From positions 3,871,501 through 3,935,500 of the forward strand of contig NZ_CP039253.1 of the NCBI RefSeq assembly GCF_004795915.1: a DNA stretch of 64,000 nucleotides, given 5' to 3'. The number at the start of each line of letters is the position of its first letter. The stretch's first letter is position 1. The notes beneath the pieces were generated by a model. That model made no database searches. It saw only the letters and a program-made list of their open reading frames with translations, and was not told the DNA's origin. This document shows, piece by piece, positions 1 through 64,000 of the stretch. The position numbers were made by a program, and so were the translations under genes. The stretch comes from Rhodococcus sp. PAMC28707. GTDB lineage: Bacteria; Actinomycetota; Actinomycetes; Mycobacteriales; Mycobacteriaceae.

Positions 1-1372
1 TGTCCGCCGTGCCGCTGCCGTCACTGACTCCTTTGGTGGGTCCGCCCGCGTCTCCGCCGCCCCAGGCGTAGGTGGTGCCGAGCCATGCTGTCGCGGCGGC
101 GACGACGTTCTGCCCGAACGGGCCACCGGGGACCAGTCCCGGACCGCTGTCGGCGATGGCTACGGAGAATTCTTCGGCGGCGCTGCGCGGGATCTTCGCG
201 ACGTAGTCGAGGGTTTCGGTGTTCTGGCAGACCTGGCCGCCGGCGAGGGTGTCGCCGGGCCCGCAGTTGTACATCGAGAGATACAGCTCGGTCAGATCAC
301 CGCGCAGTGTCCCGGCGGCGAGGCCGTCTTTAGCGATGCCGGCGAGTTCGCAGTCGTAGGCGGCCTGGCTCATCACCGCGTCGGCGATGCTGCGGGTGTC
401 TTTGCGGCCGTCACCGTCTCCGTCGACGGCCTTCGTTGCCCAAGTGGCGGGCATGAACTGCGCGGGCCCGTCCGCGCCGGATTGTGCATTGTGGGCGCCG
501 GTGTTGAAGTTTCCTTCTTGTTTGAGCTGCGCGGCCACGAGGGGGGCGGTGACTTCGGCGCACACGGTGCCGGCTTTGACCACCCACGGTTCGAACTCGG
601 CCGGTACCGATCCGGGGCGTAGTCCGGTGGTGCCGACGGGTTGTCCGCAGCCGGGCTTGACCGAGGCGGCGAGTTTCACGTCCCGGCTCGACACCGATGA
701 TTTCGGTGTCGTGGACGGGCTGGCGGCAGGGGCGGCGAGTACGTCGGTGCCGGCGTCCGGCGGCGACTGCGCGGTGGATCCGGCGAGCCATCCGACGGGG
801 TCGACCGGGCTCGAACCCGGCGCGAGGCGGGTTCCGGGCCAGACCTCGAAGTGCAGATGTGGGCCGGTGGATTGTCCTGCGTTGCCGACCTTGCCGATCG
901 GGTCACCGGCGGCAACGATCTGGCCCTGAGCGACGCCGACGCCGTCATCGTTCATGTGGCCGTAAACAGTGGAGAGTGATTGTCCGTTGACGACGGTGTC
1001 GATGATGATCCAGTTGCCGAAGCCGGTGGCGTGGCCGGCTTCGGCGACGGTGCCGTCGGTGGCGGCGTGGATCGGGGTGCCGATGGGTGCGGAGTAGTCC
1101 TGGCCTTGGTGGCCTTCCTGTGCGCCGGTGACCGGGTTGGTTCGCGGCCCGAACCCGCTGGTGGCTTGATAGGTGCCCTCGCGCAGGGGCATGAGGACCG
1201 TCCCCGAATGCGCCGCGGTGTTACTGCCGGCCGGTAGGCAGGTGCCTTCGTCTGCTGGCGGTGTGCGATCTCCGGAGAGGGCAGCGAACAGGGCGGTCGC
1301 GACGAGGACGGCGACCAGTACGGCGCCGAGCGTGCCGATGCCTTTCCCGCTGCCGTGCTGCGATGCTGCCAT
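1..1372 (-). CDS. Cell-wall hydrolase, M23 peptidase + lytic transglycosylase + NlpC/P60 (partial)
   Basis: The open frame runs off the window edge, so the C-terminus is missing; about 457 codons are visible. Residues 13-33 form a signal anchor. An M23 (lysostaphin-type) domain follows, with zinc ligands H88, D92 and the HLH at 172-174. An SLT-like lytic transglycosylase domain has its likely catalytic Glu at 286 and the GPAQFMPATW motif at 302-311. A C40 NlpC/P60 domain begins near residue 420, but the window ends before its catalytic Cys. It should cut peptidoglycan peptides and glycan strands outside the membrane. Such multi-domain hydrolases often accompany actinobacterial conjugation or secretion machines (family knowledge). 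The start ATG has GAGGAC about 7 bases upstream. It is the last gene of the leftward run that starts at 7608. Confidence 0.85.
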   Translation of the reverse strand, partial: MAASQHGSGKGIGTLGAVLVAVLVATALFAALSGDRTPPADEGTCLPAGSNTAAHSGTVLMPLREGTYQATSGFGPRTNPVTGAQEGHQGQDYSAPIGTPIHAATDGTVAEAGHATGFGNWIIIDTVVNGQSLSTVYGHMNDDGVGVAQGQIVAAGDPIGKVGNAGQSTGPHLHFEVWPGTRLAPGSSPVDPVGWLAGSTAQSPPDAGTDVLAAPAASPSTTPKSSVSSRDVKLAASVKPGCGQPVGTTGLRPGSVPAEFEPWVVKAGTVCAEVTAPLVAAQLKQEGNFNTGAHNAQSGADGPAQFMPATWATKAVDGDGDGRKDTRSIADAVMSQAAYDCELAGIAKDGLAAGTLRGDLTELYLSMYNCGPGDTLAGGQVCQNTETLDYVAKIPRSAAEEFSVAIADSGPGLVPGGPFGQNVVAAATAWLGTTYAWGGGDAGGPTKGVSDGSGTAD

Positions 1373-1515
1373 GGTGCATGTCCTCACGATCGAGTGCGAT
1401 CAGTGCCCGCCCGGACACCTTCTTCTGTGCTGCAATGTGTTTCGGTTTCGTGCTGGTTCTCGTCTCGGCTGCCCGCCCGGCCGCCGATATGAGGGTGGTT
1501 GTCGTCGAAGAGTGC

Positions 1516-3576
1516 TCAGCCGCCGATCTTTTGGGTGAAAAAATCAACGAGCCATTGCAGGGCGCTACGGCCGGTGGAGTCGACGGTGAAATCGGCGTAG
1601 GACTGGTGCGCGCCGGACGCCAGAAAGGTTGCTGCGTCGACGCCGGCGCCGACCAGTTCGGCCGCGTCGCCGGCGCCCGGTGAGGATGAGAGGGAGACGA
1701 GACTGCCTGTCAGCCCGGCGAAGTCGCCGGTGGAGGCTTGTTGGCCGATAGCCACGGACTGCCCGGTCGCCTGGGTCTGCGCGCCGAGCTGGTCGGGACT
1801 GGTCTTCGATGCCGACCCGGAGAGGACGCCCACGGCGACGGATGCGAGATCGAGTCCGATCGGCAGGAGTTCGGCAGCAGCGGCGAGGTTGCCGGTTTCG
1901 ATGATCTTCCAGGCGACTTCCTGGATGGCGCCGACGTCGTTGGCGAGGCGAATGACATCGACGTTGCCGAGCAGACCGAGGACCAGTGAGGCGATCTGTG
2001 CCGATCCGGACGGGTCGGGAATCATCGCCACCAGCCCCGAGAGGGTGCGCAGGTCGACTCCGGCCGCCATCTTCACGATCGGGGCGAACTGGTTGTTGAG
2101 CTCCCCGGCGATCTGGTGTGCGCCCTGGACGTCGAGGGCCGCGACTTTCTGCGGTAGAGCGATGAGATTGTCGACGATGCCCTGGTAGTCCATGGAGGTG
2201 AAACCGTTAGCGACGTTGACGATCTGGTTGACCACGGTTTTCGGTTTGAGGAGCGAGAGGACCTGTGTCGCTGAGGTCAACGCGTCCGGGGAGACGGATT
2301 GCAACGGTGCGATCTGACCGGTGAGTGTCTGCGCGGTGTCTGCCAGTCCAGCGGTGGTGGCGGTGCCGCCGAGCACCGAGGATGCGCTGTCCGCGATCGC
2401 GGTAGCCGACTGCACGGCCCCAGGAAGGTCGATCTGATCGAGGGCATCGAGGACTGTGGAGGTGTGTGCTTCCGGGGAGCCGGCCGGTGCGGTATCGAGA
2501 GCCGATCGGATGCCGGGGTTCGCGGCGATCATCGACTGCGCGTCCGCGACCGGCGTCAAGGTGTTCAGCAGCGACGTTGCGGAGGCTTCGACACCGGCGA
2601 CCTGCGACTGGCTTCGGTTGGCGCCGACGGACGCCGGGAGCGTGCCGATGCGCTGTCCGAGTGTGGTGGCGGTGCTCGCCGCACCGGTGAGGTCGACGCG
2701 GGAGAAGTCCGAGACGAGCGAGGACGCGAGATCCGCAGTTCCCCCCGTAGTGGTGCCGGCCTGAGCTGCACCGGGTGTCGCAGCTTCGGAGCCGGTCACA
2801 CCGCCCTGCGCAGCGCCGCCGCTGGTCAGCGATACCGACGCGGCGGCGGAAGACTCGGCGGGCTTGTTGGCGAGGACCTTGCCCAGTCCGGCGAGTAGGC
2901 CGTCGCTGCCGGCGTTCGTGGAGCAGTACAGATCGGTCGGGGCGCAGAACTGCTTGACCAGCGGTGCCAGCGATCCGAACCCTTCGGGCCGGACGCCGCC
3001 GATGCCCTGACCGTCGACCTTCGGACCGACCAGCGTGCCCCCGGCCGTGCCCTGGTGCGGGTCGGCGACCAATCCGACACCGAGGATCCGGGCCGCTGGG
3101 ATGACCCCTGTCCCGTTTCCGATGTCGGCTGCAACATCGCCGGCCGCGTCGGCGCCCTGGGAGTAGCCGGCGAGCAGGAACTTCGAGGCCGGGCAGGCGG
3201 AGGTGAAGATGTTGTTGATCGAATTCTTGCCGGTTTGTTTGCTGCCAAAGTAGGTGCGGCCCTGATCGAACGCCGATGCCGAGTACGCCGGGTAGTACAC
3301 CTCGATGGCGTTGCCGTACTTCTGCTTCAAGGAATCACCGACCATCGCGAGCATGCCCACCGGAGTGCTCGGGTTCGCGGCTGCGTTCGTCTCCCACGTC
3401 CCGGGTGTCATGACGGCGACATACTTCGCGCAGCCCGTCGCCGCGGTCTGCGACGGGGCCGCCTGCACCGGCGCGGCGGCCGAGAGGAGTACCGCCAAGA
3501 CCGCCCCAGCGGTGGCAGCCGAGCGTGCGGCGCGGCGGCGCCGCGGGCTACCGGCGAGAGGGGTCCTGCGGGTCAT
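1516..3576 (-). CDS. Secreted cutinase-family hydrolase with a large internal insertion
   Basis: The 686-residue product starts with a twin-Arg-rich leader and a cleavable signal peptide (about 1-40, ending VQAAP). The cutinase alpha/beta hydrolase fold follows, with nucleophile Ser139 in GYSQG. The Asp is D215 in PTDLYC, and the only good catalytic His is H657 in GAHQSY near the C-terminus. Ordinary cutinases are 200-220 residues long with Asp and His about 12-15 residues apart, so some 400 Ala/Ser/Thr/Gly-rich residues are inserted inside the catalytic domain. The likely role is hydrolysis of envelope lipid or polymer esters outside the cell. The ATG has a strong GAGGAG ribosome site; the open frame upstream of it is not used. 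It lies 38 bases after the ParA-like gene and is probably co-transcribed. Confidence 0.85.
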   Translation of the reverse strand: MTRRTPLAGSPRRRRAARSAATAGAVLAVLLSAAAPVQAAPSQTAATGCAKYVAVMTPGTWETNAAANPSTPVGMLAMVGDSLKQKYGNAIEVYYPAYSASAFDQGRTYFGSKQTGKNSINNIFTSACPASKFLLAGYSQGADAAGDVAADIGNGTGVIPAARILGVGLVADPHQGTAGGTLVGPKVDGQGIGGVRPEGFGSLAPLVKQFCAPTDLYCSTNAGSDGLLAGLGKVLANKPAESSAAASVSLTSGGAAQGGVTGSEAATPGAAQAGTTTGGTADLASSLVSDFSRVDLTGAASTATTLGQRIGTLPASVGANRSQSQVAGVEASATSLLNTLTPVADAQSMIAANPGIRSALDTAPAGSPEAHTSTVLDALDQIDLPGAVQSATAIADSASSVLGGTATTAGLADTAQTLTGQIAPLQSVSPDALTSATQVLSLLKPKTVVNQIVNVANGFTSMDYQGIVDNLIALPQKVAALDVQGAHQIAGELNNQFAPIVKMAAGVDLRTLSGLVAMIPDPSGSAQIASLVLGLLGNVDVIRLANDVGAIQEVAWKIIETGNLAAAAELLPIGLDLASVAVGVLSGSASKTSPDQLGAQTQATGQSVAIGQQASTGDFAGLTGSLVSLSSSPGAGDAAELVGAGVDAATFLASGAHQSYADFTVDSTGRSALQWLVDFFTQKIGG

Positions 3577-3614
3577 GGCGTCTCCTCGGACAAATCGGGG
3601 TGGGGTGAAGTCGG

Positions 3615-4922
3615 TCAGGCGCCGCGGCGGCCGCGGCGACGTTCCCACTGCGAGAGCTGCGGGAGGTCGTTTTCGGGATGCCGATACACCGGCTCGGGGG
3701 CGAAGGAATCGCTGTATTCGAAGGCTGCCTGACGCCGCGCGGCACCGAGCGTGTCCGCGACCAGGGCGGTGACGTTGGTGTACGCCTCGATCGTCGAGGC
3801 GGGCAATTCCTTGTAGTTGATCCGGTCCCCGCGAGCGAGTGCAGGCTCGTACGGCGCTTCGACGAAGTTCCCCTCCAGCACGCCGAGATCGCGGAGATCG
3901 TCGTAGATCATCGCCGACAGTTCCGGTGAGGAATCCGGTGTCATGCAGGTCACCACGACCGTGGAGGCCAGCAAGTGGCCGTAGCCGCGGGCCGCGATGC
4001 CGTCGAGCATCTGATAGACCTGCTTGGCCATGTCCATTCGCAGCGGCAACGGCACCACCAGTGCGTCGGAATGTTGGACCGCCCACTGCCAGTTATCAGC
4101 GAGGGGATTGTTACCGGTGTCGACGATGATCAGATCCCGGTGCCGACGGAGCACGGCCATCACTGCGGCGCATTCATCCCAACCGATGCTGCGGGACTGG
4201 GTTGTCGAATTGTCCGAGGCCAGAATGTCTTCCATCGTCGGCTGGCGGCGCAGGAAGGAGTTCAGTGAACCGGACACCGCCGAGGATGACGCCAGCTCAC
4301 CGGCGTGGGCGAGGAGATCCCACACCGTCAATTCCGGGTCGGTGGTCCGCGCGGCGCGGTCACCGAGGCTTCCGGTGGATTCGCACGCATCCCATACCGT
4401 GACACCCTGACCACGATGTTTCCCGAAGGTGGCACCGAGCATGACTGAGGTGATGGTGTTGCCGGATCCACCTTTCGGGTTGATCACCGACACCACCGAG
4501 CATCCTGAAAGTGGCTGTTGCACAACGCTGACCGACTGACGAAATCGGACTTCGGCGGAGAGGTGCTTGGGGCGCATCTTCGCCCCGAGAGCTGCGTTGA
4601 GCCGCCCGCGCAGTCCCCACGCTGCGGGTTCTGCGGTCAGATCCTCTTCCCGGCGCTCGAACATCTTTGCGCGGTAGAGCGTTTCGGGATCTACATCGGG
4701 AGCCTCGATCGCCGCCAGTGCGTCCTGCCCGACGCCGTAGGGGTCGGGTGTGAGGTCGGAATGGGCGCTCTCGTTGTCGGCCGGGTTGGCAGCTCCGGGG
4801 CGGCGTAGACGCTGATTGCGCAGGTTCACCGCCGATTCGGCGTCGTAGCTCGCGACTGGGTCGACCACTTCGTTCGCGGTATCGATGTGGTCGTCGTCGC
4901 GGTGCGGTTCGCGGGAGGTCAT
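3615..4922 (-). CDS. ParA/MinD-like ATPase with degenerate P-loop
   Basis: The 435-residue cytoplasmic protein has an acidic N-terminal stretch (1-130) and then a MinD/ParA fold. The P-loop reads NPKGGSGNT (148-156). The deviant signature Lys (K150) is kept, but the normal P-loop Lys before Thr is Asn155. A switch-like IIVDTG element follows further on. MinD-like ATPases of this kind occur in actinobacterial ESX and conjugation loci, where they position or energise secretion (family knowledge); the altered lysine makes ATP hydrolysis doubtful. The start ATG overlaps the stop of the upstream gene by one base (TGATG), which indicates translational coupling. Longer in-frame starts exist inside the upstream gene but are unlikely. 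Confidence 0.8.
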   Translation of the reverse strand: MTSREPHRDDDHIDTANEVVDPVASYDAESAVNLRNQRLRRPGAANPADNESAHSDLTPDPYGVGQDALAAIEAPDVDPETLYRAKMFERREEDLTAEPAAWGLRGRLNAALGAKMRPKHLSAEVRFRQSVSVVQQPLSGCSVVSVINPKGGSGNTITSVMLGATFGKHRGQGVTVWDACESTGSLGDRAARTTDPELTVWDLLAHAGELASSSAVSGSLNSFLRRQPTMEDILASDNSTTQSRSIGWDECAAVMAVLRRHRDLIIVDTGNNPLADNWQWAVQHSDALVVPLPLRMDMAKQVYQMLDGIAARGYGHLLASTVVVTCMTPDSSPELSAMIYDDLRDLGVLEGNFVEAPYEPALARGDRINYKELPASTIEAYTNVTALVADTLGAARRQAAFEYSDSFAPEPVYRHPENDLPQLSQWERRRGRRGA

Positions 4923-5578
4923 CACTGCACCTCCGTGCCCTCGTCGACGAGTAGATCGGTGAGCCGGATCTCCTGCCAGGCGCGATGTCCTGGGACCTCG
5001 CACCACACTGAGGCGGGGTTCTCGTCGGTGATGTCGAGTTCTGCGAGGTGGACGCCGTGCTTGGCGGCGACGGCTGCGATGCGGGCGCCGTCGACGTCGG
5101 GGTTGGAGATATGAAGGATCAGGCGGATCGCGGGGACGCCCAGTTCCTCGCGTAGTTTGCCGGCGAGGAACGCGGCCTTGCCTGCGGCGGAGTCGTCGGC
5201 GGAGACTTGGTCACCGCGGCGGAAGATGGCGTCCTTGGCGTGGAATGTTCCGTACCAGGCTGTTTCTTCGCCGTCCCCGACGACTGCGAAGCTCCCGCGT
5301 TCGTCGCCTGCGGCGTAGAGCTTGATGAGCGGCGCGGAGGCTGCGGCTTCGGCGACTTCGTCGGTGACCTGTTCGGATTCTTGGGTGCGCAGCGCGTCGT
5401 AGTCGCGGTCGAGCTGTTTGTAGAGCTCTCGTTTGATCTTCGGCCACATCGACCGTGTGAACAGCCCCGCCGCTTCCGCCCATGAGCGCAATGCAGTGGT
5501 GTCGGCGGCGCGCAACTGCTCCTGTGCTTCTTGGACTGCGGCGGCTGCCTGATCCCATTCGAGCGATGCGCTGGTCAT
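4922..5578 (-). CDS. Hypothetical cytoplasmic protein of the envelope/secretion module
   Basis: The 218-residue protein has no signal peptide or membrane segment. The first 110 residues are helical and charged (many Ala, Glu, Gln and Arg) and look like a coiled coil. The rest is mixed alpha/beta and contains a segment reading RLILHISNPDVDGARIAAVAAKHGV (shown here only by its ends: RLILHI and AAKHGV, near 160-185). I do not recognise the family. The gene is coupled to the ParA-like gene by a one-base stop/start overlap and has AAAGGAA upstream of its ATG. Its position suggests a partner or adaptor of the ATPase. Confidence 0.65.
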   Translation of the reverse strand: MTSASLEWDQAAAAVQEAQEQLRAADTTALRSWAEAAGLFTRSMWPKIKRELYKQLDRDYDALRTQESEQVTDEVAEAAASAPLIKLYAAGDERGSFAVVGDGEETAWYGTFHAKDAIFRRGDQVSADDSAAGKAAFLAGKLREELGVPAIRLILHISNPDVDGARIAAVAAKHGVHLAELDITDENPASVWCEVPGHRAWQEIRLTDLLVDEGTEVQ

Positions 5579-5656
5579 GTCTCTGGTGTTCCTTTCTTCG
5601 GGCTGCTCACCGCGCCGGGTGGCGGTGTTCTCGCAGTTCGGGGCTACTGGCGGGGT

Positions 5657-6271
5657 TCAGGCAGGGTCGATGGAGGCGATGACGTAACGGCCGTCGACGG
5701 TGGTGGTGGTGATGCGTTGGCGGTACTGCACCCCCGGGCCGTTCGGGCCGCTTTCGGTGAGGGTGAGGGTGAAGACACCCGGCCGGAGTGGGTCGATATC
5801 GAGGCAGTACGTCGTACCGGCGGCGACGGTGGCGATACCGGCATCGAGATTCGCGACGACGGTGAACGGTGCTGTCGGCGGCGCTTCGGGGGAGATCAGG
5901 GCGTGAGCGGCTGCGCCGGAGCGCTGCACGTAGTAGGCGTGCTCGAACGCTGCGATGGCTCCGGTTCCGCTGTCCTGATTACCAATCGGCATTGAGCAAT
6001 CAGGTCCGGCAGGGGCCGCGGTCGTTGTCGGTGCCGATCCGGTTGTCGATGCTGTCGCCGTAGTTGAACCCGCTGTCGGGGAGTCGTCGCCGGAGAACGC
6101 GGCGACGAGGGCGCCGGTCAGTAGGGCGCCGACGGCGAGGTAGGCGAAGAGAAGCTTGGGTCGTCGGCGACGGGAGCGGCCGGTCGTTGATCGGGGTGTG
6201 CCCGATGGCATCCCCGACCGGCTGGGGCCGGTAGCGGGGGCGATCGGGGATGCCATGGAGCGTCGCGACAT
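5657..6271 (-). CDS. Membrane-anchored protein with possible NTF2/VirB8-like domain
   Basis: The 204-residue product has an Arg/Ser/Pro-rich cytoplasmic tail (1-38), one membrane helix (about 40-60, LLFAYLAVGALLTGALVAAF) and a Ser/Thr-rich linker. An extracytoplasmic domain of about 110 residues follows, containing two Cys (one in PDCSMP, one in TYCLDI). The order FEHAYYVQRSGAA, strand, YCLDI, strand, YRQRITTT fits an NTF2-like fold such as conjugation TcpC/VirB8 scaffolds, but this is a fold guess from pattern only. It lies between the secreted protein at 6319-7608 and the hypothetical gene at 4922-5578 on the same strand. Confidence 0.6.
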   Translation of the reverse strand: MSRRSMASPIAPATGPSRSGMPSGTPRSTTGRSRRRRPKLLFAYLAVGALLTGALVAAFSGDDSPTAGSTTATASTTGSAPTTTAAPAGPDCSMPIGNQDSGTGAIAAFEHAYYVQRSGAAAHALISPEAPPTAPFTVVANLDAGIATVAAGTTYCLDIDPLRPGVFTLTLTESGPNGPGVQYRQRITTTTVDGRYVIASIDPA

Positions 6272-6318
6272 CTGGCTGGGTCCTTTCCTGGCACATGTGT
6301 TCTGGCGGGACGTGACTT

Positions 6319-7608
6319 TTACGCGGGCAGAAGGTTCGCCTGCAGGTCTGCGAGGGCGGCGTTGGCCTGGTCGAGTACAGGTGCGGCGGCGGTGTTCACC
6401 GCAGTGACCGTGTCCGCGACGGTGGGCTGTTCGAGGACGGTGGAGGTGAATCCCTGAACCGCTTCGTAGGCCGGTTCGGTCCAGACCGACGAATCGGCGT
6501 CAGCGCGCTCGATGATCGGTGCGGCGCTTTCGGCCGCCGTGTTCGCCTGAGCGAGGAGAGTCGGGGCGTCGAGGGTGAGCGGTGCCGGGATCGCCGGGAG
6601 TTGATCGGCATCAGGTCCGGATGGTGGTGCTTCGAGAGTCGGTGGCGCCTGCGGTGCGGGTTCTTCGATCACCGTTGCTTCGCCGCCTGCAGCGGCGGCG
6701 CCGAGTACACCGCCGGTGACTGCGCCGATTGCGGTGGTGGCCAGCACGATCGGTGCGGACAACGCTGCACCGACTCCTGCTCCGGCGACAGCTCCCGCAC
6801 CGGGGATGAACACGTAAACCTGCGGTGCAACGGGGATGACCGGTACTGCGGCGGTAGCGCCGATAGCCAATCCGATTGCTGTGCCGGTTCCGGTGATCAC
6901 TGCGGCAGGTGCGAGGCCGGCCAGCAACCCTGCGGTAGCGCCCCCGATGGCACCGGCGGCCGTGCCGGCGGCGATGCGATCCGCACGCGGCGCATCGGCC
7001 AGACCTTGATCGACGAGGAAGTTTCCGCCGTCTGCCTGAACGGCTTGCAGGGTGTCGCTGACCTGACGGGCGAGTGTCGGATCGACGACGGCCGGGTCGT
7101 ACGGGACGGGATTCGCTCCGACCAGAACGGTGTTCTCCGGCGTTTCGATCGGCACGATCTTCGTCCGCTTGATCGTCGGGGCAGGCGCAGGCTCCGGTTC
7201 CGATGCAGGACCAGGGGTTTCGCTGCCGCCGTCCTGGCCTAGGCCCTGGACCGGGGCTGGGGCGTTCTCGTAGATTGCCGGGGCGGTGTCGTAGGAGGGT
7301 TGCTGGCGGCCCGCGTTGTAGTCGTGGACAGTCCGTGACTCGGAGTAGTCGTAGAGCGGTGTGTAGCCGGGCAAGTACTTCGGCCCTTCGGTGACCACCG
7401 GTGCCGGCGTCACGGGTGCGGGCGTGGTGGTCACTCCAGGTTGCGAACCCTGCGGGCTTGTCACTCCGGGTTGCGACGGTGCAGCGTTGGCGGGCCCGGC
7501 AACCGTCAGGCTGGCGATCGTCACCGCTGCTACCGCCGGAAGAGCCTTGATAATCCGGTCCCGGGTTTTGTGTGAGCGGTGCCGTGCGGGTTCTGGATTC
7601 GTTGTCAT
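6319..7608 (-). CDS. Secreted Pro-rich protein with a glycine/alanine-rich hydrophobic core
   Basis: The 429-residue protein has a signal peptide (cleavage near ANA-AP at about 38), then a Pro/Thr/Tyr-rich stretch. From about 240 to 340 it has long Gly/Ala/Val/Ile-rich segments that could insert into a membrane. The C-terminal region is helical and Ala-rich. I do not recognise a named domain. The ATG used here has GGAAGG about 9 bases upstream; the open frame extends further upstream without a ribosome site. As the first gene of the leftward run it may form an envelope channel or surface layer for the module. Confidence 0.65.
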   Translation of the reverse strand: MTTNPEPARHRSHKTRDRIIKALPAVAAVTIASLTVAGPANAAPSQPGVTSPQGSQPGVTTTPAPVTPAPVVTEGPKYLPGYTPLYDYSESRTVHDYNAGRQQPSYDTAPAIYENAPAPVQGLGQDGGSETPGPASEPEPAPAPTIKRTKIVPIETPENTVLVGANPVPYDPAVVDPTLARQVSDTLQAVQADGGNFLVDQGLADAPRADRIAAGTAAGAIGGATAGLLAGLAPAAVITGTGTAIGLAIGATAAVPVIPVAPQVYVFIPGAGAVAGAGVGAALSAPIVLATTAIGAVTGGVLGAAAAGGEATVIEEPAPQAPPTLEAPPSGPDADQLPAIPAPLTLDAPTLLAQANTAAESAAPIIERADADSSVWTEPAYEAVQGFTSTVLEQPTVADTVTAVNTAAAPVLDQANAALADLQANLLPA

Positions 7609-8210
7609 CGTGTCGATCCCTTCCTGGTGCGACCCGTTTGAGGGGCCGTTCTGGTGAATTCGATTGCGAAGCAGTCTTTCTGGCAACCGGTTGTTCTGGG
7701 ATAGCTCAATAACCGAAGAGTCTTGGTACTGCTCGGATAAGAGGCAGTGGAGGGAGTGGAGGGGGTGGCCTGATAGGCCCGCCCTGTCAAAGCAGACCGG
7801 GACTGTCGCCCGGACCCTCACGTCTGCGCGACTGCATGAACGTTCGGAGCGACCCACTCGGCCAGCACGGTGCCGCCATCGCCGAGGTGTTGATGTGGAC
7901 CGGCGTGGTGTGGTTCGCGGTCGCACGAGCGGGTCGTTCCAAGTCTTTTGTTTGTGATTCGGTCCTGGCAGAAACTCGGAGTGCGCACCGCTGAGACGCT
8001 GTGGTCGCGCGTACCTGAGTTCGAGGGTCTGCTCATCGCGCCATCAGGTTCGATTGCCGCTTCGTGGTCACTCCGATACCCCCAACGGGTCGTGGTTTCT
8101 CATCGCTTCGAGCAAAGCTAGCAAAGAAAAGAAGAAAAAAGAAGATTAAGGCAAGTTTCAATCGATATCGGGCTGTATTTCCGTTGGCAATTAGTTGAAT
8201 CTTCTTTTTA
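7609..8210. other. Intergenic divergent regulatory region
   Basis: No supported gene lies here. The part from about 8100 to 8215 is strikingly A-rich for this GC-rich DNA, with an AAGAAAAGAAGAAAAAAGAA-type purine tract. It separates the leftward module from the rightward HTH-P450 cassette and should hold both promoters. Confidence 0.5.
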
Positions 8211-8245
8211 TTGCTGTGTTGGACGAATGCGCCTATGGTGATGCC
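8211..8245 (+). promoter_or_regulatory. Promoter of the HTH-P450 cassette (leaderless)
   Basis: TTGCTG (8211-8216), 17 bases, TATGGT (8234-8239), then 6 bases to the GTG at 8246. The spacing puts the transcription start on or next to the start codon, so the mRNA is probably leaderless. Confidence 0.6.
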
Positions 8246-8884
8246 GTGGACGGTCCTGGACGGTTAGCTCAGAGTGTGTGGAAGCGCCGCACCGAGTTAG
8301 GCCTTAGTCGGCCGGAGGTGCATAAGCGAGGAGGGCCGTCGGTGCCTACCCTGAGAGACCTCGAAGCCAAAACCGAGCGCACGGTGTCAGCTACGACTTT
8401 GAGCAAACTCGATATTGGGCTGAACTGGGAGCCTGGAAGCGCAGCCGAGGTCTTGGACGGTGGCAAACCGCGCGCTCTGCGCGTGGAAGCCATAGGGAGA
8501 GCAGCGAGCGGCCCGGATGTTGTCTCGGTCGGCATTCCCGTTCTTATCGAGCTTCTGAGTGTCTCCCAGAGCCTCGAAGCGGTGTCCACCGATCGTCGGG
8601 ATATCCCTGAGCTCGAACAGCTCTCCGACAGACTGGCTGCCGCTCTGCATCCTGTTTACGGCGAATATGTAACCGGATTGTTCGAAGCGAACAAACGCGA
8701 ACACGGTTCCCTGTCACCGATTTTTGCAGTCTTCGGGCATCTGCTCGATGAACCCAACGACTCTGACGATTCGATGGAGCGGGAAGAGCGCGCGTATAGA
8801 AGATGGCTTGCGGGCCGTGACCAAGAGCTGTCGGACGACACTCGGTCTCGCTTTGAACAGCGTTTCGAGGGGGATGCACAGTGA
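8246..8884 (+). CDS. XRE-type helix-turn-helix regulator
   Basis: The 212-residue protein opens directly with a helix-turn-helix (about 6-45: RLAQSVWKRR..LGLSRPEV..RGGPSVPTLRDLE). A longer helical C-terminal half probably dimerises or senses a partner. GTG 8246 is chosen because a good promoter ends 6 bases before it and because the HTH begins at once; the upstream ATG at 8195 lacks a ribosome site and adds an unrelated stretch. The gene overlaps the next by four bases (GTGA). It probably controls its own cassette, and may be paired with the ImmA/IrrE-like protease encoded two genes later. Confidence 0.8.
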   Translation: MDGPGRLAQSVWKRRTELGLSRPEVHKRGGPSVPTLRDLEAKTERTVSATTLSKLDIGLNWEPGSAAEVLDGGKPRALRVEAIGRAASGPDVVSVGIPVLIELLSVSQSLEAVSTDRRDIPELEQLSDRLAAALHPVYGEYVTGLFEANKREHGSLSPIFAVFGHLLDEPNDSDDSMEREERAYRRWLAGRDQELSDDTRSRFEQRFEGDAQ

Positions 8885-9300
8885 CGTCAGACGGTTCGAC
8901 GCTACCGCCGCTGGATGCTCGCTTAGACATGCTATTTCGTGTGTGGCTGGCTCCGGATGGTTGCGAGCGTCACTACGCAGAAGTTGCTCGTAATCTGCAA
9001 CGGTTGGGAGTCTTGGCGAGCGCCGTCGACGTCGAACAGTGGCGGACCGGTGAGTCGCGACCTCAAGGCTCGGCGCTCAAGGCGGTTGCCGACGTCTTCC
9101 CTGGCGACACCAATTTCGATTACCTCACATCCGATCAGCGAGCGGTGGCCATACACGCACAGCTGGCACTTGTTGTGGAACTGGTAGAGGGCCGAGTGAA
9201 AGATGTCAGGTTGCGAAGCGAACACGAAATCATCGACAGACAGGAGTTGACTGAGCTGTTGAAACAACTGCGAGAACATGGACCGGCAAGTCAGGCATAA
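8881..9300 (+). CDS. Small HTH protein
   Basis: The 139-residue protein has a compact N-terminal helix-turn-helix-like region: LFRVWLAPDGCERHYAEVARNL, then VDVEQWRTGESRPQ and ALKAVADVF, spread over about residues 18-80. This resembles the DNA-binding half of XRE-family proteins. A helical tail follows. The GTG start overlaps the stop of the preceding regulator (GTGA). It sits 40 bases before the protease gene, as in other XRE/ImmA pairs. DNA binding is inferred from pattern only. Confidence 0.7.
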   Translation: MTSDGSTLPPLDARLDMLFRVWLAPDGCERHYAEVARNLQRLGVLASAVDVEQWRTGESRPQGSALKAVADVFPGDTNFDYLTSDQRAVAIHAQLALVVELVEGRVKDVRLRSEHEIIDRQELTELLKQLREHGPASQA

Positions 9301-9340
9301 TGATTGACACAAAACACCTCTGCGGGGAGGGGATTACCGA

Positions 9341-9823
9341 GTGGAAGAATCAACGCAGCGCGTCATACTCACGTCGCGCGCGATTCGTGAGCTGGTACCC
9401 ACGCCTTGGGACCGCCACAAATTTGTCACTGCCGTCGGCGTATTTCGCTGCCGATCGATCAGTTTGGCCCCGGTCGAATCGACTGCTCTTCGCAGCCTTC
9501 CATGCGGGTTGTGGGTCGCCTTCGAAGACCGGGACGAAATCGTTTACGACGCAGCATCATCCGAGTATCAAATCGACCAAGCCATCATGCACGAGGTTGG
9601 GCACATGGTTCTCGACCATCACGCGCAAGGAGTGGCATTCGGAGCGCTTGCGGAATTGCTACCGGACATCGATCTGACTGCCCTGAAGTTCGTCATGGCA
9701 CGCAGTAACTTCGATGATGCACAGGAGAGCGAAGCGGAGCTTTTTGCTGATCTTGTCATGGCGTCCGCGGTGTCGCCGTTTCGTCGATCCAGCGTCATGA
9801 CGGACTTCTGGGGCCGGCAGTGA
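9341..9823 (+). CDS. ImmA/IrrE-family metallo-endopeptidase
   Basis: The 160-residue protein carries the zinc motif HEVGH (84-88) in the M78/ImmA context AIMHEVGHMVLDHH. A downstream acidic helix (ESEAELFADLVMA) supplies the usual third ligand region. ImmA/IrrE peptidases cleave a cognate XRE repressor on a signal (Bacillus ImmA, Deinococcus IrrE), so the two HTH proteins upstream are the obvious candidate substrates (inference). The GTG start has GGGAGG about 10 bases upstream. Its last codons overlap the membrane-protein start by four bases. Confidence 0.85.
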   Translation: MEESTQRVILTSRAIRELVPTPWDRHKFVTAVGVFRCRSISLAPVESTALRSLPCGLWVAFEDRDEIVYDAASSEYQIDQAIMHEVGHMVLDHHAQGVAFGALAELLPDIDLTALKFVMARSNFDDAQESEAELFADLVMASAVSPFRRSSVMTDFWGRQ

Positions 9824-10932
9824 CGTCGTCAGTATCGGCGTTGATCGCGTACCCCATCCTCGTCTTCGCGGCGTTGGTCATTGCTGGACGTGCAGTCCTC
9901 GCTGGGAACGCTCGCTCCTCTCGACGTGTGACGACAGCAGTAACCTTTCTACTATTGTCAGGTTTGTTGCGTGAGCGCGCAGTTCAAGAGCAGATCGCAC
10001 TCCGAATGTCGGGAACCATCGATGTTCCCCTGGTCCGTCAGATAAGTACCGTCATGCTGATGCTTGCAATGGTTCCCCTGGTGGTGATGGGCGCGCGTTG
10101 GGTGGTCGGTAACCGGAGTGAATCCTGGAATCGTCGAATCCTTTTTCTGGCAGCCCTGTCTGCGGTAGCGCTCCTCGTGGTCGGCACTCGTTCGAGAGCA
10201 ACCGGGCAATACATCGACGTCACGCCGGGGTGGGAAACGATTGTCTATTTCGGACTTTTTTCGGCGTGGACTGCTGCGATGGCATCGCTATATTTGAGTG
10301 TCGCCATAAGAGAACTTCGGCACGGTGGTTTGCCGCGCCGGTATGTTGTCATGATCGTGGCGCTTGCGCTCCTGTCGCTATGGGGTGTCGAGGAGTCGGT
10401 GTCCATAGCGATCAGTGGGATGGCTGCGGGATTGGGGCTCGCTCAGACTTTCGTGCAATGGCGGGTTGCGGCCAACGAGAACAACTTGATTTTCATCTTG
10501 CTGCTTGGCGCGGGATACACAGCGGTTCCTCTTGTGCATCGGTTGATGGAATTGGCTGGTCTCGACAAATGGTCTCGGGCGTACAACGGATTACTTCCGA
10601 TGTGGGCTGACCTCACCAGCGCTTGTCCGGAGGTGCTGCTGAGACAATCAGGACTGAATTCCAATCCACGCCAACGGACCCATCGCAGGAGCGTCGAGAT
10701 CCGAGACGCTCTCAGCGTCCTTGGACGATTCAACTGTTATCAATCAGCAGGCTCCGATATCGAATCCCGATTGGCGTCCGCTATCGCAGAGTCTGCTGAA
10801 ATGAGGCGGTCAGGCGCTCTTCCTGGCCAGTTCCGTTCATTTCCAATACGTTCGGCGACGCATCTTGCAGACGAGATCAGCGTCCTGGAATCGCTGGCGA
10901 CACACTGGCCGCTTGAGCCTGCCAAGCCCTAA
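9820..10932 (+). CDS. Multi-pass membrane protein, DUF6545/MAB_1171c-like
   Basis: The 370-residue protein has about seven membrane helices in the first 250 residues and then a soluble tail. The tail begins GLLPMWADLTSACPEVLL and contains RRSVEIRDALSVL, which matches my memory of the DUF6545 family (often labelled MAB_1171c-like putative transporters). These occur in actinobacteria next to XRE regulators, ImmA-like proteases and P450s. Its activity is unknown; it could be a sensor or carrier. The GTG start lies inside the protease stop (GTGA overlap), so translation is coupled. Confidence 0.75.
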   Translation: MTSSVSALIAYPILVFAALVIAGRAVLAGNARSSRRVTTAVTFLLLSGLLRERAVQEQIALRMSGTIDVPLVRQISTVMLMLAMVPLVVMGARWVVGNRSESWNRRILFLAALSAVALLVVGTRSRATGQYIDVTPGWETIVYFGLFSAWTAAMASLYLSVAIRELRHGGLPRRYVVMIVALALLSLWGVEESVSIAISGMAAGLGLAQTFVQWRVAANENNLIFILLLGAGYTAVPLVHRLMELAGLDKWSRAYNGLLPMWADLTSACPEVLLRQSGLNSNPRQRTHRRSVEIRDALSVLGRFNCYQSAGSDIESRLASAIAESAEMRRSGALPGQFRSFPIRSATHLADEISVLESLATHWPLEPAKP

Positions 10933-10984
10933 GCTCACGCACGGTTGAACGCAGAGGAGTAGATATATCAATGGGGGAGAACCA

Positions 10985-12388
10985 ATGACTGTTACCGATT
11001 CGAGAGCCCTCCGGGCGCGCGATCGGATTTTGCCGCATCCGCCCCACCGGATCCCCATCCTCGGCGACCTGTGGGACTTGCATGTCACCGATTCGAGCCA
11101 GTGGGGTATGCGTGGTGCGCAGAAGTATGGCCCTATATACGAGCGCAAGATCCTCGGCGCCCGCGTGACCTACGTGTCGGGACCCGATCTTGTTGCCGAA
11201 GTCAACGACGAGGCGACTTGGGCCAAGTTTTTGGGCGTGCCCATTCGAGATCTGCGGTCCATCGCTGGAGATGGGTTGTTCACCGCGCACAACTCGGAAG
11301 AGAACTGGGCAAAAGCACACGCGATACTGGCACCGGCATTCACACAGTCGGCGATGCGCACATATCACGATGCGATGACTCAATCGACCCGAAACTTGTT
11401 GCGTTACTGGGATGACCAGCGCCCCGGCACCTGGTTCGACATCCCAGCTGACATGAACAAGCTTGCGCTGGAGATCATCGGTCGAGTCGCTTTCGGTTAC
11501 GAGTTCGATTCGTTTGCTCAAACAGAGCCGCACGACCTGGTAGTACGAATACTTCGTTCGATGCGGTATATCAACCGCGCGGCGTACTCACACCCACTGG
11601 TGGAGGCAACTGTTTTCCGGTCCGAGCGCGACCAGCACCGGGACGATGTGAGAACAATCCACCGACTCGTCGACGACATCGTTGCGGCTCGACGGGCCGG
11701 TCGTAGCCGCGGATCCGAGGGGGACTTGCTCGACTTGATGTTGAACAAGGTCGATCCGGAGTCTGGGGAACCGTTGTCGGATAGAAATATCCGTAACCAG
11801 ATCCTCACGTTCCTGGTGGCCGGCCAAGAAACTTCAGCGGGGGTGTTGGCGTTCGCGCTTCACTACCTCTCGATCAATCCGGATGTCGCCGACAAAGTTC
11901 GGGGTGAGGTCGAAAATGTCTGCTCCGAAGGTGAATTAACGTTCGAGCACGTCGGAAAGCTGCGGTATCTCCGACGAGTGGTCGACGAGACTCTGCGTCT
12001 GTGGCCCGTTGCACCTGGCTATTACCGCAAGGCCCGCAACGATACGACGGTTGGGCAGCATCCCTTCGAAGGAGGGGAGTGGGTGTTTGTGGTCTTGCTG
12101 CAGCTGCATCGAGACAAGGCGTGGGGTGAGGACGCGGATGAGTTCAACCCCGACAGATGGTCGCGTGACCGCAGACCGGCCGATCTCCAGAATCTATACA
12201 AGCCCTTTGGAACTGGGATCCGAGCCTGCATCGGGAGGCAGTTCGCCTATCACGAGATACTTGTTGCGCTGGCGTTGATTGTGAGCAAATGCAAGTTCGA
12301 GCCCAAGCCTGAGTACGAGCTGCGGGTCAACGAAACCATTTCTCTCAAGCCAACCGGTCTAACAATGTCGGTCATCCAAAGCGGATGA
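10985..12388 (+). CDS. Cytochrome P450, CYP102-like heme domain
   Basis: The 467-residue single-domain monooxygenase has the heme-ligand loop FGTGIRACIGRQFA with Cys415, the oxygen-activating motif AGQETS (279-284) and ETLR (335-338). The N-terminal third (AGDGLFT, ENWAKAHAILAPAFTQSAM) is strongly like the heme domain of Bacillus P450 BM3 (CYP102), which hydroxylates fatty acids. Here no reductase domain is fused and no ferredoxin gene is adjacent, so electrons must come from elsewhere. A GGGGGAG ribosome site precedes the ATG. It is the last gene of the cassette that starts at 8246. Confidence 0.9.
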   Translation: MTVTDSRALRARDRILPHPPHRIPILGDLWDLHVTDSSQWGMRGAQKYGPIYERKILGARVTYVSGPDLVAEVNDEATWAKFLGVPIRDLRSIAGDGLFTAHNSEENWAKAHAILAPAFTQSAMRTYHDAMTQSTRNLLRYWDDQRPGTWFDIPADMNKLALEIIGRVAFGYEFDSFAQTEPHDLVVRILRSMRYINRAAYSHPLVEATVFRSERDQHRDDVRTIHRLVDDIVAARRAGRSRGSEGDLLDLMLNKVDPESGEPLSDRNIRNQILTFLVAGQETSAGVLAFALHYLSINPDVADKVRGEVENVCSEGELTFEHVGKLRYLRRVVDETLRLWPVAPGYYRKARNDTTVGQHPFEGGEWVFVVLLQLHRDKAWGEDADEFNPDRWSRDRRPADLQNLYKPFGTGIRACIGRQFAYHEILVALALIVSKCKFEPKPEYELRVNETISLKPTGLTMSVIQSG

Positions 12389-12471
12389 TAGGAAGATTGG
12401 CTGTCCGGGTACAGCCGAGGCAACAAGAAATATGGCCGTGTCTCATCGTTGGACGGGCACTCGAAGTCGCT

Positions 12472-12499
12472 GTCAGCGACACCGATCGGTGTCGCTGAC
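12472..12499. repeat. Perfect 28-bp palindrome
   Basis: The 14-base arm GTCAGCGACACCGA is followed at once by its exact reverse complement. It lies 84 bases after the P450 stop. It has no T-run, so it is a poor intrinsic terminator; it may be a protein-binding or recombination site, or a folded 3' end. Confidence 0.7.
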
Positions 12500-12648
12500 G
12501 CCCATAGCTAACCACATTCGCGGCAACGGATTGCCGTTGATCACGGCGCCGAGCAACGGCCCCCTCATCGAATGCGTTGGCGCAGGAACCGTGGTGGTTA
12601 TGAAGTGGGTCGTCGACGCGTTGATCCGTCCCGGCATTTCCGGAGGGC

Positions 12649-12846
12649 TCACTGTGTGAGTGCCTCCTCCGGACTGAGGATGCGCGTCCGATCGTAGTGG
12701 AGTTGCTCGGCGTGGTCGGGTGTGAGGTCATGGCAGTAGCTGTGGGGGCGTTCGCGGTTGTAGAACGCGACCCACTGTGCGGTGGCCAACGACAATTCTG
12801 CGGCGCCGGGGTAACGAGGACCGTTGTCGACGAGCTCGTTCTTGTA
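12649..12846 (-). pseudogene. IS3-type transposase C-terminal fragment
   Basis: About 66 residues of an integrase-core C-terminus remain: YKNELVDN, then AAELSLATAQWVAFYNRERPHS, ending SPEEALTQ. In the family this end carries the last catalytic Glu region and the YN.RPH motif. The catalytic DD part and both insertion sequence ends are absent, so this is a remnant. It abuts the helicase-associated fragment at about 12.87 kb. Confidence 0.65.
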
Positions 12847-12872
12847 GTCGGCGTGTCGATTCGCGGTAACAA

Positions 12873-13394
12873 TTGGGTGGATTAGCCGGTCAACAGGCAA
12901 TCGCCGACCGTTCCGATCGATGCCGCGATGCCCTCCTGCGCCAAACGCTGCCCGAACGCAATCGCCGTGTACTGACCAGGTTCAACCGGTCGACGCAACA
13001 CCTCGAGCTGCTGCGCTCGTACGCGCAAAGGGAGGGGCACACCAGTGTTCCCGTCGACTTAATTGTGGACGGTTTGAAGCTAGGGCAATGGGCCAGACTC
13101 CGTCGCCGCGAACACACGAGGCTCAGCGCCGAAAGACAAGCGCAGCTGGTGGTCATCCCCGGATGGTTCTGGGGCACCAAAGCCGACCAAGTCTGGAGCC
13201 AGAAGTTCGAATTACTCGCACGGTACGACGACCGCGAAGGTCACATAAAACCCCCAGACGGTCACATCGAGCAGGGAGTCAAACTCGGCGGCTGGGTTCG
13301 AGAACAGTGGCGAGGGAAAGAAAAGATGCCCGTCGAGCGATCAGCGAAACTGGAGTCGTTGCCCGGCTGGAACTGGGGACGCGAATCGACCTAG
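12873..13394 (+). pseudogene. Helicase-associated (HA) repeat protein fragment
   Basis: The frame holds two tandem HA repeats, each about 60-65 residues with a W and ending PGW(F/N)W. One spans HLELLRSYAQREGH to VIPGWFW; the other spans FELLARYDDREGHI to LPGWNW. HA repeats normally sit at the C-terminus of plasmid or phage DEAD-box helicases. No helicase motor and no clear start codon or ribosome site precede them, and a transposase remnant lies immediately upstream, so the 5' part was probably lost. A short free-standing HA protein cannot be excluded. Confidence 0.55.
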
Positions 13395-13452
13395 TTCGAC
13401 CTTGGACTGACAAGAGGGGGCGGTCGCAAAAATACCCGCCCACCGGACTGCA

Positions 13453-13674
13453 TTGGCCAGATTAAACTGCGCCGGAGATCTGAGCGGGACCGTCGAGGAT
13501 GCAGTCACCCGCTGCGCCGCTGCAGTGCAAGTCACCCTCGCCGAAGCCGTGCTCGACGCACAGCAATCCGCCGAACTGGTGGTTCTCGACCACCACGGCA
13601 ACACCCTGTACCAGCAGGTACTGAACCCGATCGAGCCAACGCCGACGCCGTCAGTCTCGTTGAACTGGCGATAG
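13453..13674 (+). CDS. Short hypothetical ORF
   Basis: The 73-codon frame begins with TTG, has no clear ribosome site, and encodes a mixed sequence containing TLAEAVLDAQQSAELVVLD. I do not recognise it. It may be the tail of a gene whose front was lost in the same rearrangement that truncated its neighbours. Confidence 0.25.
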   Translation: MARLNCAGDLSGTVEDAVTRCAAAVQVTLAEAVLDAQQSAELVVLDHHGNTLYQQVLNPIEPTPTPSVSLNWR

Positions 13675-13776
13675 ACGCTGAACGGGATAAGCCGGGACGT
13701 AACGGTCGTCATCAGCGCCCGATACGGTATCGACCGACCTCGCTTGTCAACGTTTTTACCTATTGGGGGAGAACCT

Positions 13777-14937
13777 GTGTCTGATTTCGATTACCCACCG
13801 CCGACGCCACCCGCATCGAAGGGGCGGCGGAAGTGGCCGTGGATCACCGGCGCGGTCGTGTCCGGCTTGCTGATCATCGGTGTGGTGGATCCGACGGGGT
13901 CGAGGGACACCGCCGCGCAGGAGGCGGCCGTAGCGGCAGCATCCGCCACGACGACCAGCACCTCGAAAGCTGCCATCGCTACAACATCGCCCGTGGCTCC
14001 GAGCTCCGCCGCGACTACACCCGAGTCGATGCTCGCACCCGTACCGGCTGCGTTGGCGGTCGAGAACGCAGATGGTGCCAATGCTGCACTCACACTGCTG
14101 GCAACGTTGCCGATCAAGGGGCGAGCCCCGAAGACCGGGTACGACCGAGAGATGTTCGGGCAGGCGTGGACCGACGATGTCACGGTCGAAGGTGGGCGCA
14201 ATGGCTGCGATACGAGAAACGATATTTTGCGGCGAGATCTCACCGCGATCACCGTGAAGCCGGGGTCCAACGGATGCGCGGTACAAACCGGCACCCTGGC
14301 CGATACGTACACCGCAACCACCATCAGCTTCGTCCGCGGCACCGACACCTCCAGCGCTGTGCAAATCGACCACATGGTCGCACTGAGCAATGCGTGGCAG
14401 ACCGGTGCGCAGCAACTCGACCCGGCCACGCGGGCGAACCTGGCGAACGACCCGCGCAACCTGCAGGCCGTCGACGGCCCGGCGAACCAGCAGAAGAGCG
14501 ACGGCGACGCCGCGACCTGGCTCCCCAGCAACACCGCATACCGGTGCACCTATGTTGCTCGGCAGGTTGAGGTGAAGGCCGCTTACGGACTGTGGGTCAC
14601 TCAGCCCGAGCATGATGCGATCACCCGCGTCCTCGGAGACTGCGGCGGCGCGGTTCCAGTCGCGGCGCCCGCGCCCGTTGCGGAACCCATCGCACCGGCA
14701 CCCGCACCTGCTCCGGTAGCACCTGCTCCGGTAGCACCTGCTCCTGCTCCCATAGCGCCAGCCCCAGCACCCGCTCCGGTGGCACCAGCACCGCTGGTCG
14801 AGGCACCTGCACCTTCGAGCGTGTACTACCAGAATTGCAGCGCCGTTCGTGCAGCCGGTGCCGCCCCTATCCGGGCCGGACAACCCGGATACAGCTCCAA
14901 GCTCGACCGCGACGGTGACGGCATCGCCTGCGAGTAA
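13777..14937 (+). CDS. Secreted HNH nuclease (GmrSD/DUF1524-like) with Excalibur domain
   Basis: The 386-residue protein has an N-terminal membrane anchor (about 19-40) and a Ser/Thr/Ala linker. The DUF1524-type HNH nuclease core has catalytic His in IDHMVALSNAW, followed by ANDPRNLQAVDGPANQQKSDGD and WLPSN.AYRC. A Pro/Ala-rich linker leads to a C-terminal Excalibur calcium-binding motif (DRDGDGIACE). Similar secreted nucleases degrade extracellular DNA. The GTG is preceded by GGGGGAGAAC. The gene stands alone and ends at a strong terminator. The same Excalibur module recurs in the lipoprotein at 24446-24955. Confidence 0.85.
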   Translation: MSDFDYPPPTPPASKGRRKWPWITGAVVSGLLIIGVVDPTGSRDTAAQEAAVAAASATTTSTSKAAIATTSPVAPSSAATTPESMLAPVPAALAVENADGANAALTLLATLPIKGRAPKTGYDREMFGQAWTDDVTVEGGRNGCDTRNDILRRDLTAITVKPGSNGCAVQTGTLADTYTATTISFVRGTDTSSAVQIDHMVALSNAWQTGAQQLDPATRANLANDPRNLQAVDGPANQQKSDGDAATWLPSNTAYRCTYVARQVEVKAAYGLWVTQPEHDAITRVLGDCGGAVPVAAPAPVAEPIAPAPAPAPVAPAPVAPAPAPIAPAPAPAPVAPAPLVEAPAPSSVYYQNCSAVRAAGAAPIRAGQPGYSSKLDRDGDGIACE

Positions 14938-14978
14938 CGCCGTGGATGCCTGCCAATCACACGACCGCTGACCACCAC

Positions 14979-15024
14979 AGAACCCGCACTCCGCCCTCCC
15001 CGGCAGAGTGCGGGTTCTTCCGTT
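14979..15024 (+). terminator. Intrinsic terminator after the nuclease gene
   Basis: A 12-base perfect stem (GAACCCGCACTC with GAGTGCGGGTTC), a 14-base loop and a short T-rich tail. A near copy recurs at 15779-15822. Confidence 0.75.
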
Positions 15025-15108
15025 TCTGGCCCGGCCGGGATCGATGCGCGGTTCACGACCGGGTAGCGGTCCGCAACTTCGAGGCGCGCTCAAGTAGCCT
15101 CAGCGATC

Positions 15109-15742
15109 GTGACCGACCTCATCGATCTGGCGGCGGCCGAACGCCGTGATCTGGCTGACTACCTTGACACGTTGACCGAGGACGAATGGGAGCAGCAGTC
15201 ACTATGTTCCGGATGGACGGTTCGAGACGTGGTCGCACACGTTTCGAGCTTCGACGTGCTCAGTTGGCCGGCACTGTTCGCGGTGTTCGCGCGCTCGAGA
15301 TTCTCACTGACGCGCTGTAATCAGGCTGGCGTCGACGACGCCCGCCCGCCCGCTCAGTACCGCGCAACTGATCGCGCGGCTGCGCACTCATACGGTTCCG
15401 CGGGGACTCACCACGATGTTCGGCCGCGCCGTCGCTCTAACTAATGCGCTCGTCCACCAGCAAGACATCCGCCGGGCCTTGGACCATCCACGCACAGTCC
15501 CCGCGCAGCGGCTGGTCGCGACCCTGAACTTTGCGCCGCGCGCGCACTCTCTGCATGCGCCCTCCAACATGCGGTGCCTTCGACTTGTCGCGACCGACGT
15601 CGACTGGAGCCACGGAGCTGGATCCGAGGTGACCGGCCCCGCAGAAGCGCTCCTGATGGTCCTCGTCGGACGAGAGCCGGGACTCGTCGATCTTGCAGGC
15701 CCCGGTCTCCCCATTCTCACCAAGCGAGTGACCACTCACTGA
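15109..15742 (+). pseudogene. Mycothiol-dependent maleylpyruvate isomerase family protein, frameshifted
   Basis: The N-terminal part (LAAAERRDLADYLDTLTEDEWEQQSLCSGWTVRDVVAHV) is the DinB-like maleylpyruvate isomerase family. The reading frame shifts by one at the CGCC-repeat tract around 15338-15352. In the new frame the protein continues as STAQLIARLR, then MFGRAVALTNALVHQQDIRRAL, to a normal C-terminus. Joined, the product would be about 210 residues, the normal size. Four-base slippage or a base-call error explains the break. It lies between two near-identical terminators. Confidence 0.7.
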
Positions 15743-15778
15743 GGGCTCGGGTAGCCGCCTGCGACGCTGACCACCACA

Positions 15779-15822
15779 GAACCCGCACTCTGCCTCCCCG
15801 GCAGGTGCGGGTTCGTTTTTTC
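15779..15822 (+). terminator. Intrinsic terminator, near copy of the one at 14979
   Basis: A 10-base stem (GAACCCGCAC with GTGCGGGTTC) is followed by CGTTTTTTCT. The bases before and inside the stem match the earlier terminator almost exactly, starting from GCTGACCACCACA. Confidence 0.8.
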
Positions 15823-15921
15823 TCTCACCAGAGCCCTGCGCCAGTTGGCGGAGCCAACATCGGAACAACTTCGAAGCAACAGGAAGTCCGAGCAGCCCAC
15901 CCTCTGAGCAGGAGAAACATC

Positions 15922-16206
15922 ATGACTGTGACCACCTTCGATCGCGCCGGGCTGACCTTGCTGGTAATGCCGGCTGAACGACCCGCAGACCTGCTGCAGG
16001 CCTATCCCATCGATCTCGGAGAAACCACTGACGAGATCGCAGAAGCGCTCCTGGCCGTGTCTTTTCTCGAAGAGATCACCCCCGACCAGTTCATCGTCAC
16101 GGGCATCGAGTTCGCGGATCCGGAGCAGCACAACACCACCATCACCTTGAACAGCGCAGACCTCGACGAGACTACCTGGATGCTCGGCGACGGCCCTGGT
16201 CGCTGA
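15922..16206 (+). CDS. Small hypothetical protein
   Basis: The 94-residue acidic protein has no signal peptide or membrane segment and contains DLGETTDEIAEALLAVSFLEEITPDQFIV. I do not recognise the family. The ATG has GGAG 8 bases upstream (AGGAGAAACATC). A perfect inverted repeat overlaps its stop codon. Confidence 0.55.
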   Translation: MTVTTFDRAGLTLLVMPAERPADLLQAYPIDLGETTDEIAEALLAVSFLEEITPDQFIVTGIEFADPEQHNTTITLNSADLDETTWMLGDGPGR

Positions 16207-16214
16207 CCAGGGCC
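16192..16214 (+). terminator. Hairpin over the stop codon of the small protein gene
   Basis: GGCCCTGGTC and GACCAGGGCC form a perfect 10-base stem with a 3-base loop that includes the TGA. No T-run follows, so termination is plausible but weak. Confidence 0.5.
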
Positions 16215-16586
16215 ACAGGAATACTCGCGAATCTGAAGCACCTCACCTCGATCCAGGTACCCGTACACGCTTGAGCGAGAACCGAAGACTTCGCAGGAGA
16301 GCGGTTCGAATCCGAAGCACGGCAATTCCTCGCTAACACACAACCCTGAACAGGAGAACCACCATGGCATCCTCAGGAAGGTGTTCCTGCCATGCTCATG
16401 AACAACTACCAGATCATCAGCAATCTCATCGACGGATGAGACTAAGCGACGAACGGTGCAGGAAAATGCATCTACCCTCAAGCTCGAGCAATCTGGTTTT
16501 GAGCAAATCTGACCTCTAGCTGCGTTGTCGCACAGCCATCGCTGGCGCACGTCGTTGAGCGATGGCGAGCAGGCTACGCGAGAGCT
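16215..16586. other. Gap with remains of a short ORF
   Basis: A ribosome site (CAGGAGAACCACC) precedes an ATG at 16363, but the frame is short (about 51 codons) and featureless. It looks like a decayed copy of the small gene upstream. Nothing else is supported. Confidence 0.3.
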
Positions 16587-16856
16587 ATGGACTTCCCGCA
16601 TGATCCGGTTGCGGCGATGGGCGGCCGATGGTTGCCTTCCTTGGCAGTGGCACGGCTCTTCACCGCAGGGCCAGAGGCTGCAGGTACGCCGCCCGTAGCC
16701 GTCCGCTCGACGAGCGAGACGAACGCGCGCCAGCTTGCCGCAGCGTTTCCCGAGGTCGTGATGTATGACTTGTACAGAACAACCGCCCCGACGGAACCGC
16801 CGAAGCACGAACAGTCCTGGAAGAGAACGGCGGACGGAGACTGGGCGAGCTTGTAG
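16587..16856 (+). CDS. Short hypothetical ORF
   Basis: The 89-codon frame carries no recognised motif; the end reads HEQSWKRTADGDWASL. It has no clear ribosome site. It lies just before the PD-(D/E)xK nuclease gene and may be noise or a fragment. Confidence 0.25.
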   Translation: MDFPHDPVAAMGGRWLPSLAVARLFTAGPEAAGTPPVAVRSTSETNARQLAAAFPEVVMYDLYRTTAPTEPPKHEQSWKRTADGDWASL

Positions 16857-16966
16857 ATCCGGCCCTCGAACGCTTGAGTGTCCGTAAGGCGGATCGATTA
16901 TGCACGGCCAGAACGTATTTAAGGTTCGATGTCTTTATACGCAGTCGTACCGAAGGAGGGACTCCG

Positions 16967-17905
16967 ATGAACGACGAGAGCACTGACCGCCCGTTACCGC
17001 GCAACAGCACGTCGGACGAGCAGGCGGCCAATATGCAGCGGTGGAACGAGCGGTGTCTGGTAATAGATCAGCTTCGGCGCGATGTCGGAGAGGCGCTTCC
17101 GAACACATCTCGGTTCACCCAAGATATTCACTTGTTCATGCTCGTGATCGTGGAGCATCTCGGCGATACCTGGGTCGCGGCCAACGCAGAGTTTCATGCC
17201 GAGGAGAAGCCCGGCATGGGAGCCAAGTATCTCCGCCGGGACAGCGATCCTGAAATACTGACGTTGGCGCAGCACTACCTACGACTACGCGAGCTCGCTC
17301 GGCGGCTCTTCGCCTTCGCAGACGAGGAGTTCTACGACCGCCTATGCGCAAACGTCTCGCGGCGAGACCTTGAAGGCGCAGCCTTCGAGGCCGACGTAGT
17401 CCAGCTACTACTTGCCCTTCCGGTACTGATTGATTTACGCGAAGAACGCAACGTCAAGGGAGACGACTACGACATCGACGTCTGGCTCCATATACCCAAT
17501 GTCAAATGGTCGATCGAAGTCAAAACCAAACACGATGACGGCCCATACACGCAAAATGGCTTACTCAACACGATTCGGCATGCACGTAAGCAGTTGCCGG
17601 CCAATGGACTGGGCTCCATCTTCTTCAAAGTGCCGCAGACGTGGGTCAACGAACCTGCTTATAAGGCAGAGGCGGCCGGGCTGTTCGAGTCCTTCTTTCG
17701 CAATACCTCGCGTGTGCATGCTGTCGTGGTCGTGTGGGATATCTACACCCACGATGCTGACAATGAGAAGTCTTGGAGCTGGAAGTCCGGCCGGGCGGTT
17801 TACCGGTCGCCGAAGATCGACCCGCAGCTCGACGAACTGCTCGGGCACTACGAAAAGCTGTGGAGCCAGCCCTACGACTTCGTTGATCTGATCTTCCCGT
17901 TCTGA
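16967..17905 (+). CDS. PD-(D/E)xK nuclease-like protein
   Basis: The 312-residue cytoplasmic protein has a helical N-terminal half and then a restriction-endonuclease fold: E141, the DYDIDVW segment with D169/D171, and IEVKTK with E184 and K186. This is the order of PD-(D/E)xK catalytic residues. The substrate is presumably DNA. GAAGGAGG lies 8 bases before the ATG. It converges on the helicase gene at 18225-20810. The two may belong to one defence locus, although they are not in one operon. No named system is recognised. Confidence 0.7.
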   Translation: MNDESTDRPLPRNSTSDEQAANMQRWNERCLVIDQLRRDVGEALPNTSRFTQDIHLFMLVIVEHLGDTWVAANAEFHAEEKPGMGAKYLRRDSDPEILTLAQHYLRLRELARRLFAFADEEFYDRLCANVSRRDLEGAAFEADVVQLLLALPVLIDLREERNVKGDDYDIDVWLHIPNVKWSIEVKTKHDDGPYTQNGLLNTIRHARKQLPANGLGSIFFKVPQTWVNEPAYKAEAAGLFESFFRNTSRVHAVVVVWDIYTHDADNEKSWSWKSGRAVYRSPKIDPQLDELLGHYEKLWSQPYDFVDLIFPF

Positions 17906-18224
17906 CGCGCGTCACCCGGTGCATCGGTCGTGAGATCGGCCGACCTTTCGAAGCGAGTGACGGCATCACGATCCGAACTTCGGATATGGAGTGCGTGCCC
18001 GATTGATCGATCACGCGGTCACCACGTGCGGTGAGAACTCTCTGGACATCTCGGTAGAGCAGTTGCGCACCATAATTGCCGCTACCCCCGGGAACGCCGA
18101 TGACACGATCTGGCCAACACGGCTGGCGGACGGTCTGTCTAGATGTTGGCGAATGTGGACACTCGGCGGCCGCTGTGTCTACGGCGTAGACAAGTTCTCG
18201 CAATCGCAAAATCGTCAATGTCGT
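17906..18224. other. Gap between convergent genes
   Basis: No supported gene. The short plus-strand frame from 17991 has no ribosome site or recognisable content, and I see no clear terminator hairpin. Confidence 0.4.
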
Positions 18225-20810
18225 TTAGTGCGGGAAAAGATGGTCTAGATCGGCCTTCGTGTGCAGCTTCCCGTGCGTCGGGCTCAGAAGCTCACCGAGC
18301 CAACGTCCGTCTGGTAGCCGAGCCTCCACCCGCGTACGGGCTTCTCCACGAGACGCTGCGCTGTTGTCTCCACAGAGCGCGTCGTACTGCTGTATTCGTT
18401 CGGCAAGAAGGTCGTACAGGTGCAGCGCTGCCTTGTGGTTGATCAGCGCGACGCTGTCCCGTGCAGCTTCTTGCGCGTCCTTCTTCACCTCCGTAGCGGG
18501 AGTCAACAGACAGCCGTAGACACGGGTTTTGGGTGCGCGAGTCTTCTCGACCTGTATCTGCCCAAGCAGCTGATTGACGTCCCCACGAATCAAGGGGGGT
18601 GGGTCACCGGCCAGCACTGTTTTGACCTCCCAGGCGCGGCGTTCAGACCGCTTGGTGGTCGACCAAGTCCATCGACAGTCTGTGGCGCTCTGTTCCTTAT
18701 CTGGTGGTCGTTCACTGCTGGCACCGGCGAGACGGGCGAGCACAAGCAGCCCCCCACACTGCTCGTCATGTGTTCCTGCCAACAGCACACGTCCGGCAGA
18801 TAGCTCCTTCCCCAGCCGGGGGCCGGCCTCCCTGCGCCACTCATCCCACAGGAGGAACAATCGGTCCGTGTCATCGGCGGGATCCGTGTAACCATCGAGG
18901 TCCGAAATCGTGCGACGAAGCCTTTGGAACCATGTGGTCCGCGGTCCATTGCGGGTGACATCCTGCAGCGCGTCGCGGGCCGCTGCGAAGTCTTTGGGTG
19001 TCCCGCCAGTGAAGTGGGCGTGGGCTTCGACGTACCGCCAGAACGCGGCATGCTCGGTTTCGCCTGCGGCCGCGAGCTTGTCCGATGCTTCCCGTGCGTG
19101 TTGTGCCGCCGCTGTGTGGTTGCTGATCCACATGTCGGCGACAGCGGTCACTTCGAGATCAGCACTCGAAACCGTGCTGCTGCCGCCAGTCTTCTTTCCG
19201 GGTCGTCGCCGACGAGGTGGCGCAGTCGCTGGCCCTGATGGTGACGGGGTCGTTGAACCTGCGGCCCAGAACGTGTCGCAGGTAGCCCGCGTACCAGCCC
19301 AGTCAGTGTCGTAGATCGCCAGTGCGCCCTTGACGGTATCTTGAGTGCCCGCGGGGATAGATTGTCGAACAACCGGATCGGCCAGCACTCGAGCAAACAG
19401 TGGGTCCAGGCCTAAGTACATCGAGCGGTCCGAAGGCTCGCGGTTCGCGCGACCGAGGGCCTGTGTCACACGCTGGCCGACGCGGTGGCGCATGAAGCTG
19501 GCGTCGCCCAGATATGCGACTACGAATCGCTCGAATTCGCTGCTGGCTTGGGGTACGGATGTGATGATGACGAGCTTGCAAAGTTCGCCCGCGAGATCGA
19601 GACCGTCGTAGCGGCCGGCGGCGATGAGATGGCCCAAAGGGGCATGAGTCCAAATGTCGAACATCGAGTCGTCACCGGGCTTGAGCCTGAATACGCTGAG
19701 CCCTTCCGCCGTCAACTTGGTTTGCAGGGCGTCGGCTTCGGCGTGGCTCGAGCACAGCCACGCTGTTCTGCCGCCAGCATGCGTCGACTGTTCGAGCGCC
19801 CAGGCAAGTGTGTTCGGACCGAAAGCTTCTTCTGGGCCGGGGTTGAGTACGAACAGACGCTCACCAGTGGATCCCGCATGCAATGGGGAGGCGGTCGACA
19901 GGGCCACAATTCGATGGGCACCCACTCGTCGCTGCAGGTCGTCCATGGTGCCAAGGGTTGCAGACATATAAATCCGCTGCTTGGCGCTTACATACCATCT
20001 ATTGAGGGTTGTCGGTGGATGATAGGGGCGAATCTCGATCCCGGACGGCCCGATCAGTACCCCGCAATGTCCGAGGTGGTCCCGGATGGTGGGCCATACA
20101 TATTTGGTCTCGTTGGCCTTGACATAAGGCGATGCTTCGATGGCGTTGCGGATACGTTCCTCAAGGACTTTCCAGTCCTTGAAGGACAGTAGTTCCGGAG
20201 GAGTGCCGGGTCGCGCTGTTCCGTCCTGCATAGCGTGGAGGCCCGGGTAGGACGACGTATGGGCGATCAAGAAGCCGCAGATCGTCCGATAGAGCGTCCT
20301 GGCCTCGCCACTCTCGTCTGGGATGCGAAACGTCTGCATGGAGCTCAACGGTTGTTCGGCGAGGTGAGCGTCGTCAAATATGACAAGGTCGGCGGGCTTG
20401 GGCACCGGGCTGGAGTTGAAATAGACCCAGTAGTTCATCACGCCGACGACCTGGCCCTGGTGGTAGTCGTCGAGCGCGGTCGCGCCGTAGGACTTGCTCG
20501 CGAAAAGAGCCACCTCCAACCCAAGCTCCTCCGCCTCCGCTTTGACCCGTTCCGCGAGTTGACGCGTTCCGGCCAGATAGGCGGCAGTCCGGCCTTGATC
20601 AAGCGCGTAGTCGGCGATCAGCAGAGCAACTAGTGTCTTGCCCTCGCCGGTGGCCATTTCAATTGCCAGATCCGACGTGGCCAGGTGTTCTGCGGCGTAT
20701 GCGCTGAGAACTTGACTCTGGCCGGGGCGTAGCTCGGTGAAACGCGCAGATCCCTACGCAGCAAGGCGGTCTGCGAAGTCCGGCACAGTGCTATCGATCG
20801 TCAACGTCAC
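18225..20810 (-). pseudogene. SF2 (XPD/DinG-like) helicase-nuclease with in-frame amber stop
   Basis: From Walker A (ATGEGKT) the frame is open for about 810 codons. It has a DDAH box, SAT (YMSATLG), motif VI QALGRANR, a basic linker, a helical middle region, and a C-terminal PD-(D/E)xK-like element with WEVKT. Family-like sequence continues upstream of Walker A (RFTELRPGQSQVLSAYAAEH, then PDFADRLAA) back to a GTG at 20810. It is interrupted by TAG at 20754-20756. No ATG, GTG or TTG lies between that stop and the Met that forms part of Walker A, so a restart would lose the Q motif and cut the P-loop context. It is therefore probably inactive, unless the stop is suppressed or is a sequencing error. 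Confidence 0.75.
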
Positions 20811-20839
20811 GCACTTTCGTCGAGGCCAACAGCTTTCGA

Positions 20840-21120
20840 TTGTACTTACGAATGGCCGGGATGTTTAAAGGTTCCGGGATCACTAGGTTCGACCTGCAAT
20901 CGTCGACGCCTCCGCGAAGCCGGCAGGCCGATGCTGGAACGGATAGGTCTACCACGAGCCATTCCGACGACGCCGCAGTTGTGTTGGATCCCGGTAAGCC
21001 TGCCATCACTGTAAACGATTTCTGTCCGACAGTTCCCGTCAATTCGTCGGTTACAGCGATCGTGTACGTGCCGAAAGCAGTGACGCCTTCGGAGTTGTCG
21101 CCGCCCGTGAAGGAGGGGAC
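20840..21120 (-). pseudogene. Fragment of a secreted Ig-like protein
   Basis: The minus frame reads like a beta-sandwich repeat: GVTAFGTYTIAVTDELTG, then VGQKSFTVMAG. Such segments occur in surface proteins. No start or signal is present, and the frame runs into IS3 sequence, so this is at most a gene fragment. Confidence 0.3.
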
Positions 21121-21122
21121 CA

Positions 21123-21290
21123 GTGAAAGCTCTGTCCTACACCGAGTCGCACGAGAGCTGTCCGCCCTGCGCGCACGTGCGGGGGGTGCAGGTCGCCGCC
21201 TTTGACGTCGGCGGTCGGCCCTCGGTGATCCGATTCCTGCGGACGTGCGAATCGTTCGATAGGCGTGTGCCGCAGGGGCGACTGCTCGCC
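21123..21290 (+). pseudogene. Tyrosine recombinase fragment
   Basis: About 55 codons (KALSYTESHESCPPCAHVRG, then FDVGGRPSVIRFLR) match, at both DNA and protein level, the middle of the intact recombinase at 27907-29082 (its region KALPYTESHQTCPPCAYVRW). Neither end of the gene is present. Confidence 0.8.
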
Positions 21291-21380
21291 AAGGTCGACC
21301 TGGAGAAGGACGCGCTGCGGGGAGGTCGCAAGGAGAACCTCTGAGCCCGGCCGCCAAGCGCCGCGCCGTCGGCATGTGCA
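21285..21380 (+). pseudogene. IS3 orfA/orfB junction fragment (plus strand)
   Basis: The sequence encodes the end of an IS3 OrfA (RLLAKVDLEKDALR) and then the start of OrfB in another frame (LSPAAKRRAV). This is the frameshift junction of an IS3 element, in the orientation opposite to the IS3 copy that follows. Confidence 0.7.
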
Positions 21381-21439
21381 TGACTGGCAGGTCCCCGATA
21401 GTCGGACCACCGCGTTCTAGAGCCACGGTGTGATTGATG

Positions 21440-22305
21440 ACAGTCGATCTCGCAGCCCACGGGTTGGTGCGTGTGGGCGCATTGGGCAGCGTACTCGGCG
21501 GGTGTCGGGTACCCAGGGACGAGTGCCGGTGCCGATTATTGTGGTCGTCTTTGAAGTCTTCGATCACGACCCTCGCTTCGAGCAGGCTGGTCCAGTGATT
21601 GCGGTTGAGGCATTCCTTTCGTAGTCGGTTGTTGAAGGATTCGATGTGGCCGTTGTTCCATGGTGTCCCCGGCGGGATGTAGGCGATACCGATCCTGTCC
21701 CGGAAGAACTGTTGCAGCACAGAGGAAATAAACTCCGGTCCGTTGTCCATTCGCAGCACTTGAGGCGGCCCTCCCCGCAGCGCGAACGCCTTACCCAACT
21801 CCTCGGTCAGCCGCTGCGCGGTGATCGAGCGCTCCACGATGTTGAGCACCGACAGTCTGGTGTGTTCGTCGATCATCGACGCAATCTTGATGGCCTTTCC
21901 ATCGACGGTCGAGTCGAACTGGAAATCCATAGCCCACACCACTTTCGGTGCATCGGATTCGATCTGCGGGCACGAACTGACGCCGGCGCGTTTGCGGGGA
22001 TGGTAGATCCGAACCTGCAGACCCTCTTCCTTCCACAGTTGGTGGACCTTCTTCTTGTTCACCGTCATGCCCTTGTCGTGCCTCAGATGCGCCCAGTCGC
22101 GTCGAAACCCGTGCACTGGATGCGTGCCTGCATATTTGCGGAGTTCGGCTCTGAGTGTGATGTCAGGGTCGGCGGGTGTCTGCGCGATCGGAGTCCGGGC
22201 GTAGGTGGATCGGGCGAGCCCAACTGCTTTGCACGCCAATCGTTTCGACATGTTCATCGTGGTCACGAGCATGTCGACAGCGCGACGCTTGGCAGCTGGG
22301 CTCAA
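21440..22305 (-). pseudogene. IS3 transposase OrfB (DDE), frameshifted near its end
   Basis: The protein has the usual helical start (SPAAKRRAVDMLVTTMNMSKRLACKAVG), HTH_21, and the rve core: WAMDFQFD (first D), RMDNGPEFIS (second D), then GHIESFNNRLRKECL (catalytic E). Near 21510 one base is missing relative to the family ending, so the frame leaves the IS3 C-terminus and runs on through unrelated DNA to 20791. Most of the catalytic domain is intact, so mobility depends on whether the altered tail matters. Confidence 0.75.
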
Positions 22306-22323
22306 AATTTTCCAGTAATAATA

Positions 22324-22665
22324 TCAACAACCTAATGGCGAGGCGGTCTGACCCTGAATTTTCCTGGCCCACACGGTGCCTTTCGCGGGACCCGTCGACC
22401 GCAGCGAGTCCTTCTCCAGCTCGGCGTCTGCCAGCAGGCGCTTGAGCCGGCTGTTCTGCTCGCGAAGCTCCTTGAGCTCCTTCGTCGCGTCGGTGTCCAT
22501 CCCGCCGTACTGGCGACGCCAGTTGTACAACGTCGCCGCCGACACTTCGAGTTCTGCCGCGATCTCCTCCTGCGTCTTGCCCGCAGCAGTGAGCTCGTCG
22601 GCGCGCCGCAGCTTGCGCACGATGTCCTCGGCGGAGTTCCGTTTCCGTCCAGCCATGTTCTCCAT
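22324..22665 (-). pseudogene. IS3 OrfA, C-terminus altered by an insertion
   Basis: The 113-codon frame encodes the HTH and leucine-zipper protein of IS3 (AGRKRNSAEDIVRKLR, QEEIAAELEVSAATLYNWRRQYGG, LREQNSRLKRLLADAELEKDSLR). After SLR the normal ending is replaced by about 90 bases. These also separate the normal GGAAAATTTTGA frameshift signal from the gene. Production of the OrfAB fusion should therefore fail. Confidence 0.7.
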
Positions 22666-22937
22666 CGTCCTAATGGGACTCGATCGGCGAGTCTTCGTCA
22701 CCGCGCAGTCCTGTCGGAGAATGCTGATCACTGAGCCGCTGGTGGGTGAGCACTTCATCGTCCGGGAGTGAACGTCGACTCCTGAGGATAGATCGTGCAC
22801 CCACCAGTCGGTGAGGGTTCCACAGAACGCTGATGGGGTGTCGTGCCGCACTGAGCACTGATCCATTAGGTCGCAGTCCGGATCCCTCGAAGGCTCACCG
22901 AGCAATGACCGAACGCGTGCGAGGAGAGGAATGCAAC

Positions 22938-24158
22938 ATGATTTTCGTAGGAGACGACTGGGCCGAAGAGCACCACGATATCCACGTAATGAACACCGAC
23001 GGTAAGCGCCTGGCCACGCGCCGACTACCTGAAGGGTTGGCAGGTATCGCGGCATTCCACGACGTCGTGGCCGCGCACGCCCCCACGCCAGCCGATGTCG
23101 TCATCGGGATAGAAACCGACCGAGGGTTGTGGGTAGCTGCGCTGCTCGCAGGCGGATACACGATCTACGCCATCAACCCGCTCGCCGCCGCACGCTATCG
23201 TGACCGGCACCATGTATCCGGAGCGAAATCCGATGCCGGAGACGCGAAACTGCTAGCAGACCTAGTTCGCACCGACCGCCACAATCATCGCACCGTCGCC
23301 GGCGATACCGCGGATGCCGAGGCGGTCAAAGTGCTGGCCCGTGGTCACCAAAATCTGATCTGGTCCCGCAATCGCCAGACCAACGCATTGCGCTCGGCGT
23401 TGCTCGAGTATTACCCGAGTGCTCTGGATGTATTCGAATGCCTCCATGACCGCGACGCAGTCGCAGTGCTCGCGCGCGCCGCTTCACCCGCCGAAGCCGA
23501 ACATCTCAGCACCTCGTCTATACGCTCGATACTGAAAAAAGCTGGGCGACAGCGCAATGTAGATTCAAGAGCCCAGCAAATTCGCGTATCGCTACGTAAA
23601 GACCAACTGGCTGCGCCACCGCCCGTCGCAGCAGCGTTCGCCGCAACTACCCGATCGGCGGTCGCGTTGATAGCGGAATTGAACCGACAAATAACTGACC
23701 TCGAAGCAGTTCTCTCAACACATTTTAGAACACACCCGGACGCCGACATCTACCTCTCCCTGCCAGGACTCGGTGTCATCCTCGGCGCCCGGGTGCTCGG
23801 TGAATTCGGAGACGATCCCAACCGATACACCACGGCCAAGTCTCGCAAAAACTACGCCGGCACGTCACCCCTGACCGTCGCATCCGGCAAGAAACGCGCC
23901 GTTCTCGCTCGTCACGTTCGGAATCGACGCCTCTACGACGCGATTGACCAATGGGCATTCTGTGCACTCAGCCAGAGCCCAGGCGCTCGCGCTTACTACG
24001 ATAGATATCGTGCTGCGGGCAACCTCCACCACCAAGCGCTACGGGCACTCGGCAACAGGCTCGTCGGCATCCTCCACGGTTGCCTACGACATCACAGCAA
24101 CTATGACGAGCACACCGCCTGGGGACACCGAGACGCCCAACAACTCAGTGTCGCTTGA
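22938..24158 (+). CDS. IS110-family transposase (DEDD)
   Basis: The 406-residue protein has the RuvC-like DEDD domain (FVGDDWAEEHHD; VIGIETDRG; GAKSDAGDAKLLADL) and the C-terminal Transposase_20 domain (LSLPGLGVILGARVLGEFGDDPNRY, then KNYAGTSPLT, then the Ser-type segment near the end). It has the usual length and no breaks. GAGGAGAGGA lies 8 bases before the ATG. IS110 elements lack inverted ends, so the borders are not placed; flanking non-coding DNA at about 22.7-22.94 kb probably belongs to it. TTGACA overlaps the stop codon and could act as an outward -35. Confidence 0.9.
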   Translation: MIFVGDDWAEEHHDIHVMNTDGKRLATRRLPEGLAGIAAFHDVVAAHAPTPADVVIGIETDRGLWVAALLAGGYTIYAINPLAAARYRDRHHVSGAKSDAGDAKLLADLVRTDRHNHRTVAGDTADAEAVKVLARGHQNLIWSRNRQTNALRSALLEYYPSALDVFECLHDRDAVAVLARAASPAEAEHLSTSSIRSILKKAGRQRNVDSRAQQIRVSLRKDQLAAPPPVAAAFAATTRSAVALIAELNRQITDLEAVLSTHFRTHPDADIYLSLPGLGVILGARVLGEFGDDPNRYTTAKSRKNYAGTSPLTVASGKKRAVLARHVRNRRLYDAIDQWAFCALSQSPGARAYYDRYRAAGNLHHQALRALGNRLVGILHGCLRHHSNYDEHTAWGHRDAQQLSVA

Positions 24159-24286
24159 CAAGTTAGAGCCCTGGGGTGTCTATCCGCCCAGCTCATGGGC
24201 AACAAGACTCTAAAACAATGTGGCCCCGTTCACCTGGGACACGCCAGGATTGTCCAAACGTTGGTGGACTGCGAGCAGGGCGCAAT

Positions 24287-24309
24287 TGGTCATCTTCTAC
24301 TCATCACGA
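24287..24309 (+). repeat. TACTCATCAC repeat, copy 1
   Basis: GGTCATCTTCTACTCATCAC matches the repeats around 27045-27525, 130 bases after the IS110 transposase gene. It lies next to a 32-base palindrome. Confidence 0.6.
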
Positions 24310-24328
24310 GCGGTGCGGCTTCTTCCAT

Positions 24329-24360
24329 GCGGCTTGTCATTCGAGCGAATGACAAGCCGC
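24329..24360. repeat. 32-bp near-perfect palindrome
   Basis: Arm GCGGCTTGTCATTCG, two bases, exact reverse complement. It has no T-run. It lies between the IS110 gene and the lipoprotein gene and could be a terminator or a binding site. Confidence 0.65.
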
Positions 24361-24445
24361 GGGTCACCTGCTCGCTTAGTCGAATCGTGAACTAGCCTCA
24401 CCGCACAAGACCTTCTGGTCTCTACTTGGAGAGGCTGCTAAAACA

Positions 24446-24955
24446 ATGAATCCATCCCGCTTCATCACCGGCTCTGCCGCAGCGATTTTGGCTGTCGTTG
24501 CACTCACCGCCGGATGCTCCTCCGGCGATACGGTCGACGCCCCGACGACGCCTTCTACCACCTCGGTTACTGCCACCACCACAATCGTGCGCCCCACAAC
24601 GGCTACCGTGCCTTCGAGCCCTTCGGCAATGCCGTTGCCATCAACAGTCACTTCGGAATCCGTCTACGTCGAGCCCGTCCCGGCACCCGCTCCAGCACCC
24701 GCCCGAGCACCGGTCCCAGCGCCTGCGCCTGCGCCTGCGCCTGCGCCTGCGCCTGCGCCAGCGCCAGCGCCAGCGCCAGCGCCAGCGCCAGCGCCAGCGC
24801 CAGCGCCAGCGCCAGCGCCAGCGCCAGCGCCGAGAGTCTCGTACGCGAACTGTACGGCCGTTAAGGCCGCCGGAGCGGCACCCATCTACAAGGGCGAACC
24901 GGGATACAGCACCAATCTCGACCGCGATCGCGATGGTATTGCCTGCGACACATAA
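24446..24955 (+). CDS. Lipoprotein with Pro-Ala repeat stalk and Excalibur domain
   Basis: The 169-residue protein has a lipobox (LTAGC, Cys24), a Thr/Ser/Pro linker, then about 27 Pro-Ala dipeptides (about 73-128), which should form a stiff extended rod. The C-terminal Excalibur calcium motif reads DRDRDGIACDT. It is therefore tethered to the outer face of the membrane with the Excalibur head reaching into the wall. The head matches that of the nuclease at 13777-14937 (YxNCxAVxAAGAAPI). Confidence 0.85.
   Translation: MNPSRFITGSAAAILAVVALTAGCSSGDTVDAPTTPSTTSVTATTTIVRPTTATVPSSPSAMPLPSTVTSESVYVEPVPAPAPAPARAPVPAPAPAPAPAPAPAPAPAPAPAPAPAPAPAPAPAPAPAPRVSYANCTAVKAAGAAPIYKGEPGYSTNLDRDRDGIACDT
24719..24832 (+). 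repeat. Six-base tandem repeat coding for Pro-Ala
   Basis: About 6 units of GCGCCT are followed by about 13 units of GCGCCA, all in frame. Such tracts change length by slippage without shifting the frame, so the stalk length should vary between strains. Confidence 0.9.
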
Positions 24956-25139
24956 GAATGGCAACCCATGCGGCAGCCGGCCAACACACATCGATGTTCA
25001 GATCGCCGGCTCAATTCTCAATGAGAGTCGACGCGGACCGATCTGCCAGCTGGCACGTCTACCTCGGTTTCGGCGGTTAGCAGCATTCTCAGCGTTAAGT
25101 ACAGCATCCAACCCCGAACCCATCGAAAGGGGCCGCTTC

Positions 25140-26595
25140 GTGAACCACACAGGCGACGACGGCGAGCAGCTACGCAAAGGTTCAAAGACCGATCTGGCGG
25201 CGTCGCTATACAGTTCGAGTCAGCACGACAGGCCCGCAAGGAATCGTCGATGTGGCGGCCGTTTTGTTGGGGACAGATGGCAAGGTGCGGTCGGACAACG
25301 ACTTCGTCTTTTTCAATAACCCGCACGTCCAAGGATGTACGTTGATCAGCGGGGACACCATCGAAGCCGATCTGACCGCGATTCCCTCATCGGTGGATCG
25401 CATTCTGATCACCGCCAGCACCGAAGCGCAGAACACGCATTTCGGTACCGTTTCCGGACTGGCCGTCCACATAACCTCAGCCGCCGGCACACTGTCGTTC
25501 ACCCCGGCTGGATTGACAATGGAAACGGTCCTGCAAGCGATTGCGTTGTATCGACGCGGATCAAGCTGGTGACTCGACGCCATAGGACAGGGCTATACGC
25601 AAGGTCTCGCGAAACTCGCGACCGAATACGGCATCACGATCGATCAACCCTCAGAGGTGCCCCGCGTGGCGCCGCCTCCCGGCTTGCCGGCGCAGCCTGG
25701 CGGTGCCATCGGATCGCAGCAGGTCTCTGCCGCGGCCAAGTCGGTGTTATCGTCCGCCAAAAATGCACTTACAGCCGCACGAAAAACGATGGCAGCCTCA
25801 GCGTCACCGGGCGCTCCCGTCACACAACCGCATACTGCGGCCGGACCCCCTGTCTCGTTCGACAAGGTCACGATTGCGCTGACCAAAGACTCCCTGAACC
25901 GCACCGCAAGGATCGATCTGCGAAAAAGCCAAGGCGACCCCAGCTGGGTACTGACCGTCGGGCTCGAGTGGGACGGACGAGGCACAACTTACGACCGCAA
26001 CGGAAACGTCACGAAGTTCGGAACCGGCGACTTGGATGTCTACTTCTTCTGCCGCAACGAAGACACCAACGACTACGTCGTCATCAGCGGTGACAGGGGA
26101 CACCAGGGCAACCTGAAGAAGTGGCCTCACCTCCACCACTACGGCGACAGCAGAGGACCAGGCAGAGGCAATAGGCCCGCTGCTGAACAGGTCAGAGTCC
26201 TCCCGCACGAAAACGGAGACTTGCTGGTCAACATCTACCAGAGCGTCGACAACGGAGCAGGAGCCCTCGATAAGTTCGGCAAACCCCGCGTCGCAATACG
26301 GTACGGCCGAGCCGGAAAAGACGGACTTCCAGGCCCCGACGCCGACGAAATACTCGTGTTCGTCGGCAACAGCAAGAACTCGTTCTGGGCCACCGTTGCC
26401 CACATCGACGTGCAGAACGGGGTGCTCACCGTCGACGGGGAGACCCGCTACAGCCGCATCGGAAGCGAAAAGATGCCGGGACTCGACGTCAACAGCACCT
26501 GGGTGCGCGCACCCGCCGATGGACCCACCGGGCGAAGCAAGAAACGCAACGGCGGCTTGGGGCTGAACAAATACAAAGGGAAGTGCCAACCGTGA
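25140..26595 (+). pseudogene. TerD-domain protein, broken by a frameshift and an in-frame TGA
   Basis: The start GTG at 25140 (GAAAGGGG upstream) opens a TerD N-terminus (QLRKGSKTDL). The frame must shift near 25200 to continue as YTVRVS, then VDVAAVLLGTDGKVRSDNDFVFFNN and the TerD core. After ALYRRGSSW the codon at 25570-25572 is TGA, and TerD-like sequence resumes in the same frame (DAIGQGYTQGLAKLATEYGITID). A long C-terminal region (to 26595) contains a second beta-rich domain. TerD proteins bind calcium and belong to stress and phage-defence ter clusters. Two lesions make a functional product unlikely. Confidence 0.75.
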
Positions 26596-26632
26596 AGGAC
26601 AGAAGGCAAGTGCCCACTAGAGACCACAGCGA

Positions 26633-26917
26633 CTAAAGCGGTGTGGTGCCTTTGGGAACAACAGTGACGTTGGGATCCTGAGCCGGCGATGCGCGAACTG
26701 CGAAAGTCCCGGTCAGCTCCCGCGCCGTCGTCGGCTTATCCGCAACACCAGTATCGAACCTGACGGCCGCTCGATTACCAGGTAGGCACACATCATCGCC
26801 CACGGGAGTGTTCCCCTTCCGCACGTGGGGCACCACCGGGGTCAGCTGTGTGTTCGACGGAATGTTACCGAAGTGGCGACGAACGCACGCGGTGGGCGCG
26901 TCTGCCTGTACCGTCAA
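26633..26917 (-). CDS. Short hypothetical ORF
   Basis: The 94-codon minus-strand frame ends VVPKGTTPL and has no recognised domain or ribosome site. It could be the end of a truncated secreted protein. It lies between the TerD relic and the attachment region. Confidence 0.25.
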   Translation of the reverse strand: MTVQADAPTACVRRHFGNIPSNTQLTPVVPHVRKGNTPVGDDVCLPGNRAAVRFDTGVADKPTTARELTGTFAVRASPAQDPNVTVVPKGTTPL

Positions 26918-27044
26918 TTGTGAGCGCTCAAGCCAGGTTTCAGGTCGTCACTTTGAAACGAGGTGGAGTCGAATGACCATGTCGGTCCGTTTGGACGGTG
27001 GGGTGACGAGGGGGACGTTGATGGACCCGGAGACAGTCGAAAGT

Positions 27045-27069
27045 GGTCATCTTTTACTCATCACTTTGA
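27045..27069 (+). repeat. TACTCATCACTTTG repeat, copy 2
   Basis: GGTCATCTTTTACTCATCAC followed by TTTGA, about 130 bases before the tRNA-like segment. Confidence 0.7.
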
Positions 27070-27174
27070 GTCGAACTCGGGTGGATTCACCGGCACACTG
27101 GTGGTCTCTCGATTCGCCGAACAACCTGGTCAGCTGGCGTGTGGTGGACTCTGGTGGGTCCACTGGAATTGTTA

Positions 27175-27220
27175 CCTCTTTTAACAGCGGGTCCGGGGTT
27201 CGAATCCCTGATGGCGCACA
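27175..27220 (+). other. tRNA-Lys(CTT) 3' end: candidate attachment site
   Basis: The segment from CAGCGGGTCC through GGTTCGAATCC to GATGGCGCACA is the anticodon-stem 3' arm, variable loop, T arm and acceptor 3' strand of an actinobacterial tRNA-Lys(CTT). A CTCTT (anticodon-loop like) lies just before it, with one extra base. The 5' half (D arm, acceptor 5' strand) is absent. Tyrosine recombinases commonly use exactly this part of a tRNA gene as attB, and a recombinase gene starts 690 bases downstream. Confidence 0.75.
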
Positions 27221-27222
27221 AG

Positions 27223-27270
27223 AATGACCCCCTTACCAGCGGAAACGCAGGTTTGGGGGTCATCTTTTTG
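27223..27270 (+). terminator. Terminator hairpin directly after the tRNA-like segment
   Basis: ATGACCCCC pairs with GGGGGTCAT (perfect 9 bases), followed by CTTTTT. This is the usual position of a tRNA terminator and may have come along with the tRNA 3' end. Confidence 0.75.
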
Positions 27271-27288
27271 CCAAGGGGAGTCAGGTCT

Positions 27289-27318
27289 ACTCATCACTTT
27301 GAAGGCAAAGTGATGAGT
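27289..27318. repeat. Inverted repeat of the TACTCATCACTTTG element: possible recombination site
   Basis: ACTCATCACTTTG, four bases (AAGG), then CAAAGTGATGAGT: perfect 13-base arms. Counted as 11-base arms with an 8-base spacer, it has the layout of a tyrosine-recombinase crossover site. It is 70 bases after the tRNA-like segment and about 590 before the recombinase gene. Confidence 0.65.
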
Positions 27319-27498
27319 GAATTGGGCGATGTTTCCCCAGGTCGCGGTCCGCGTCCGCGTCATCGACGATGATTCGACTCGCGGAACCGTTTGTCCGGGA
27401 TTCGAGTGCGATCGATGGCATGCGTATCTGCCTCTGACCTGCTCTTTGGTAGTGCGGCCAGCTGTGGAAGCACGGCGTGGATACGGCACTGGACCGTA

Positions 27499-27525
27499 GG
27501 TCATCACTTACTCATCACTTTGCCC
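27499..27525 (+). repeat. TACTCATCACTTTG repeat, copy 4
   Basis: GGTCATCACTTACTCATCAC followed by TTTGCCC, same orientation as copies 1 and 2. Confidence 0.7.
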
Positions 27526-27906
27526 TACGCGATGCCAGGCGGTGGCCGCTATTTTCAGTCGAGCACGGGGTCGAATTCGGTGGATGGTTCGGCGGCTCGA
27601 GTCCGCTTCGAAAGTGTTCGCGGCGCCGGCGGGGATTTCGCGAGGTTCGGATCTGGGCTCGATCGGATGCGAAAATAAAGTAGCTATTTAGTCCCGCGGG
27701 GGCGGAGCGTATTCGGCTTGCATTGATCCAGGAAGTTCGGCGGCTGGCCGGCGGATCAAAGAGGTGCTGGGCGCGCGGGAACCCGATATTCGCTTGATTG
27801 GAAGTTGGGCTCGTAAATTGAATTTTCCGCACCATCTACGATGAAACGCCTGTTCAGCACAGTTTCACGCTGCCGATGTGTCAGTGGCCTGCGCTAGGCT
27901 GCGTGT
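27526..27906. other. Leader region of the recombinase gene
   Basis: No supported gene. TAGGCT (27895-27900) lies 6 bases before the ATG at 27907, so transcription may start at the start codon. The -35 region is weak. Confidence 0.4.
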
Positions 27907-29082
27907 ATGGACTTTCGACCAGCCCGGACACCTGCGGTGGGCACTGCCCCGGGCATCCTCGGAAACGGTCTGTCGGCGGCGGTCGAGCCGGAGATCCCGC
28001 CGGCCGTCGCGAAGCGGATCGCGAGCGCCGTGCAGTCTTCCCGTTCCGAAGGAACGCGCAAGACCTACTCCACCGCATGGAGACGCTTCTCCACCTGGTG
28101 CGAGACGAACGGTCACGTGACGTTGCCGGCACATCCGGTCACCGTCGCCGCGTACCTCGTCGACGCCGCTGACACTTGCACCGAGCAAGGGGAGCGGGCT
28201 TACGCCGTGGCCACCTTCGGCACCTGGATTGCGGCGATTAATTATCAGCACCGGATCACCGGGCATCTGTCACCGTCTGCACACGAACTCGTGACCGCCA
28301 CGTTGTCCGGGATCCGGCGGGAGTATGCCGCCGCGGGGGACCGTCCCCGCAACCCGCGAGACCCGTTGCTGGTGGATGACATCAAACTTCTCGTACGGAC
28401 TGCGCGCGAGCAGTGCCGAGGGTGGGCTGACGAGGTGCTGGAGCGACGCGATTCGGCGATTCTGTTGCTCGGGTTTGCCGGTGCCTTCCGCCGCAGTGAA
28501 CTCTCCGACCTAGTCTGCGGGGACGTCAGCGTGCACCGGCATGACGGGTTGCATATCCGGCTACGGAAGTCGAAGACTGATCAGGAGGGTAGGGGAGCGG
28601 TGAAAGCACTGCCGTACACCGAATCCCACCAGACCTGCCCACCCTGCGCGTATGTCCGCTGGGCCCAGGTCATCGCAGCATTCGACGCTCGCGGCCGCCC
28701 CTCTGTTATCCGGCTGCTGAGCAAGGGTGAACCGTTCGAGGCACATGTGTGCCGCGGGGGAGTCCCGCGCACCGCCGCCCTAGCACCGATGTTTCGCGCT
28801 ATCGCGAAGAACGGAAACCTTGGAGTCACTCCGTTGTCCGGAGCTGCGATTCACCAGACCATCCGCCGCCGTGCTGGCCACGCAGGCTTCGATCCCACCG
28901 CGCTGACCAAACTGGGTGGGCATTCCCTGCGTGCTGGTTTCGTCACCCAAGGAACTCGCAACGGTGCCGACGGGTCCGCTATCGCCCGGCAGACGGGCCA
29001 CGCGAGCCTCGACTCGGTCGAGGTGTACCGCCGCGAGCATGCGCCCCTCGTTGGAAATGCGGTCACCGACATTGGTCTCTGA
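27907..29082 (+). CDS. Tyrosine recombinase/integrase
   Basis: The 391-residue protein has an N-terminal SAM-like DNA-binding domain (about 35-150: GTRKTYSTAWRRFSTWC) and a catalytic domain. It carries the Arg in AFRRSELSDL, the HxxR box in GGHSLRAGF, the His in QTGHASLDSV and the nucleophile Tyr in VEVYRREH. All catalytic residues are present. An unusual CPPC pair (TCPPCAYVRW) in the catalytic domain is shared by the fragment at 21123-21290. It should cut and rejoin the nearby attachment region. No excisionase gene is seen beside it. The next gene begins 142 bases later in the same direction. Confidence 0.9.
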   Translation: MDFRPARTPAVGTAPGILGNGLSAAVEPEIPPAVAKRIASAVQSSRSEGTRKTYSTAWRRFSTWCETNGHVTLPAHPVTVAAYLVDAADTCTEQGERAYAVATFGTWIAAINYQHRITGHLSPSAHELVTATLSGIRREYAAAGDRPRNPRDPLLVDDIKLLVRTAREQCRGWADEVLERRDSAILLLGFAGAFRRSELSDLVCGDVSVHRHDGLHIRLRKSKTDQEGRGAVKALPYTESHQTCPPCAYVRWAQVIAAFDARGRPSVIRLLSKGEPFEAHVCRGGVPRTAALAPMFRAIAKNGNLGVTPLSGAAIHQTIRRRAGHAGFDPTALTKLGGHSLRAGFVTQGTRNGADGSAIARQTGHASLDSVEVYRREHAPLVGNAVTDIGL

Positions 29083-29223
29083 GCAACCCCGCCATCGTTA
29101 CCGACAGTGTTCCGACGTCCAGGACGCGAGCTGCGGCTCCGCATTTGGTCGCTCGGCTTTAGCCATTACGAAGTGTCAAACGCCCGTACCGCAGATCGAA
29201 CTTCCGCAGGAGAGGCGTTAATC

Positions 29224-30942
29224 GTGCAGGTCGACTGGGCCACGCTTGGCCGCAACAAGTTCGAGTCCACAGTCGAACTGTTGATTCGCCGCCAGTGGGA
29301 CGGACACGCCAACGTAATCGTTCCTGATGGGCGCGGTGGCGACGACGGCATCGACATCGACGTCGAGAAATCGAACGCCCACAAGCGTATTTATCAACTC
29401 AAGTACTACCCGGATGGGTTCTCTGGCGACCGCAAGACCACCCGCCAGAAACAGATCCGCAAGTCGTACATCACAGCGGCCAAGTACCAACCAGACGAGT
29501 GGCTACTCGTCGTGCCAACCAAACTGACTCCTGGTGAGCGTATGTTCGTTGAAGGCCTGGCTGAACTACGAGGACCGAAAATCTCAATCGTAGATCAGGT
29601 CGAGCTCGACATCTTGATGATCAACCTCCCCGACGTTTACAACTACCTCGAACGCGATCAAATGCGTGCGAATGCAGTCTTGTTCGGCCAAGAAGCCGCA
29701 AATCTGTTTGGCGGCGTGAAAGATGTCGTGGATCGGGTGCGGTCATTGGGTCAGCTCGCGGACACGATAGACCCGCACTGGGCTCTTGATTTCGTGAGGT
29801 CCGGCGACAGCGTGACGTATTCACTGCGCCCGAAGACCTCTGATGCTCACATCAAAAGCCCGGTCAAACTTACAGTCGACGGGGTATTAGGTCCCCAACA
29901 TTCCGAGCTCGCGAAGGCCATGAGAGGGACATTTGGTTTCGGTGCCTCCGACCCAGTTCTGTTGCCTGCCGAAGTCGTCCAACGTCTTACAATCAGCGGA
30001 CCGGCGTTCATTGCCGGAGCGCATCAAAACATCGACATGCAGTTCAACCCCATCAGCCGCAACCCTCATGTGGGCGCGACCGCGCAAATCTCATTCGAAA
30101 CACCCGACGGCGATCACCTCGGACAGTTTGAAGGCGAGGTCACGCACATCGGCCAAGGACCCGAAGGTGGTGCGCTAGAGCTCGCCTTCTACAACAAACA
30201 CCTGGAGATGCGTGTTCTCTTTCCGCTGCAAGAATTTTCAGAAGAACCCATCGACGTGCGGATCGGTTACAACCTGCAGAAGATTGCAGTGCGTGACGCG
30301 ATCGAGGTTCTTGAGATCAGCACGCTTCTACGCTCCCACGCCCTTCTGCTGAAGGTGCACCTCGAAGATCAGCACCTGATGACAGTCCATCAAGGGAACG
30401 CTGAGAACATACCTCCACTGGATCCCGACGTTGCGATCATCAGATCAATCGCGGAAGACCTAAGTGTTGTCCAGGCTCACTGCAAACAGTCGTTCCAACT
30501 GCCGCTCACCGTGACCCAGAGGGAGAGGATCGATCTGCGCATCGCTCGACTGCTGATCGAAGGTCACGCAGTAGAAACGCCAGATGCCTCATCGATCACT
30601 GCCACTCTTTCGGGAGAGGACTCACCTGAACTTCGAGCAATCATGATCGACGGCGGTAGCCTACGTTTCGAGGGCCCCGACTACGTCGTTAAGATTGGAA
30701 AGAAGACGATGACAGTCGGGCCGGCGTACATTGGCGACCCAGAGTCGTATGTCGAACACGCGGATGTTGCGCTACACCGCCTCGATAACGGGACCGCAGA
30801 GGGTTACCAAGTCAAGTTTCTACCTGGTACAACAACTTACTTTCGGTCGGTACTTGTTGAATCCGCAGAACCTCGCCACTTCGCTGACCCACCAACACCT
30901 TGGCGAATTTCCGGGATCGAACAACCTACGAAACAGTCGTGA
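29224..30942 (+). CDS. Mrr-like QxK nuclease with large beta-rich C-terminal region (defence candidate)
   Basis: The 572-residue protein starts with a PD-(D/E)xK nuclease of the QxK type: E14/E18 on the first helix, PDGRGGDDGID with D44, then QLKYY with Q58 and K60. This is the signature of Mrr-like restriction domains. Residues 200-572 are mostly beta and contain no motif I recognise; they may recognise a phage component or the partner protein. GTG 29224 is chosen because GCAGGAGAGG precedes it; the upstream open frame reads as non-coding. It lies 142 bases before the STAND gene in the same direction, probably as one operon. Together they look like a two-gene immune system. Confidence 0.75.
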   Translation: MQVDWATLGRNKFESTVELLIRRQWDGHANVIVPDGRGGDDGIDIDVEKSNAHKRIYQLKYYPDGFSGDRKTTRQKQIRKSYITAAKYQPDEWLLVVPTKLTPGERMFVEGLAELRGPKISIVDQVELDILMINLPDVYNYLERDQMRANAVLFGQEAANLFGGVKDVVDRVRSLGQLADTIDPHWALDFVRSGDSVTYSLRPKTSDAHIKSPVKLTVDGVLGPQHSELAKAMRGTFGFGASDPVLLPAEVVQRLTISGPAFIAGAHQNIDMQFNPISRNPHVGATAQISFETPDGDHLGQFEGEVTHIGQGPEGGALELAFYNKHLEMRVLFPLQEFSEEPIDVRIGYNLQKIAVRDAIEVLEISTLLRSHALLLKVHLEDQHLMTVHQGNAENIPPLDPDVAIIRSIAEDLSVVQAHCKQSFQLPLTVTQRERIDLRIARLLIEGHAVETPDASSITATLSGEDSPELRAIMIDGGSLRFEGPDYVVKIGKKTMTVGPAYIGDPESYVEHADVALHRLDNGTAEGYQVKFLPGTTTYFRSVLVESAEPRHFADPPTPWRISGIEQPTKQS

Positions 30943-31084
30943 CTCATTGTCTCGACTGGGGTCCTCCACGAGCCAGTAGGCAACATGAACGCGCCTACTC
31001 GCTTCAGAACATCGCTGTGCAGACATCCTGAGAGTCCGCGAGACGAAGTCTCAACTCCTGATTTACATAAGAGATCGGTGAACA

Positions 31085-33844
31085 ATGACTCCTGGCGGCG
31101 GCACGATCGCAGCATTTGGCCTCAAGTACCAGTACATGGCTACCGTGGAGCACTTTCTGCAACACCTGCGGGACAACATAGCGCTAATTCCACAAACCAC
31201 GTTGGTTGTCGAACCTGTTGTGGTGGACTCTCATGGGCAAGACGACGACATCGTCGACTTCGGCTTCCTCACAGACGGCATGCCGACACATCACATCCAG
31301 GTGAAGTCTTCGATCGACCCGTCCAACCATCCGCTTCAACCAGGGTCCGCCCGAGCGGTACTCGAACGTCTCATCACTCACGATGCGACCACCTCTGCCC
31401 TTTACACCAACAAACCGCTCTCGCCCACCCTTCTTAGTGACGTTGAAGTCGACGCACGGGCCATAGCCCGGTTTGGCACCGTCTCGTACGTTTGGCCGAA
31501 CGGCCCAGGTGGACAACACAGTACACAGCGGGATCGGCCTCGAATCACGGTTGACGGGCGGTCTCATCACCTAGTTCGAGATTCAATCGCGGATCTAGTT
31601 GGCGGATTTCGCAAGGAACGCGGGCGGAACCACACCGCAACAACTTGCAGTCTCTTGGTTCCGATTCTTCTTGACCGGGTATTCAGTGCTGCGGCGGGAA
31701 CCGACGCGAGCCGTCTGGAGGCATTGGACTTTTTGGAGCTCGTTGCGATGCCCGACTCTCGCATCGCGCAGGTTGCGGGAGGGTTCGACTGGGGCCTCCC
31801 CGTCGCAGGCATACCGAACTACGTCTCGACATTTCCACGGTTGGACTACCTCAGCAAAATCAAGGACTCGTTCCCTGCCGAGGCAGCCGTTGCCCCACCT
31901 AGAGTCGCTCTGGTAGGTCATACGGGCTCAGGAAAGTCTGTAATCGCCTCGGACTACTGCCATCTCGATGCAATCAACTACCAATTCATGTGTTGGATCG
32001 ATTGCCGAGACGCAGACTTTATCGACGCGCAGGTTGTCAACCATGTCGAACAGCTGACAAAAGGCGCCCTCAGCCCCGAACAAGACGCCGTTGCCGTTTT
32101 GACCGGGATTCTCGGTCGCCACAGCGGCCCATGGCTCTTGATACTCGACGGCGTTGTGCAACGATCCGACATAGATCGAGTCATTCCGACACGAGGCCAC
32201 GGGGTAGTGCTCGTCACGAGCACCAACCGCCTGAACTGGTGGCCAGACACTGCAGTCATTGAAGTTGGCGAGTTCACCACCGAGGAGGCGGTCGGCTGCT
32301 TTGCCTCGTACGCCGGTCTAGACCGCGAGCAGGAAGAAGAACACCACACAGTACTGACGGAAATCGTTTACATGCTCGGGCATGTGCCACTGGCTGTGAG
32401 CATGGCAGGCGTATACTTTCGCAACGCGGACGGGACTCCAAGCGAGCTAGCCACCCATTACTTCGAAGACCTAGAGGCGCTCGACGACATCCTTTCGATC
32501 CCAGCGGGGTTCAACAAAACTGCGTTCAAGGCAATCCAGCATGCAGTCGCGTCCCTCGGGAAGCACGACGCAAGCGGGCACGGCCTTACGGCCCGGGCAG
32601 TACTGGAGTTGGGTTCGTTAATAGCCCCCGAACAAATTCCGCTCAATCTCATGGTGCCACTCGCAGCTGAACCTGAACACTCGCTAGACGTCGCTGAGGT
32701 TCCACACCCCGAGGTGGTCGAGCCCAAGCTGCGGCGGGGTGTCATTGCCGCCCTCAAAAGTCAATCGATTGCTCGCCGTATCGTCTCTGAAACTGCCGGC
32801 CCGACCAGCGAAACCATCAACCTCCATCCGCTTGTCCATCAGATCCTGCGGATGTCCCGGCTGGCCGCATTGCCACCGGGCCAGCTCGAGAGCGACGCAT
32901 TCCTACTGATGCACTTTCTACGCGGCTGGCTCGGCGCATCGAGATCGAACGGCGACTATTTCGCGACCGAACTGCTTCGAATGCACTCAGAAACTCTATT
33001 AGCTGTAGTCAAACAGCACGAACCGCTCGCGTCCTACTCCGATCAGAGTCGCCGCTGCTACCTGTACACAAAGGCGCTGCTCGAAGGAGAGTTGAGCACC
33101 TGTCACGCCAGCCGTCGACGATTCGACCTCTCACTGAGGTTAGGGCAAGCTGCTGGTTCGACGATGACGGCCCTGTCCGAAGAACCCACTGCCCGCGCAC
33201 TGACAGCCATAGTCGCGGTCAATATGATCACCGATCTTTCTTTCGCCAAAGCGCCCGCAGCAGTCCTTGCAGCAATCACCGCTGCTACATTGCCTGCGAT
33301 CACCGTAGGCGTTGCGGATGAGAAAGAGTCCATCCGAGAAGCTTCATATACCGCCGCCGGAGAACTAAGAACGATGCTGAACCGCACGCCCGAGTATCAG
33401 GTGGCCCCGGAACTCGAAGACGTTCGATCTCGCATCGATGCCCTGGTCGAAAGCGATCCACACCCGGATGCGCGTCCATCAACGGTCAATAACAGAATCA
33501 ACGAGCTCTACTCAGCAGGGGACTACGAAGCGCTCGAACGTTTGCTCCCCCCACTACGGCAGAACGCATCGCCAGATGATTCGGTGGGGCTGGATGCACT
33601 GCATATCGTCGTACGGTTGCATCTCGGAACTCTTGACGAAGTGCAGAGTGGTCTCGAAGAGCTCGTCGCCATCGACCCGCACGCTGGCTATCTCAGCAAC
33701 TCTCTCGTCGAGGCTCTGACAAAAGTAGGGCGCGAGGTAGAGCAATGTGCACAGAACAATCCTGCCGACAGACGACGACTGCTCCTGATGCGGGCCGCCA
33801 TCGAAACGAGATTGGTGCAGCTCATCGGCTCCGCCCAGCCCTGA
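31085..33844 (+). CDS. STAND NTPase with N-terminal nuclease domain (Avs/NLR-like)
   Basis: The 919-residue protein has three parts. Residues 8-120 form a DUF4297/Cap4-like endonuclease (GLKYQYMATVEHF, then DDIVDF with D58, then IQVK with Q72/K74). Residues 270-500 form a P-loop NTPase of the STAND class: Walker A GHTGSGKS (278-285), Walker B LLILD (351-355), a VLVTSTNR sensor, and the downstream NLHPLVHQILR winged-helix His motif. The remainder is helical and TPR-like. Proteins built this way act as bacterial NLR sensors: the C-terminus binds a phage protein, the NTPase oligomerises and the nuclease is switched on (established for Avs). It is unusual here in standing next to a second, separate nuclease gene. 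Confidence 0.85.
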   Translation: MTPGGGTIAAFGLKYQYMATVEHFLQHLRDNIALIPQTTLVVEPVVVDSHGQDDDIVDFGFLTDGMPTHHIQVKSSIDPSNHPLQPGSARAVLERLITHDATTSALYTNKPLSPTLLSDVEVDARAIARFGTVSYVWPNGPGGQHSTQRDRPRITVDGRSHHLVRDSIADLVGGFRKERGRNHTATTCSLLVPILLDRVFSAAAGTDASRLEALDFLELVAMPDSRIAQVAGGFDWGLPVAGIPNYVSTFPRLDYLSKIKDSFPAEAAVAPPRVALVGHTGSGKSVIASDYCHLDAINYQFMCWIDCRDADFIDAQVVNHVEQLTKGALSPEQDAVAVLTGILGRHSGPWLLILDGVVQRSDIDRVIPTRGHGVVLVTSTNRLNWWPDTAVIEVGEFTTEEAVGCFASYAGLDREQEEEHHTVLTEIVYMLGHVPLAVSMAGVYFRNADGTPSELATHYFEDLEALDDILSIPAGFNKTAFKAIQHAVASLGKHDASGHGLTARAVLELGSLIAPEQIPLNLMVPLAAEPEHSLDVAEVPHPEVVEPKLRRGVIAALKSQSIARRIVSETAGPTSETINLHPLVHQILRMSRLAALPPGQLESDAFLLMHFLRGWLGASRSNGDYFATELLRMHSETLLAVVKQHEPLASYSDQSRRCYLYTKALLEGELSTCHASRRRFDLSLRLGQAAGSTMTALSEEPTARALTAIVAVNMITDLSFAKAPAAVLAAITAATLPAITVGVADEKESIREASYTAAGELRTMLNRTPEYQVAPELEDVRSRIDALVESDPHPDARPSTVNNRINELYSAGDYEALERLLPPLRQNASPDDSVGLDALHIVVRLHLGTLDEVQSGLEELVAIDPHAGYLSNSLVEALTKVGREVEQCAQNNPADRRRLLLMRAAIETRLVQLIGSAQP

Positions 33845-34003
33845 GCGGTCGATCTTGTGCACAGCCACTGCCGAGAGCATCGGCGAGTCAGGATTCCTTG
33901 ACGGTGCGGTAACTGCGTTTTCCACACCTTCTAGCGTAAAACACCAGTTCATTGGAGTCTTCCTGTACCTGTACCTGCGCCGGTGGCAATCGTGGGCATC
34001 GCG

Positions 34004-34468
34004 TCAAGTCCGCGGCTCCGAGATTCGCTCGAGTACCCACCGAAGGCCATCGACTTGGTGCGGAGTGAACGGGGTGATCAAATGCTCCCTCACAACCGGA
34101 GCGTGGATAGGTTTTACAACGTCGACGATGTTCACTCCAGCGTCGGTGAGGGATACCTCGACGCCCCCGCCGACCTTCTCTCGCGTCACCAATCCTCGGG
34201 TCTCCATGCGAGAGACATGGTGAGATAAGCGGGTCCGATCCCAGCCCAGACGCATTGCGAGATGACTTTGCCGCACCGGACCGGCGTCGGCGGCTACGTG
34301 AATGAGGATCGCGACGTCGGGCTCGGAGAGCCCGGTGGCGGTGTGAACCTCCGCCGATACACGTGCTCGAATCACCTCGTGCGCTCGCTTCCAGGCGAAC
34401 CACAGACTGCGTTCGTCCTCGTCGAGGTCCGATTTGAAACCAGGGTGCGCGGCATCATCTGTTGACAT
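34004..34468 (-). CDS. MarR-family regulator
   Basis: The 154-residue winged-helix protein reads SEPDVAILIHVA, then QSHLAMRLGWDRTRLSHHVSRMETRGLVTREK and the wing. It should bind the two operators between itself and the divergent DUF2316 gene. The start ATG at 34468 follows a textbook promoter by 6 bases, so the mRNA is probably leaderless and the operator overlaps the start codon. It likely represses itself and the DUF2316/aldo-keto reductase operon until a small aromatic or reactive ligand binds (family behaviour). Confidence 0.9.
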   Translation of the reverse strand: MSTDDAAHPGFKSDLDEDERSLWFAWKRAHEVIRARVSAEVHTATGLSEPDVAILIHVAADAGPVRQSHLAMRLGWDRTRLSHHVSRMETRGLVTREKVGGGVEVSLTDAGVNIVDVVKPIHAPVVREHLITPFTPHQVDGLRWVLERISEPRT

Positions 34469-34505
34469 ATCAACAATATAAGTTCAATGTGTTGATATGA
34501 CAACA
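34460..34505. promoter_or_regulatory. Two MarR operators over the marR promoter
   Basis: TGTTGACATATCAACA (34460-34475) and TGTTGATATGACAACA (34490-34505) are two 16-base palindromes 30 bases apart, that is about three helical turns on the same DNA face. On the minus strand TTGTCA (34503-34498), 17 bases, TATATT (34480-34475), 6 bases, ATG. One operator covers the -35, the other the -10 and the start codon. Confidence 0.8.
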
Positions 34506-34533
34506 ACAGGCAGTCTTCGAATGGAGCGCAGCA

Positions 34534-34848
34534 ATGTCACTGAACACGCGTGAACGCGCAGCTACCCGTGACGAATTGCTCACCAATCTCGCACTGACCC
34601 AACTCTCGCCCGCCGAGGTTGCCGGCGAATTGGGCTTTACGGAAGAACGCGTTGCCGCAGCGCTCGACGTGGCAGGCGCACGTCCAGAAGACATCTGGCT
34701 CGTGCGCGACTACATCGACTACTCGATTCGAGCGGCGGGCGCGACACCACAGCCCTACTCGTCACTGAGCGAAGACATGAGAGCGGCAGCGCAAACATGG
34801 TTTCCCCTCGTCGACGTGCGGACCATCATCGACGGAAAGTCGACATGA
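34534..34848 (+). CDS. DUF2316 protein
   Basis: The 104-residue protein matches the DUF2316 pattern (LNTRERAATRDELLTNLALTQLS, then ARPEDIWLVRDYIDYSIR, then PQPYSSL). An HTH-like segment lies at 25-50 (SPAEVAGELGFTEERVAAAL). It is a small conserved protein of unknown role, commonly next to a MarR regulator and a reductase. The ATG has GGAGCGCAGCA upstream. The stop overlaps the aldo-keto reductase start (ATGA). Confidence 0.8.
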   Translation: MSLNTRERAATRDELLTNLALTQLSPAEVAGELGFTEERVAAALDVAGARPEDIWLVRDYIDYSIRAAGATPQPYSSLSEDMRAAAQTWFPLVDVRTIIDGKST

Positions 34849-35807
34849 ATCACTTCACTGAAGATGCCACAGACCGCCCCATCCCGGGCGGCACCTTTCC
34901 TCTAGCGGGACGGGCGACGCCTCGCATCGGCTACGGCATGGGACAGATCACCCGTATAGCCGAAGATTCCGAGGGGCGAGCCCGCGCGGTCGATCTGCTC
35001 CGTGTTGCCTTCGATCTCGGAATCACGCACTTCGACACGGCGCAGTTCTACGGCAACGGACGCGCCAACGAGCTACTGCGCGAGAGCCTGGGTCCGCGGC
35101 GCGAGGAGATCGTCATCGCAACCAAGGCAGGCGCGAAACCTGTTCCTGGAGGCAAGATTCCGCTGACAGCGGCGCAGAAGCCTGTCGAGTTGCGTGCTGC
35201 GGTGGAAGAGAACCTCCGGTCCCTGGGAACCGATCGTCTCGACGTCGTGAACCTGCGGCGCATGGACTTCACACCTGGTCTTCTAGCCGAAGGCGACCAG
35301 ATCGTGCCTTTCGAGGATCAGCTTGCGGAATTGTCCGCGTTGCGCGACGAAGGCAAGATCGTCGCTATCGGCCTCAGCCACATCACCACCGAGCAGTTGC
35401 GAACAGCGTTGCCCGTTGGTATCGCGTGTGTGCAAAACATCTACAACCTCCTCTATCGCGCCGACGAAGCAATGCTGACCGTGTGCGAAGAAAACGGTGT
35501 GGCCTGGGTGCCCTACTTCCCGCTCGGGGGCGGGTACGGAACTCTCCCGAAAGTCGTCGACGAACCTGCCGTGCACGAGGTTGCCCGACAACTTGGAGCT
35601 ACGCCTTCGCAAATCGGACTCGCATGGCAACTCGCGCACTCGCCCAACACCATGCTCATCTCCGGGACCAGCAGTGCCGACCACTTGTCAGAAAACACGC
35701 GGGCCGCCGATGTGCATCTCGATGTCGAAGCGCTCACGACACTCGATGCGACAGGCCAACTGATCGGCCCAGGGATTTCGGACAGCGGACCCGCTGAGAA
35801 CAGCTAG
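34845..35807 (+). CDS. Aldo/keto reductase, YdbC (PdxI)-like
   Basis: The 320-residue TIM-barrel NADPH reductase has HFDTAQFYG (catalytic Asp and Tyr), ATKAG (Lys) and the C-terminal NADP loop (ISGTSSADHLSEN). The position of the usual catalytic His (normally IH in the strand after LG.D.LD) is Arg here (VVNLRRMD). The segment CVQNIYNLLYRADEAM plus PYFPLGGGYG resembles E. coli YdbC, known as the pyridoxal reductase PdxI. A carbonyl-detoxifying or vitamin B6 role is possible. Translation is coupled to DUF2316 by an ATGA overlap. Confidence 0.85.
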   Translation: MNHFTEDATDRPIPGGTFPLAGRATPRIGYGMGQITRIAEDSEGRARAVDLLRVAFDLGITHFDTAQFYGNGRANELLRESLGPRREEIVIATKAGAKPVPGGKIPLTAAQKPVELRAAVEENLRSLGTDRLDVVNLRRMDFTPGLLAEGDQIVPFEDQLAELSALRDEGKIVAIGLSHITTEQLRTALPVGIACVQNIYNLLYRADEAMLTVCEENGVAWVPYFPLGGGYGTLPKVVDEPAVHEVARQLGATPSQIGLAWQLAHSPNTMLISGTSSADHLSENTRAADVHLDVEALTTLDATGQLIGPGISDSGPAENS

Positions 35808-35959
35808 CTACAGAAACGTCAGACAGGTTGACGTAAATTCGAGGTATCGATTCCCGTCGAATTGAACCCGACGAACATTATTGACGGCGTCTCCGGTCGG
35901 TTCTACTGATTTTTCGTAAGCCGTGGCCATCTCGCGGTCGCGGGCCTTCGACCGACCTC

Positions 35960-36000
35960 AATGCGAGACCACCGACATGACGGGCAGGCGGTCTCGCATT
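35960..36000. terminator. Bidirectional hairpin between convergent genes
   Basis: AATGCGAGACC and GGTCTCGCATT form a perfect 11-base stem with a 19-base loop, between the aldo-keto reductase stop and the end of the leftward monooxygenase gene. Confidence 0.6.
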
Positions 36001-36082
36001 CAGCGATTCAAGTAACGGCCCCATGCCCAGCTGCGACTGAATCAGCACATGCTTGTGCCGGTCGGCCTTACGGGAGGGACGA

Positions 36083-37327
36083 TCAGGAACGACGCTCCAG
36101 GACGCTGGTGGAGGTAGGACCGGACGCGACTCCACATAGTTCGCGGCCGATGTTTTCCATCCAGGTGTCGAGATTGTTCGCTGCATGCAGACTCCCGGCG
36201 CGACAGTTACGTGCGATCAGCTGAAGTGGAAGTCGCTTGCTGATTGCCGAGGCGCCGGATGCGTGCAGCAAGGTCTCTATCGCGGACGAGCACGTGTGCC
36301 AGATATACGCGACATCTGTGTGAAGCTGGGTGATTTCGTGCTCTGCAGGTTCCACATCGTCGGCTTGATACCGGTCCAACTGCGCTACTGCTGCGTCGGC
36401 CACTCGTCCTGCTGCTCGAATTGCGGTGTGTGCACGACCAACAGTGTGGTAGGTCATTGGAGCGTCGATTTGGCGCGCGTAGGGGGAATAGGGGATGCTG
36501 CGCTTGTCGACTCCGGTGAGAAATACATCCAATGCGTGGTCGGCCATCCCGAGGGCAATGCCGGTGCTCGTCACGAGCGAGCGTGGAAGGCCTCCGCGGC
36601 GTGGTCCTTTGCCATTCTCGGTGAGTTCGTCGATTCGCGACGCAAGGACCGCCGGGGTGCTGAATCGCTCGTCCGGCACGAACAACTCTCCGTCGGTGGC
36701 AACGGTCTGACTGCCGGTTGCAGCCAATCCCATTGCGTGCCAATCATCTCTGCAGACCAGAGAGTTCTTCGGGACGAGGGTCATAGCGACTTTCGAGTCG
36801 TCCGTTTCATCGTAGAATACGGCGAGGTAGCCGTGCGATGCGTGAATGCTTCCCGTCGCGAAGGGCCACACACCTGTGATCATCCAGCCTCCATCGACCT
36901 GTCGAGCAGTACCGGACATCCGCCGGCTCGTACCGCCGACCGCGAACGTCCTGTTTCCAACCCAGGGCGAGTTGTACACCGGTGCCACCACACTGTCATC
37001 AAAGGCGAAGCTCCAGAGGTTGCCACCTGCGGTTGCCCACACGACCCACGCGCTCGCCCCACAACCGGCACCGAGCGTTCGGTAGATGTCGTGCACCTCA
37101 CGGGTGGTGAAGTCGGCTCCGCCGAACCGGTTGGGCGTAGTAACACTGAACACTCCGCCCTCGTCGAGGCGACAGATGTGCTCCTGAGGAATTCTGCGTT
37201 GCGACTCCGCGAGCGACTGGTTCTCACGCAACCAGGGCTGCAGTTCTGTAACGAAGGACAGGATTTCACGGGCACGAATGCGCTGACTGTCAGTTGCGAC
37301 TTCGGCAGTGTCGATATCAGTCGTCAT
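36083..37327 (-). CDS. Acyl-CoA-dehydrogenase-fold flavin monooxygenase (group D)
   Basis: The 414-residue protein has the HsaA/HpaB-type fold: helical N-terminus (EEGGVFSVTTPNRFGG-like segment), beta domain (WMITGVWPFATGS, then GLAATGSQTVATDGELFVP), and C-terminal helices. No acyl-CoA dehydrogenase Glu is evident. Such enzymes hydroxylate aromatic rings with FMNH2 or FADH2 supplied by a separate reductase, here plausibly the one at 47353-48492. ATG 37327 has GAAAGAG 7 bases upstream. The homolog at 57946-59211 shows the same design. The MFS gene at 37646-38917 precedes it in the same direction. Confidence 0.8.
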   Translation of the reverse strand: MTTDIDTAEVATDSQRIRAREILSFVTELQPWLRENQSLAESQRRIPQEHICRLDEGGVFSVTTPNRFGGADFTTREVHDIYRTLGAGCGASAWVVWATAGGNLWSFAFDDSVVAPVYNSPWVGNRTFAVGGTSRRMSGTARQVDGGWMITGVWPFATGSIHASHGYLAVFYDETDDSKVAMTLVPKNSLVCRDDWHAMGLAATGSQTVATDGELFVPDERFSTPAVLASRIDELTENGKGPRRGGLPRSLVTSTGIALGMADHALDVFLTGVDKRSIPYSPYARQIDAPMTYHTVGRAHTAIRAAGRVADAAVAQLDRYQADDVEPAEHEITQLHTDVAYIWHTCSSAIETLLHASGASAISKRLPLQLIARNCRAGSLHAANNLDTWMENIGRELCGVASGPTSTSVLERRS

Positions 37328-37645
37328 GCTCATACTCTTTCGGTCGTGATCGATGGTGCTGCGAACTCGGGGCCGAGGCCCTTCATTCGCAGGATGGGTC
37401 GGGCGTACCCAGAGGCTCGTACCGGTTCCGGGGCCAGCGACACACTCGGAATCGAGCTGACCGAACGGGGTAGGACCCTCCCGGTGCCCGGACGAACAAC
37501 GAGGGATGGATATGTATGCCGTTCGCCCGGCTCGCGCGTCAGGGCGCACGCGATGTGTCTACTTGCACAGCTCGTGCCGTCGATGTACGGCGCTTTCTCC
37601 GCACTCGACTCGTCCTGCGCGCAAGACCGCCTGGGCAACACGAAA
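37328..37645. other. Gap between MFS carrier and monooxygenase genes
   Basis: About 318 bases without a supported gene. It is probably the leader of the monooxygenase gene. I see no copy of the GntR-type site here. Confidence 0.4.
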
Positions 37646-38917
37646 CTAGTTGTGCGCCGGAAGGACCGGACGCAAGATCGCATTCTCAGGCGAGTCGAAC
37701 GCACGCGGTCCTCTTGGCGACGGCATGAACATGAACGTGATCGCGGAGACGACGGCCAGTGCAGCGATTCCGTAAAGAGCGACGGTGTATGTGCCAGTTC
37801 GATCCACCACGAGGCCGACGCCGAACGGTGCGATCGCGCCACCGAGAACAAAGGCCATATAGGGCCCGGCGAACGCTTTGCCGTACGCCGCGAGCCCGAA
37901 ATATCGAGATGTGAAATATGCGACCATGTCCAGTTCACCGCCGAGCAGGCAACCGAGTGCTATAGCCAAGACCGGCGCGTAACCAACCCCGCCGACGGCG
38001 AAGAGCACGACGCTTGCGGTGAATATCAGCAGCAATCCTGCCGCGACGGCCGTTGGCCGGAGAATGTCGATCAACCAGCCCACGCCCAGTCGACCGATCA
38101 CACCGGCGAGTCCCATCAGTGACGCCATGGTCGCGGCTTGACCGGCACCCATTCCGTAGTGTCTGAGCATGGGGATCAGGTAGGCGACGAGTCCGGTAAC
38201 AGTCATGGCCAGAAGCGCGAAGGTGAGTATCAATCGCCAATACAGGGGGTCACGTCGAATGCTCGAAAAATCTCTACCGGTAAGGGCCGGTTGGTCGACG
38301 GCACCAGATGCTAAGCCCTCGGTCGAGCGCGATCTAGTTCTGAGGAACAGCAGGGACGTAGCGACTCCCACCAGTGCTATACACGCCAACGTGAGATATC
38401 CGCGTTGCCAACCGTAAAGCTCGATTACTTTGCCGATAGTTATTGGAATGATGGTGCCTGCGAGACCGCCACCCATCATGGTGATACCGAGCGCTAACCC
38501 GCGGGATCGGTCGAACCAACTGCTGACGGCGCGACTGAATGCGATCGGTCCGGATCCAGCCCCGAAGAAACCCATCGACGCCATGGCCGCCATGTAGGTA
38601 GGAACAGAATGGACAATGGTCCCCAACGACACAAAGGTCAACGCGAGGAACAACGCTCCCGCGATCGTGGGCACCTTGACTCCGACGCGGTCGACGACGA
38701 AGCCCACCACCGGCGCCGCGAGCACCATCCCCAGCGACAGAAGAGTGATGGATAGCCCGTAATCACCAGGGGTGAGTCCGATTTCACGCCCAAGATCACC
38801 GGCAAACAGTCCAGTCGAGTAGACGGCAAGGCCTGTCACGCCTGTTCCCACCCCAATGGCAGCCGCGGTCAAAGTCGACCATCCGTCTCGAAACTCGGCC
38901 ATGCGTGAAGTCGTCAA
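37646..38917 (-). CDS. MFS transporter (OFA/monocarboxylate-like)
   Basis: The 423-residue protein has 12 membrane helices, an MFS signature between helices 2 and 3 (VDRVGVKVP) and SRAVSSWFDRSRGLALGITMMG in the middle of the N-domain. The TTG start at 38917 is chosen because GAAGGAG lies 7 bases upstream. A close paralog lies at 55274-56545 and shares long stretches (RDPLYWRLILTFAL, GWLIDILRPT, FTSRYFGL, GKAFAGPYMAFV). It is likely a proton-coupled uptake system for an organic acid used by the local catabolic genes. Confidence 0.85.
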   Translation of the reverse strand: MTTSRMAEFRDGWSTLTAAAIGVGTGVTGLAVYSTGLFAGDLGREIGLTPGDYGLSITLLSLGMVLAAPVVGFVVDRVGVKVPTIAGALFLALTFVSLGTIVHSVPTYMAAMASMGFFGAGSGPIAFSRAVSSWFDRSRGLALGITMMGGGLAGTIIPITIGKVIELYGWQRGYLTLACIALVGVATSLLFLRTRSRSTEGLASGAVDQPALTGRDFSSIRRDPLYWRLILTFALLAMTVTGLVAYLIPMLRHYGMGAGQAATMASLMGLAGVIGRLGVGWLIDILRPTAVAAGLLLIFTASVVLFAVGGVGYAPVLAIALGCLLGGELDMVAYFTSRYFGLAAYGKAFAGPYMAFVLGGAIAPFGVGLVVDRTGTYTVALYGIAALAVVSAITFMFMPSPRGPRAFDSPENAILRPVLPAHN

Positions 38918-39285
38918 TGGGTTTCTCCTTCGATTGTGATCGGGGACCGATCCGATTACGGTCCGGGCGACCCTGCCGGGCAGGACCGACGTATCGCGGG
39001 CTGGTGGGAAGCGGTCGGTAACCTCCCTCTCGAGTTTCGAGAGGTCTCCGTGTTGCGTGACGTTTACGGGTTCGCCGAGTCTGCTTCGGCTCGAATGTTG
39101 AACATTTCCACCCAGCAATGAAACTCGGTTGCGCCGATCCCGGACGCGCCTACGCGCCGAGCTTTCGAACCGGTGAACGAGTGAACTGGCTCGATGCTGA
39201 GGCAATACGCTCGTACGTCTGATTTTGCAGTGTCGCTGACCACGTGCCCGAACCAGGCGCGTCGCATTTCAGCCGACGTCGCACT
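38918..39285. other. Gap with a small hairpin
   Basis: CCTCTCGA and TCGAGAGG at 39026-39044 form a perfect 8-base stem with a 3-base loop. A tandem TTCAGYCGACGTCGCA pair lies at about 39267-39300, at the OsmC relic end. No gene is supported. Confidence 0.4.
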
Positions 39286-39848
39286 TCAGTCGACGTCGCA
39301 CGAGATCCAGTCGTCGCCTGACTTCAGCCGGTGGTTCACGGGAACGTTGAGCATGGCTTCTGCAAAGCAACCACGGGACGCCGCTACGATGAGTGCCTGC
39401 TGGTCTGTCATCGGTGAGGGCGAGTCGATTTCGATGTCCAAACAAACCGATCCTGACTTGGCAGAACACGGCTCGCGCGGACTCGGGCCCGGGATGAACT
39501 CCCATTCGAAAGAACCCGCAACGCTCAGACTGTTCACATGAACCCCCGTTGCCGGGCGAAATTTCTGACTTGGGTCATGAAGCACGTTGCTACACCGGTC
39601 GCGAAGATGCTGAGCGGCATCGGTGCTGTTTCCTCACCACCGATTGCAGACGGTTCATCGCTGGCCAATTCCCACTCCGGACGCGCCCAGGGCTCTTCCA
39701 TACGCACCCGTACGTCGTTGCGGCGCTTCCCGCTGGACACGGCGTCCAACGAGATGACCACGGAGTGAGCCGCTTTCGGCAGAGTGACCTCGTATTGGTC
39801 CAACTGTGCGCCTGCTGTCGCACCCGGCTCGACAGGAGAATTCTCCAC
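39286..39848 (-). pseudogene. OsmC-family protein, frameshifted in a G5 run
   Basis: The N-terminal part (from GTG 39848, GAGGAAG upstream) contains RVRMEEPW, ELASDEPSAIGGEETAPMPL and FATGVATCFMTQVRNFARQRG. At a CGGGGG tract near 39545 the frame is off by one. The other frame continues with VHVNSLSVAGSFEWEF, then ALIVAASRGCFAEAML and a normal end. Both OsmC cysteines (in ATCFMTQ and SRGCFAE) are present if the halves are joined. OsmC proteins reduce organic peroxides. One extra G would restore the gene, so a sequencing error or a phase-variable tract is possible. Confidence 0.7.
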
Positions 39849-40343
39849 GAAAGTACTTCCTCTCAGTTCGTCTCGGCGATTGCCTGAAGTGAACCACGTC
39901 ACTCTTAAACACCCTAAACGTACGTATGTTTTAGCGCAATAGCGGCGGGCCGCCGGCTCGATTGTCAGTACTCTCGCAGTCGCTTGCGGATTTGTGATCT
40001 GTAAGACGCTCAAGCCCAGATGCGCCGATAATGTGACCGGACAACGCGAGTGTTGGACGCGAAACGCCCTGTGATGTTTGAATAGTCGAACGTCTCTAAC
40101 GGTTTGATGCGGATGCGGCAGCTCGCCGCCGTCGGAGCCCCTGTTCGATGATCGAAGGACTGCCATCTGATCGATGCATAGCCCATTTGAAGTCTGCGAA
40201 GGAACGTATGGACATGATTTCCGCTTACCGCGAAGTCGGGTCGTACCGAAGGGCAGCTCAGCCGAGCACGGCAGCAGCCGACTGTTGGCTGCATCGAGGG
40301 GCGCGGTCTCTTCCTCGGCCGCAGGACTGCGGTCGGTAAACAA
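39849..40343. other. Gap upstream of the OsmC relic
   Basis: It contains the operator-like site at 39905-39933. Beyond that I see no supported gene; long frames here lack starts and family resemblance. Confidence 0.4.
39905..39933. promoter_or_regulatory. GntR-type site in front of the OsmC relic
   Basis: TTAAACACCC followed by TAAACGTACGTATGTTTTAG, which contains the AAACACCC half of the site found before the catabolic operons, 57 bases upstream of the GTG. Confidence 0.45.
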
Positions 40344-40436
40344 CCCACACGCACCAACCCGTGGGCTGCGAGATCGACTGACATCAATCACACCGCGGCT
40401 CTAGAACGCGGTGGTCCGACTACTGGAGACCTGCCA
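40344..40436 (+). mobile_element. IS3 3'-end remnant (second copy)
   Basis: About 93 bases match, on the opposite strand, the end of the IS3 element at 21385-21480. It includes the orfB ending (CEID then TGA) and the terminal GACCTGCCA. Nothing else of the element remains. Confidence 0.8.
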
Positions 40437-40562
40437 CTACTGCTATTCGCTCCGCTGCGATCACCGGTGGCGTCCGCCGAAACCGCGGAGGTTCGATGTT
40501 CACTCGACAATAATGAACGTCAGAGCATCGGATACCTACCTCTACTGGATCGTGCGCCGGCT

Positions 40563-41492
40563 TCACGGTCGGCGACGACGTGTCGCCTTGTCTCGATATA
40601 GAGATAGATCAGCCTGGCTGAGTAGATCGTTCAAACTGGTACCGTCTCGCTCGTTATGGGCGATACCGACACTCAGGTCGACGGAGACGTGGGTATCACC
40701 GAATTGAATCGGTCGACGTGCCGAGGTACGCATGCGTTCGACCAGAACGTTCACGTGGGCAGTTGACGTCGGGCGTTCTGTATGAAAGACGGCCGCTACG
40801 AACTCGTCGCCGCCGACCCTGCCGACAACCACCGACTCATCGCATTCAGCGGCCAGTCGACGAGCAATTGTCCGCAAAACCAGATCGCCGCATACGTGGC
40901 CGTGCTCATCGTTAATTTTCTTGAAGTCATCGATATCGATGAACAACAATGATGTCGGTGAGCCCGAATCACGGCTGAAGACCGAAATCTGATCGTAGAG
41001 AGCGGATCGGTTCAGAATCCCAGTCAAACCATCCCGGCGTGATCTGTCCAGCAGAACTCCGTACGCACGAGCCAAGTTGTGGTACTGATTTTCGCGAGCA
41101 GCTGTGTCACGCAGCATGATTGCCACGTCGCCGTCGGTGTAAGAGGCGGTGACCTCCATGAACCGGTCCTCCAGCCACAGCGAACGGCATTTCAGCGATG
41201 CGTGTCTTCGACTCTGCAAGACATGGGAATGCAGCTCGTTAATGTAGGAGAGACCTACTTCGGGAACCGCCGCGTGAATACTCCGACCGAGTATCTGATT
41301 GCGACGAATGCCAAGATAGCGTTCGGACTGCACGTTCAGGTATTGGACGATCATGTCGCCGTCCAGGATCACCAAACCCGCTGGCACCTGGTCGAGTGCC
41401 CTCATTGCTTCGGCATCGGTGTATATCGGCGGTGTGTCGGCTATCGGTTCGTACCAACTCATCAGCTGGCGGACCGCCAATACTCCGAACAT
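40563..41492 (-). CDS. PAS-GGDEF diguanylate cyclase
   Basis: The 309-residue soluble protein has a PAS sensor (about 25-130: VPAGLVILDGDMIVQYLN) and a GGDEF domain with an exact GGDEF (VGRVGGDEFVAAVF), DDFKKIND and LTGILNR. It should make cyclic di-GMP from two GTP in response to a ligand or redox cue. No RxxD inhibitory site is seen at the usual place. It stands alone; the IS3 remnant lies beyond its 3' end. Confidence 0.9.
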   Translation of the reverse strand: MFGVLAVRQLMSWYEPIADTPPIYTDAEAMRALDQVPAGLVILDGDMIVQYLNVQSERYLGIRRNQILGRSIHAAVPEVGLSYINELHSHVLQSRRHASLKCRSLWLEDRFMEVTASYTDGDVAIMLRDTAARENQYHNLARAYGVLLDRSRRDGLTGILNRSALYDQISVFSRDSGSPTSLLFIDIDDFKKINDEHGHVCGDLVLRTIARRLAAECDESVVVGRVGGDEFVAAVFHTERPTSTAHVNVLVERMRTSARRPIQFGDTHVSVDLSVGIAHNERDGTSLNDLLSQADLSLYRDKATRRRRP

Positions 41493-41600
41493 ACGAAATC
41501 AACCTTGTCACCCCGACCGCAGCTATTAATTTTCACAACATCAGGAACCGTAGGGGGCCGGAAATATCAACACCCAGACGCTACGTCTTGGCAAGCGCAT

Positions 41601-43553
<1,953 letters not shown>

Positions 43554-43635
43554 GCAGGTTCCATTTCGATGGTTGCGATTGAGACGAGCGTGTCGAATGC
43601 ATGACAGCTGCCAAATCGGACGACTGTCTTGCTGA

Positions 43636-44004
43636 TCAACCAGTTGAATCGCACGAGTCCCGCTTTGCATATTTAGAGCTAGGTTGTCCGATTACGAGCT
43701 TCGGTGTAGACATTGGGAGATGCTGGCGATCTCTGAGCTGCGAACGCTCCTGAGCGGTCAGTCCACCCCAGATGCCGTATGGCTCATCGCTGGTCAATGC
43801 ATAACCAAGACATTGACTTTGAACCGTGCAACCTGCGCAGATAGCTTTCGCAGCTTCTTCGACGCTCTGGCGCGTGTGTCCTCGCAAATTGGCCGCGGGG
43901 AAGAAGGTGGCGGTCGGTAAGACACGACACCGCGCCTCGAGTTGCCAATCCCAAAACACCGAATGTGGAGGAGGTAACTTCAAGGTGCCGAAACTGTTCC
44001 GCAC
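43636..44004 (-). CDS. WhiB-family iron-sulfur regulator
   Basis: The 122-residue protein carries the four cluster cysteines: one in EARCRVL, then CAGCTVQSQC, and the GIWGG turn (YGIWGGLTAQER). WhiB proteins hold a [4Fe-4S] cluster and bind sigma factor region 4. The GTG start has AAAGGG 7 bases upstream; a longer frame upstream is possible. The C-terminal basic tail is short. It is a single gene, the only WhiB in the window. Confidence 0.85.
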   Translation of the reverse strand: MRNSFGTLKLPPPHSVFWDWQLEARCRVLPTATFFPAANLRGHTRQSVEEAAKAICAGCTVQSQCLGYALTSDEPYGIWGGLTAQERSQLRDRQHLPMSTPKLVIGQPSSKYAKRDSCDSTG

Positions 44005-44135
44005 GGATCTACCCTTTCTCGTAGCTGCCTTGTTCGCACAACATCCGAGTCCGCATTGCGCGACATGCTCGAACCTGCCATCGTCCGATTCCACGTGCAC
44101 AGTTCGACCGCTCCAACACGCGCCGTGGCACCACG

Positions 44136-44630
44136 TCACGACCCACCGGATTGCGTACGGGTGTGGAGACTGAGAAGTGCGTTTCGAAGAGCATCGTCGA
44201 CGTCGAGGCTGTTGAACGAGTGCCGAAAAGTGGCCAGTGTTCGGTCAGCCTGTGCCAATGCTCGTGCCCCACTGTCGGTGAGGTCGATAATGAGTCGTTG
44301 TGTGTTCATCGGCGTGGTGGTGCGTGCCACCAGTCTGAGTCGTTCGAGCTTGATCACGGTTGCACCGACTGTCGTGCGGTGCCGGCCGAGGGCGCGGGCA
44401 AGTTCGATACTTGTGGACGGTCCGCTCCGATTCAGAAACTTGAGCGCCTCGTATTTCGCCCACGTTAAACCATAGCGATTGAGCTGGGCCGACATCTGCG
44501 ACCGGGTCGCCGACGCCAAGTTGAGAAGAAGGGCAGTAACATCTGATTCGGACATACCGTCGTGTAAATGCCGAGGGGTTGACCCCGATGTGTGCATCAC
44601 ATGTATCGATCCTGCTTTCCCATCGTGCAT
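44136..44630 (-). CDS. MarR-family regulator
   Basis: The 164-residue winged-helix protein reads YGLTWAKYEALKFLNRSGPSTSIELARALGRHRTTVGATVIKLERLRLVARTT, then MNTQRLIIDLTDSG. ATG 44630 follows the monooxygenase stop by four bases, with AAGGGTGA as ribosome site, so it is the last gene of the quinone oxidoreductase/monooxygenase operon. A shorter start at 44555 (MSESDV) is possible. It may sense the aromatic substrate. Confidence 0.8.
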   Translation of the reverse strand: MHDGKAGSIHVMHTSGSTPRHLHDGMSESDVTALLLNLASATRSQMSAQLNRYGLTWAKYEALKFLNRSGPSTSIELARALGRHRTTVGATVIKLERLRLVARTTTPMNTQRLIIDLTDSGARALAQADRTLATFRHSFNSLDVDDALRNALLSLHTRTQSGGS

Positions 44631-44634
44631 CCGT

Positions 44635-46239
44635 TCACCCTTGCTCCGCATATACAGGTTCGAGTGCCGAACGCAGGTGAGCGATGAAGACCGAGACGTC
44701 GGCATGTGTACCCGCTGCAAACACGTAGTAATCTGGGCGGGCGAGCAGGGCCTCGCAGTCGTGGGCCGCAAACCACTGGGCGTAGACGCCGTCGCTGTCC
44801 TTCACCGAACCGTTCTGGGAGATGTCGCTGAGCACTCCTCCGATGCGATGAAACCATCGGTTGTCTTCATCGGTCAGGCTGTCGGCGGGATTGCCGATTC
44901 GGCTGATCAGTTGCCAACTCCCACCCACTAGATCGTCGAAAAGGCCTACCCTATTGCCGATTTGGACCCGTCCCTGTGGTGCGAGCCGGCCCTCGGCGGG
45001 GTGCCCCATTGCCGACAGCGACGGTTCGCCCAGGCGTGGATGAGGTGGCTCCTCTGCAGTGCCGTTCGACGATTGTTCTCTCAGTGCGGCATCGCGCGTC
45101 GCGGCCCGATCAACATCCAGCTCGCAGATCATGCGTCCGGCTGCGACGGCCGCGTCGATGATCTCTCGTACGTGACCGGTTCGCTCCGGACCGTAGCTGT
45201 CCAAGATCACCGAGGTGGCCTGGCCTGAGTGGATCATGCTCAGTCGCCAACTCAAAGCTTGAGCATCGCGGAGCCCCGCGCACAGGCCTTGACCGAGAAA
45301 CGGTGGCATCAGGTGAGCGGCGTCTCCGGCCAAGAAAGCGTTGTCGTGGCGCCAGGACTCGGCCCACCGTCCGCGGAAGGTGTAGACCGCGTGGCGCTCG
45401 AGCTCGGCGGTGTCCGGGGTGACACCCCACGGCTTCATCAGTTCCCATGCAGTCTCGGGCTTCCCCAGCTGCTCGACGGTCGTGCCGTCGGTGCGCATGA
45501 ACTCGAATCGGCGGCGCCCGGGGCCGCTGTTGACGGCTGTGGCCGGCTGCTTCGGGTCGCAGTATTGGGTGACGAAGGCTGTCCAGCTCTCCTCTACGAG
45601 GGGCTTGTAGTCGACCACGAGCCAGTCGGCCTCGAAACCCGAGTCCCCGACACCGATCCCCAGGTGAGTGCGGACTGCGCTGTTTGCTCCGTCGGCACCG
45701 ACGAGCCACCGCGATTGCACATCGACGAGTTCGTCCGGTCGCTCGATGGACGCGAGTGAGGCGACTACCTGCTCGTTGCCCTGGGTCAGCGACCGAAATG
45801 CCCACCCGCGATGGAGCCGTACCCCTGGAGTTGCGACAGCGAGTTCTTCGAGTGCACCCTCGAGGTCGGGTTGGTAGAAGCCGTTGGTGTTCGGCCACCC
45901 CGACTCGGATGGCCTGTTCCAATCGATGGTGTGCAGCAGTTCACCTGTGCCGTTACGAAACTCGTACCCACCGCGCCCGCCGGTCCGAAACGCCTCGAAA
46001 AGGTCCTCGTGTTCGGCCATGAATCCGATGGACTGCAGAATGCGTAGTGCTTCGTGATCGATCGTGCATGCACGCGGCAGCGGGTACCTACTGAGTTGAC
46101 GCTCGATCACCGATACCTGCATTCCGGACTGGCCCAGCATGATTGCGGTCAGCAAGCCGACCGGACCGCCTCCGATGACGACGCAGTCGACCGCCGGCGG
46201 CAGGGCTGCGGTGTGTGCACTGTCGGTTCGAGTGCTCAT
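44635..46239 (-). CDS. FAD-dependent aromatic monooxygenase (MhpA-like)
   Basis: The 534-residue class A flavoprotein hydroxylase has the FAD site GGGPVGLLTAIMLG near the start, the DG motif (LVGADGANSAVR) and the GD motif (FLAGDAAHLMPPFLGQGLCAGLRDA). The C-terminal thioredoxin-like region ends in DVSVFIAHLR. Relatives such as MhpA hydroxylate phenolic acids next to an existing hydroxyl with NADPH and O2. Its start overlaps the oxidoreductase stop by four bases (ATGA). This makes it a likely ring-activating enzyme of the cluster. Confidence 0.9.
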   Translation of the reverse strand: MSTRTDSAHTAALPPAVDCVVIGGGPVGLLTAIMLGQSGMQVSVIERQLSRYPLPRACTIDHEALRILQSIGFMAEHEDLFEAFRTGGRGGYEFRNGTGELLHTIDWNRPSESGWPNTNGFYQPDLEGALEELAVATPGVRLHRGWAFRSLTQGNEQVVASLASIERPDELVDVQSRWLVGADGANSAVRTHLGIGVGDSGFEADWLVVDYKPLVEESWTAFVTQYCDPKQPATAVNSGPGRRRFEFMRTDGTTVEQLGKPETAWELMKPWGVTPDTAELERHAVYTFRGRWAESWRHDNAFLAGDAAHLMPPFLGQGLCAGLRDAQALSWRLSMIHSGQATSVILDSYGPERTGHVREIIDAAVAAGRMICELDVDRAATRDAALREQSSNGTAEEPPHPRLGEPSLSAMGHPAEGRLAPQGRVQIGNRVGLFDDLVGGSWQLISRIGNPADSLTDEDNRWFHRIGGVLSDISQNGSVKDSDGVYAQWFAAHDCEALLARPDYYVFAAGTHADVSVFIAHLRSALEPVYAEQG

Positions 46240-47285
46240 GAAAGGATTCCATCAGTCGGAAGGATGACGCATTTGCCGTGAGGTGAGTTGGCCTGCGCAT
46301 GCCACGCCGTCCGAATTTCGGTCAATGGATAGGTACGGACGTCGAATTCGATTGCTTTGCGCAAGAGTGCATCCCACAGCCATGTCAGCGCCTCGGCTTT
46401 TTCCTGCAAAGGGGTGTGGAGACCAGCGAATCCTGACAGTGTGATTTGTTTTCCCCTGAGCAGGCCCGCAGGGACTCGGGCGACTGCGCCGGCGGAGTTG
46501 CCGATGTTGACCACCTTCGCTCGCGGCGCGCAGACGTGCAGGGCAGCTTCCAGCGGGATCCCGTAGAGGCCGTCGAGTACGACGTCGACGGGCTGGCCCG
46601 CCGTCTCCGACAACCGGCCGGTGAGTGCCTCGCTCGATTCGTTGTCCTGGAGTGCGACGACGGCATGTGCACCCAGCATCTTCGAGCGTTCGAGAGCTAC
46701 TCGGTTGCGTGCCACGGCGACAATCTTTCCTGCTCCTTGCTCACGCGCTATCTGTACAGCGAGTTGCCCCACGGCTCCCGTTGCTCCCAATATAAGTACG
46801 GTGTCACCGGCTCTGAGTTGGGCTTGCTGCACCAACGGCATGTAGGCGGCGGTGCCGGAGTTGCCCACGGCGGCTGCGAGTATCGGGTCCAGGCCGTCCG
46901 GCAGTGGTAGGAGTGAGTTATCCGGAACCATCACGTGCGTCGCGAAGCTGCCGGGTACCGACGGCGACGCGTGAGTCTCGGCGTACATCCACGTCCCGAT
47001 ATCGTAGCGGTCGGAATCGATTACGATGCCGACGCATTCGCTTCCCGGTACATAGGGAGCTTCGTGCCGCACAGAGTGAAAACTGCCCGATGCAATGGCG
47101 AGATCGAGCGGATTCAGTGCCGCGGCGAACACGCTGAGCACGGTGGTACCGGGGCGACGGCGCGGCATGTCGATCGAGCCCACGCGCGGCTCGGTCCCCG
47201 CGGAGTCGATGATCGCTGCCGTGAGCGTGGAGGCATCGACCGGATCCACAGTCGAGCTCCGGCGCTGCGAACCAGTGAGGCGCAC
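46236..47285 (-). CDS. MDR-family quinone oxidoreductase
   Basis: The 349-residue medium-chain reductase has a GroES-like N-domain (LNPLDLAIASG, PYVPGSECVG) and a Rossmann site GATGAVGQLAV. No zinc ligands are evident, so it belongs to the zeta-crystallin/quinone reductase group using NADPH. The GTG start at 47285 has AAGGAG 5 bases upstream. A GntR-type site lies just before it. It heads the operon with the FAD monooxygenase and MarR gene, and follows the flavin reductase on the same strand. Confidence 0.85.
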   Translation of the reverse strand: MRLTGSQRRSSTVDPVDASTLTAAIIDSAGTEPRVGSIDMPRRRPGTTVLSVFAAALNPLDLAIASGSFHSVRHEAPYVPGSECVGIVIDSDRYDIGTWMYAETHASPSVPGSFATHVMVPDNSLLPLPDGLDPILAAAVGNSGTAAYMPLVQQAQLRAGDTVLILGATGAVGQLAVQIAREQGAGKIVAVARNRVALERSKMLGAHAVVALQDNESSEALTGRLSETAGQPVDVVLDGLYGIPLEAALHVCAPRAKVVNIGNSAGAVARVPAGLLRGKQITLSGFAGLHTPLQEKAEALTWLWDALLRKAIEFDVRTYPLTEIRTAWHAQANSPHGKCVILPTDGILS

Positions 47286-47295
47286 AAATACTCCT

Positions 47296-47323
47296 TAAAC
47301 ACCCGTATGGTTTGTATGGTTTA
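47296..47323. promoter_or_regulatory. GntR-type operator before the quinone oxidoreductase operon
   Basis: TAAACACCCGTATGGTTTGT followed by ATGGTTTA: the AAACACCCGTAyGGTT core plus a second GTATGGTTT. It ends 11 bases upstream of the GTG, overlapping the AAGGAG ribosome site region. Confidence 0.65.
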
Positions 47324-47352
47324 AGCGATTATGAAGAGATTCGACAGCCGCG

Positions 47353-48492
47353 TCAAGGCTTGACGGCACTACTCGCCAGGGTCTGTAGCTCTCGAATCCA
47401 TGTCTCGACGAGCGCAGTCGGTGCCGAGGAGGGCAGACCGCTCAGCCGAAGTGCCATGGAAGGACATTGTCCGTTTGCTGCGACGGGTACGACAACCGAC
47501 GCGAGGTCGTAGTGCTCATCGGGTTCCAGGTCCGTGCAGAAGTGGCCGGCGAGTTCGGAGAATGCCTGCTGCACTGCACGTTCCTGCTGAGGAAGACGGT
47601 CGGTGGACTCGAATTGCGCCAGAGCCTCCTTCTGGCGTCGGTGGAGTTCCGGTTTCGCGAGCAGAATGGAATAGCCGCGTGCGCGAACATTGTCCAACAG
47701 TTCTCGGTACACCGCGTTCGCGTCGTCGTGTCCGCGTTCGAGCCATCCATCGACCGACTCGGGTGATGCGTGTACGAGATATGCCGCCCCGAAGGGCGGA
47801 ATGATTGGTTGGCGATGACCGAGGGCCACATTGTCGCCTTGGGGCGCTCGGCTTGCACTGAGGACCTGCACCGAGTCGTCTCCGATTCGCGCCAAGACGC
47901 TGCAGTTCACCGAGAATCGCGCGGCGATGTCCTCGACCCGACTGCGGATGATCTGGGCGACATGGGCGGCGTGGATGAGGTCGGGGTCCGGTGCGGCGAT
48001 GAACGATTTTCCGGTGAAGCGCCCATACCCGCCCTGGAAGAAGAGTAACGGAAGGGCCTGGCGTTCGATGGCGTGACTTCGTACGTGTCCCAGGACGATC
48101 TGGTGGTCGCCGGCCTCCCGGACATCCTCGAACGTGCACTCGACCCACGCGACGGCGTCGTCGAGGATGGGGGATCCGAGTGCGCCTGCGCGCCAACCGA
48201 CGCCCTCGAACTTGTCGTCCCCAGGTGTTGCCATCCTCCGGCACAGCGGCTCTTGTTCCGACGCCAGCACATTGACGCAGAAGGCTTCGGCGCTTCTGAT
48301 CTGCGCGAAACTTCGTGACGTGGTGGCGGGGAAGAACGCAACCAAAGGCGGATCGAGGGAGACGGAAGAGAACGTTCCGACGACCATTCCGGCGGGATTG
48401 CCGTCCGCGCCCACTGCGGTGACGACTGCGACACCGGTCGGATAGTGACCGAGTGTTTCGCGGAACTGGGCAGGGTCGATCGTTGTGAGCAT
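47353..48492 (-). CDS. Flavin reductase fused to an IclR-type effector domain
   Basis: The 379-residue protein has an N-terminal flavin:NAD(P)H reductase domain (FRETLGHYPTGVAVVTAVGADGNPAGMVVGTFSSVSLDPPLV, spread over about 8-50, to residue 165). After it comes a domain like the C-terminal ligand-binding half of IclR regulators (about 180-375: ALGHRQPIIPPFGAAYLV, then VRARGYS, then SVVVPVAANGQ). No helix-turn-helix is present. It should supply reduced FMN or FAD to the two acyl-CoA-dehydrogenase-fold monooxygenases. The extra domain suggests control of flux by substrate binding, as known for the C1 reductase of p-hydroxyphenylacetate hydroxylase. The ATG has GAGG 6 bases upstream. Confidence 0.85.
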   Translation of the reverse strand: MLTTIDPAQFRETLGHYPTGVAVVTAVGADGNPAGMVVGTFSSVSLDPPLVAFFPATTSRSFAQIRSAEAFCVNVLASEQEPLCRRMATPGDDKFEGVGWRAGALGSPILDDAVAWVECTFEDVREAGDHQIVLGHVRSHAIERQALPLLFFQGGYGRFTGKSFIAAPDPDLIHAAHVAQIIRSRVEDIAARFSVNCSVLARIGDDSVQVLSASRAPQGDNVALGHRQPIIPPFGAAYLVHASPESVDGWLERGHDDANAVYRELLDNVRARGYSILLAKPELHRRQKEALAQFESTDRLPQQERAVQQAFSELAGHFCTDLEPDEHYDLASVVVPVAANGQCPSMALRLSGLPSSAPTALVETWIRELQTLASSAVKP

Positions 48493-48817
48493 GGAAACCT
48501 CATCGCGTTGATTAGGGCTTGCGCGGCCGGTGGCGGTCGACATGTGCCGAATAGTCGGGTGCGCCGGGGCAAGAGGGTGCGGACCGCCTGGCGCCGAGGT
48601 GCGATTGTTTGTACCCGGCAATCCCGGCGTCTGCGACGAGCATTGCCCGTGTGCGGCGTCTTCGGATCGTTCAATCATGACTCGAGTCACTCAAAGCTGT
48701 CAACGGTTCGGGTGTTTTAAGTTACAGTCGTGAGGACGGCGTCAGCCATTTGTTCGCAACTCTTGTGCGAAAACCATCCGAACCATTATGTTATTCAGAT
48801 CTCATGGAGGGGACCCG
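48493..48817. other. Divergent control region, flavin reductase versus DUF3500 gene
   Basis: No gene is supported. It holds the operator at 48702-48720 and a second partial element (AACCATCCGAACCATT, about 48772-48787). Confidence 0.5.
48702..48720. promoter_or_regulatory. GntR-type operator before the DUF3500 gene
   Basis: AACGGTTCGGGTGTTTTAA matches the site core. It lies 98 bases before the DUF3500 start and about 210 before the divergent flavin reductase start. Confidence 0.6.
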
Positions 48818-49975
48818 ATGACACACTCTCATCCACCCGTCGAGCCGACCTACGAAGACGAGCGCACGATCCAGAAACTCCTCGTCGGTGTAATCGGTTT
48901 GCTGGACACCTTCTCGGCCGAGCAGCGAGCCGCAGCGCTCTACGACTTCGGCGATCCAAGACGCCTCGACTGGGACATCATTCCCAAGCCTGACCGCGTC
49001 GGGGTTTCTCTTCATCAGCTCGACCGGCATCAGAAGGTGGTCGTGCTCGACCTCGTCCGGCTGACGGTGTCGGAGGAAGTGTTCACGAAGATTCTGGCGA
49101 TCATGCAGCTCGAGCATGTGTTGCGCGCTCGCGAGGCGGATTTCCTCGGCGTTGCAGCATCACTGTGGCGGACGTCGGACTCCTATTTTCTCTCGATCTT
49201 CGGACGGCCTGGATTCGAGGACACGTGGTCCCTGCGCTTTCTCGGCCACCATGTATGCCTGAACATCACCGTCGTGAACCAGCGTTGGATCGTGACCTCG
49301 CCCAGTGCGCTCGGTCAGCAACCGGTCATCGATGCCGGAGTGCTCAATCCGTTGTCGGCAGACGAGGGTCTCGGGTTCGACCTTGTCGGGTCTTTGGACG
49401 ACGACCAGCGTGCGGTCGCCGTTGTGCACGATGTCGCACCGGCCGATTTTGTTTCCCGTCAGGTTCCGCATATCGGCAGCCTCGAGTACCCCGATCACTA
49501 CGACCTGGGCATGCCTCAATACCAGATCAGCAACACCGATCGAAAAGCATTGGCATTGGTGCGGGCTGAACCGTCTGGCATCCGCGGAGACAAGCTCGAC
49601 GGCGGCCAACGAAAAATTCTGCACACCCTGATCGACACTTACCTTTCACGCTTTCCCGCACTACTCGCTGCCGAACACCGTGCAAAGATCGATGCGGACG
49701 GCGATACGGCGGTCCATTTCGCCTGGGCGGGCAGTCTCTCGCGTGGGCTTCCGCACTACTTCCGTGTTCAGACCGACTCACTGCTCATCGAGATGGTCAA
49801 TGCTGTCGACAGCGGAAACCACATCCATTCCGTGGTACGCGATTTCGACCACGATTTCGCCTATCCATTCGTTCGAGACCACGAAGCCCGAATCGCCGAG
49901 CATGGGACACATCTGTCGACGAGAACCATCTCGAGTGAGGGAACCGATCTGCAGGACAACGATTGGCAGTGGTGA
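48818..49975 (+). CDS. DUF3500 protein
   Basis: The 385-residue protein matches DUF3500: LDWDIIPKPDRVGVSLHQLDRHQKVVVLDLV at the front (positions about 45-80), SLRFLGHHVCLNI in the middle, and HYFRVQTDSLLIE..N...GNHIHSVVRDFDHDFA near the end. The His-rich C-terminal part could bind metal, but no activity is established. ATG 48818 is preceded by ATGGAGGGGACCCG. It starts a two-gene rightward group with the GntR gene and carries the cluster operator upstream. Confidence 0.85.
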   Translation: MTHSHPPVEPTYEDERTIQKLLVGVIGLLDTFSAEQRAAALYDFGDPRRLDWDIIPKPDRVGVSLHQLDRHQKVVVLDLVRLTVSEEVFTKILAIMQLEHVLRAREADFLGVAASLWRTSDSYFLSIFGRPGFEDTWSLRFLGHHVCLNITVVNQRWIVTSPSALGQQPVIDAGVLNPLSADEGLGFDLVGSLDDDQRAVAVVHDVAPADFVSRQVPHIGSLEYPDHYDLGMPQYQISNTDRKALALVRAEPSGIRGDKLDGGQRKILHTLIDTYLSRFPALLAAEHRAKIDADGDTAVHFAWAGSLSRGLPHYFRVQTDSLLIEMVNAVDSGNHIHSVVRDFDHDFAYPFVRDHEARIAEHGTHLSTRTISSEGTDLQDNDWQW

Positions 49976-50011
49976 GGAAGTAAACGTCGTGACTGTTGAT
50001 AGGTTCCTCCA

Positions 50012-50710
50012 GTGAAGCCCGTTCCCGCGCTGACCCGCGCGCATGTACTCGCTGATGAACTCGAGAAGCAGATCCTCGGCCGAGAATTCGCACCCGGTGA
50101 GCTGATAGGCACGATCGAGTCATTGAAAGAGCAGTCCGGATTTGCCAGATCAACGGTGGCAGAAGCGATTCGTCTGTTGACGGATCGCGGACTCGCAGAA
50201 ATCCGACCGGGCCGTGGTGGTGGTTTGTTCGCCACCGCGGCCGGGCCGATGGTTCGGATTCGGCACACCTTGCTGGCGGTGACGGATGAGCCTGCATCGG
50301 TCGCCGAGGCCGTCGCCGTACGGGAGGCCCTCGAGCCCCTCATCGATGTCGACGCCGCCAAGCATCGAACTGCGGCAGACAGTGCCGACATGGCGACACT
50401 GTTGGTATGGCTGGCAAATGCAGCGGCGAAAGGCACGTCCGAATTCCTTGTGGCCAACTGGAACCTGCACGAGCGTATTGCCCGGATTTCACCCAACCGG
50501 ACCGCCTCGGCGCTGTATCTGTCGATGACTCGGTTCGTCCGAGATCACGCCTTGACGGCGGTGCACGACGAGAACTCGGAGTCCGCGGCGGAATGGCTGC
50601 ATTCCAGGTTGGCCGTACACGAGGAATTGGTGGCCGCCATCATCGCTGGGGATCTACCCCGCGTGAAAGCGGCCACCGACAAGCACGCTGAATCAGCGGC
50701 CGAGGACTGA
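50012..50710 (+). CDS. GntR-family (FCD-type) regulator 1
   Basis: The 232-residue protein has an N-terminal winged helix (LADELEKQILGREFAPGELIGTIESLKEQSGFARSTVAEAIRLLTDRGLAEIRPGRGGGLF, roughly 13-75) and a helical FCD ligand domain (VREALEPLIDVDAAKHR; NWNLHERIARISPN; HEELVAAIIAGD). GTG 50012 follows TAGGTT by 6 bases, which suggests a leaderless mRNA from an internal promoter. It is a paralog of the regulator at 53432-54154. Confidence 0.85.
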   Translation: MKPVPALTRAHVLADELEKQILGREFAPGELIGTIESLKEQSGFARSTVAEAIRLLTDRGLAEIRPGRGGGLFATAAGPMVRIRHTLLAVTDEPASVAEAVAVREALEPLIDVDAAKHRTAADSADMATLLVWLANAAAKGTSEFLVANWNLHERIARISPNRTASALYLSMTRFVRDHALTAVHDENSESAAEWLHSRLAVHEELVAAIIAGDLPRVKAATDKHAESAAED

Positions 50711-50722
50711 CTGTCCATCGCT

Positions 50723-51970
50723 TCAATGCCTCGTCCAGGAACGAACTCCGTCAGAATCTTCGTCGAGCGTAGGAGGAGCGCGGTGCTCGGTCCTGGTCGT
50801 CTCGTGGCCGCCGGAGTCGAAGAACCGCAACGGTGGTCCCGGAAGCTCGAGTACCCCCAGGGTGCTGTGCTTTACCTCGACGAGCAGTCCCTGGCTGCGG
50901 GTCTGGTCCCACTCGTACACCTCGTCGATCGAGCGCACCCGGCCCGACGGTATACCCAAGGCGTCGAGGCGATGCAGTAAGTCCGCCGCCGTCCAGGTCG
51001 AGAAGATGCTCTCGATTCTCTCGATCAATTCGTCGCGGTGAGCCACCCGCTCGGAGTTGTCGCGGCTCCCCGGGGCAGCCGGGTCGAGTCCGAAGCCGGC
51101 GCAGAACGTGCGCCACATGGAGTCGTTGCCCACTGCGATCTGCACCGACCCGTCCGCGCAGCGGAACAACCCATACGGTGCGATCGACGCGTGGTGATTT
51201 CCCGCGGCGCGTCCGACCTGGTGAGCCACCGTCCACCGGGTCCCTTGGAAGGCGTGCACGCTCACGGCGGCAGCCAACAGCGACGTTCGTACGACCTGTC
51301 CCCGGCCGGTCTCATGCCGTTCGTGCAACGCCGCCATCACTCCGTAGGCGCCGTTCATACCTGCGAGCAGGTCGCAGATCGGCATACCGAACTTCTGCGG
51401 ATCACCGGGTCCTGCGCCCGTGAGCGACATCAAACCGCCCTCGCCCTGGGCGATTTGGTCGTAGCCTGCCCGGCCGCCTTCTGGGCCGTCGTGGCCGAAA
51501 CCGGTGATGGACAGAACGACCAGACGCGGGTTGATGCGACTCAACTCGTCCATCCCGAGTCCCAATCGGTCCATCACCCCCGTCCGGAAGTTCTCCACGA
51601 GTACATCTGCCCGCGCAATCAACGAGACGAGGACTTCGAGATCGCCCCCGGGAGAAATGTCCTTCAGATTCAGACAGATGGATTCCTTGTTACGGTTCGC
51701 AGCCAGGTAGTACGTCGACTCGGCTCCGTCGTCCGCAGCCGACCCGGAATCGTAGGAACCATCCTTCGGCGCCACGAACGGTGGACCCCACCCTCTCGTG
51801 TCGTCGCCAGAGCCGGGTGACTCGACTTTCACGACGCGAGCACCGAGGTCGCCGAGCATCATCGTCGCGTGCGGTCCGGCCAGCGCACGAGACAGGTCGA
51901 TCACGACGGTGCCCGTGAGGGGGCCACTGCGCCGGTCCGATTCGGTTGCCGTGAAGCTGGATGACGTCAC
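50723..51970 (-). CDS. Family III CoA transferase (CaiB/BaiF)
   Basis: The 415-residue protein has the family start (GTVVIDLSRALAGPHATMMLGDLGARVVKVE), RNKESICLNLK and NPRLVVLSITGFG. The catalytic Asp is in CDLLAGMNGAYGVMAAL. It should move CoA from a donor such as succinyl-CoA to an organic acid. The GTG start overlaps the stop of the FAH gene by four bases (GTGA). In a catabolic operon it would activate an acid released by upstream oxidation. Confidence 0.9.
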   Translation of the reverse strand: MTSSSFTATESDRRSGPLTGTVVIDLSRALAGPHATMMLGDLGARVVKVESPGSGDDTRGWGPPFVAPKDGSYDSGSAADDGAESTYYLAANRNKESICLNLKDISPGGDLEVLVSLIARADVLVENFRTGVMDRLGLGMDELSRINPRLVVLSITGFGHDGPEGGRAGYDQIAQGEGGLMSLTGAGPGDPQKFGMPICDLLAGMNGAYGVMAALHERHETGRGQVVRTSLLAAAVSVHAFQGTRWTVAHQVGRAAGNHHASIAPYGLFRCADGSVQIAVGNDSMWRTFCAGFGLDPAAPGSRDNSERVAHRDELIERIESIFSTWTAADLLHRLDALGIPSGRVRSIDEVYEWDQTRSQGLLVEVKHSTLGVLELPGPPLRFFDSGGHETTRTEHRAPPTLDEDSDGVRSWTRH

Positions 51971-52851
51971 TGAAGTGCACCTGCATTCGAGTTGGCGCGC
52001 ACGCGGGCGTGTCGATCTACATTGTCGACGATGCGGTTGGTCAGGATGCCGAGTCGATCGACCTCGACCTTGACGGTATCGCCCGGCTGCAAAAGCCATG
52101 GGGGAGTGCGCGAGTACCCGACCCCGGACGGGGTGCCGGTCGCGAGCAGGTCACCTGGATTGAGCGTGAAACTGCGGGAGATGAGCGACAACGTCTCGCC
52201 GACGCCGTAGATCATCGACGAGGTGTTCCCGTGTTGTACGACCTCGCCGTTCACCCGTGTCACGACGCGGAGACCGTCGCGGAGGTCGCCTACCTCGCTC
52301 GCCGGGATCATCGGTCCGAGTGGGCCCGACCGATCGCCGTTCTTGCCCATGATCCACTGCGATGTGCGTTTTTGTGCGCGGCGCGAGGTAATGTCATTGA
52401 ACGTCGAGTAACCGACCACGGCGGCCAAGGCTTCCTCCGGCGTTGCGTCGACCAGCGTCGATCCGATCCACGCCACGACTTCGCCCTCCCAGTCGAGGCC
52501 GTCCTCGCCCGTAGGAACCGGGACATCGGCGCCGTCGACGGTCAACGACGCGGACCACCGCGCGAACAACGTGGGAAACTCCGCAGGCTTCTCGTTTCGG
52601 AATGAGCCCTCATCGACATGATCCTGGTAGTTCAGGCCCACGCACAGCACCCGGGCACCAGAAATTACGGGCGGCACCAGGTTCCGGTCGACCGGGATGA
52701 TCTGTCCTGCCTGAGTCGCATCTGTCAAATAGTCCGTCGGGGAGGACCAGAACGTGTCGACGTCGGCGAGGACTGTGACTTCGTTGCCTGCATCGTTGAG
52801 TAGTCCGACGAGGACAGGGCCGACGCTTCGGCCTATTCCCACGATTCGCAT
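51967..52851 (-). CDS. Fumarylacetoacetate hydrolase (FAH) family protein
   Basis: The 294-residue protein has the FAH fold with metal ligands in DWEGEV (Glu) and YSTFNDITSR (Asp), plus LCVGLNYQDHV and TLNPGDLLATGTPSGVG. Family members hydrolyse C-C bonds of beta-diketones or tautomerise and decarboxylate ring-fission products. This makes it the best candidate here for the carbon-carbon cleavage step. It is coupled to the CoA transferase (GTGA overlap) and follows the cupin gene by 81 bases. Confidence 0.9.
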   Translation of the reverse strand: MRIVGIGRSVGPVLVGLLNDAGNEVTVLADVDTFWSSPTDYLTDATQAGQIIPVDRNLVPPVISGARVLCVGLNYQDHVDEGSFRNEKPAEFPTLFARWSASLTVDGADVPVPTGEDGLDWEGEVVAWIGSTLVDATPEEALAAVVGYSTFNDITSRRAQKRTSQWIMGKNGDRSGPLGPMIPASEVGDLRDGLRVVTRVNGEVVQHGNTSSMIYGVGETLSLISRSFTLNPGDLLATGTPSGVGYSRTPPWLLQPGDTVKVEVDRLGILTNRIVDNVDRHARVRANSNAGALQ

Positions 52852-52932
52852 GTGTGCTCCATTGTTGTCTGTGCCTACCTCTAGGGTTCGGCGTCCGTGA
52901 TGTTCGTTGTGCGTAAGACGCTCACGCTCGCG

Positions 52933-53274
52933 TCAGGACGATGTGCGGATCACCAACATGGACGCGGGCATGTTGGTTCGGTTCTCGACGGTCCGCATGG
53001 TCCCCGGCGCGAAATGCACCGAGTCGAAGGGACCGAGTGTTTCTTCTACGCCCTCACTGGCCATAACAAGTGCACCGGACACGATCACGTACACGGTCTC
53101 CGAGGGCTGCGCGGACAGGCTCGCTGCGCCTCCGGGCAGGTAATGGGACAATGCCACTGTGAAATCGGTTGTCGGTGAGTGCGTTCCGCCCTGCAGCCGT
53201 ACAGGGCCGACGTTGTCGTGTCCGGCGGGGCTGAACGGTTCGGCATCGCCGATCCTTGTCACTCGCATACTCAT
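52933..53274 (-). CDS. Small cupin protein
   Basis: The 113-residue single cupin reads FTVALSHYLPGGAASLSAQPSETVYVIVSGALVM, then LGPFDSVHFAPGTMRTVEN. The usual first-motif His residues are weakly kept, so metal binding is uncertain. It could be a ligand-binding or small isomerase/dioxygenase-like protein. ATG 53274 (MSMRV) is chosen; MRV six bases later is possible. It heads the cupin/FAH/CoA transferase operon behind an operator. Confidence 0.75.
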   Translation of the reverse strand: MSMRVTRIGDAEPFSPAGHDNVGPVRLQGGTHSPTTDFTVALSHYLPGGAASLSAQPSETVYVIVSGALVMASEGVEETLGPFDSVHFAPGTMRTVENRTNMPASMLVIRTSS

Positions 53275-53352
53275 GGGGAAGACCTTCGTTCGATGACCGG
53301 AGGTGTTCGGCACTCACGAGCGCGCGTCGGTAGCGGCCGTTAGCGTCCGACT

Positions 53353-53377
53353 AAAACACCCGTACGGTTGATAGGTT
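53353..53377. promoter_or_regulatory. GntR-type operator before the cupin operon
   Basis: AAAACACCCGTACGGTTGAT followed by AGGTT: the same architecture as 47296-47323. It lies 79 bases upstream of the cupin start and 55 before the divergent GntR gene. Confidence 0.65.
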
Positions 53378-53419
53378 TCAATAGTTACCGTTGTCTGGGT
53401 GTATGTCAAGCATGTGCGC

Positions 53420-53437
53420 TAAACTATTCGGGTGTTT
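53420..53437. promoter_or_regulatory. Operator and -10 box over the start of the GntR gene
   Basis: TAAACT (53420-53425) lies 6 bases before the GTG at 53432. The site core AAACTATTCGGGTGTTT spans this box and the start codon. This fits a leaderless, self-repressed gene. Confidence 0.55.
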
Positions 53438-54154
53438 CCAAAACCTCAGGCACGCGCACAGCAACTGGCTACGGCCATCGAGCAGTCGATCGTCGAGCGC
53501 AAGCTCGTCGCGGGAGACCGCATAGCCACGATGGACGAACTACGTGAGCAGACCGGATACGGACGTTCGACCATCGGGGAGACTGCTCGCCTGCTGTCCG
53601 AACGAGGAACCGTCGAGATCCGCCCGGGGCGCGGAGGAGGATTGTTCGTGGCCGCGGTCAACGCCGTCGTTCGACTTCGCCGCACGTTGCTCACCGTCGC
53701 GAATGGCGGCACCTCGGTTGCCGATGCGATAGCCGTTCGAGAATCGCTCGAGGAGTTGATTGCCCTCGAGGCTGCACGTCACCGCACCGATGCCGACATC
53801 GCGGACCTCGAAGAGGCACTTGCGCACATGGAGTCATGCTGCTCGGATTGGACCGCGTTCATGGCGTCCAACTGGGTACTGCATGAACGTATTGCGGCCA
53901 TTGCACCGAACGAGCTTGCGCGCGCCGTCTACGTGGGAACCATTCGGTGCGTCGCCGAACTGACGGTGCACGCGGAGTCCGAGCCGCAGATCGACGCCGA
54001 GGACTACCTCGCGTCACGAGCCGCTGTGCACGCCGAATTGGTGCGCGCAATCGTCGACGGTGACGAAGACCGAACTCGCCTTGCCGTCGAGGCTCACCGA
54101 GGCATCTCGATCAAAATGGACGGCTCGGTCGGTCAGCCGGTACCCGTCCTGTAG
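53432..54154 (+). CDS. GntR-family (FCD-type) regulator 2
   Basis: The 240-residue protein has the winged helix (LATAIEQSIVERKLVAGDRIATMDELREQTGYGRSTIGETARLLSERGTVEIRPGRGGGLF, roughly 12-73) and FCD domain (VRESLEELIALEAARHR; NWVLHERIAAIAPN). It is a close paralog of the regulator at 50012-50710, so the two may share sites. The operator over its own start makes it the first candidate for the regulator of the AAACACCC regulon. Confidence 0.85.
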   Translation: MFPKPQARAQQLATAIEQSIVERKLVAGDRIATMDELREQTGYGRSTIGETARLLSERGTVEIRPGRGGGLFVAAVNAVVRLRRTLLTVANGGTSVADAIAVRESLEELIALEAARHRTDADIADLEEALAHMESCCSDWTAFMASNWVLHERIAAIAPNELARAVYVGTIRCVAELTVHAESEPQIDAEDYLASRAAVHAELVRAIVDGDEDRTRLAVEAHRGISIKMDGSVGQPVPVL

Positions 54155-54172
54155 TCAAAGCCGATGGCTCGG

Positions 54173-55183
54173 CTAGAGCCACTGTTTGATCTTGAACACT
54201 CCCCACAGTCCGATGCCCGTCAGTGCCATCAGCGCGAGCGCGAACGGGTATCCGAACGTCCATTTCAGTTCTGGCATGATCTCGAAGTTCATGCCGTAGA
54301 TTGCACCGATCAGAGTCGGAGTGAACAAGATTGCCGCCCATGCAGAAATACTTTTGGTCACGTCGTTCTGCTTTTGCGCGACGACCGTCGCATTGAGCGC
54401 AAGCGCATTTTGGAGCAGCGAATGGAACGTGTCAGCCCGCTCGGCGACACGAATGATGTGATCCTGAACGTCGCGCAAGCGGCGGTCCAACTCAATTCCG
54501 ACTCTGTACTTCTCACTTCCCCTCAGCAAGCCGTCGAGGATTCCGATGAGAGGTCTCGTGGCCTTCTGGAAGTCGGTGACCTCGCTGAACAGTTCGTAGA
54601 TTCGGCGTCCGACGGCGACTTCTCCGGCGAAGAGCTGATGCTCGATTTCGTCGATGTCGTTGTCGAGGCCATCGATGACCGGGCCGTATGCGTCGACGAC
54701 GGTGTCGAGCACTGCCCAGAGGATGGCCTGCGGCCCGGTGCTCAGCAGCGCAGGCTTGCCCCTCAGTCGATGCACGCTGCGAGCGATGTGGCGGTCGTCG
54801 ATGTCGGCGACGTGATTGATTGCGATGAAGAAGTTGACACCGACGAAACAATGAATCTCGCCGAATGCGACTTCTTCCTCAGTGTCGAGATAGATTGCTG
54901 GACGGACGACAAGGAACAAAGTGGACCCATATCGTTCCGACTTTGCTCGCTGATGACCTTTCTTGGCGTCCTCGATCGCCAACTCGTGCGAATCAAATCT
55001 TCTCGCGAGAGAGATGAGATCATTCGTTGCGGCGTCGATATCAGGTTCGGAGAGCGCGATCCACGCGGTGCCTCCGGTGGCGTCGAGTACGGCAAACGTC
55101 TGTTCCAGGGTGTCGAGAGACGAGTTCAGCACACCGTCGACGTAGACGTCGTTGACCATAAGATTCAGATCTGTAGTGCTCAT
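54173..55183 (-). CDS. CorA-family magnesium/cobalt channel
   Basis: The 336-residue protein has a long cytoplasmic domain and two C-terminal membrane helices, with the pore signature YGMNF and then a short loop (EIMPELKWTF) between them. It forms a pentameric Mg2+ channel. ATG 55183 (MSTTDLN) is used; the frame upstream is open but has no ribosome site. It is convergent with the GntR gene and probably unrelated to the catabolic cluster. Confidence 0.9.
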   Translation of the reverse strand: MSTTDLNLMVNDVYVDGVLNSSLDTLEQTFAVLDATGGTAWIALSEPDIDAATNDLISLARRFDSHELAIEDAKKGHQRAKSERYGSTLFLVVRPAIYLDTEEEVAFGEIHCFVGVNFFIAINHVADIDDRHIARSVHRLRGKPALLSTGPQAILWAVLDTVVDAYGPVIDGLDNDIDEIEHQLFAGEVAVGRRIYELFSEVTDFQKATRPLIGILDGLLRGSEKYRVGIELDRRLRDVQDHIIRVAERADTFHSLLQNALALNATVVAQKQNDVTKSISAWAAILFTPTLIGAIYGMNFEIMPELKWTFGYPFALALMALTGIGLWGVFKIKQWL

Positions 55184-55273
55184 GGAAATCTTTGTACTCC
55201 AATCGACTGTGCACATCGCGACGACCCGCGAAATGGTGTGGGGCGGTCCTGCCCACACCTTCGCCCACCGCGG

Positions 55274-56545
55274 TTACTCGTCCGTGCTGACGGACACTGG
55301 AACCTTCCTGGTGTCGTCGACGATTGCCGGGCCTTTCTTGGGCGTACGTACCGGAGGAAGGGCCAGGAAGGCAACGGCGCACAACGCCGCGAGTGCGCTG
55401 ACGGTGTGGAGAACGACCGTGTAGCTCCCGGTCCGCTCCACGATCGCGCCGACGCACAAGGGTGCGATTCCGCCTCCGATGACGAACGCCATGTACGGCC
55501 CGGCGAACGCCTTTCCAAATGCCACCAGACCGAAGTATCGCGACGTGAAGAAGCCGACAAGGTCCAGCTCAGCTCCGAGTAGACAACCGAGTGCGAGGGC
55601 CAGAGCCGGCGCGAATGCAATGCCGCCTACGGCGAACAGCAGCACACCGCCAGCGCACAGCAGGCACAATACGGCTGTTACGACGGTCGGACGCAGAATG
55701 TCGATGAGCCACCCGACCACAACGCGACTGACGATCACTGCGACACCGAGAGTGGAGGCGATTACTGCCGCGCCGCCGATGCTCATTCCATCTTGGCGAA
55801 GCATCGGGATCAGGTACGGGACGAGCCCGGTAACGGTGATTGCCATCAGTGCGAAGGTGAGGATCAGACGCCAGTACAGGGGATCTCGTCGAATGGCGGA
55901 AAATTCGAGTTCGGCTTCCTGAGGGGCGGTGTCTAAGTTCGTAGCCGGTTCCTGTCGGGGAGCCACGCTCAGGAAGAACAGTGAGGGAATGACACCGGCA
56001 ACTGCGACGCACGCCAATGTCAGATAGCCGTACTTCCAGCCCTCCAATTCGACGACTCGACCGATCGTGATGGGAATGATAGCCGTGGCCACTCCGCTAC
56101 CCATCATGGTGATTCCCAACGCCAGACCCCGCGAACGGTCGAACCAACTACTCACCGCGCGGCTGAACGCGATGGGACCGGTCCTGGCGCCGAAGAAGCC
56201 GATGAACGCCATCGTTGTCATGTACGCAGCGACGGAGTGGACGACGGTTGCCAGCGCGACGAAACCGAGTGCTGCACAAAGAGCCCCGAAAATTGCGGGT
56301 GCCTTGACTCCGACCTTGTCGACGATGTGCCCGACTATTGGTGCGGCGAGCGCCAAGCCGAACGCAACCAGCGTGATCGACGCGCCGTATTGCGCCGGAC
56401 CGAGTCCGATCTCGGTTGCAAGGTCGGCGGCGAACAGGCCAGCCGAGTAAATCGCCAGACCGGTACCTCCCACGCCGACGCCGATTGCAGCCGCCATGAG
56501 TGTGGGCCATCCTCGTCGGAATTCTTCCGTGCGTGATCCGATCAA
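55274..56545 (-). CDS. MFS transporter (OFA/monocarboxylate-like), paralog of 37646-38917
   Basis: The 423-residue protein has 12 membrane helices, the MFS signature VDKVGVKAP and SRAVSSWFDRSRGLALGITMMGSG. It is the same length as the carrier at 37646-38917, with long identical blocks. The TTG start at 56545 has AAGGAG 6 bases upstream. It is divergent from the LysR gene. Likely substrate: an organic or aromatic acid fed into the cluster. Confidence 0.85.
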   Translation of the reverse strand: MIGSRTEEFRRGWPTLMAAAIGVGVGGTGLAIYSAGLFAADLATEIGLGPAQYGASITLVAFGLALAAPIVGHIVDKVGVKAPAIFGALCAALGFVALATVVHSVAAYMTTMAFIGFFGARTGPIAFSRAVSSWFDRSRGLALGITMMGSGVATAIIPITIGRVVELEGWKYGYLTLACVAVAGVIPSLFFLSVAPRQEPATNLDTAPQEAELEFSAIRRDPLYWRLILTFALMAITVTGLVPYLIPMLRQDGMSIGGAAVIASTLGVAVIVSRVVVGWLIDILRPTVVTAVLCLLCAGGVLLFAVGGIAFAPALALALGCLLGAELDLVGFFTSRYFGLVAFGKAFAGPYMAFVIGGGIAPLCVGAIVERTGSYTVVLHTVSALAALCAVAFLALPPVRTPKKGPAIVDDTRKVPVSVSTDE

Positions 56546-56814
56546 AACGTGCTCCTTGCCGATGGGCGTTCTCGGTGGGACGACCCACGAACGCCTCTAC
56601 TTTTGCTGACGGGAAAGTGCGCTTGGAGGCGACAATCGTGTGAGGACCGTCACTTTTCCGTGTCGCAGCGGATCTGGGAAGCAACGAATCGATATGACCC
56701 CGATTCGCCCCGTGAATAAGCCCAGGAAGGCACCGTTAGCGGCGCATGCGGCTGTATGTGCTCGTTTCTCGAAGTCGCAACCTCGACGGATTCACCAGGC
56801 ATAGTGGGGTCATC

Positions 56815-57756
56815 ATGAGTCCGAACAACCGTCCAGCCGGCCAACGCGGCACACTCGACTTGAACCTCGTGCTGTCGCTTGATGCTTTGTTGCGCGAGCG
56901 AAGTGTCGGCCGGGCCGCCGTCGCTGTCGGGCTTAGCCAGCCGGCGATGAGTGCAGCGCTTGCGCGGCTGCGGCGGTTCTACGGGGACCGATTGCTCGAA
57001 CGAGTCGGGAATGCGTACGAGCTGACGCCGTTAGGGCACAGCCTTGTCGGAAGGACCGAGATCGCTGTGTCCGCCGTCGGTCGTGTGCTCGACGCGGAGC
57101 CCGATGTCGACATCTACAGCTCGACCCGCGAGTTCACACTTTTGATTTCCGACTACATGGTGGCAACCGTCGGCGACATAATTGTTCGGGCGCTGTTGGC
57201 CGAGGCTCCTGAAGTTAGGGTTCAGTTCCTCCAGTTGAGGTCCGAGGTCGTCGACAATGCATCGGTCCAGCTTCTCTCCGCCGACGCGATGATGGTCTCG
57301 CGGGGACCTGTGGATGGGTTGCCGTCGACTGATCTGTTCTCTGATCGGTGGGCTTGCGTTGTTGCCGAGGATAATTCACACATCGGCAGCTCGATAGAAC
57401 CGGGTCAATTGGCCCGATTTCCATGGGCGGACTTTCAGACGTATCCCCGTGCGTCGGCGACTCCGTTGGGTCAGCTGAGGGCGCATGGTGTGGAGCCCTT
57501 CGTTCAAGTCGTCGGCGAAAATTTTTTGGCGTTGCCGTACTTGGTTGCCGGTACCGATCGGATCGCTTTTCTTCCTGAGCGCCTTGCCAACGTTATGGGC
57601 GAGCGGATGGGCATTCGAACAGTAAAGTTTCCGTTCGAATTGGCGCCGCTCAATCACGCGCTGTGGTGGCATCCGATCCGTGCCGACGATCCGGGGCACC
57701 GGTGGTTCAGGCGACGTATCGTCGATTCGGTTGCGTACGAGCCCAATTCGACCTGA
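56815..57756 (+). CDS. LysR-family regulator
   Basis: The 313-residue protein has the LysR helix-turn-helix (LDLNLVLSLDALLRERSVGRAAVAVGLSQPAMSAALARLRRFYGDRLLER, roughly 15-62) and a periplasmic-binding-like effector domain. It resembles the NodD/NahR branch. ATG 56815 fits the family start. It lies between the divergent MFS gene and the monooxygenase gene at 57946. The GTGACnGCArTCAC palindrome upstream of that gene is a plausible LysR site. Confidence 0.85.
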   Translation: MSPNNRPAGQRGTLDLNLVLSLDALLRERSVGRAAVAVGLSQPAMSAALARLRRFYGDRLLERVGNAYELTPLGHSLVGRTEIAVSAVGRVLDAEPDVDIYSSTREFTLLISDYMVATVGDIIVRALLAEAPEVRVQFLQLRSEVVDNASVQLLSADAMMVSRGPVDGLPSTDLFSDRWACVVAEDNSHIGSSIEPGQLARFPWADFQTYPRASATPLGQLRAHGVEPFVQVVGENFLALPYLVAGTDRIAFLPERLANVMGERMGIRTVKFPFELAPLNHALWWHPIRADDPGHRWFRRRIVDSVAYEPNST

Positions 57757-57794
57757 TTACATATTCGTAGACTTCGAGTTTCTCCGTCGCAGGG

Positions 57795-57856
57795 TTGACA
57801 GTGACGGCAATCACGGTCACACTCAAAGAACTACCCGAACCATATGGGTGTTTTAC
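57795..57856 (+). promoter_or_regulatory. Promoter with two sites before the second monooxygenase gene
   Basis: GGGTTGACA (-35 TTGACA, 57795-57800) runs into GTGACGGCAATCAC, an imperfect palindrome. The GntR-type site AACCATATGGGTGTTTTAC follows at 57838-57856. The same order recurs at 62760-62817. Confidence 0.65.
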
Positions 57857-57945
57857 GGGATGCCACGCGCGGTGATACCCGCGGGGCCCCGAACTTCATG
57901 CCAGCTTTGTTCGAGCACTGGCCAATCAACCCAGGAGACGACGTC

Positions 57946-59211
57946 ATGATCGAGACCATCAACAATTCCAAACGACTCACGGCGGTTCTGGACAAGGTTC
58001 GAGCCCTGGGGCCCACGCTGCGCGAACGCGCGCTCGACGCCGAGCGAGCCGGTCGCCACTCGTCCCAGACCATTGCCGACCTCGACGGGACAGGCGCTTT
58101 CGATATCGGCAGTCCCGCGGAGTTCGGCGGGTATGAGTTTTCTGTGCGGCAGCAGTTGGACGTCATCACCGAGGTCGCAAAATGGGACGGTTCATGCGGT
58201 TGGACGGTGTGGGTGGGGGCGTCGACGAACTGGATCCCCGCCGGCTCCGGAGCTCGGAACGTCGAAGAAGTTTTCGGATCCGAGTGGGTTGGACCGCGAG
58301 TCGCCGCTTCGAGTCACTTCCCGGCTTCGCGAGGACGCGCGCGCAGGGTCGAGGGCGGCTGGGAGATCAGCGGCGGACCGTGGACGTTCGGCAGCGATTC
58401 GTTGTGGGCACCGTTCACCAACCTCGGATGTATCGCCGATGACGGCGACGGGCCATACCTCGTAGGAGTCCAGGTCCCGCGCGAGGAGCTCGACTTCCAC
58501 GACGACTGGAAAGTCGCCGGCATGCGCGCCACGGGCAGCGTGTCGAGTTCGCTGTCGCAAGGAAAACTCGTTGTGCCCGACTATCGTGTCGTCGACTTTC
58601 GGGACGTCACCGGAGGAATTCTCGACAGTGGCCTGACAGGATCGCTGTGGAAAGCGCCGACTCTCGGATGGGCGTTCAGCCTGATGGCCGGAATGTCGGT
58701 CGGTATTGCCCGCGGTGCACTCGATCGCTTTCTCGAGCGGTCCAGCGGCCGACCGATTCGCGGTACGACGTACAAGAATCAGCTCGAAGCACCGCTGACA
58801 CATCTGATGCTGACCGAGGTGCATACCAAGATTCAGTCTGCCGCTTTGATGGCGCAGGCCAACGCCGCGGAGACCGATCGGCTCGGTGAACTGGCGGCCG
58901 CAGGCACACCGGCCGATCCCGACTACCTCCAGCTCTTCAGCACTCGGGTACTCGCAGAGACCGCATACGCAGCAAAATGGTGCGCGGAGGCAATCGAATT
59001 ACTGCAGCGGAACTCCGGATCGACCGCGATCATGGACTTCGAGCCTATTCAGCGCGCCTGGCGGGATGCTCGGGTCATCACCCTCCATGGTGCTCTCAAT
59101 CTGGAGGCCCTGTCGGAGAACTTCGGACGCATCATGGCCGGAACGAAACCGCATGAATTCGAAGGCATTACGACGCTCGATCGCTTTGCCCCTGTCACAG
59201 CGAAGAGATAG
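57946..59211 (+). CDS. Acyl-CoA-dehydrogenase-fold flavin monooxygenase (group D)
   Basis: The 421-residue protein belongs to the HsaA/HpaB-like group: IADLDGTGAFDIGSPAEFGGYEF, EISGGPWTFGSDS, VAGMRATGSVSSSLSQGKLVVPDYR, and a helical C-domain ending in a region with TLHGALNLEALSENFGRIMAG. It should hydroxylate an aromatic substrate with reduced flavin from a partner reductase. ATG 57946 has AGGAG 8 bases upstream. It is related in design to 36083-37327. Confidence 0.85.
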   Translation: MIETINNSKRLTAVLDKVRALGPTLRERALDAERAGRHSSQTIADLDGTGAFDIGSPAEFGGYEFSVRQQLDVITEVAKWDGSCGWTVWVGASTNWIPAGSGARNVEEVFGSEWVGPRVAASSHFPASRGRARRVEGGWEISGGPWTFGSDSLWAPFTNLGCIADDGDGPYLVGVQVPREELDFHDDWKVAGMRATGSVSSSLSQGKLVVPDYRVVDFRDVTGGILDSGLTGSLWKAPTLGWAFSLMAGMSVGIARGALDRFLERSSGRPIRGTTYKNQLEAPLTHLMLTEVHTKIQSAALMAQANAAETDRLGELAAAGTPADPDYLQLFSTRVLAETAYAAKWCAEAIELLQRNSGSTAIMDFEPIQRAWRDARVITLHGALNLEALSENFGRIMAGTKPHEFEGITTLDRFAPVTAKR

Positions 59212-59235
59212 CCACAGCGACAGAGCCGGGCCCTG

Positions 59236-60138
59236 GTGAGCGCCATGTCAAAGCCCGGTTTTGTTTGCTTGGAACCGAAGGGCCCAACAGTGTCATTACA
59301 ACAGTGCGCGGAAGCATCTCTCGCGCCGATCGGGGTCTCTGCCGTCAAGGTCTCTGGGGTCGATGTCGTCCGTGGTGGACGACATCTGCTGTTCGACATA
59401 ACTTTTACTGCTCAGCCGGGCGAACACTGGGTTCTCCTCGGTCCGAACGGCGCAGGGAAGAGCACACTTCTGAGCCTGTTGGGTGCCCGAGTACACCCCA
59501 CTCGCGGGTCGGTCGAGGTGTTGGGACGTCGACTCGGACGCGTGGACATGCGCGAACTGCGGACCCTGATCGGCCACGTCGATCCGCGTCACAAGCTGGA
59601 CCAGCCTATGTCCGCGCTGGAGGTGGTACTGACCGGTCTTACCAATACCGCCGTGCGAGTGACCAGGGACGAACCGTCTGCGGCGCACACTGTCCATGCG
59701 CGTGCGCTGTTGACTGCCTTGGGCATGGGTGAGCGTTTGCATACGGTGTGGACGACGATGTCGCAGGGGGAGTGTGGCAGAGTGTTGATCGCACGGGCTC
59801 TGATCTCTCGTCCCCGGCTGCTGTTACTCGACGAACCCTCGACAGGTCTCGATCTCGCGGCGCGTGAGCAGTTGATGGACGCGCTCGGCCATCTGGCCAC
59901 AGCCGACCCCGAATTGACCACCGTAATGGTCACTCATCATCTCGAGGAAATCCCATCGCACACAACGCATGTGCTGATGCTCGGTGCCGGTGTCGAGTTG
60001 GCGTCCGGTGCTGTGAGCGAAGTCTTGAATTCGAAGAACGTCACCGACTGCTTCGGCTACCCGATGGCAGTGACTCGCGCGTCCGGCCGCTGGATTGCTC
60101 ACTCCGAGCGACAAGTTCGAGCATGGCATCCTTCGTGA
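59236..60138 (+). CDS. ABC transporter ATP-binding protein
   Basis: The 300-residue single ATPase domain has Walker A GPNGAGKST, a variant signature MSQGECGRV in place of LSGGQ, Walker B LLLLDEPSTGLD and the switch His in VTHHLEE. It resembles ModF/YlmA-type ATPases that lack a nearby permease. The start is uncertain: GTG 59236 or ATG 59245, since the family core begins only near VSGVDVVRGG. No permease or binding protein gene is adjacent. Confidence 0.8.
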   Translation: MSAMSKPGFVCLEPKGPTVSLQQCAEASLAPIGVSAVKVSGVDVVRGGRHLLFDITFTAQPGEHWVLLGPNGAGKSTLLSLLGARVHPTRGSVEVLGRRLGRVDMRELRTLIGHVDPRHKLDQPMSALEVVLTGLTNTAVRVTRDEPSAAHTVHARALLTALGMGERLHTVWTTMSQGECGRVLIARALISRPRLLLLDEPSTGLDLAAREQLMDALGHLATADPELTTVMVTHHLEEIPSHTTHVLMLGAGVELASGAVSEVLNSKNVTDCFGYPMAVTRASGRWIAHSERQVRAWHPS

Positions 60139-60194
60139 CGGCGAAGTGAAATGTGACTCACGGGACAGGCATCCGCGTTGCCCAGCTGCAGTTG

Positions 60195-60240
60195 CCACCA
60201 TATGGTTGTAGATAGCAAGTATCAGCTCTCGCTGATTGCT
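60195..60240. promoter_or_regulatory. Operator-like repeats before the DHA2 exporter gene
   Basis: CCACCATATGGTTG (60195-60208) resembles the ACCATATGG part of the cluster operator. AGCAAGTATCAGC, TCTC, GCTGATTGCT (60214-60240) is an inverted repeat with a perfect 6-base inner arm, a plausible site for the TetR protein encoded at 62029. Confidence 0.45.
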
Positions 60241-60342
60241 CCTATGGCACCCCCCGGCGGCTGAATGTGGAGCCTTCGAACGCAACCGAAGTCTCCTGTT
60301 TTCGTGGACCGCGGAAATCTGAAATCGAATGTGAGACAACCA

Positions 60343-62004
60343 ATGCCATCTACTCCGCCGTCTAGTGGTCGTGCCGCAGATCCCGACGCAATGTCGCACC
60401 GGCAAATCCTCGAAGCCTTGACTGGCCTACTCGCTGCGCTGTTCACGGCTCTTCTCAGCACAACGATCGTCACTACGGCGCTTCCAACCATCGTCGGTGA
60501 CCTCGACGGTTCGCAGACCGTCTATGCCTGGGTGATCACAACGGCCCTGCTTGCCAACGCCGCGTCGACGCCGATCTGGGGCAAGCTCGCAGACCTCTTC
60601 AACAAGAAGGTTCTCGTTCAGGTCGCCATCGTCGTCTTCGTTGTAGGCTCGATGCTTGCCGGGTTCGCGCCGAACATACCGATTCTGTTGACGGCTCGCG
60701 TCGTTCAGGGTGTCGGTATGGGGGGTCTGACGGCCCTCGTCATCGCCATCATCGGGTCGATCGTGTCCCCGCGTGAACGCGGACGCTACTCGGGTTACAT
60801 CGGTGCAGTCACCGCCGTATCGATGTCGGGCGGACCCATTCTCGGCGGCGTGGTCGTCGACAGTCCGCTCGGGTGGCGCTGGTGCTTCTTCATCTGCGTG
60901 CCAGTTGCTGTCGTTGCCTTCGGGCTCGTGCAGAAGACGCTCCATATCGAGACCGTGCGCAAGGACGACGTGTCCATCGACTGGCTCGGTGCCCTGCTGC
61001 TGACAGCAGGAGTCTCCGTTCTCCTGGTTTGGGTCTCGTTCGCAGGCAAGGCAGACTATTACGAGTGGCTCTCCCGGGACTCGGCCATTCTTGTCGGCAC
61101 CGGGGTGTTGCTCTTGGTCGTGACCGTCATCGTGGAGGCTCGTCACTCATCGCCGATCATTCCTTTGAAGATCGTCACCGAGCGCACGACCGGCCTTGCC
61201 ATCATCGCGTCCGTTGCCGTCGGTGTCGGGCTTTTCGGCGGCACCACGTTCCTCGGGCAATACTTCCAGACGGCACGCGAATTCTCTCCCACCGGAGCTG
61301 GGCTACTCACGATCCCCTTGGTGTTCGGCATGCTCGTCAGCTCCGTCGGATCTGGCCAACTCATCACCAAGCTCGGACAATGGAAGCCCTTCATTGTGGC
61401 GGGCGCGGGTCTCATGGTGGTCGGATTCCTGCTACTCGGCATCGTCGATCACGCTACGAGTCTGTGGTCCATCGGCGTCTTCATCGCGGTCGTCGGGCTC
61501 GGAATCGGCATGTTGATGCAAAATCTCGTACTGGCCGTTCAGAACACGGTCAGCGTGCACGATATCGGTGCGGCATCGTCCAACGTCGCGTTCTTTCGCA
61601 CGTTCGGTGGAGCGATCGGTGTGTCCGTTCTCGGGTCGTTGTTGGCAGGCCAAGTGGCCCAGAAGTCGGCTGCAGGCTTCGCTCAGTTGGGCATCGACGC
61701 CTCGGCCGGTGCTGGTTCCTCACTCGACCTCGGGGCGCTGCCGCCACCGGTCGCCGCTGTCGTTCGGACCGCCTACGGTGATGCTACGGGGCGAATCTTT
61801 CTGATCGCCGGTTTCATCGCTGTCGTGACTCTGGTTGCGACCGTACTCATCCCGAACAGGCCATTACGCAGAACGATCGACGTCGCGCAGACGCCCGGGG
61901 TGGGCGACGAGTTCGCCGAAATCCCATCCTTCGGCCCCGATCGGGTCTACATCGCACCCGAGCCGGCGGATCGCTCGGATCTCCGAAGCACCGAGGTTCC
62001 CTGA
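60343..62004 (+). CDS. MFS exporter, DHA2 (EmrB/QacA-like) family
   Basis: The 553-residue protein has 14 predicted membrane helices and DHA2 motifs: LDGSQTVYAWVITTALLANAASTPIWGKLADL, roughly 48-80, and GVGMGGLTALVIAIIGSIVSPRERGRYSG. It is a proton-driven drug or metabolite exporter. ATG 60343 begins the family N-terminus. It ends 24 bases before the convergent TetR gene, and the pair probably forms an efflux system with its repressor. Confidence 0.9.
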   Translation: MPSTPPSSGRAADPDAMSHRQILEALTGLLAALFTALLSTTIVTTALPTIVGDLDGSQTVYAWVITTALLANAASTPIWGKLADLFNKKVLVQVAIVVFVVGSMLAGFAPNIPILLTARVVQGVGMGGLTALVIAIIGSIVSPRERGRYSGYIGAVTAVSMSGGPILGGVVVDSPLGWRWCFFICVPVAVVAFGLVQKTLHIETVRKDDVSIDWLGALLLTAGVSVLLVWVSFAGKADYYEWLSRDSAILVGTGVLLLVVTVIVEARHSSPIIPLKIVTERTTGLAIIASVAVGVGLFGGTTFLGQYFQTAREFSPTGAGLLTIPLVFGMLVSSVGSGQLITKLGQWKPFIVAGAGLMVVGFLLLGIVDHATSLWSIGVFIAVVGLGIGMLMQNLVLAVQNTVSVHDIGAASSNVAFFRTFGGAIGVSVLGSLLAGQVAQKSAAGFAQLGIDASAGAGSSLDLGALPPPVAAVVRTAYGDATGRIFLIAGFIAVVTLVATVLIPNRPLRRTIDVAQTPGVGDEFAEIPSFGPDRVYIAPEPADRSDLRSTEVP

Positions 62005-62028
62005 AGTCACCGCCTCGATCGAAGTGCG

Positions 62029-62637
62029 TTACTCCGCGGCGAGGACTCGTTGGATCGCTGGTGCCACGATGCGGACGAGATCGTCGGTGCTCGCTTCGGT
62101 CAGTAGTGGTACTCCGATGATGCGGCGGCTCGTGACGATGCCGACGAGCATCGATGATGCCAGTCCTGCTCGCAGCGCGGCGTCGGCGTCGCCGTCGGGG
62201 TTCATTCCGTGCTGGAGACGGGATTGAATGAAGTCGCGGAGTTGCTCGTTGGCGTGTTCATTCCCGATCGCGCTGCGTAGCATGGCCATCAGCGGCTCGG
62301 ACTGCTCGGGCGTTCCTTCCCATGCCGCCAGATAAGCGCGAACTACCCGTTCGCCGAGGTGTTCGTCTGGACCCTCGAACGCGATATCGAATCGTTCGAG
62401 TGCAGAGGGCGGGATGGCCATCACCGATGCGAAGAGATCGTCTTTCGATCTGAAGAACTGCATTACCTGAGAGGCATCGACGCCTGCGTCAGCAGCGACG
62501 GACCGGATGGTCGTGCCCGCGAATCCGTCGCGTGCGAACTTGGCGCGAGCGGCGTCGAGCACAGCTTGACGGGTGCTTTCCGTTCCGGGGCGTCGTCCAC
62601 GTCGCGGCTTGCTTGCCTGGCTTCTCTCGACCGTCAT
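62029..62637 (-). CDS. TetR-family regulator
   Basis: The 202-residue protein has the TetR helix-turn-helix (STRQAVLDAARAKFARDGFAGTTIRSVAADAGVDASQVMQFFRSKDDLFASVM, roughly 21-72) and a TetR_C-type ligand domain. ATG 62637 (MTVERS) fits the family. It converges with the DHA2 exporter gene and probably represses it. Confidence 0.9.
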   Translation of the reverse strand: MTVERSQASKPRRGRRPGTESTRQAVLDAARAKFARDGFAGTTIRSVAADAGVDASQVMQFFRSKDDLFASVMAIPPSALERFDIAFEGPDEHLGERVVRAYLAAWEGTPEQSEPLMAMLRSAIGNEHANEQLRDFIQSRLQHGMNPDGDADAALRAGLASSMLVGIVTSRRIIGVPLLTEASTDDLVRIVAPAIQRVLAAE

Positions 62638-62759
62638 CGCGCAAATCTTACCGCCGAGCCGTGATATGAACAACCGTTGAGTTCCATTCCTGACGGTCAT
62701 ATCGTCTGCGTGACGTGTTCGTCGGTGCCTTCAATTGATGTTGCCGAGATTTCTCGGGG

Positions 62760-62817
62760 TTGACAGTGACTGCAGTCACGATGAATGATCTAAAGACCCG
62801 AATGTTTCGGGTGTTAT
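62760..62817 (+). promoter_or_regulatory. Promoter with two sites before the SnoaL-like gene
   Basis: TTGACA (62760-62765) is followed by the perfect palindrome GTGACTGCAGTCAC. The site GACCCGAATGTTTCGGGTGT lies at about 62796-62815. The order and first 26 bases match 57795-57820. Confidence 0.65.
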
Positions 62818-62920
62818 GCAGCGATGTGGCGCAACGTCGCACTCGCTGTAACCGTGGAGCGGTCGCGCATCGCCCGGTAGTCGATCCGATTTTTCAAACG
62901 TGGAATGGAGCAGACCCGCA

Positions 62921-63445
62921 ATGAGTGAGTACGAAGACAAAGCGGCAATCATCGAAGTTCTCAACCTCTACGCGTTCGCGCTGGACTCCCATCAGTGGGA
63001 CCTGTTCAACGACATCTTCACCGAGGACGTGAAGGCAGAGTTCGGTCCAGCCAGCGCTGCGTGGCCGGATGTTGCCAGCCTCACAAGTGCATTCGAAGAT
63101 TTCCACAAGACTCTCGACACCCACCAGCACACGATGACGGGCCACCTCGTGCATGTCGAAGGCGACAAGGCATACACCTTCACGTACGGCAACTGGTTGC
63201 TTGTTCGTAAAGCAGCCTTCGGTGGACCGACCTGGCTGGGTTCGGGTTGGTACGACGACGAACTGGTGCGGACCGACAAGGGATGGCGCATTCGACACCG
63301 CATCTCCAAATTGATCTCGTACACCGGGAATCCTGATGTGCCGCAACCGGTCGGCGATCAGCGACCAGACCACACCGGGCATGTTCTACGCGAAGCGGTG
63401 GAGGCAGGAGACGTTCGGTACTTCAACGCCATCAAGGGCAGATGA
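62921..63445 (+). CDS. SnoaL/NTF2-like small enzyme
   Basis: The 174-residue protein has an NTF2-fold start (DKAAIIEVLNLYAFALDSHQWDLFNDIFTEDV) and HLVHVEGDKAYTFTYGNWLL, RTDKGWRIRHR. Relatives are small dehydratases, isomerases or cyclases; Tyr/Asp/His positions consistent with this are present but the reaction is unknown. ATG 62921 has GGAG 11 bases upstream. It belongs to the regulon by its promoter. Confidence 0.8.
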   Translation: MSEYEDKAAIIEVLNLYAFALDSHQWDLFNDIFTEDVKAEFGPASAAWPDVASLTSAFEDFHKTLDTHQHTMTGHLVHVEGDKAYTFTYGNWLLVRKAAFGGPTWLGSGWYDDELVRTDKGWRIRHRISKLISYTGNPDVPQPVGDQRPDHTGHVLREAVEAGDVRYFNAIKGR

Positions 63446-63763
63446 CGCACTGACGTCCCGGTCTGCCGTCGCAGGCGCGAATCGCACGGGAGGCCGTGGA
63501 TGCGCAGTCGCGGTGGTTGCATGGATGGCTACGGAGCTCCGGCGGTGAACTGCAGATCGCTGAGCGAAGCCTTGAAGTGCCACGCACTACCCGTCTTCGC
63601 GCAGCGCATGGCGGAGGAATGTCGACATGCGTCCATCTGGATCACGGGTTGTCGATCAGTTTTCCAAGAATTATATAAACAGGTGTTGAGTTAATCGTCG
63701 ATCGGACGTACGCTCGTTGTGGGATCCGAAGGCAAGCGAGGACCACGAGATGAGGAGCTCGAC
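63446..63763. other. Gap with promoter of the CocE-like gene
   Basis: No supported gene. It contains the promoter at 63686-63714 and an AT-rich patch (ATTATATAAAC) before it. Confidence 0.4.
63686..63714 (+). promoter_or_regulatory. Promoter of the CocE-like gene
   Basis: TTGAGT (63686-63691), 17 bases, TACGCT (63709-63714). Transcription should start near 63721, giving a leader of about 43 bases that contains GAGGAG. Confidence 0.55.
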
Positions 63764-64000
63764 ATGAGCGAAGACCAGAAGATGTTCGTACCGTCCACTC
63801 CGTTGCCTGCAGGCCGAAGTGGAGTGTTGACGGGATTCGATCCGGGTTCTCGGACCTTGGAGGCCGGATACCGAATAGCACCTCAGTTTCGTTCTCTCCC
63901 CGTCGATGTGGTTTTCGAAAAAGATGTCGCTGTCCAGCTTCGTGATGGTGTGACCATCTATGTTGACGTGTTCAGGCCGGTCGGGGAAGAAAAGGTGCCG
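63764..64000 (+). CDS. CocE/NonD-family hydrolase (partial)
   Basis: 79 codons are visible before the window ends. The segment VVFEKDVAVQLRDGVTIYVDVFRPVG is the family start of CocE/X-Pro dipeptidyl peptidase-like serine hydrolases, which cleave esters or amides; the catalytic triad lies outside the window. GAGGAG lies 6 bases before the ATG. It could release the cluster substrate from an ester or amide. Confidence 0.75.
   Translation, partial: MSEDQKMFVPSTPLPAGRSGVLTGFDPGSRTLEAGYRIAPQFRSLPVDVVFEKDVAVQLRDGVTIYVDVFRPVGEEKVP

Follow-up and report, generated by a model that had tools for sequence, protein, structure and literature searches.

The locus lies in the 4.73 Mb genome of Rhodococcus sp. 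PAMC28707, a single contig, within a stretch of 64,000 nucleotides that was analysed as a whole (hereafter, the window). Two large genes follow one another on the same strand, 142 bp apart, behind a gene for a tyrosine recombinase. The original prediction had read them as a candidate two-gene immune system next to a recombinase. The features are as follows (window coordinates, all on the + strand):

27160..27225, +: att-like repeat of a tRNA-Lys 3' end, further copies of which lie in this part of the chromosome
27813..27830, +: left end of the conserved recombinase unit, GTAAATTGmATTTTCCGC, about 94 bp before the recombinase ATG
27907..29082, +: tyrosine recombinase, 391 aa (Pfam Phage_integrase, E 9.9e-10)
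29224..30942, +: gene 1, 572 aa, putative stand-alone Mrr/Avs4-like nuclease with a beta-rich C-terminal domain
29224..29658, +: predicted PD-(D/E)xK nuclease domain of gene 1, residues 1-145
29353-29355, 29395-29397 and 29401-29403, +: predicted catalytic codons of gene 1, D44, Q58 and K60, respectively
29719..30939, +: C-terminal domain of gene 1, putative sensor, residues 166-572, beta-rich, fold without a match
31085..33844, +: gene 2, 919 aa, with a putative Cap4-like nuclease, an NB-ARC STAND NTPase and a TPR-like C-terminus
31085..31580, +: predicted N-terminal Cap4/DUF4297-like nuclease domain of gene 2 (D58, Q72, K74), supported by hhalign and by invariance in 7/7 sequences
31901..32446, +: NB-ARC match of gene 2, residues 273-454 (Pfam PF00931; AfsR and NLR matches)
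31916-31939, +: P-loop GHTGSGKS of gene 2, containing K284
32147-32149, +: Walker-B-like D355 of gene 2 (LLILD)

Domain content of the two proteins

Gene 1 starts with a GTG at 29224, with GGAGAGG directly 5' of it, and its open frame extends 5' as far as 29107. The motifs GDDGID and QLKYY are present, with D44, Q58 and K60 at the residue numbers originally predicted, and in an alignment of 43 sequences, the window's own included and with identities down to 21 %, G38, G39, D40, G42, D44, Q58 and K60 are invariant (43/43). A looser pattern, GD-G-D...[Q/E]-x-K, is found in 15 of the 16 class-level matches of a profile built on the C-terminal part of gene 1. Judging from these alignments, the conservation of the motif is far beyond chance. 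The Pfam family Mrr_cat reaches gene 1 below threshold (E 0.021, 15.4 bits against a cut-off of 21), and a search of the whole genome with this family matched two other places and not gene 1. With its D...[Q/E]xK active site and the restriction-endonuclease fold of its model, the N-terminus fits the Mrr-type PD-(D/E)xK nucleases.

The second part of gene 1, an unassigned beta-rich region of 370 residues in the original prediction, is indeed beta-rich, and no match was obtained when the shape of its confident model was compared with solved structures. Within it, D412, R435, R439 and R442 are each more than 90 % conserved. In the searches made, this half was matched to no known restriction enzyme; such a match would have spoken against the original prediction. 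Pfam finds no NTPase domain in gene 1, nor among the families matched by its relatives. Among the closest known systems is the nuclease effector domain of Avs4 (AVAST type 4 STAND protein, PDB 8dgf), whose chains of 1,534-1,541 residues contrast with the 572 aa of gene 1. Unlike Avs4, gene 1 lacks an NTPase domain by Pfam, and its C-terminal ~400 residues form a beta-rich domain instead of a TPR sensor; by these features it does not fit the Avs (AVAST) STAND systems. The nuclease LmuA of Lamassu is also among the closest known, although for gene 1 no conserved partner gene was seen. The PADLOC candidate PDC-M58A is matched by 38 of the 43 family members; its model (154 positions) covers the nuclease part only, at residues 70-147 of gene 1. 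No paper was found under the name PDC-M58, and none of the titles and abstracts retrieved on a link between recombinases and defence in Rhodococcus, on defence cassettes or hotspots, or on NB-ARC or Mrr stand-alone nucleases describes the gene 1 family, in a search that covered a minority of the subscription papers. Gene 1 merits interest in its own right, as a one-protein nuclease family absent from the sources searched and with a C-terminal domain that is confidently modelled and unmatched.

In gene 2, the residues originally predicted were all recovered (DDIVDF and IQVK with D58, Q72 and K74; GHTGSGKS with K284; LLILD), and D58, Q72, K74, K284 and D355 are invariant in the seven aligned sequences, the window's included. 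NB-ARC (PF00931) scores above its cut-off (E 1e-5, 25.4 bits against 23.5), which together with the invariant K284 and D355 places the protein among the NB-ARC (STAND) ATPases; the nearest solved sequences are AfsR and plant and animal NLR-type ATPases. Behind the NTPase, TPR-like repeats are backed by the relatives (TPR_12 in 2/7) and by matches to kinesin-light-chain TPRs. The STAND-type NTPase and helical part of the original prediction are supported. The NCBIfam model FxSxx_TPR stays far under its cut-off (120 of 300 bits). The N-terminus aligns with actinobacterial Cap4_nuclease members by hhalign (probability 95.8 %, E 7.4e-9, 62 columns), and a plain hmmscan for Cap4 (PF14130) at E <= 0.01 matched none of the seven gene 2 members and nothing in the window's own genome. 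The QxK spacing is that of the DUF4297 nuclease used as a Q53A/K55A mutant, according to PMC11291478. No PADLOC model, those for Avs included, matched gene 2 at E <= 1, in a model library that may lack this branch. With its nuclease, NB-ARC and TPR parts, gene 2 is one more protein of a kind already known. The nuclease domains of the two genes had been predicted to belong to different families, in agreement with a profile-profile comparison of small alignments that shows no relation between them (probability 1.1 %).

Separate occurrence of genes 1 and 2

Among the 251 genomes of the family sample, gene 1 was found in 20 (E <= 1e-5) and gene 2 in 11. Both occur in two of them, the window's own genome and, weakly, G221, where the two matches lie on different contigs and that of gene 2 is a piece of 105 residues; chance would give 0.88 such genomes, with a probability of 0.21 for at least two. 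The class sample of 296 genomes contains gene 1 in 11 and gene 2 in 50 (E <= 1e-10), six being common to both, the window's own included. Among the class-level matches listed, the nuclease domain of gene 2 is reached, besides in the window's genome, only in G347 and G355, both outside these six; the other listed matches begin at residue 197 or later and thus concern the ATPase.

The neighbourhoods give the same picture from 68 gene 1 loci, 62 from the genome scan and six from plasmids, with flanks of up to 8 kb. Gene 2 is matched near a gene 1 relative in one of the 68 (L107), over the ATPase only (25.7 %, E 1e-4, residues 255-463). It is found in none of 18 gene 1 neighbourhoods from the family sample, 11 of which are loci also among the 68, and gene 1 is found in none of six loci around gene 2 relatives. 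As co-occurrence is rare and the neighbourhoods examined contain no second example of the pair, the pair is not a conserved unit, and the prediction of a single system did not hold up. In L107, from Streptomyces althioticus, a transposase-like gene interrupts the gene 1 copy itself and separates its two domains (L107:5751-9163).

Relatives of gene 1 were found in one scan across 21 named actinobacterial genera, and one genome of the window's own genus (G089) carries two. Plasmid records with a gene 1 relative number 18; for gene 2, 13 were matched, one of which (Mycolicibacterium arabiense) spans the nuclease domain through the ATPase. The neighbours of gene 1 vary, the largest common clusters besides gene 1 itself occurring in seven, six and then four of the 68 loci; from their sequences, members were read as resolvase and short-chain dehydrogenase and, among the four-locus clusters, as relaxase and transposase. 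No conserved neighbour resembling a partner of gene 1 was seen in these loci. The nearest gene 1 relative found (67 % identity) is followed after 22 bases, on the same strand, by a gene for a 562-aa protein without a Pfam match (L033:9736-11424).

The surroundings of gene 1 match many defence models. PADLOC matched 201 models in 100 of the 156 proteins at most two genes from gene 1, and the 25 listed, several of which may stem from one protein, are models for HamB, GajA, DpdE, DrmD, AbiE, and the CBASS cyclase and 2TM effector. Of the 127 proteins at a distance of five or six genes, 100 were scanned in the same way and gave matches to 13 models, some ATPase- or regulator-like, one for a type II restriction enzyme and two for PDC candidates with strong scores; as one protein can match many models, this comparison is no formal test.

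The tyrosine recombinase and its cargo

The recombinase that the original prediction placed next to the two genes was recognised as such by its Phage_integrase match, and it ends 141 bp before gene 1. Of the 37 genomes of the genus, 32 carry one or more relatives at E <= 1e-60, often in several copies. Among 32 recombinase-bearing loci, 29 share the 18-base left end, and the three divergent copies L246-L248 lack it; the scan also took in L186 and L187, two loci without such a recombinase and outside the 32.

The genes 3' of the recombinase differ between copies. Among the 31 examined (L188-L198, L229-L248), 11 have a PADLOC-matching protein, or one near-identical to such a protein, within the first three genes. 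This cargo includes a capP-like gene (L188), Lamassu LmuA and LmuB (L189), two kinds of CBASS cyclase (L190 and its twin L231; L195, L239 and L240, whose place in the three-member cyclase and 2TM counts was judged by sequence), a PD-T4-5-like protein (L229), a SIR2-like PDC-S25 encoded on the other strand (L233), a methyltransferase (L232) and a kinase (L244), the last two being weak evidence of defence. Scanned singly against PADLOC, one cargo protein each from L197, L238 and L243 gave no match; the other copies were scanned in aggregate only. Pooled over the copies, the 62 proteins encoded by the first two genes 3' of the recombinase gave matches to 116 models and the 56 encoded upstream of it to 30, namely regulator models and IetS, the upstream set being shorter in total because many flanks are cut at 1 kb. 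Directly 3' of the copy in L197 lies a gene for a 905-aa protein whose start reads as restriction-endonuclease-like, without a PADLOC match at E <= 1e-4 (L197:6129-8846).

One chromosomal site, beside a short-chain dehydrogenase gene, has the recombinase in seven genomes and in five arrangements, as defined by the first cargo genes, with G181/G526 being twins over 18.8 kb and G544/G545 over 4.2 kb. When the arrangements are compared, homology is lost no more than about 17 bases from the stop codon of the recombinase gene. G201, a genome in which this site lacks the recombinase, can be aligned with three of the five arrangements as far as about the left end, and with the other two only as far as about 168; in three further genomes without it there (G249, G525 and G546), the match ends at about 150-164 and is less informative. 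The G527 arrangement carries no recognised defence gene. These alignments suggest that cargo is exchanged immediately 3' of the recombinase; neither a right end of the unit nor a mechanism of exchange was found in the loci compared. According to PMC10250203, the core defence hotspots cDHS1/2 of Pseudomonas aeruginosa, which are chromosomal, carry exchanged defence cargo with no obvious single mobilising mechanism. The loci described here resemble them in the fixed flank and the exchanged defence cargo, whereas one tyrosine recombinase family is itself part of the fixed flank here and recurs at several places.

The 3' end of a tRNA-Lys(CTT) gene recurs four times downstream of that tRNA, over about 116 kb and once within the window, which suggests a tandem array of integrated islands; the coordinates involved are 27160-27225 in the window, L185:5678-5758, L186:5304-5362 and 13135-13198, and L187:1726-1784.

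Possible functions and rival explanations

Our results are probably best explained by two immune genes that work independently, each through a single self-contained protein, and that lie behind the tyrosine recombinase as joint cargo; the best explanation for their adjacency is that a defence-carrying element brought both. In gene 1, the C-terminal domain of ~400 residues would sense a ligand from the invader, either a protein or DNA of an unusual kind, and thereby switch on the N-terminal Mrr/Avs4-type nuclease, which would cut double-stranded DNA through D44, Q58 and K60. Gene 2 would be an NLR/Avs-type receptor whose TPR part recognises a trigger, upon which the NB-ARC module would oligomerise with ATP and the Cap4-like nuclease would be activated. 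According to PMC12931631, Avs1-4 kill the cell through their nuclease activity, which cuts the DNA of phage and host alike once phage packaging proteins or another phage protein have been recognised, and gene 2 may by analogy work likewise. For both genes, the nuclease activity, the sensing, any trigger and the antiphage function are inferred.

That gene 1 might instead be a modification-dependent type IV restriction enzyme (Mrr/MspJI-like), binding modified phage DNA with its C-terminus and cutting with its N-terminus, is a less likely alternative. Its domain order is unlike that of MspJI, whose matched nuclease part is C-terminal (residues 284-436), and no modified-DNA reader fold is listed among the matches of the C-terminal domain, although such a fold is possible there. 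A role of gene 1 for plasmids or mobile elements, in competition with incoming plasmids or in stabilisation, would agree with the 18 plasmid records and with the annotated MobF relaxase gene that adjoins a gene 1 relative in L055, a member of the same cluster doing so in L091. We regard this role as improbable, since the relaxase cluster occurs in only four of the 68 loci and the near neighbours of gene 1 match several phage-defence systems. A cooperating two-gene system peculiar to this lineage seems more improbable still. Strand, spacing and the shared recombinase would favour it, as would the G+C content of gene 1 (0.557) and gene 2 (0.582), both below the window mean of 0.612, with the recombinase at 0.656; yet no second example of the pair appeared in the genomes and loci examined, nor a conserved partner-like gene among the neighbours of gene 1.

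Beyond the reading as two independent immune genes, it is conceivable, and proposed here tentatively, that gene 1 is the founding member of a widespread family in which a single protein combines an immune nuclease with a new-fold sensor. Within the genus, genes of this sort would then move as cassettes, a dedicated tyrosine recombinase exchanging the defence cargo directly behind it at fixed sites. Should gene 1 be a one-protein sensor-nuclease, it would represent a simple and genetically tractable immune receptor, with a sensor for which no structural precedent was found; identifying its trigger would then be a test of whether an effector of the Avs4 kind can also be controlled by proteins that lack a STAND NTPase. 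The recombinase sites would offer a direct route to further defence genes in the genus, namely the genes 3' of each copy.

Elsewhere in the window, an 810-aa frame on the - strand (18225-20657) reads as helicase-like and could represent a remnant or a further defence gene. To its right are a transposase-like frame (20791-22305) and, by Pfam, a gene for an IS110 transposase (22833-24158). At 24661-24840, 6-base repeats (GCGCCT/GCGCCA) encode a long Pro-Ala stretch within a 169-aa frame (24446-24955), whose product looks secreted from its sequence.
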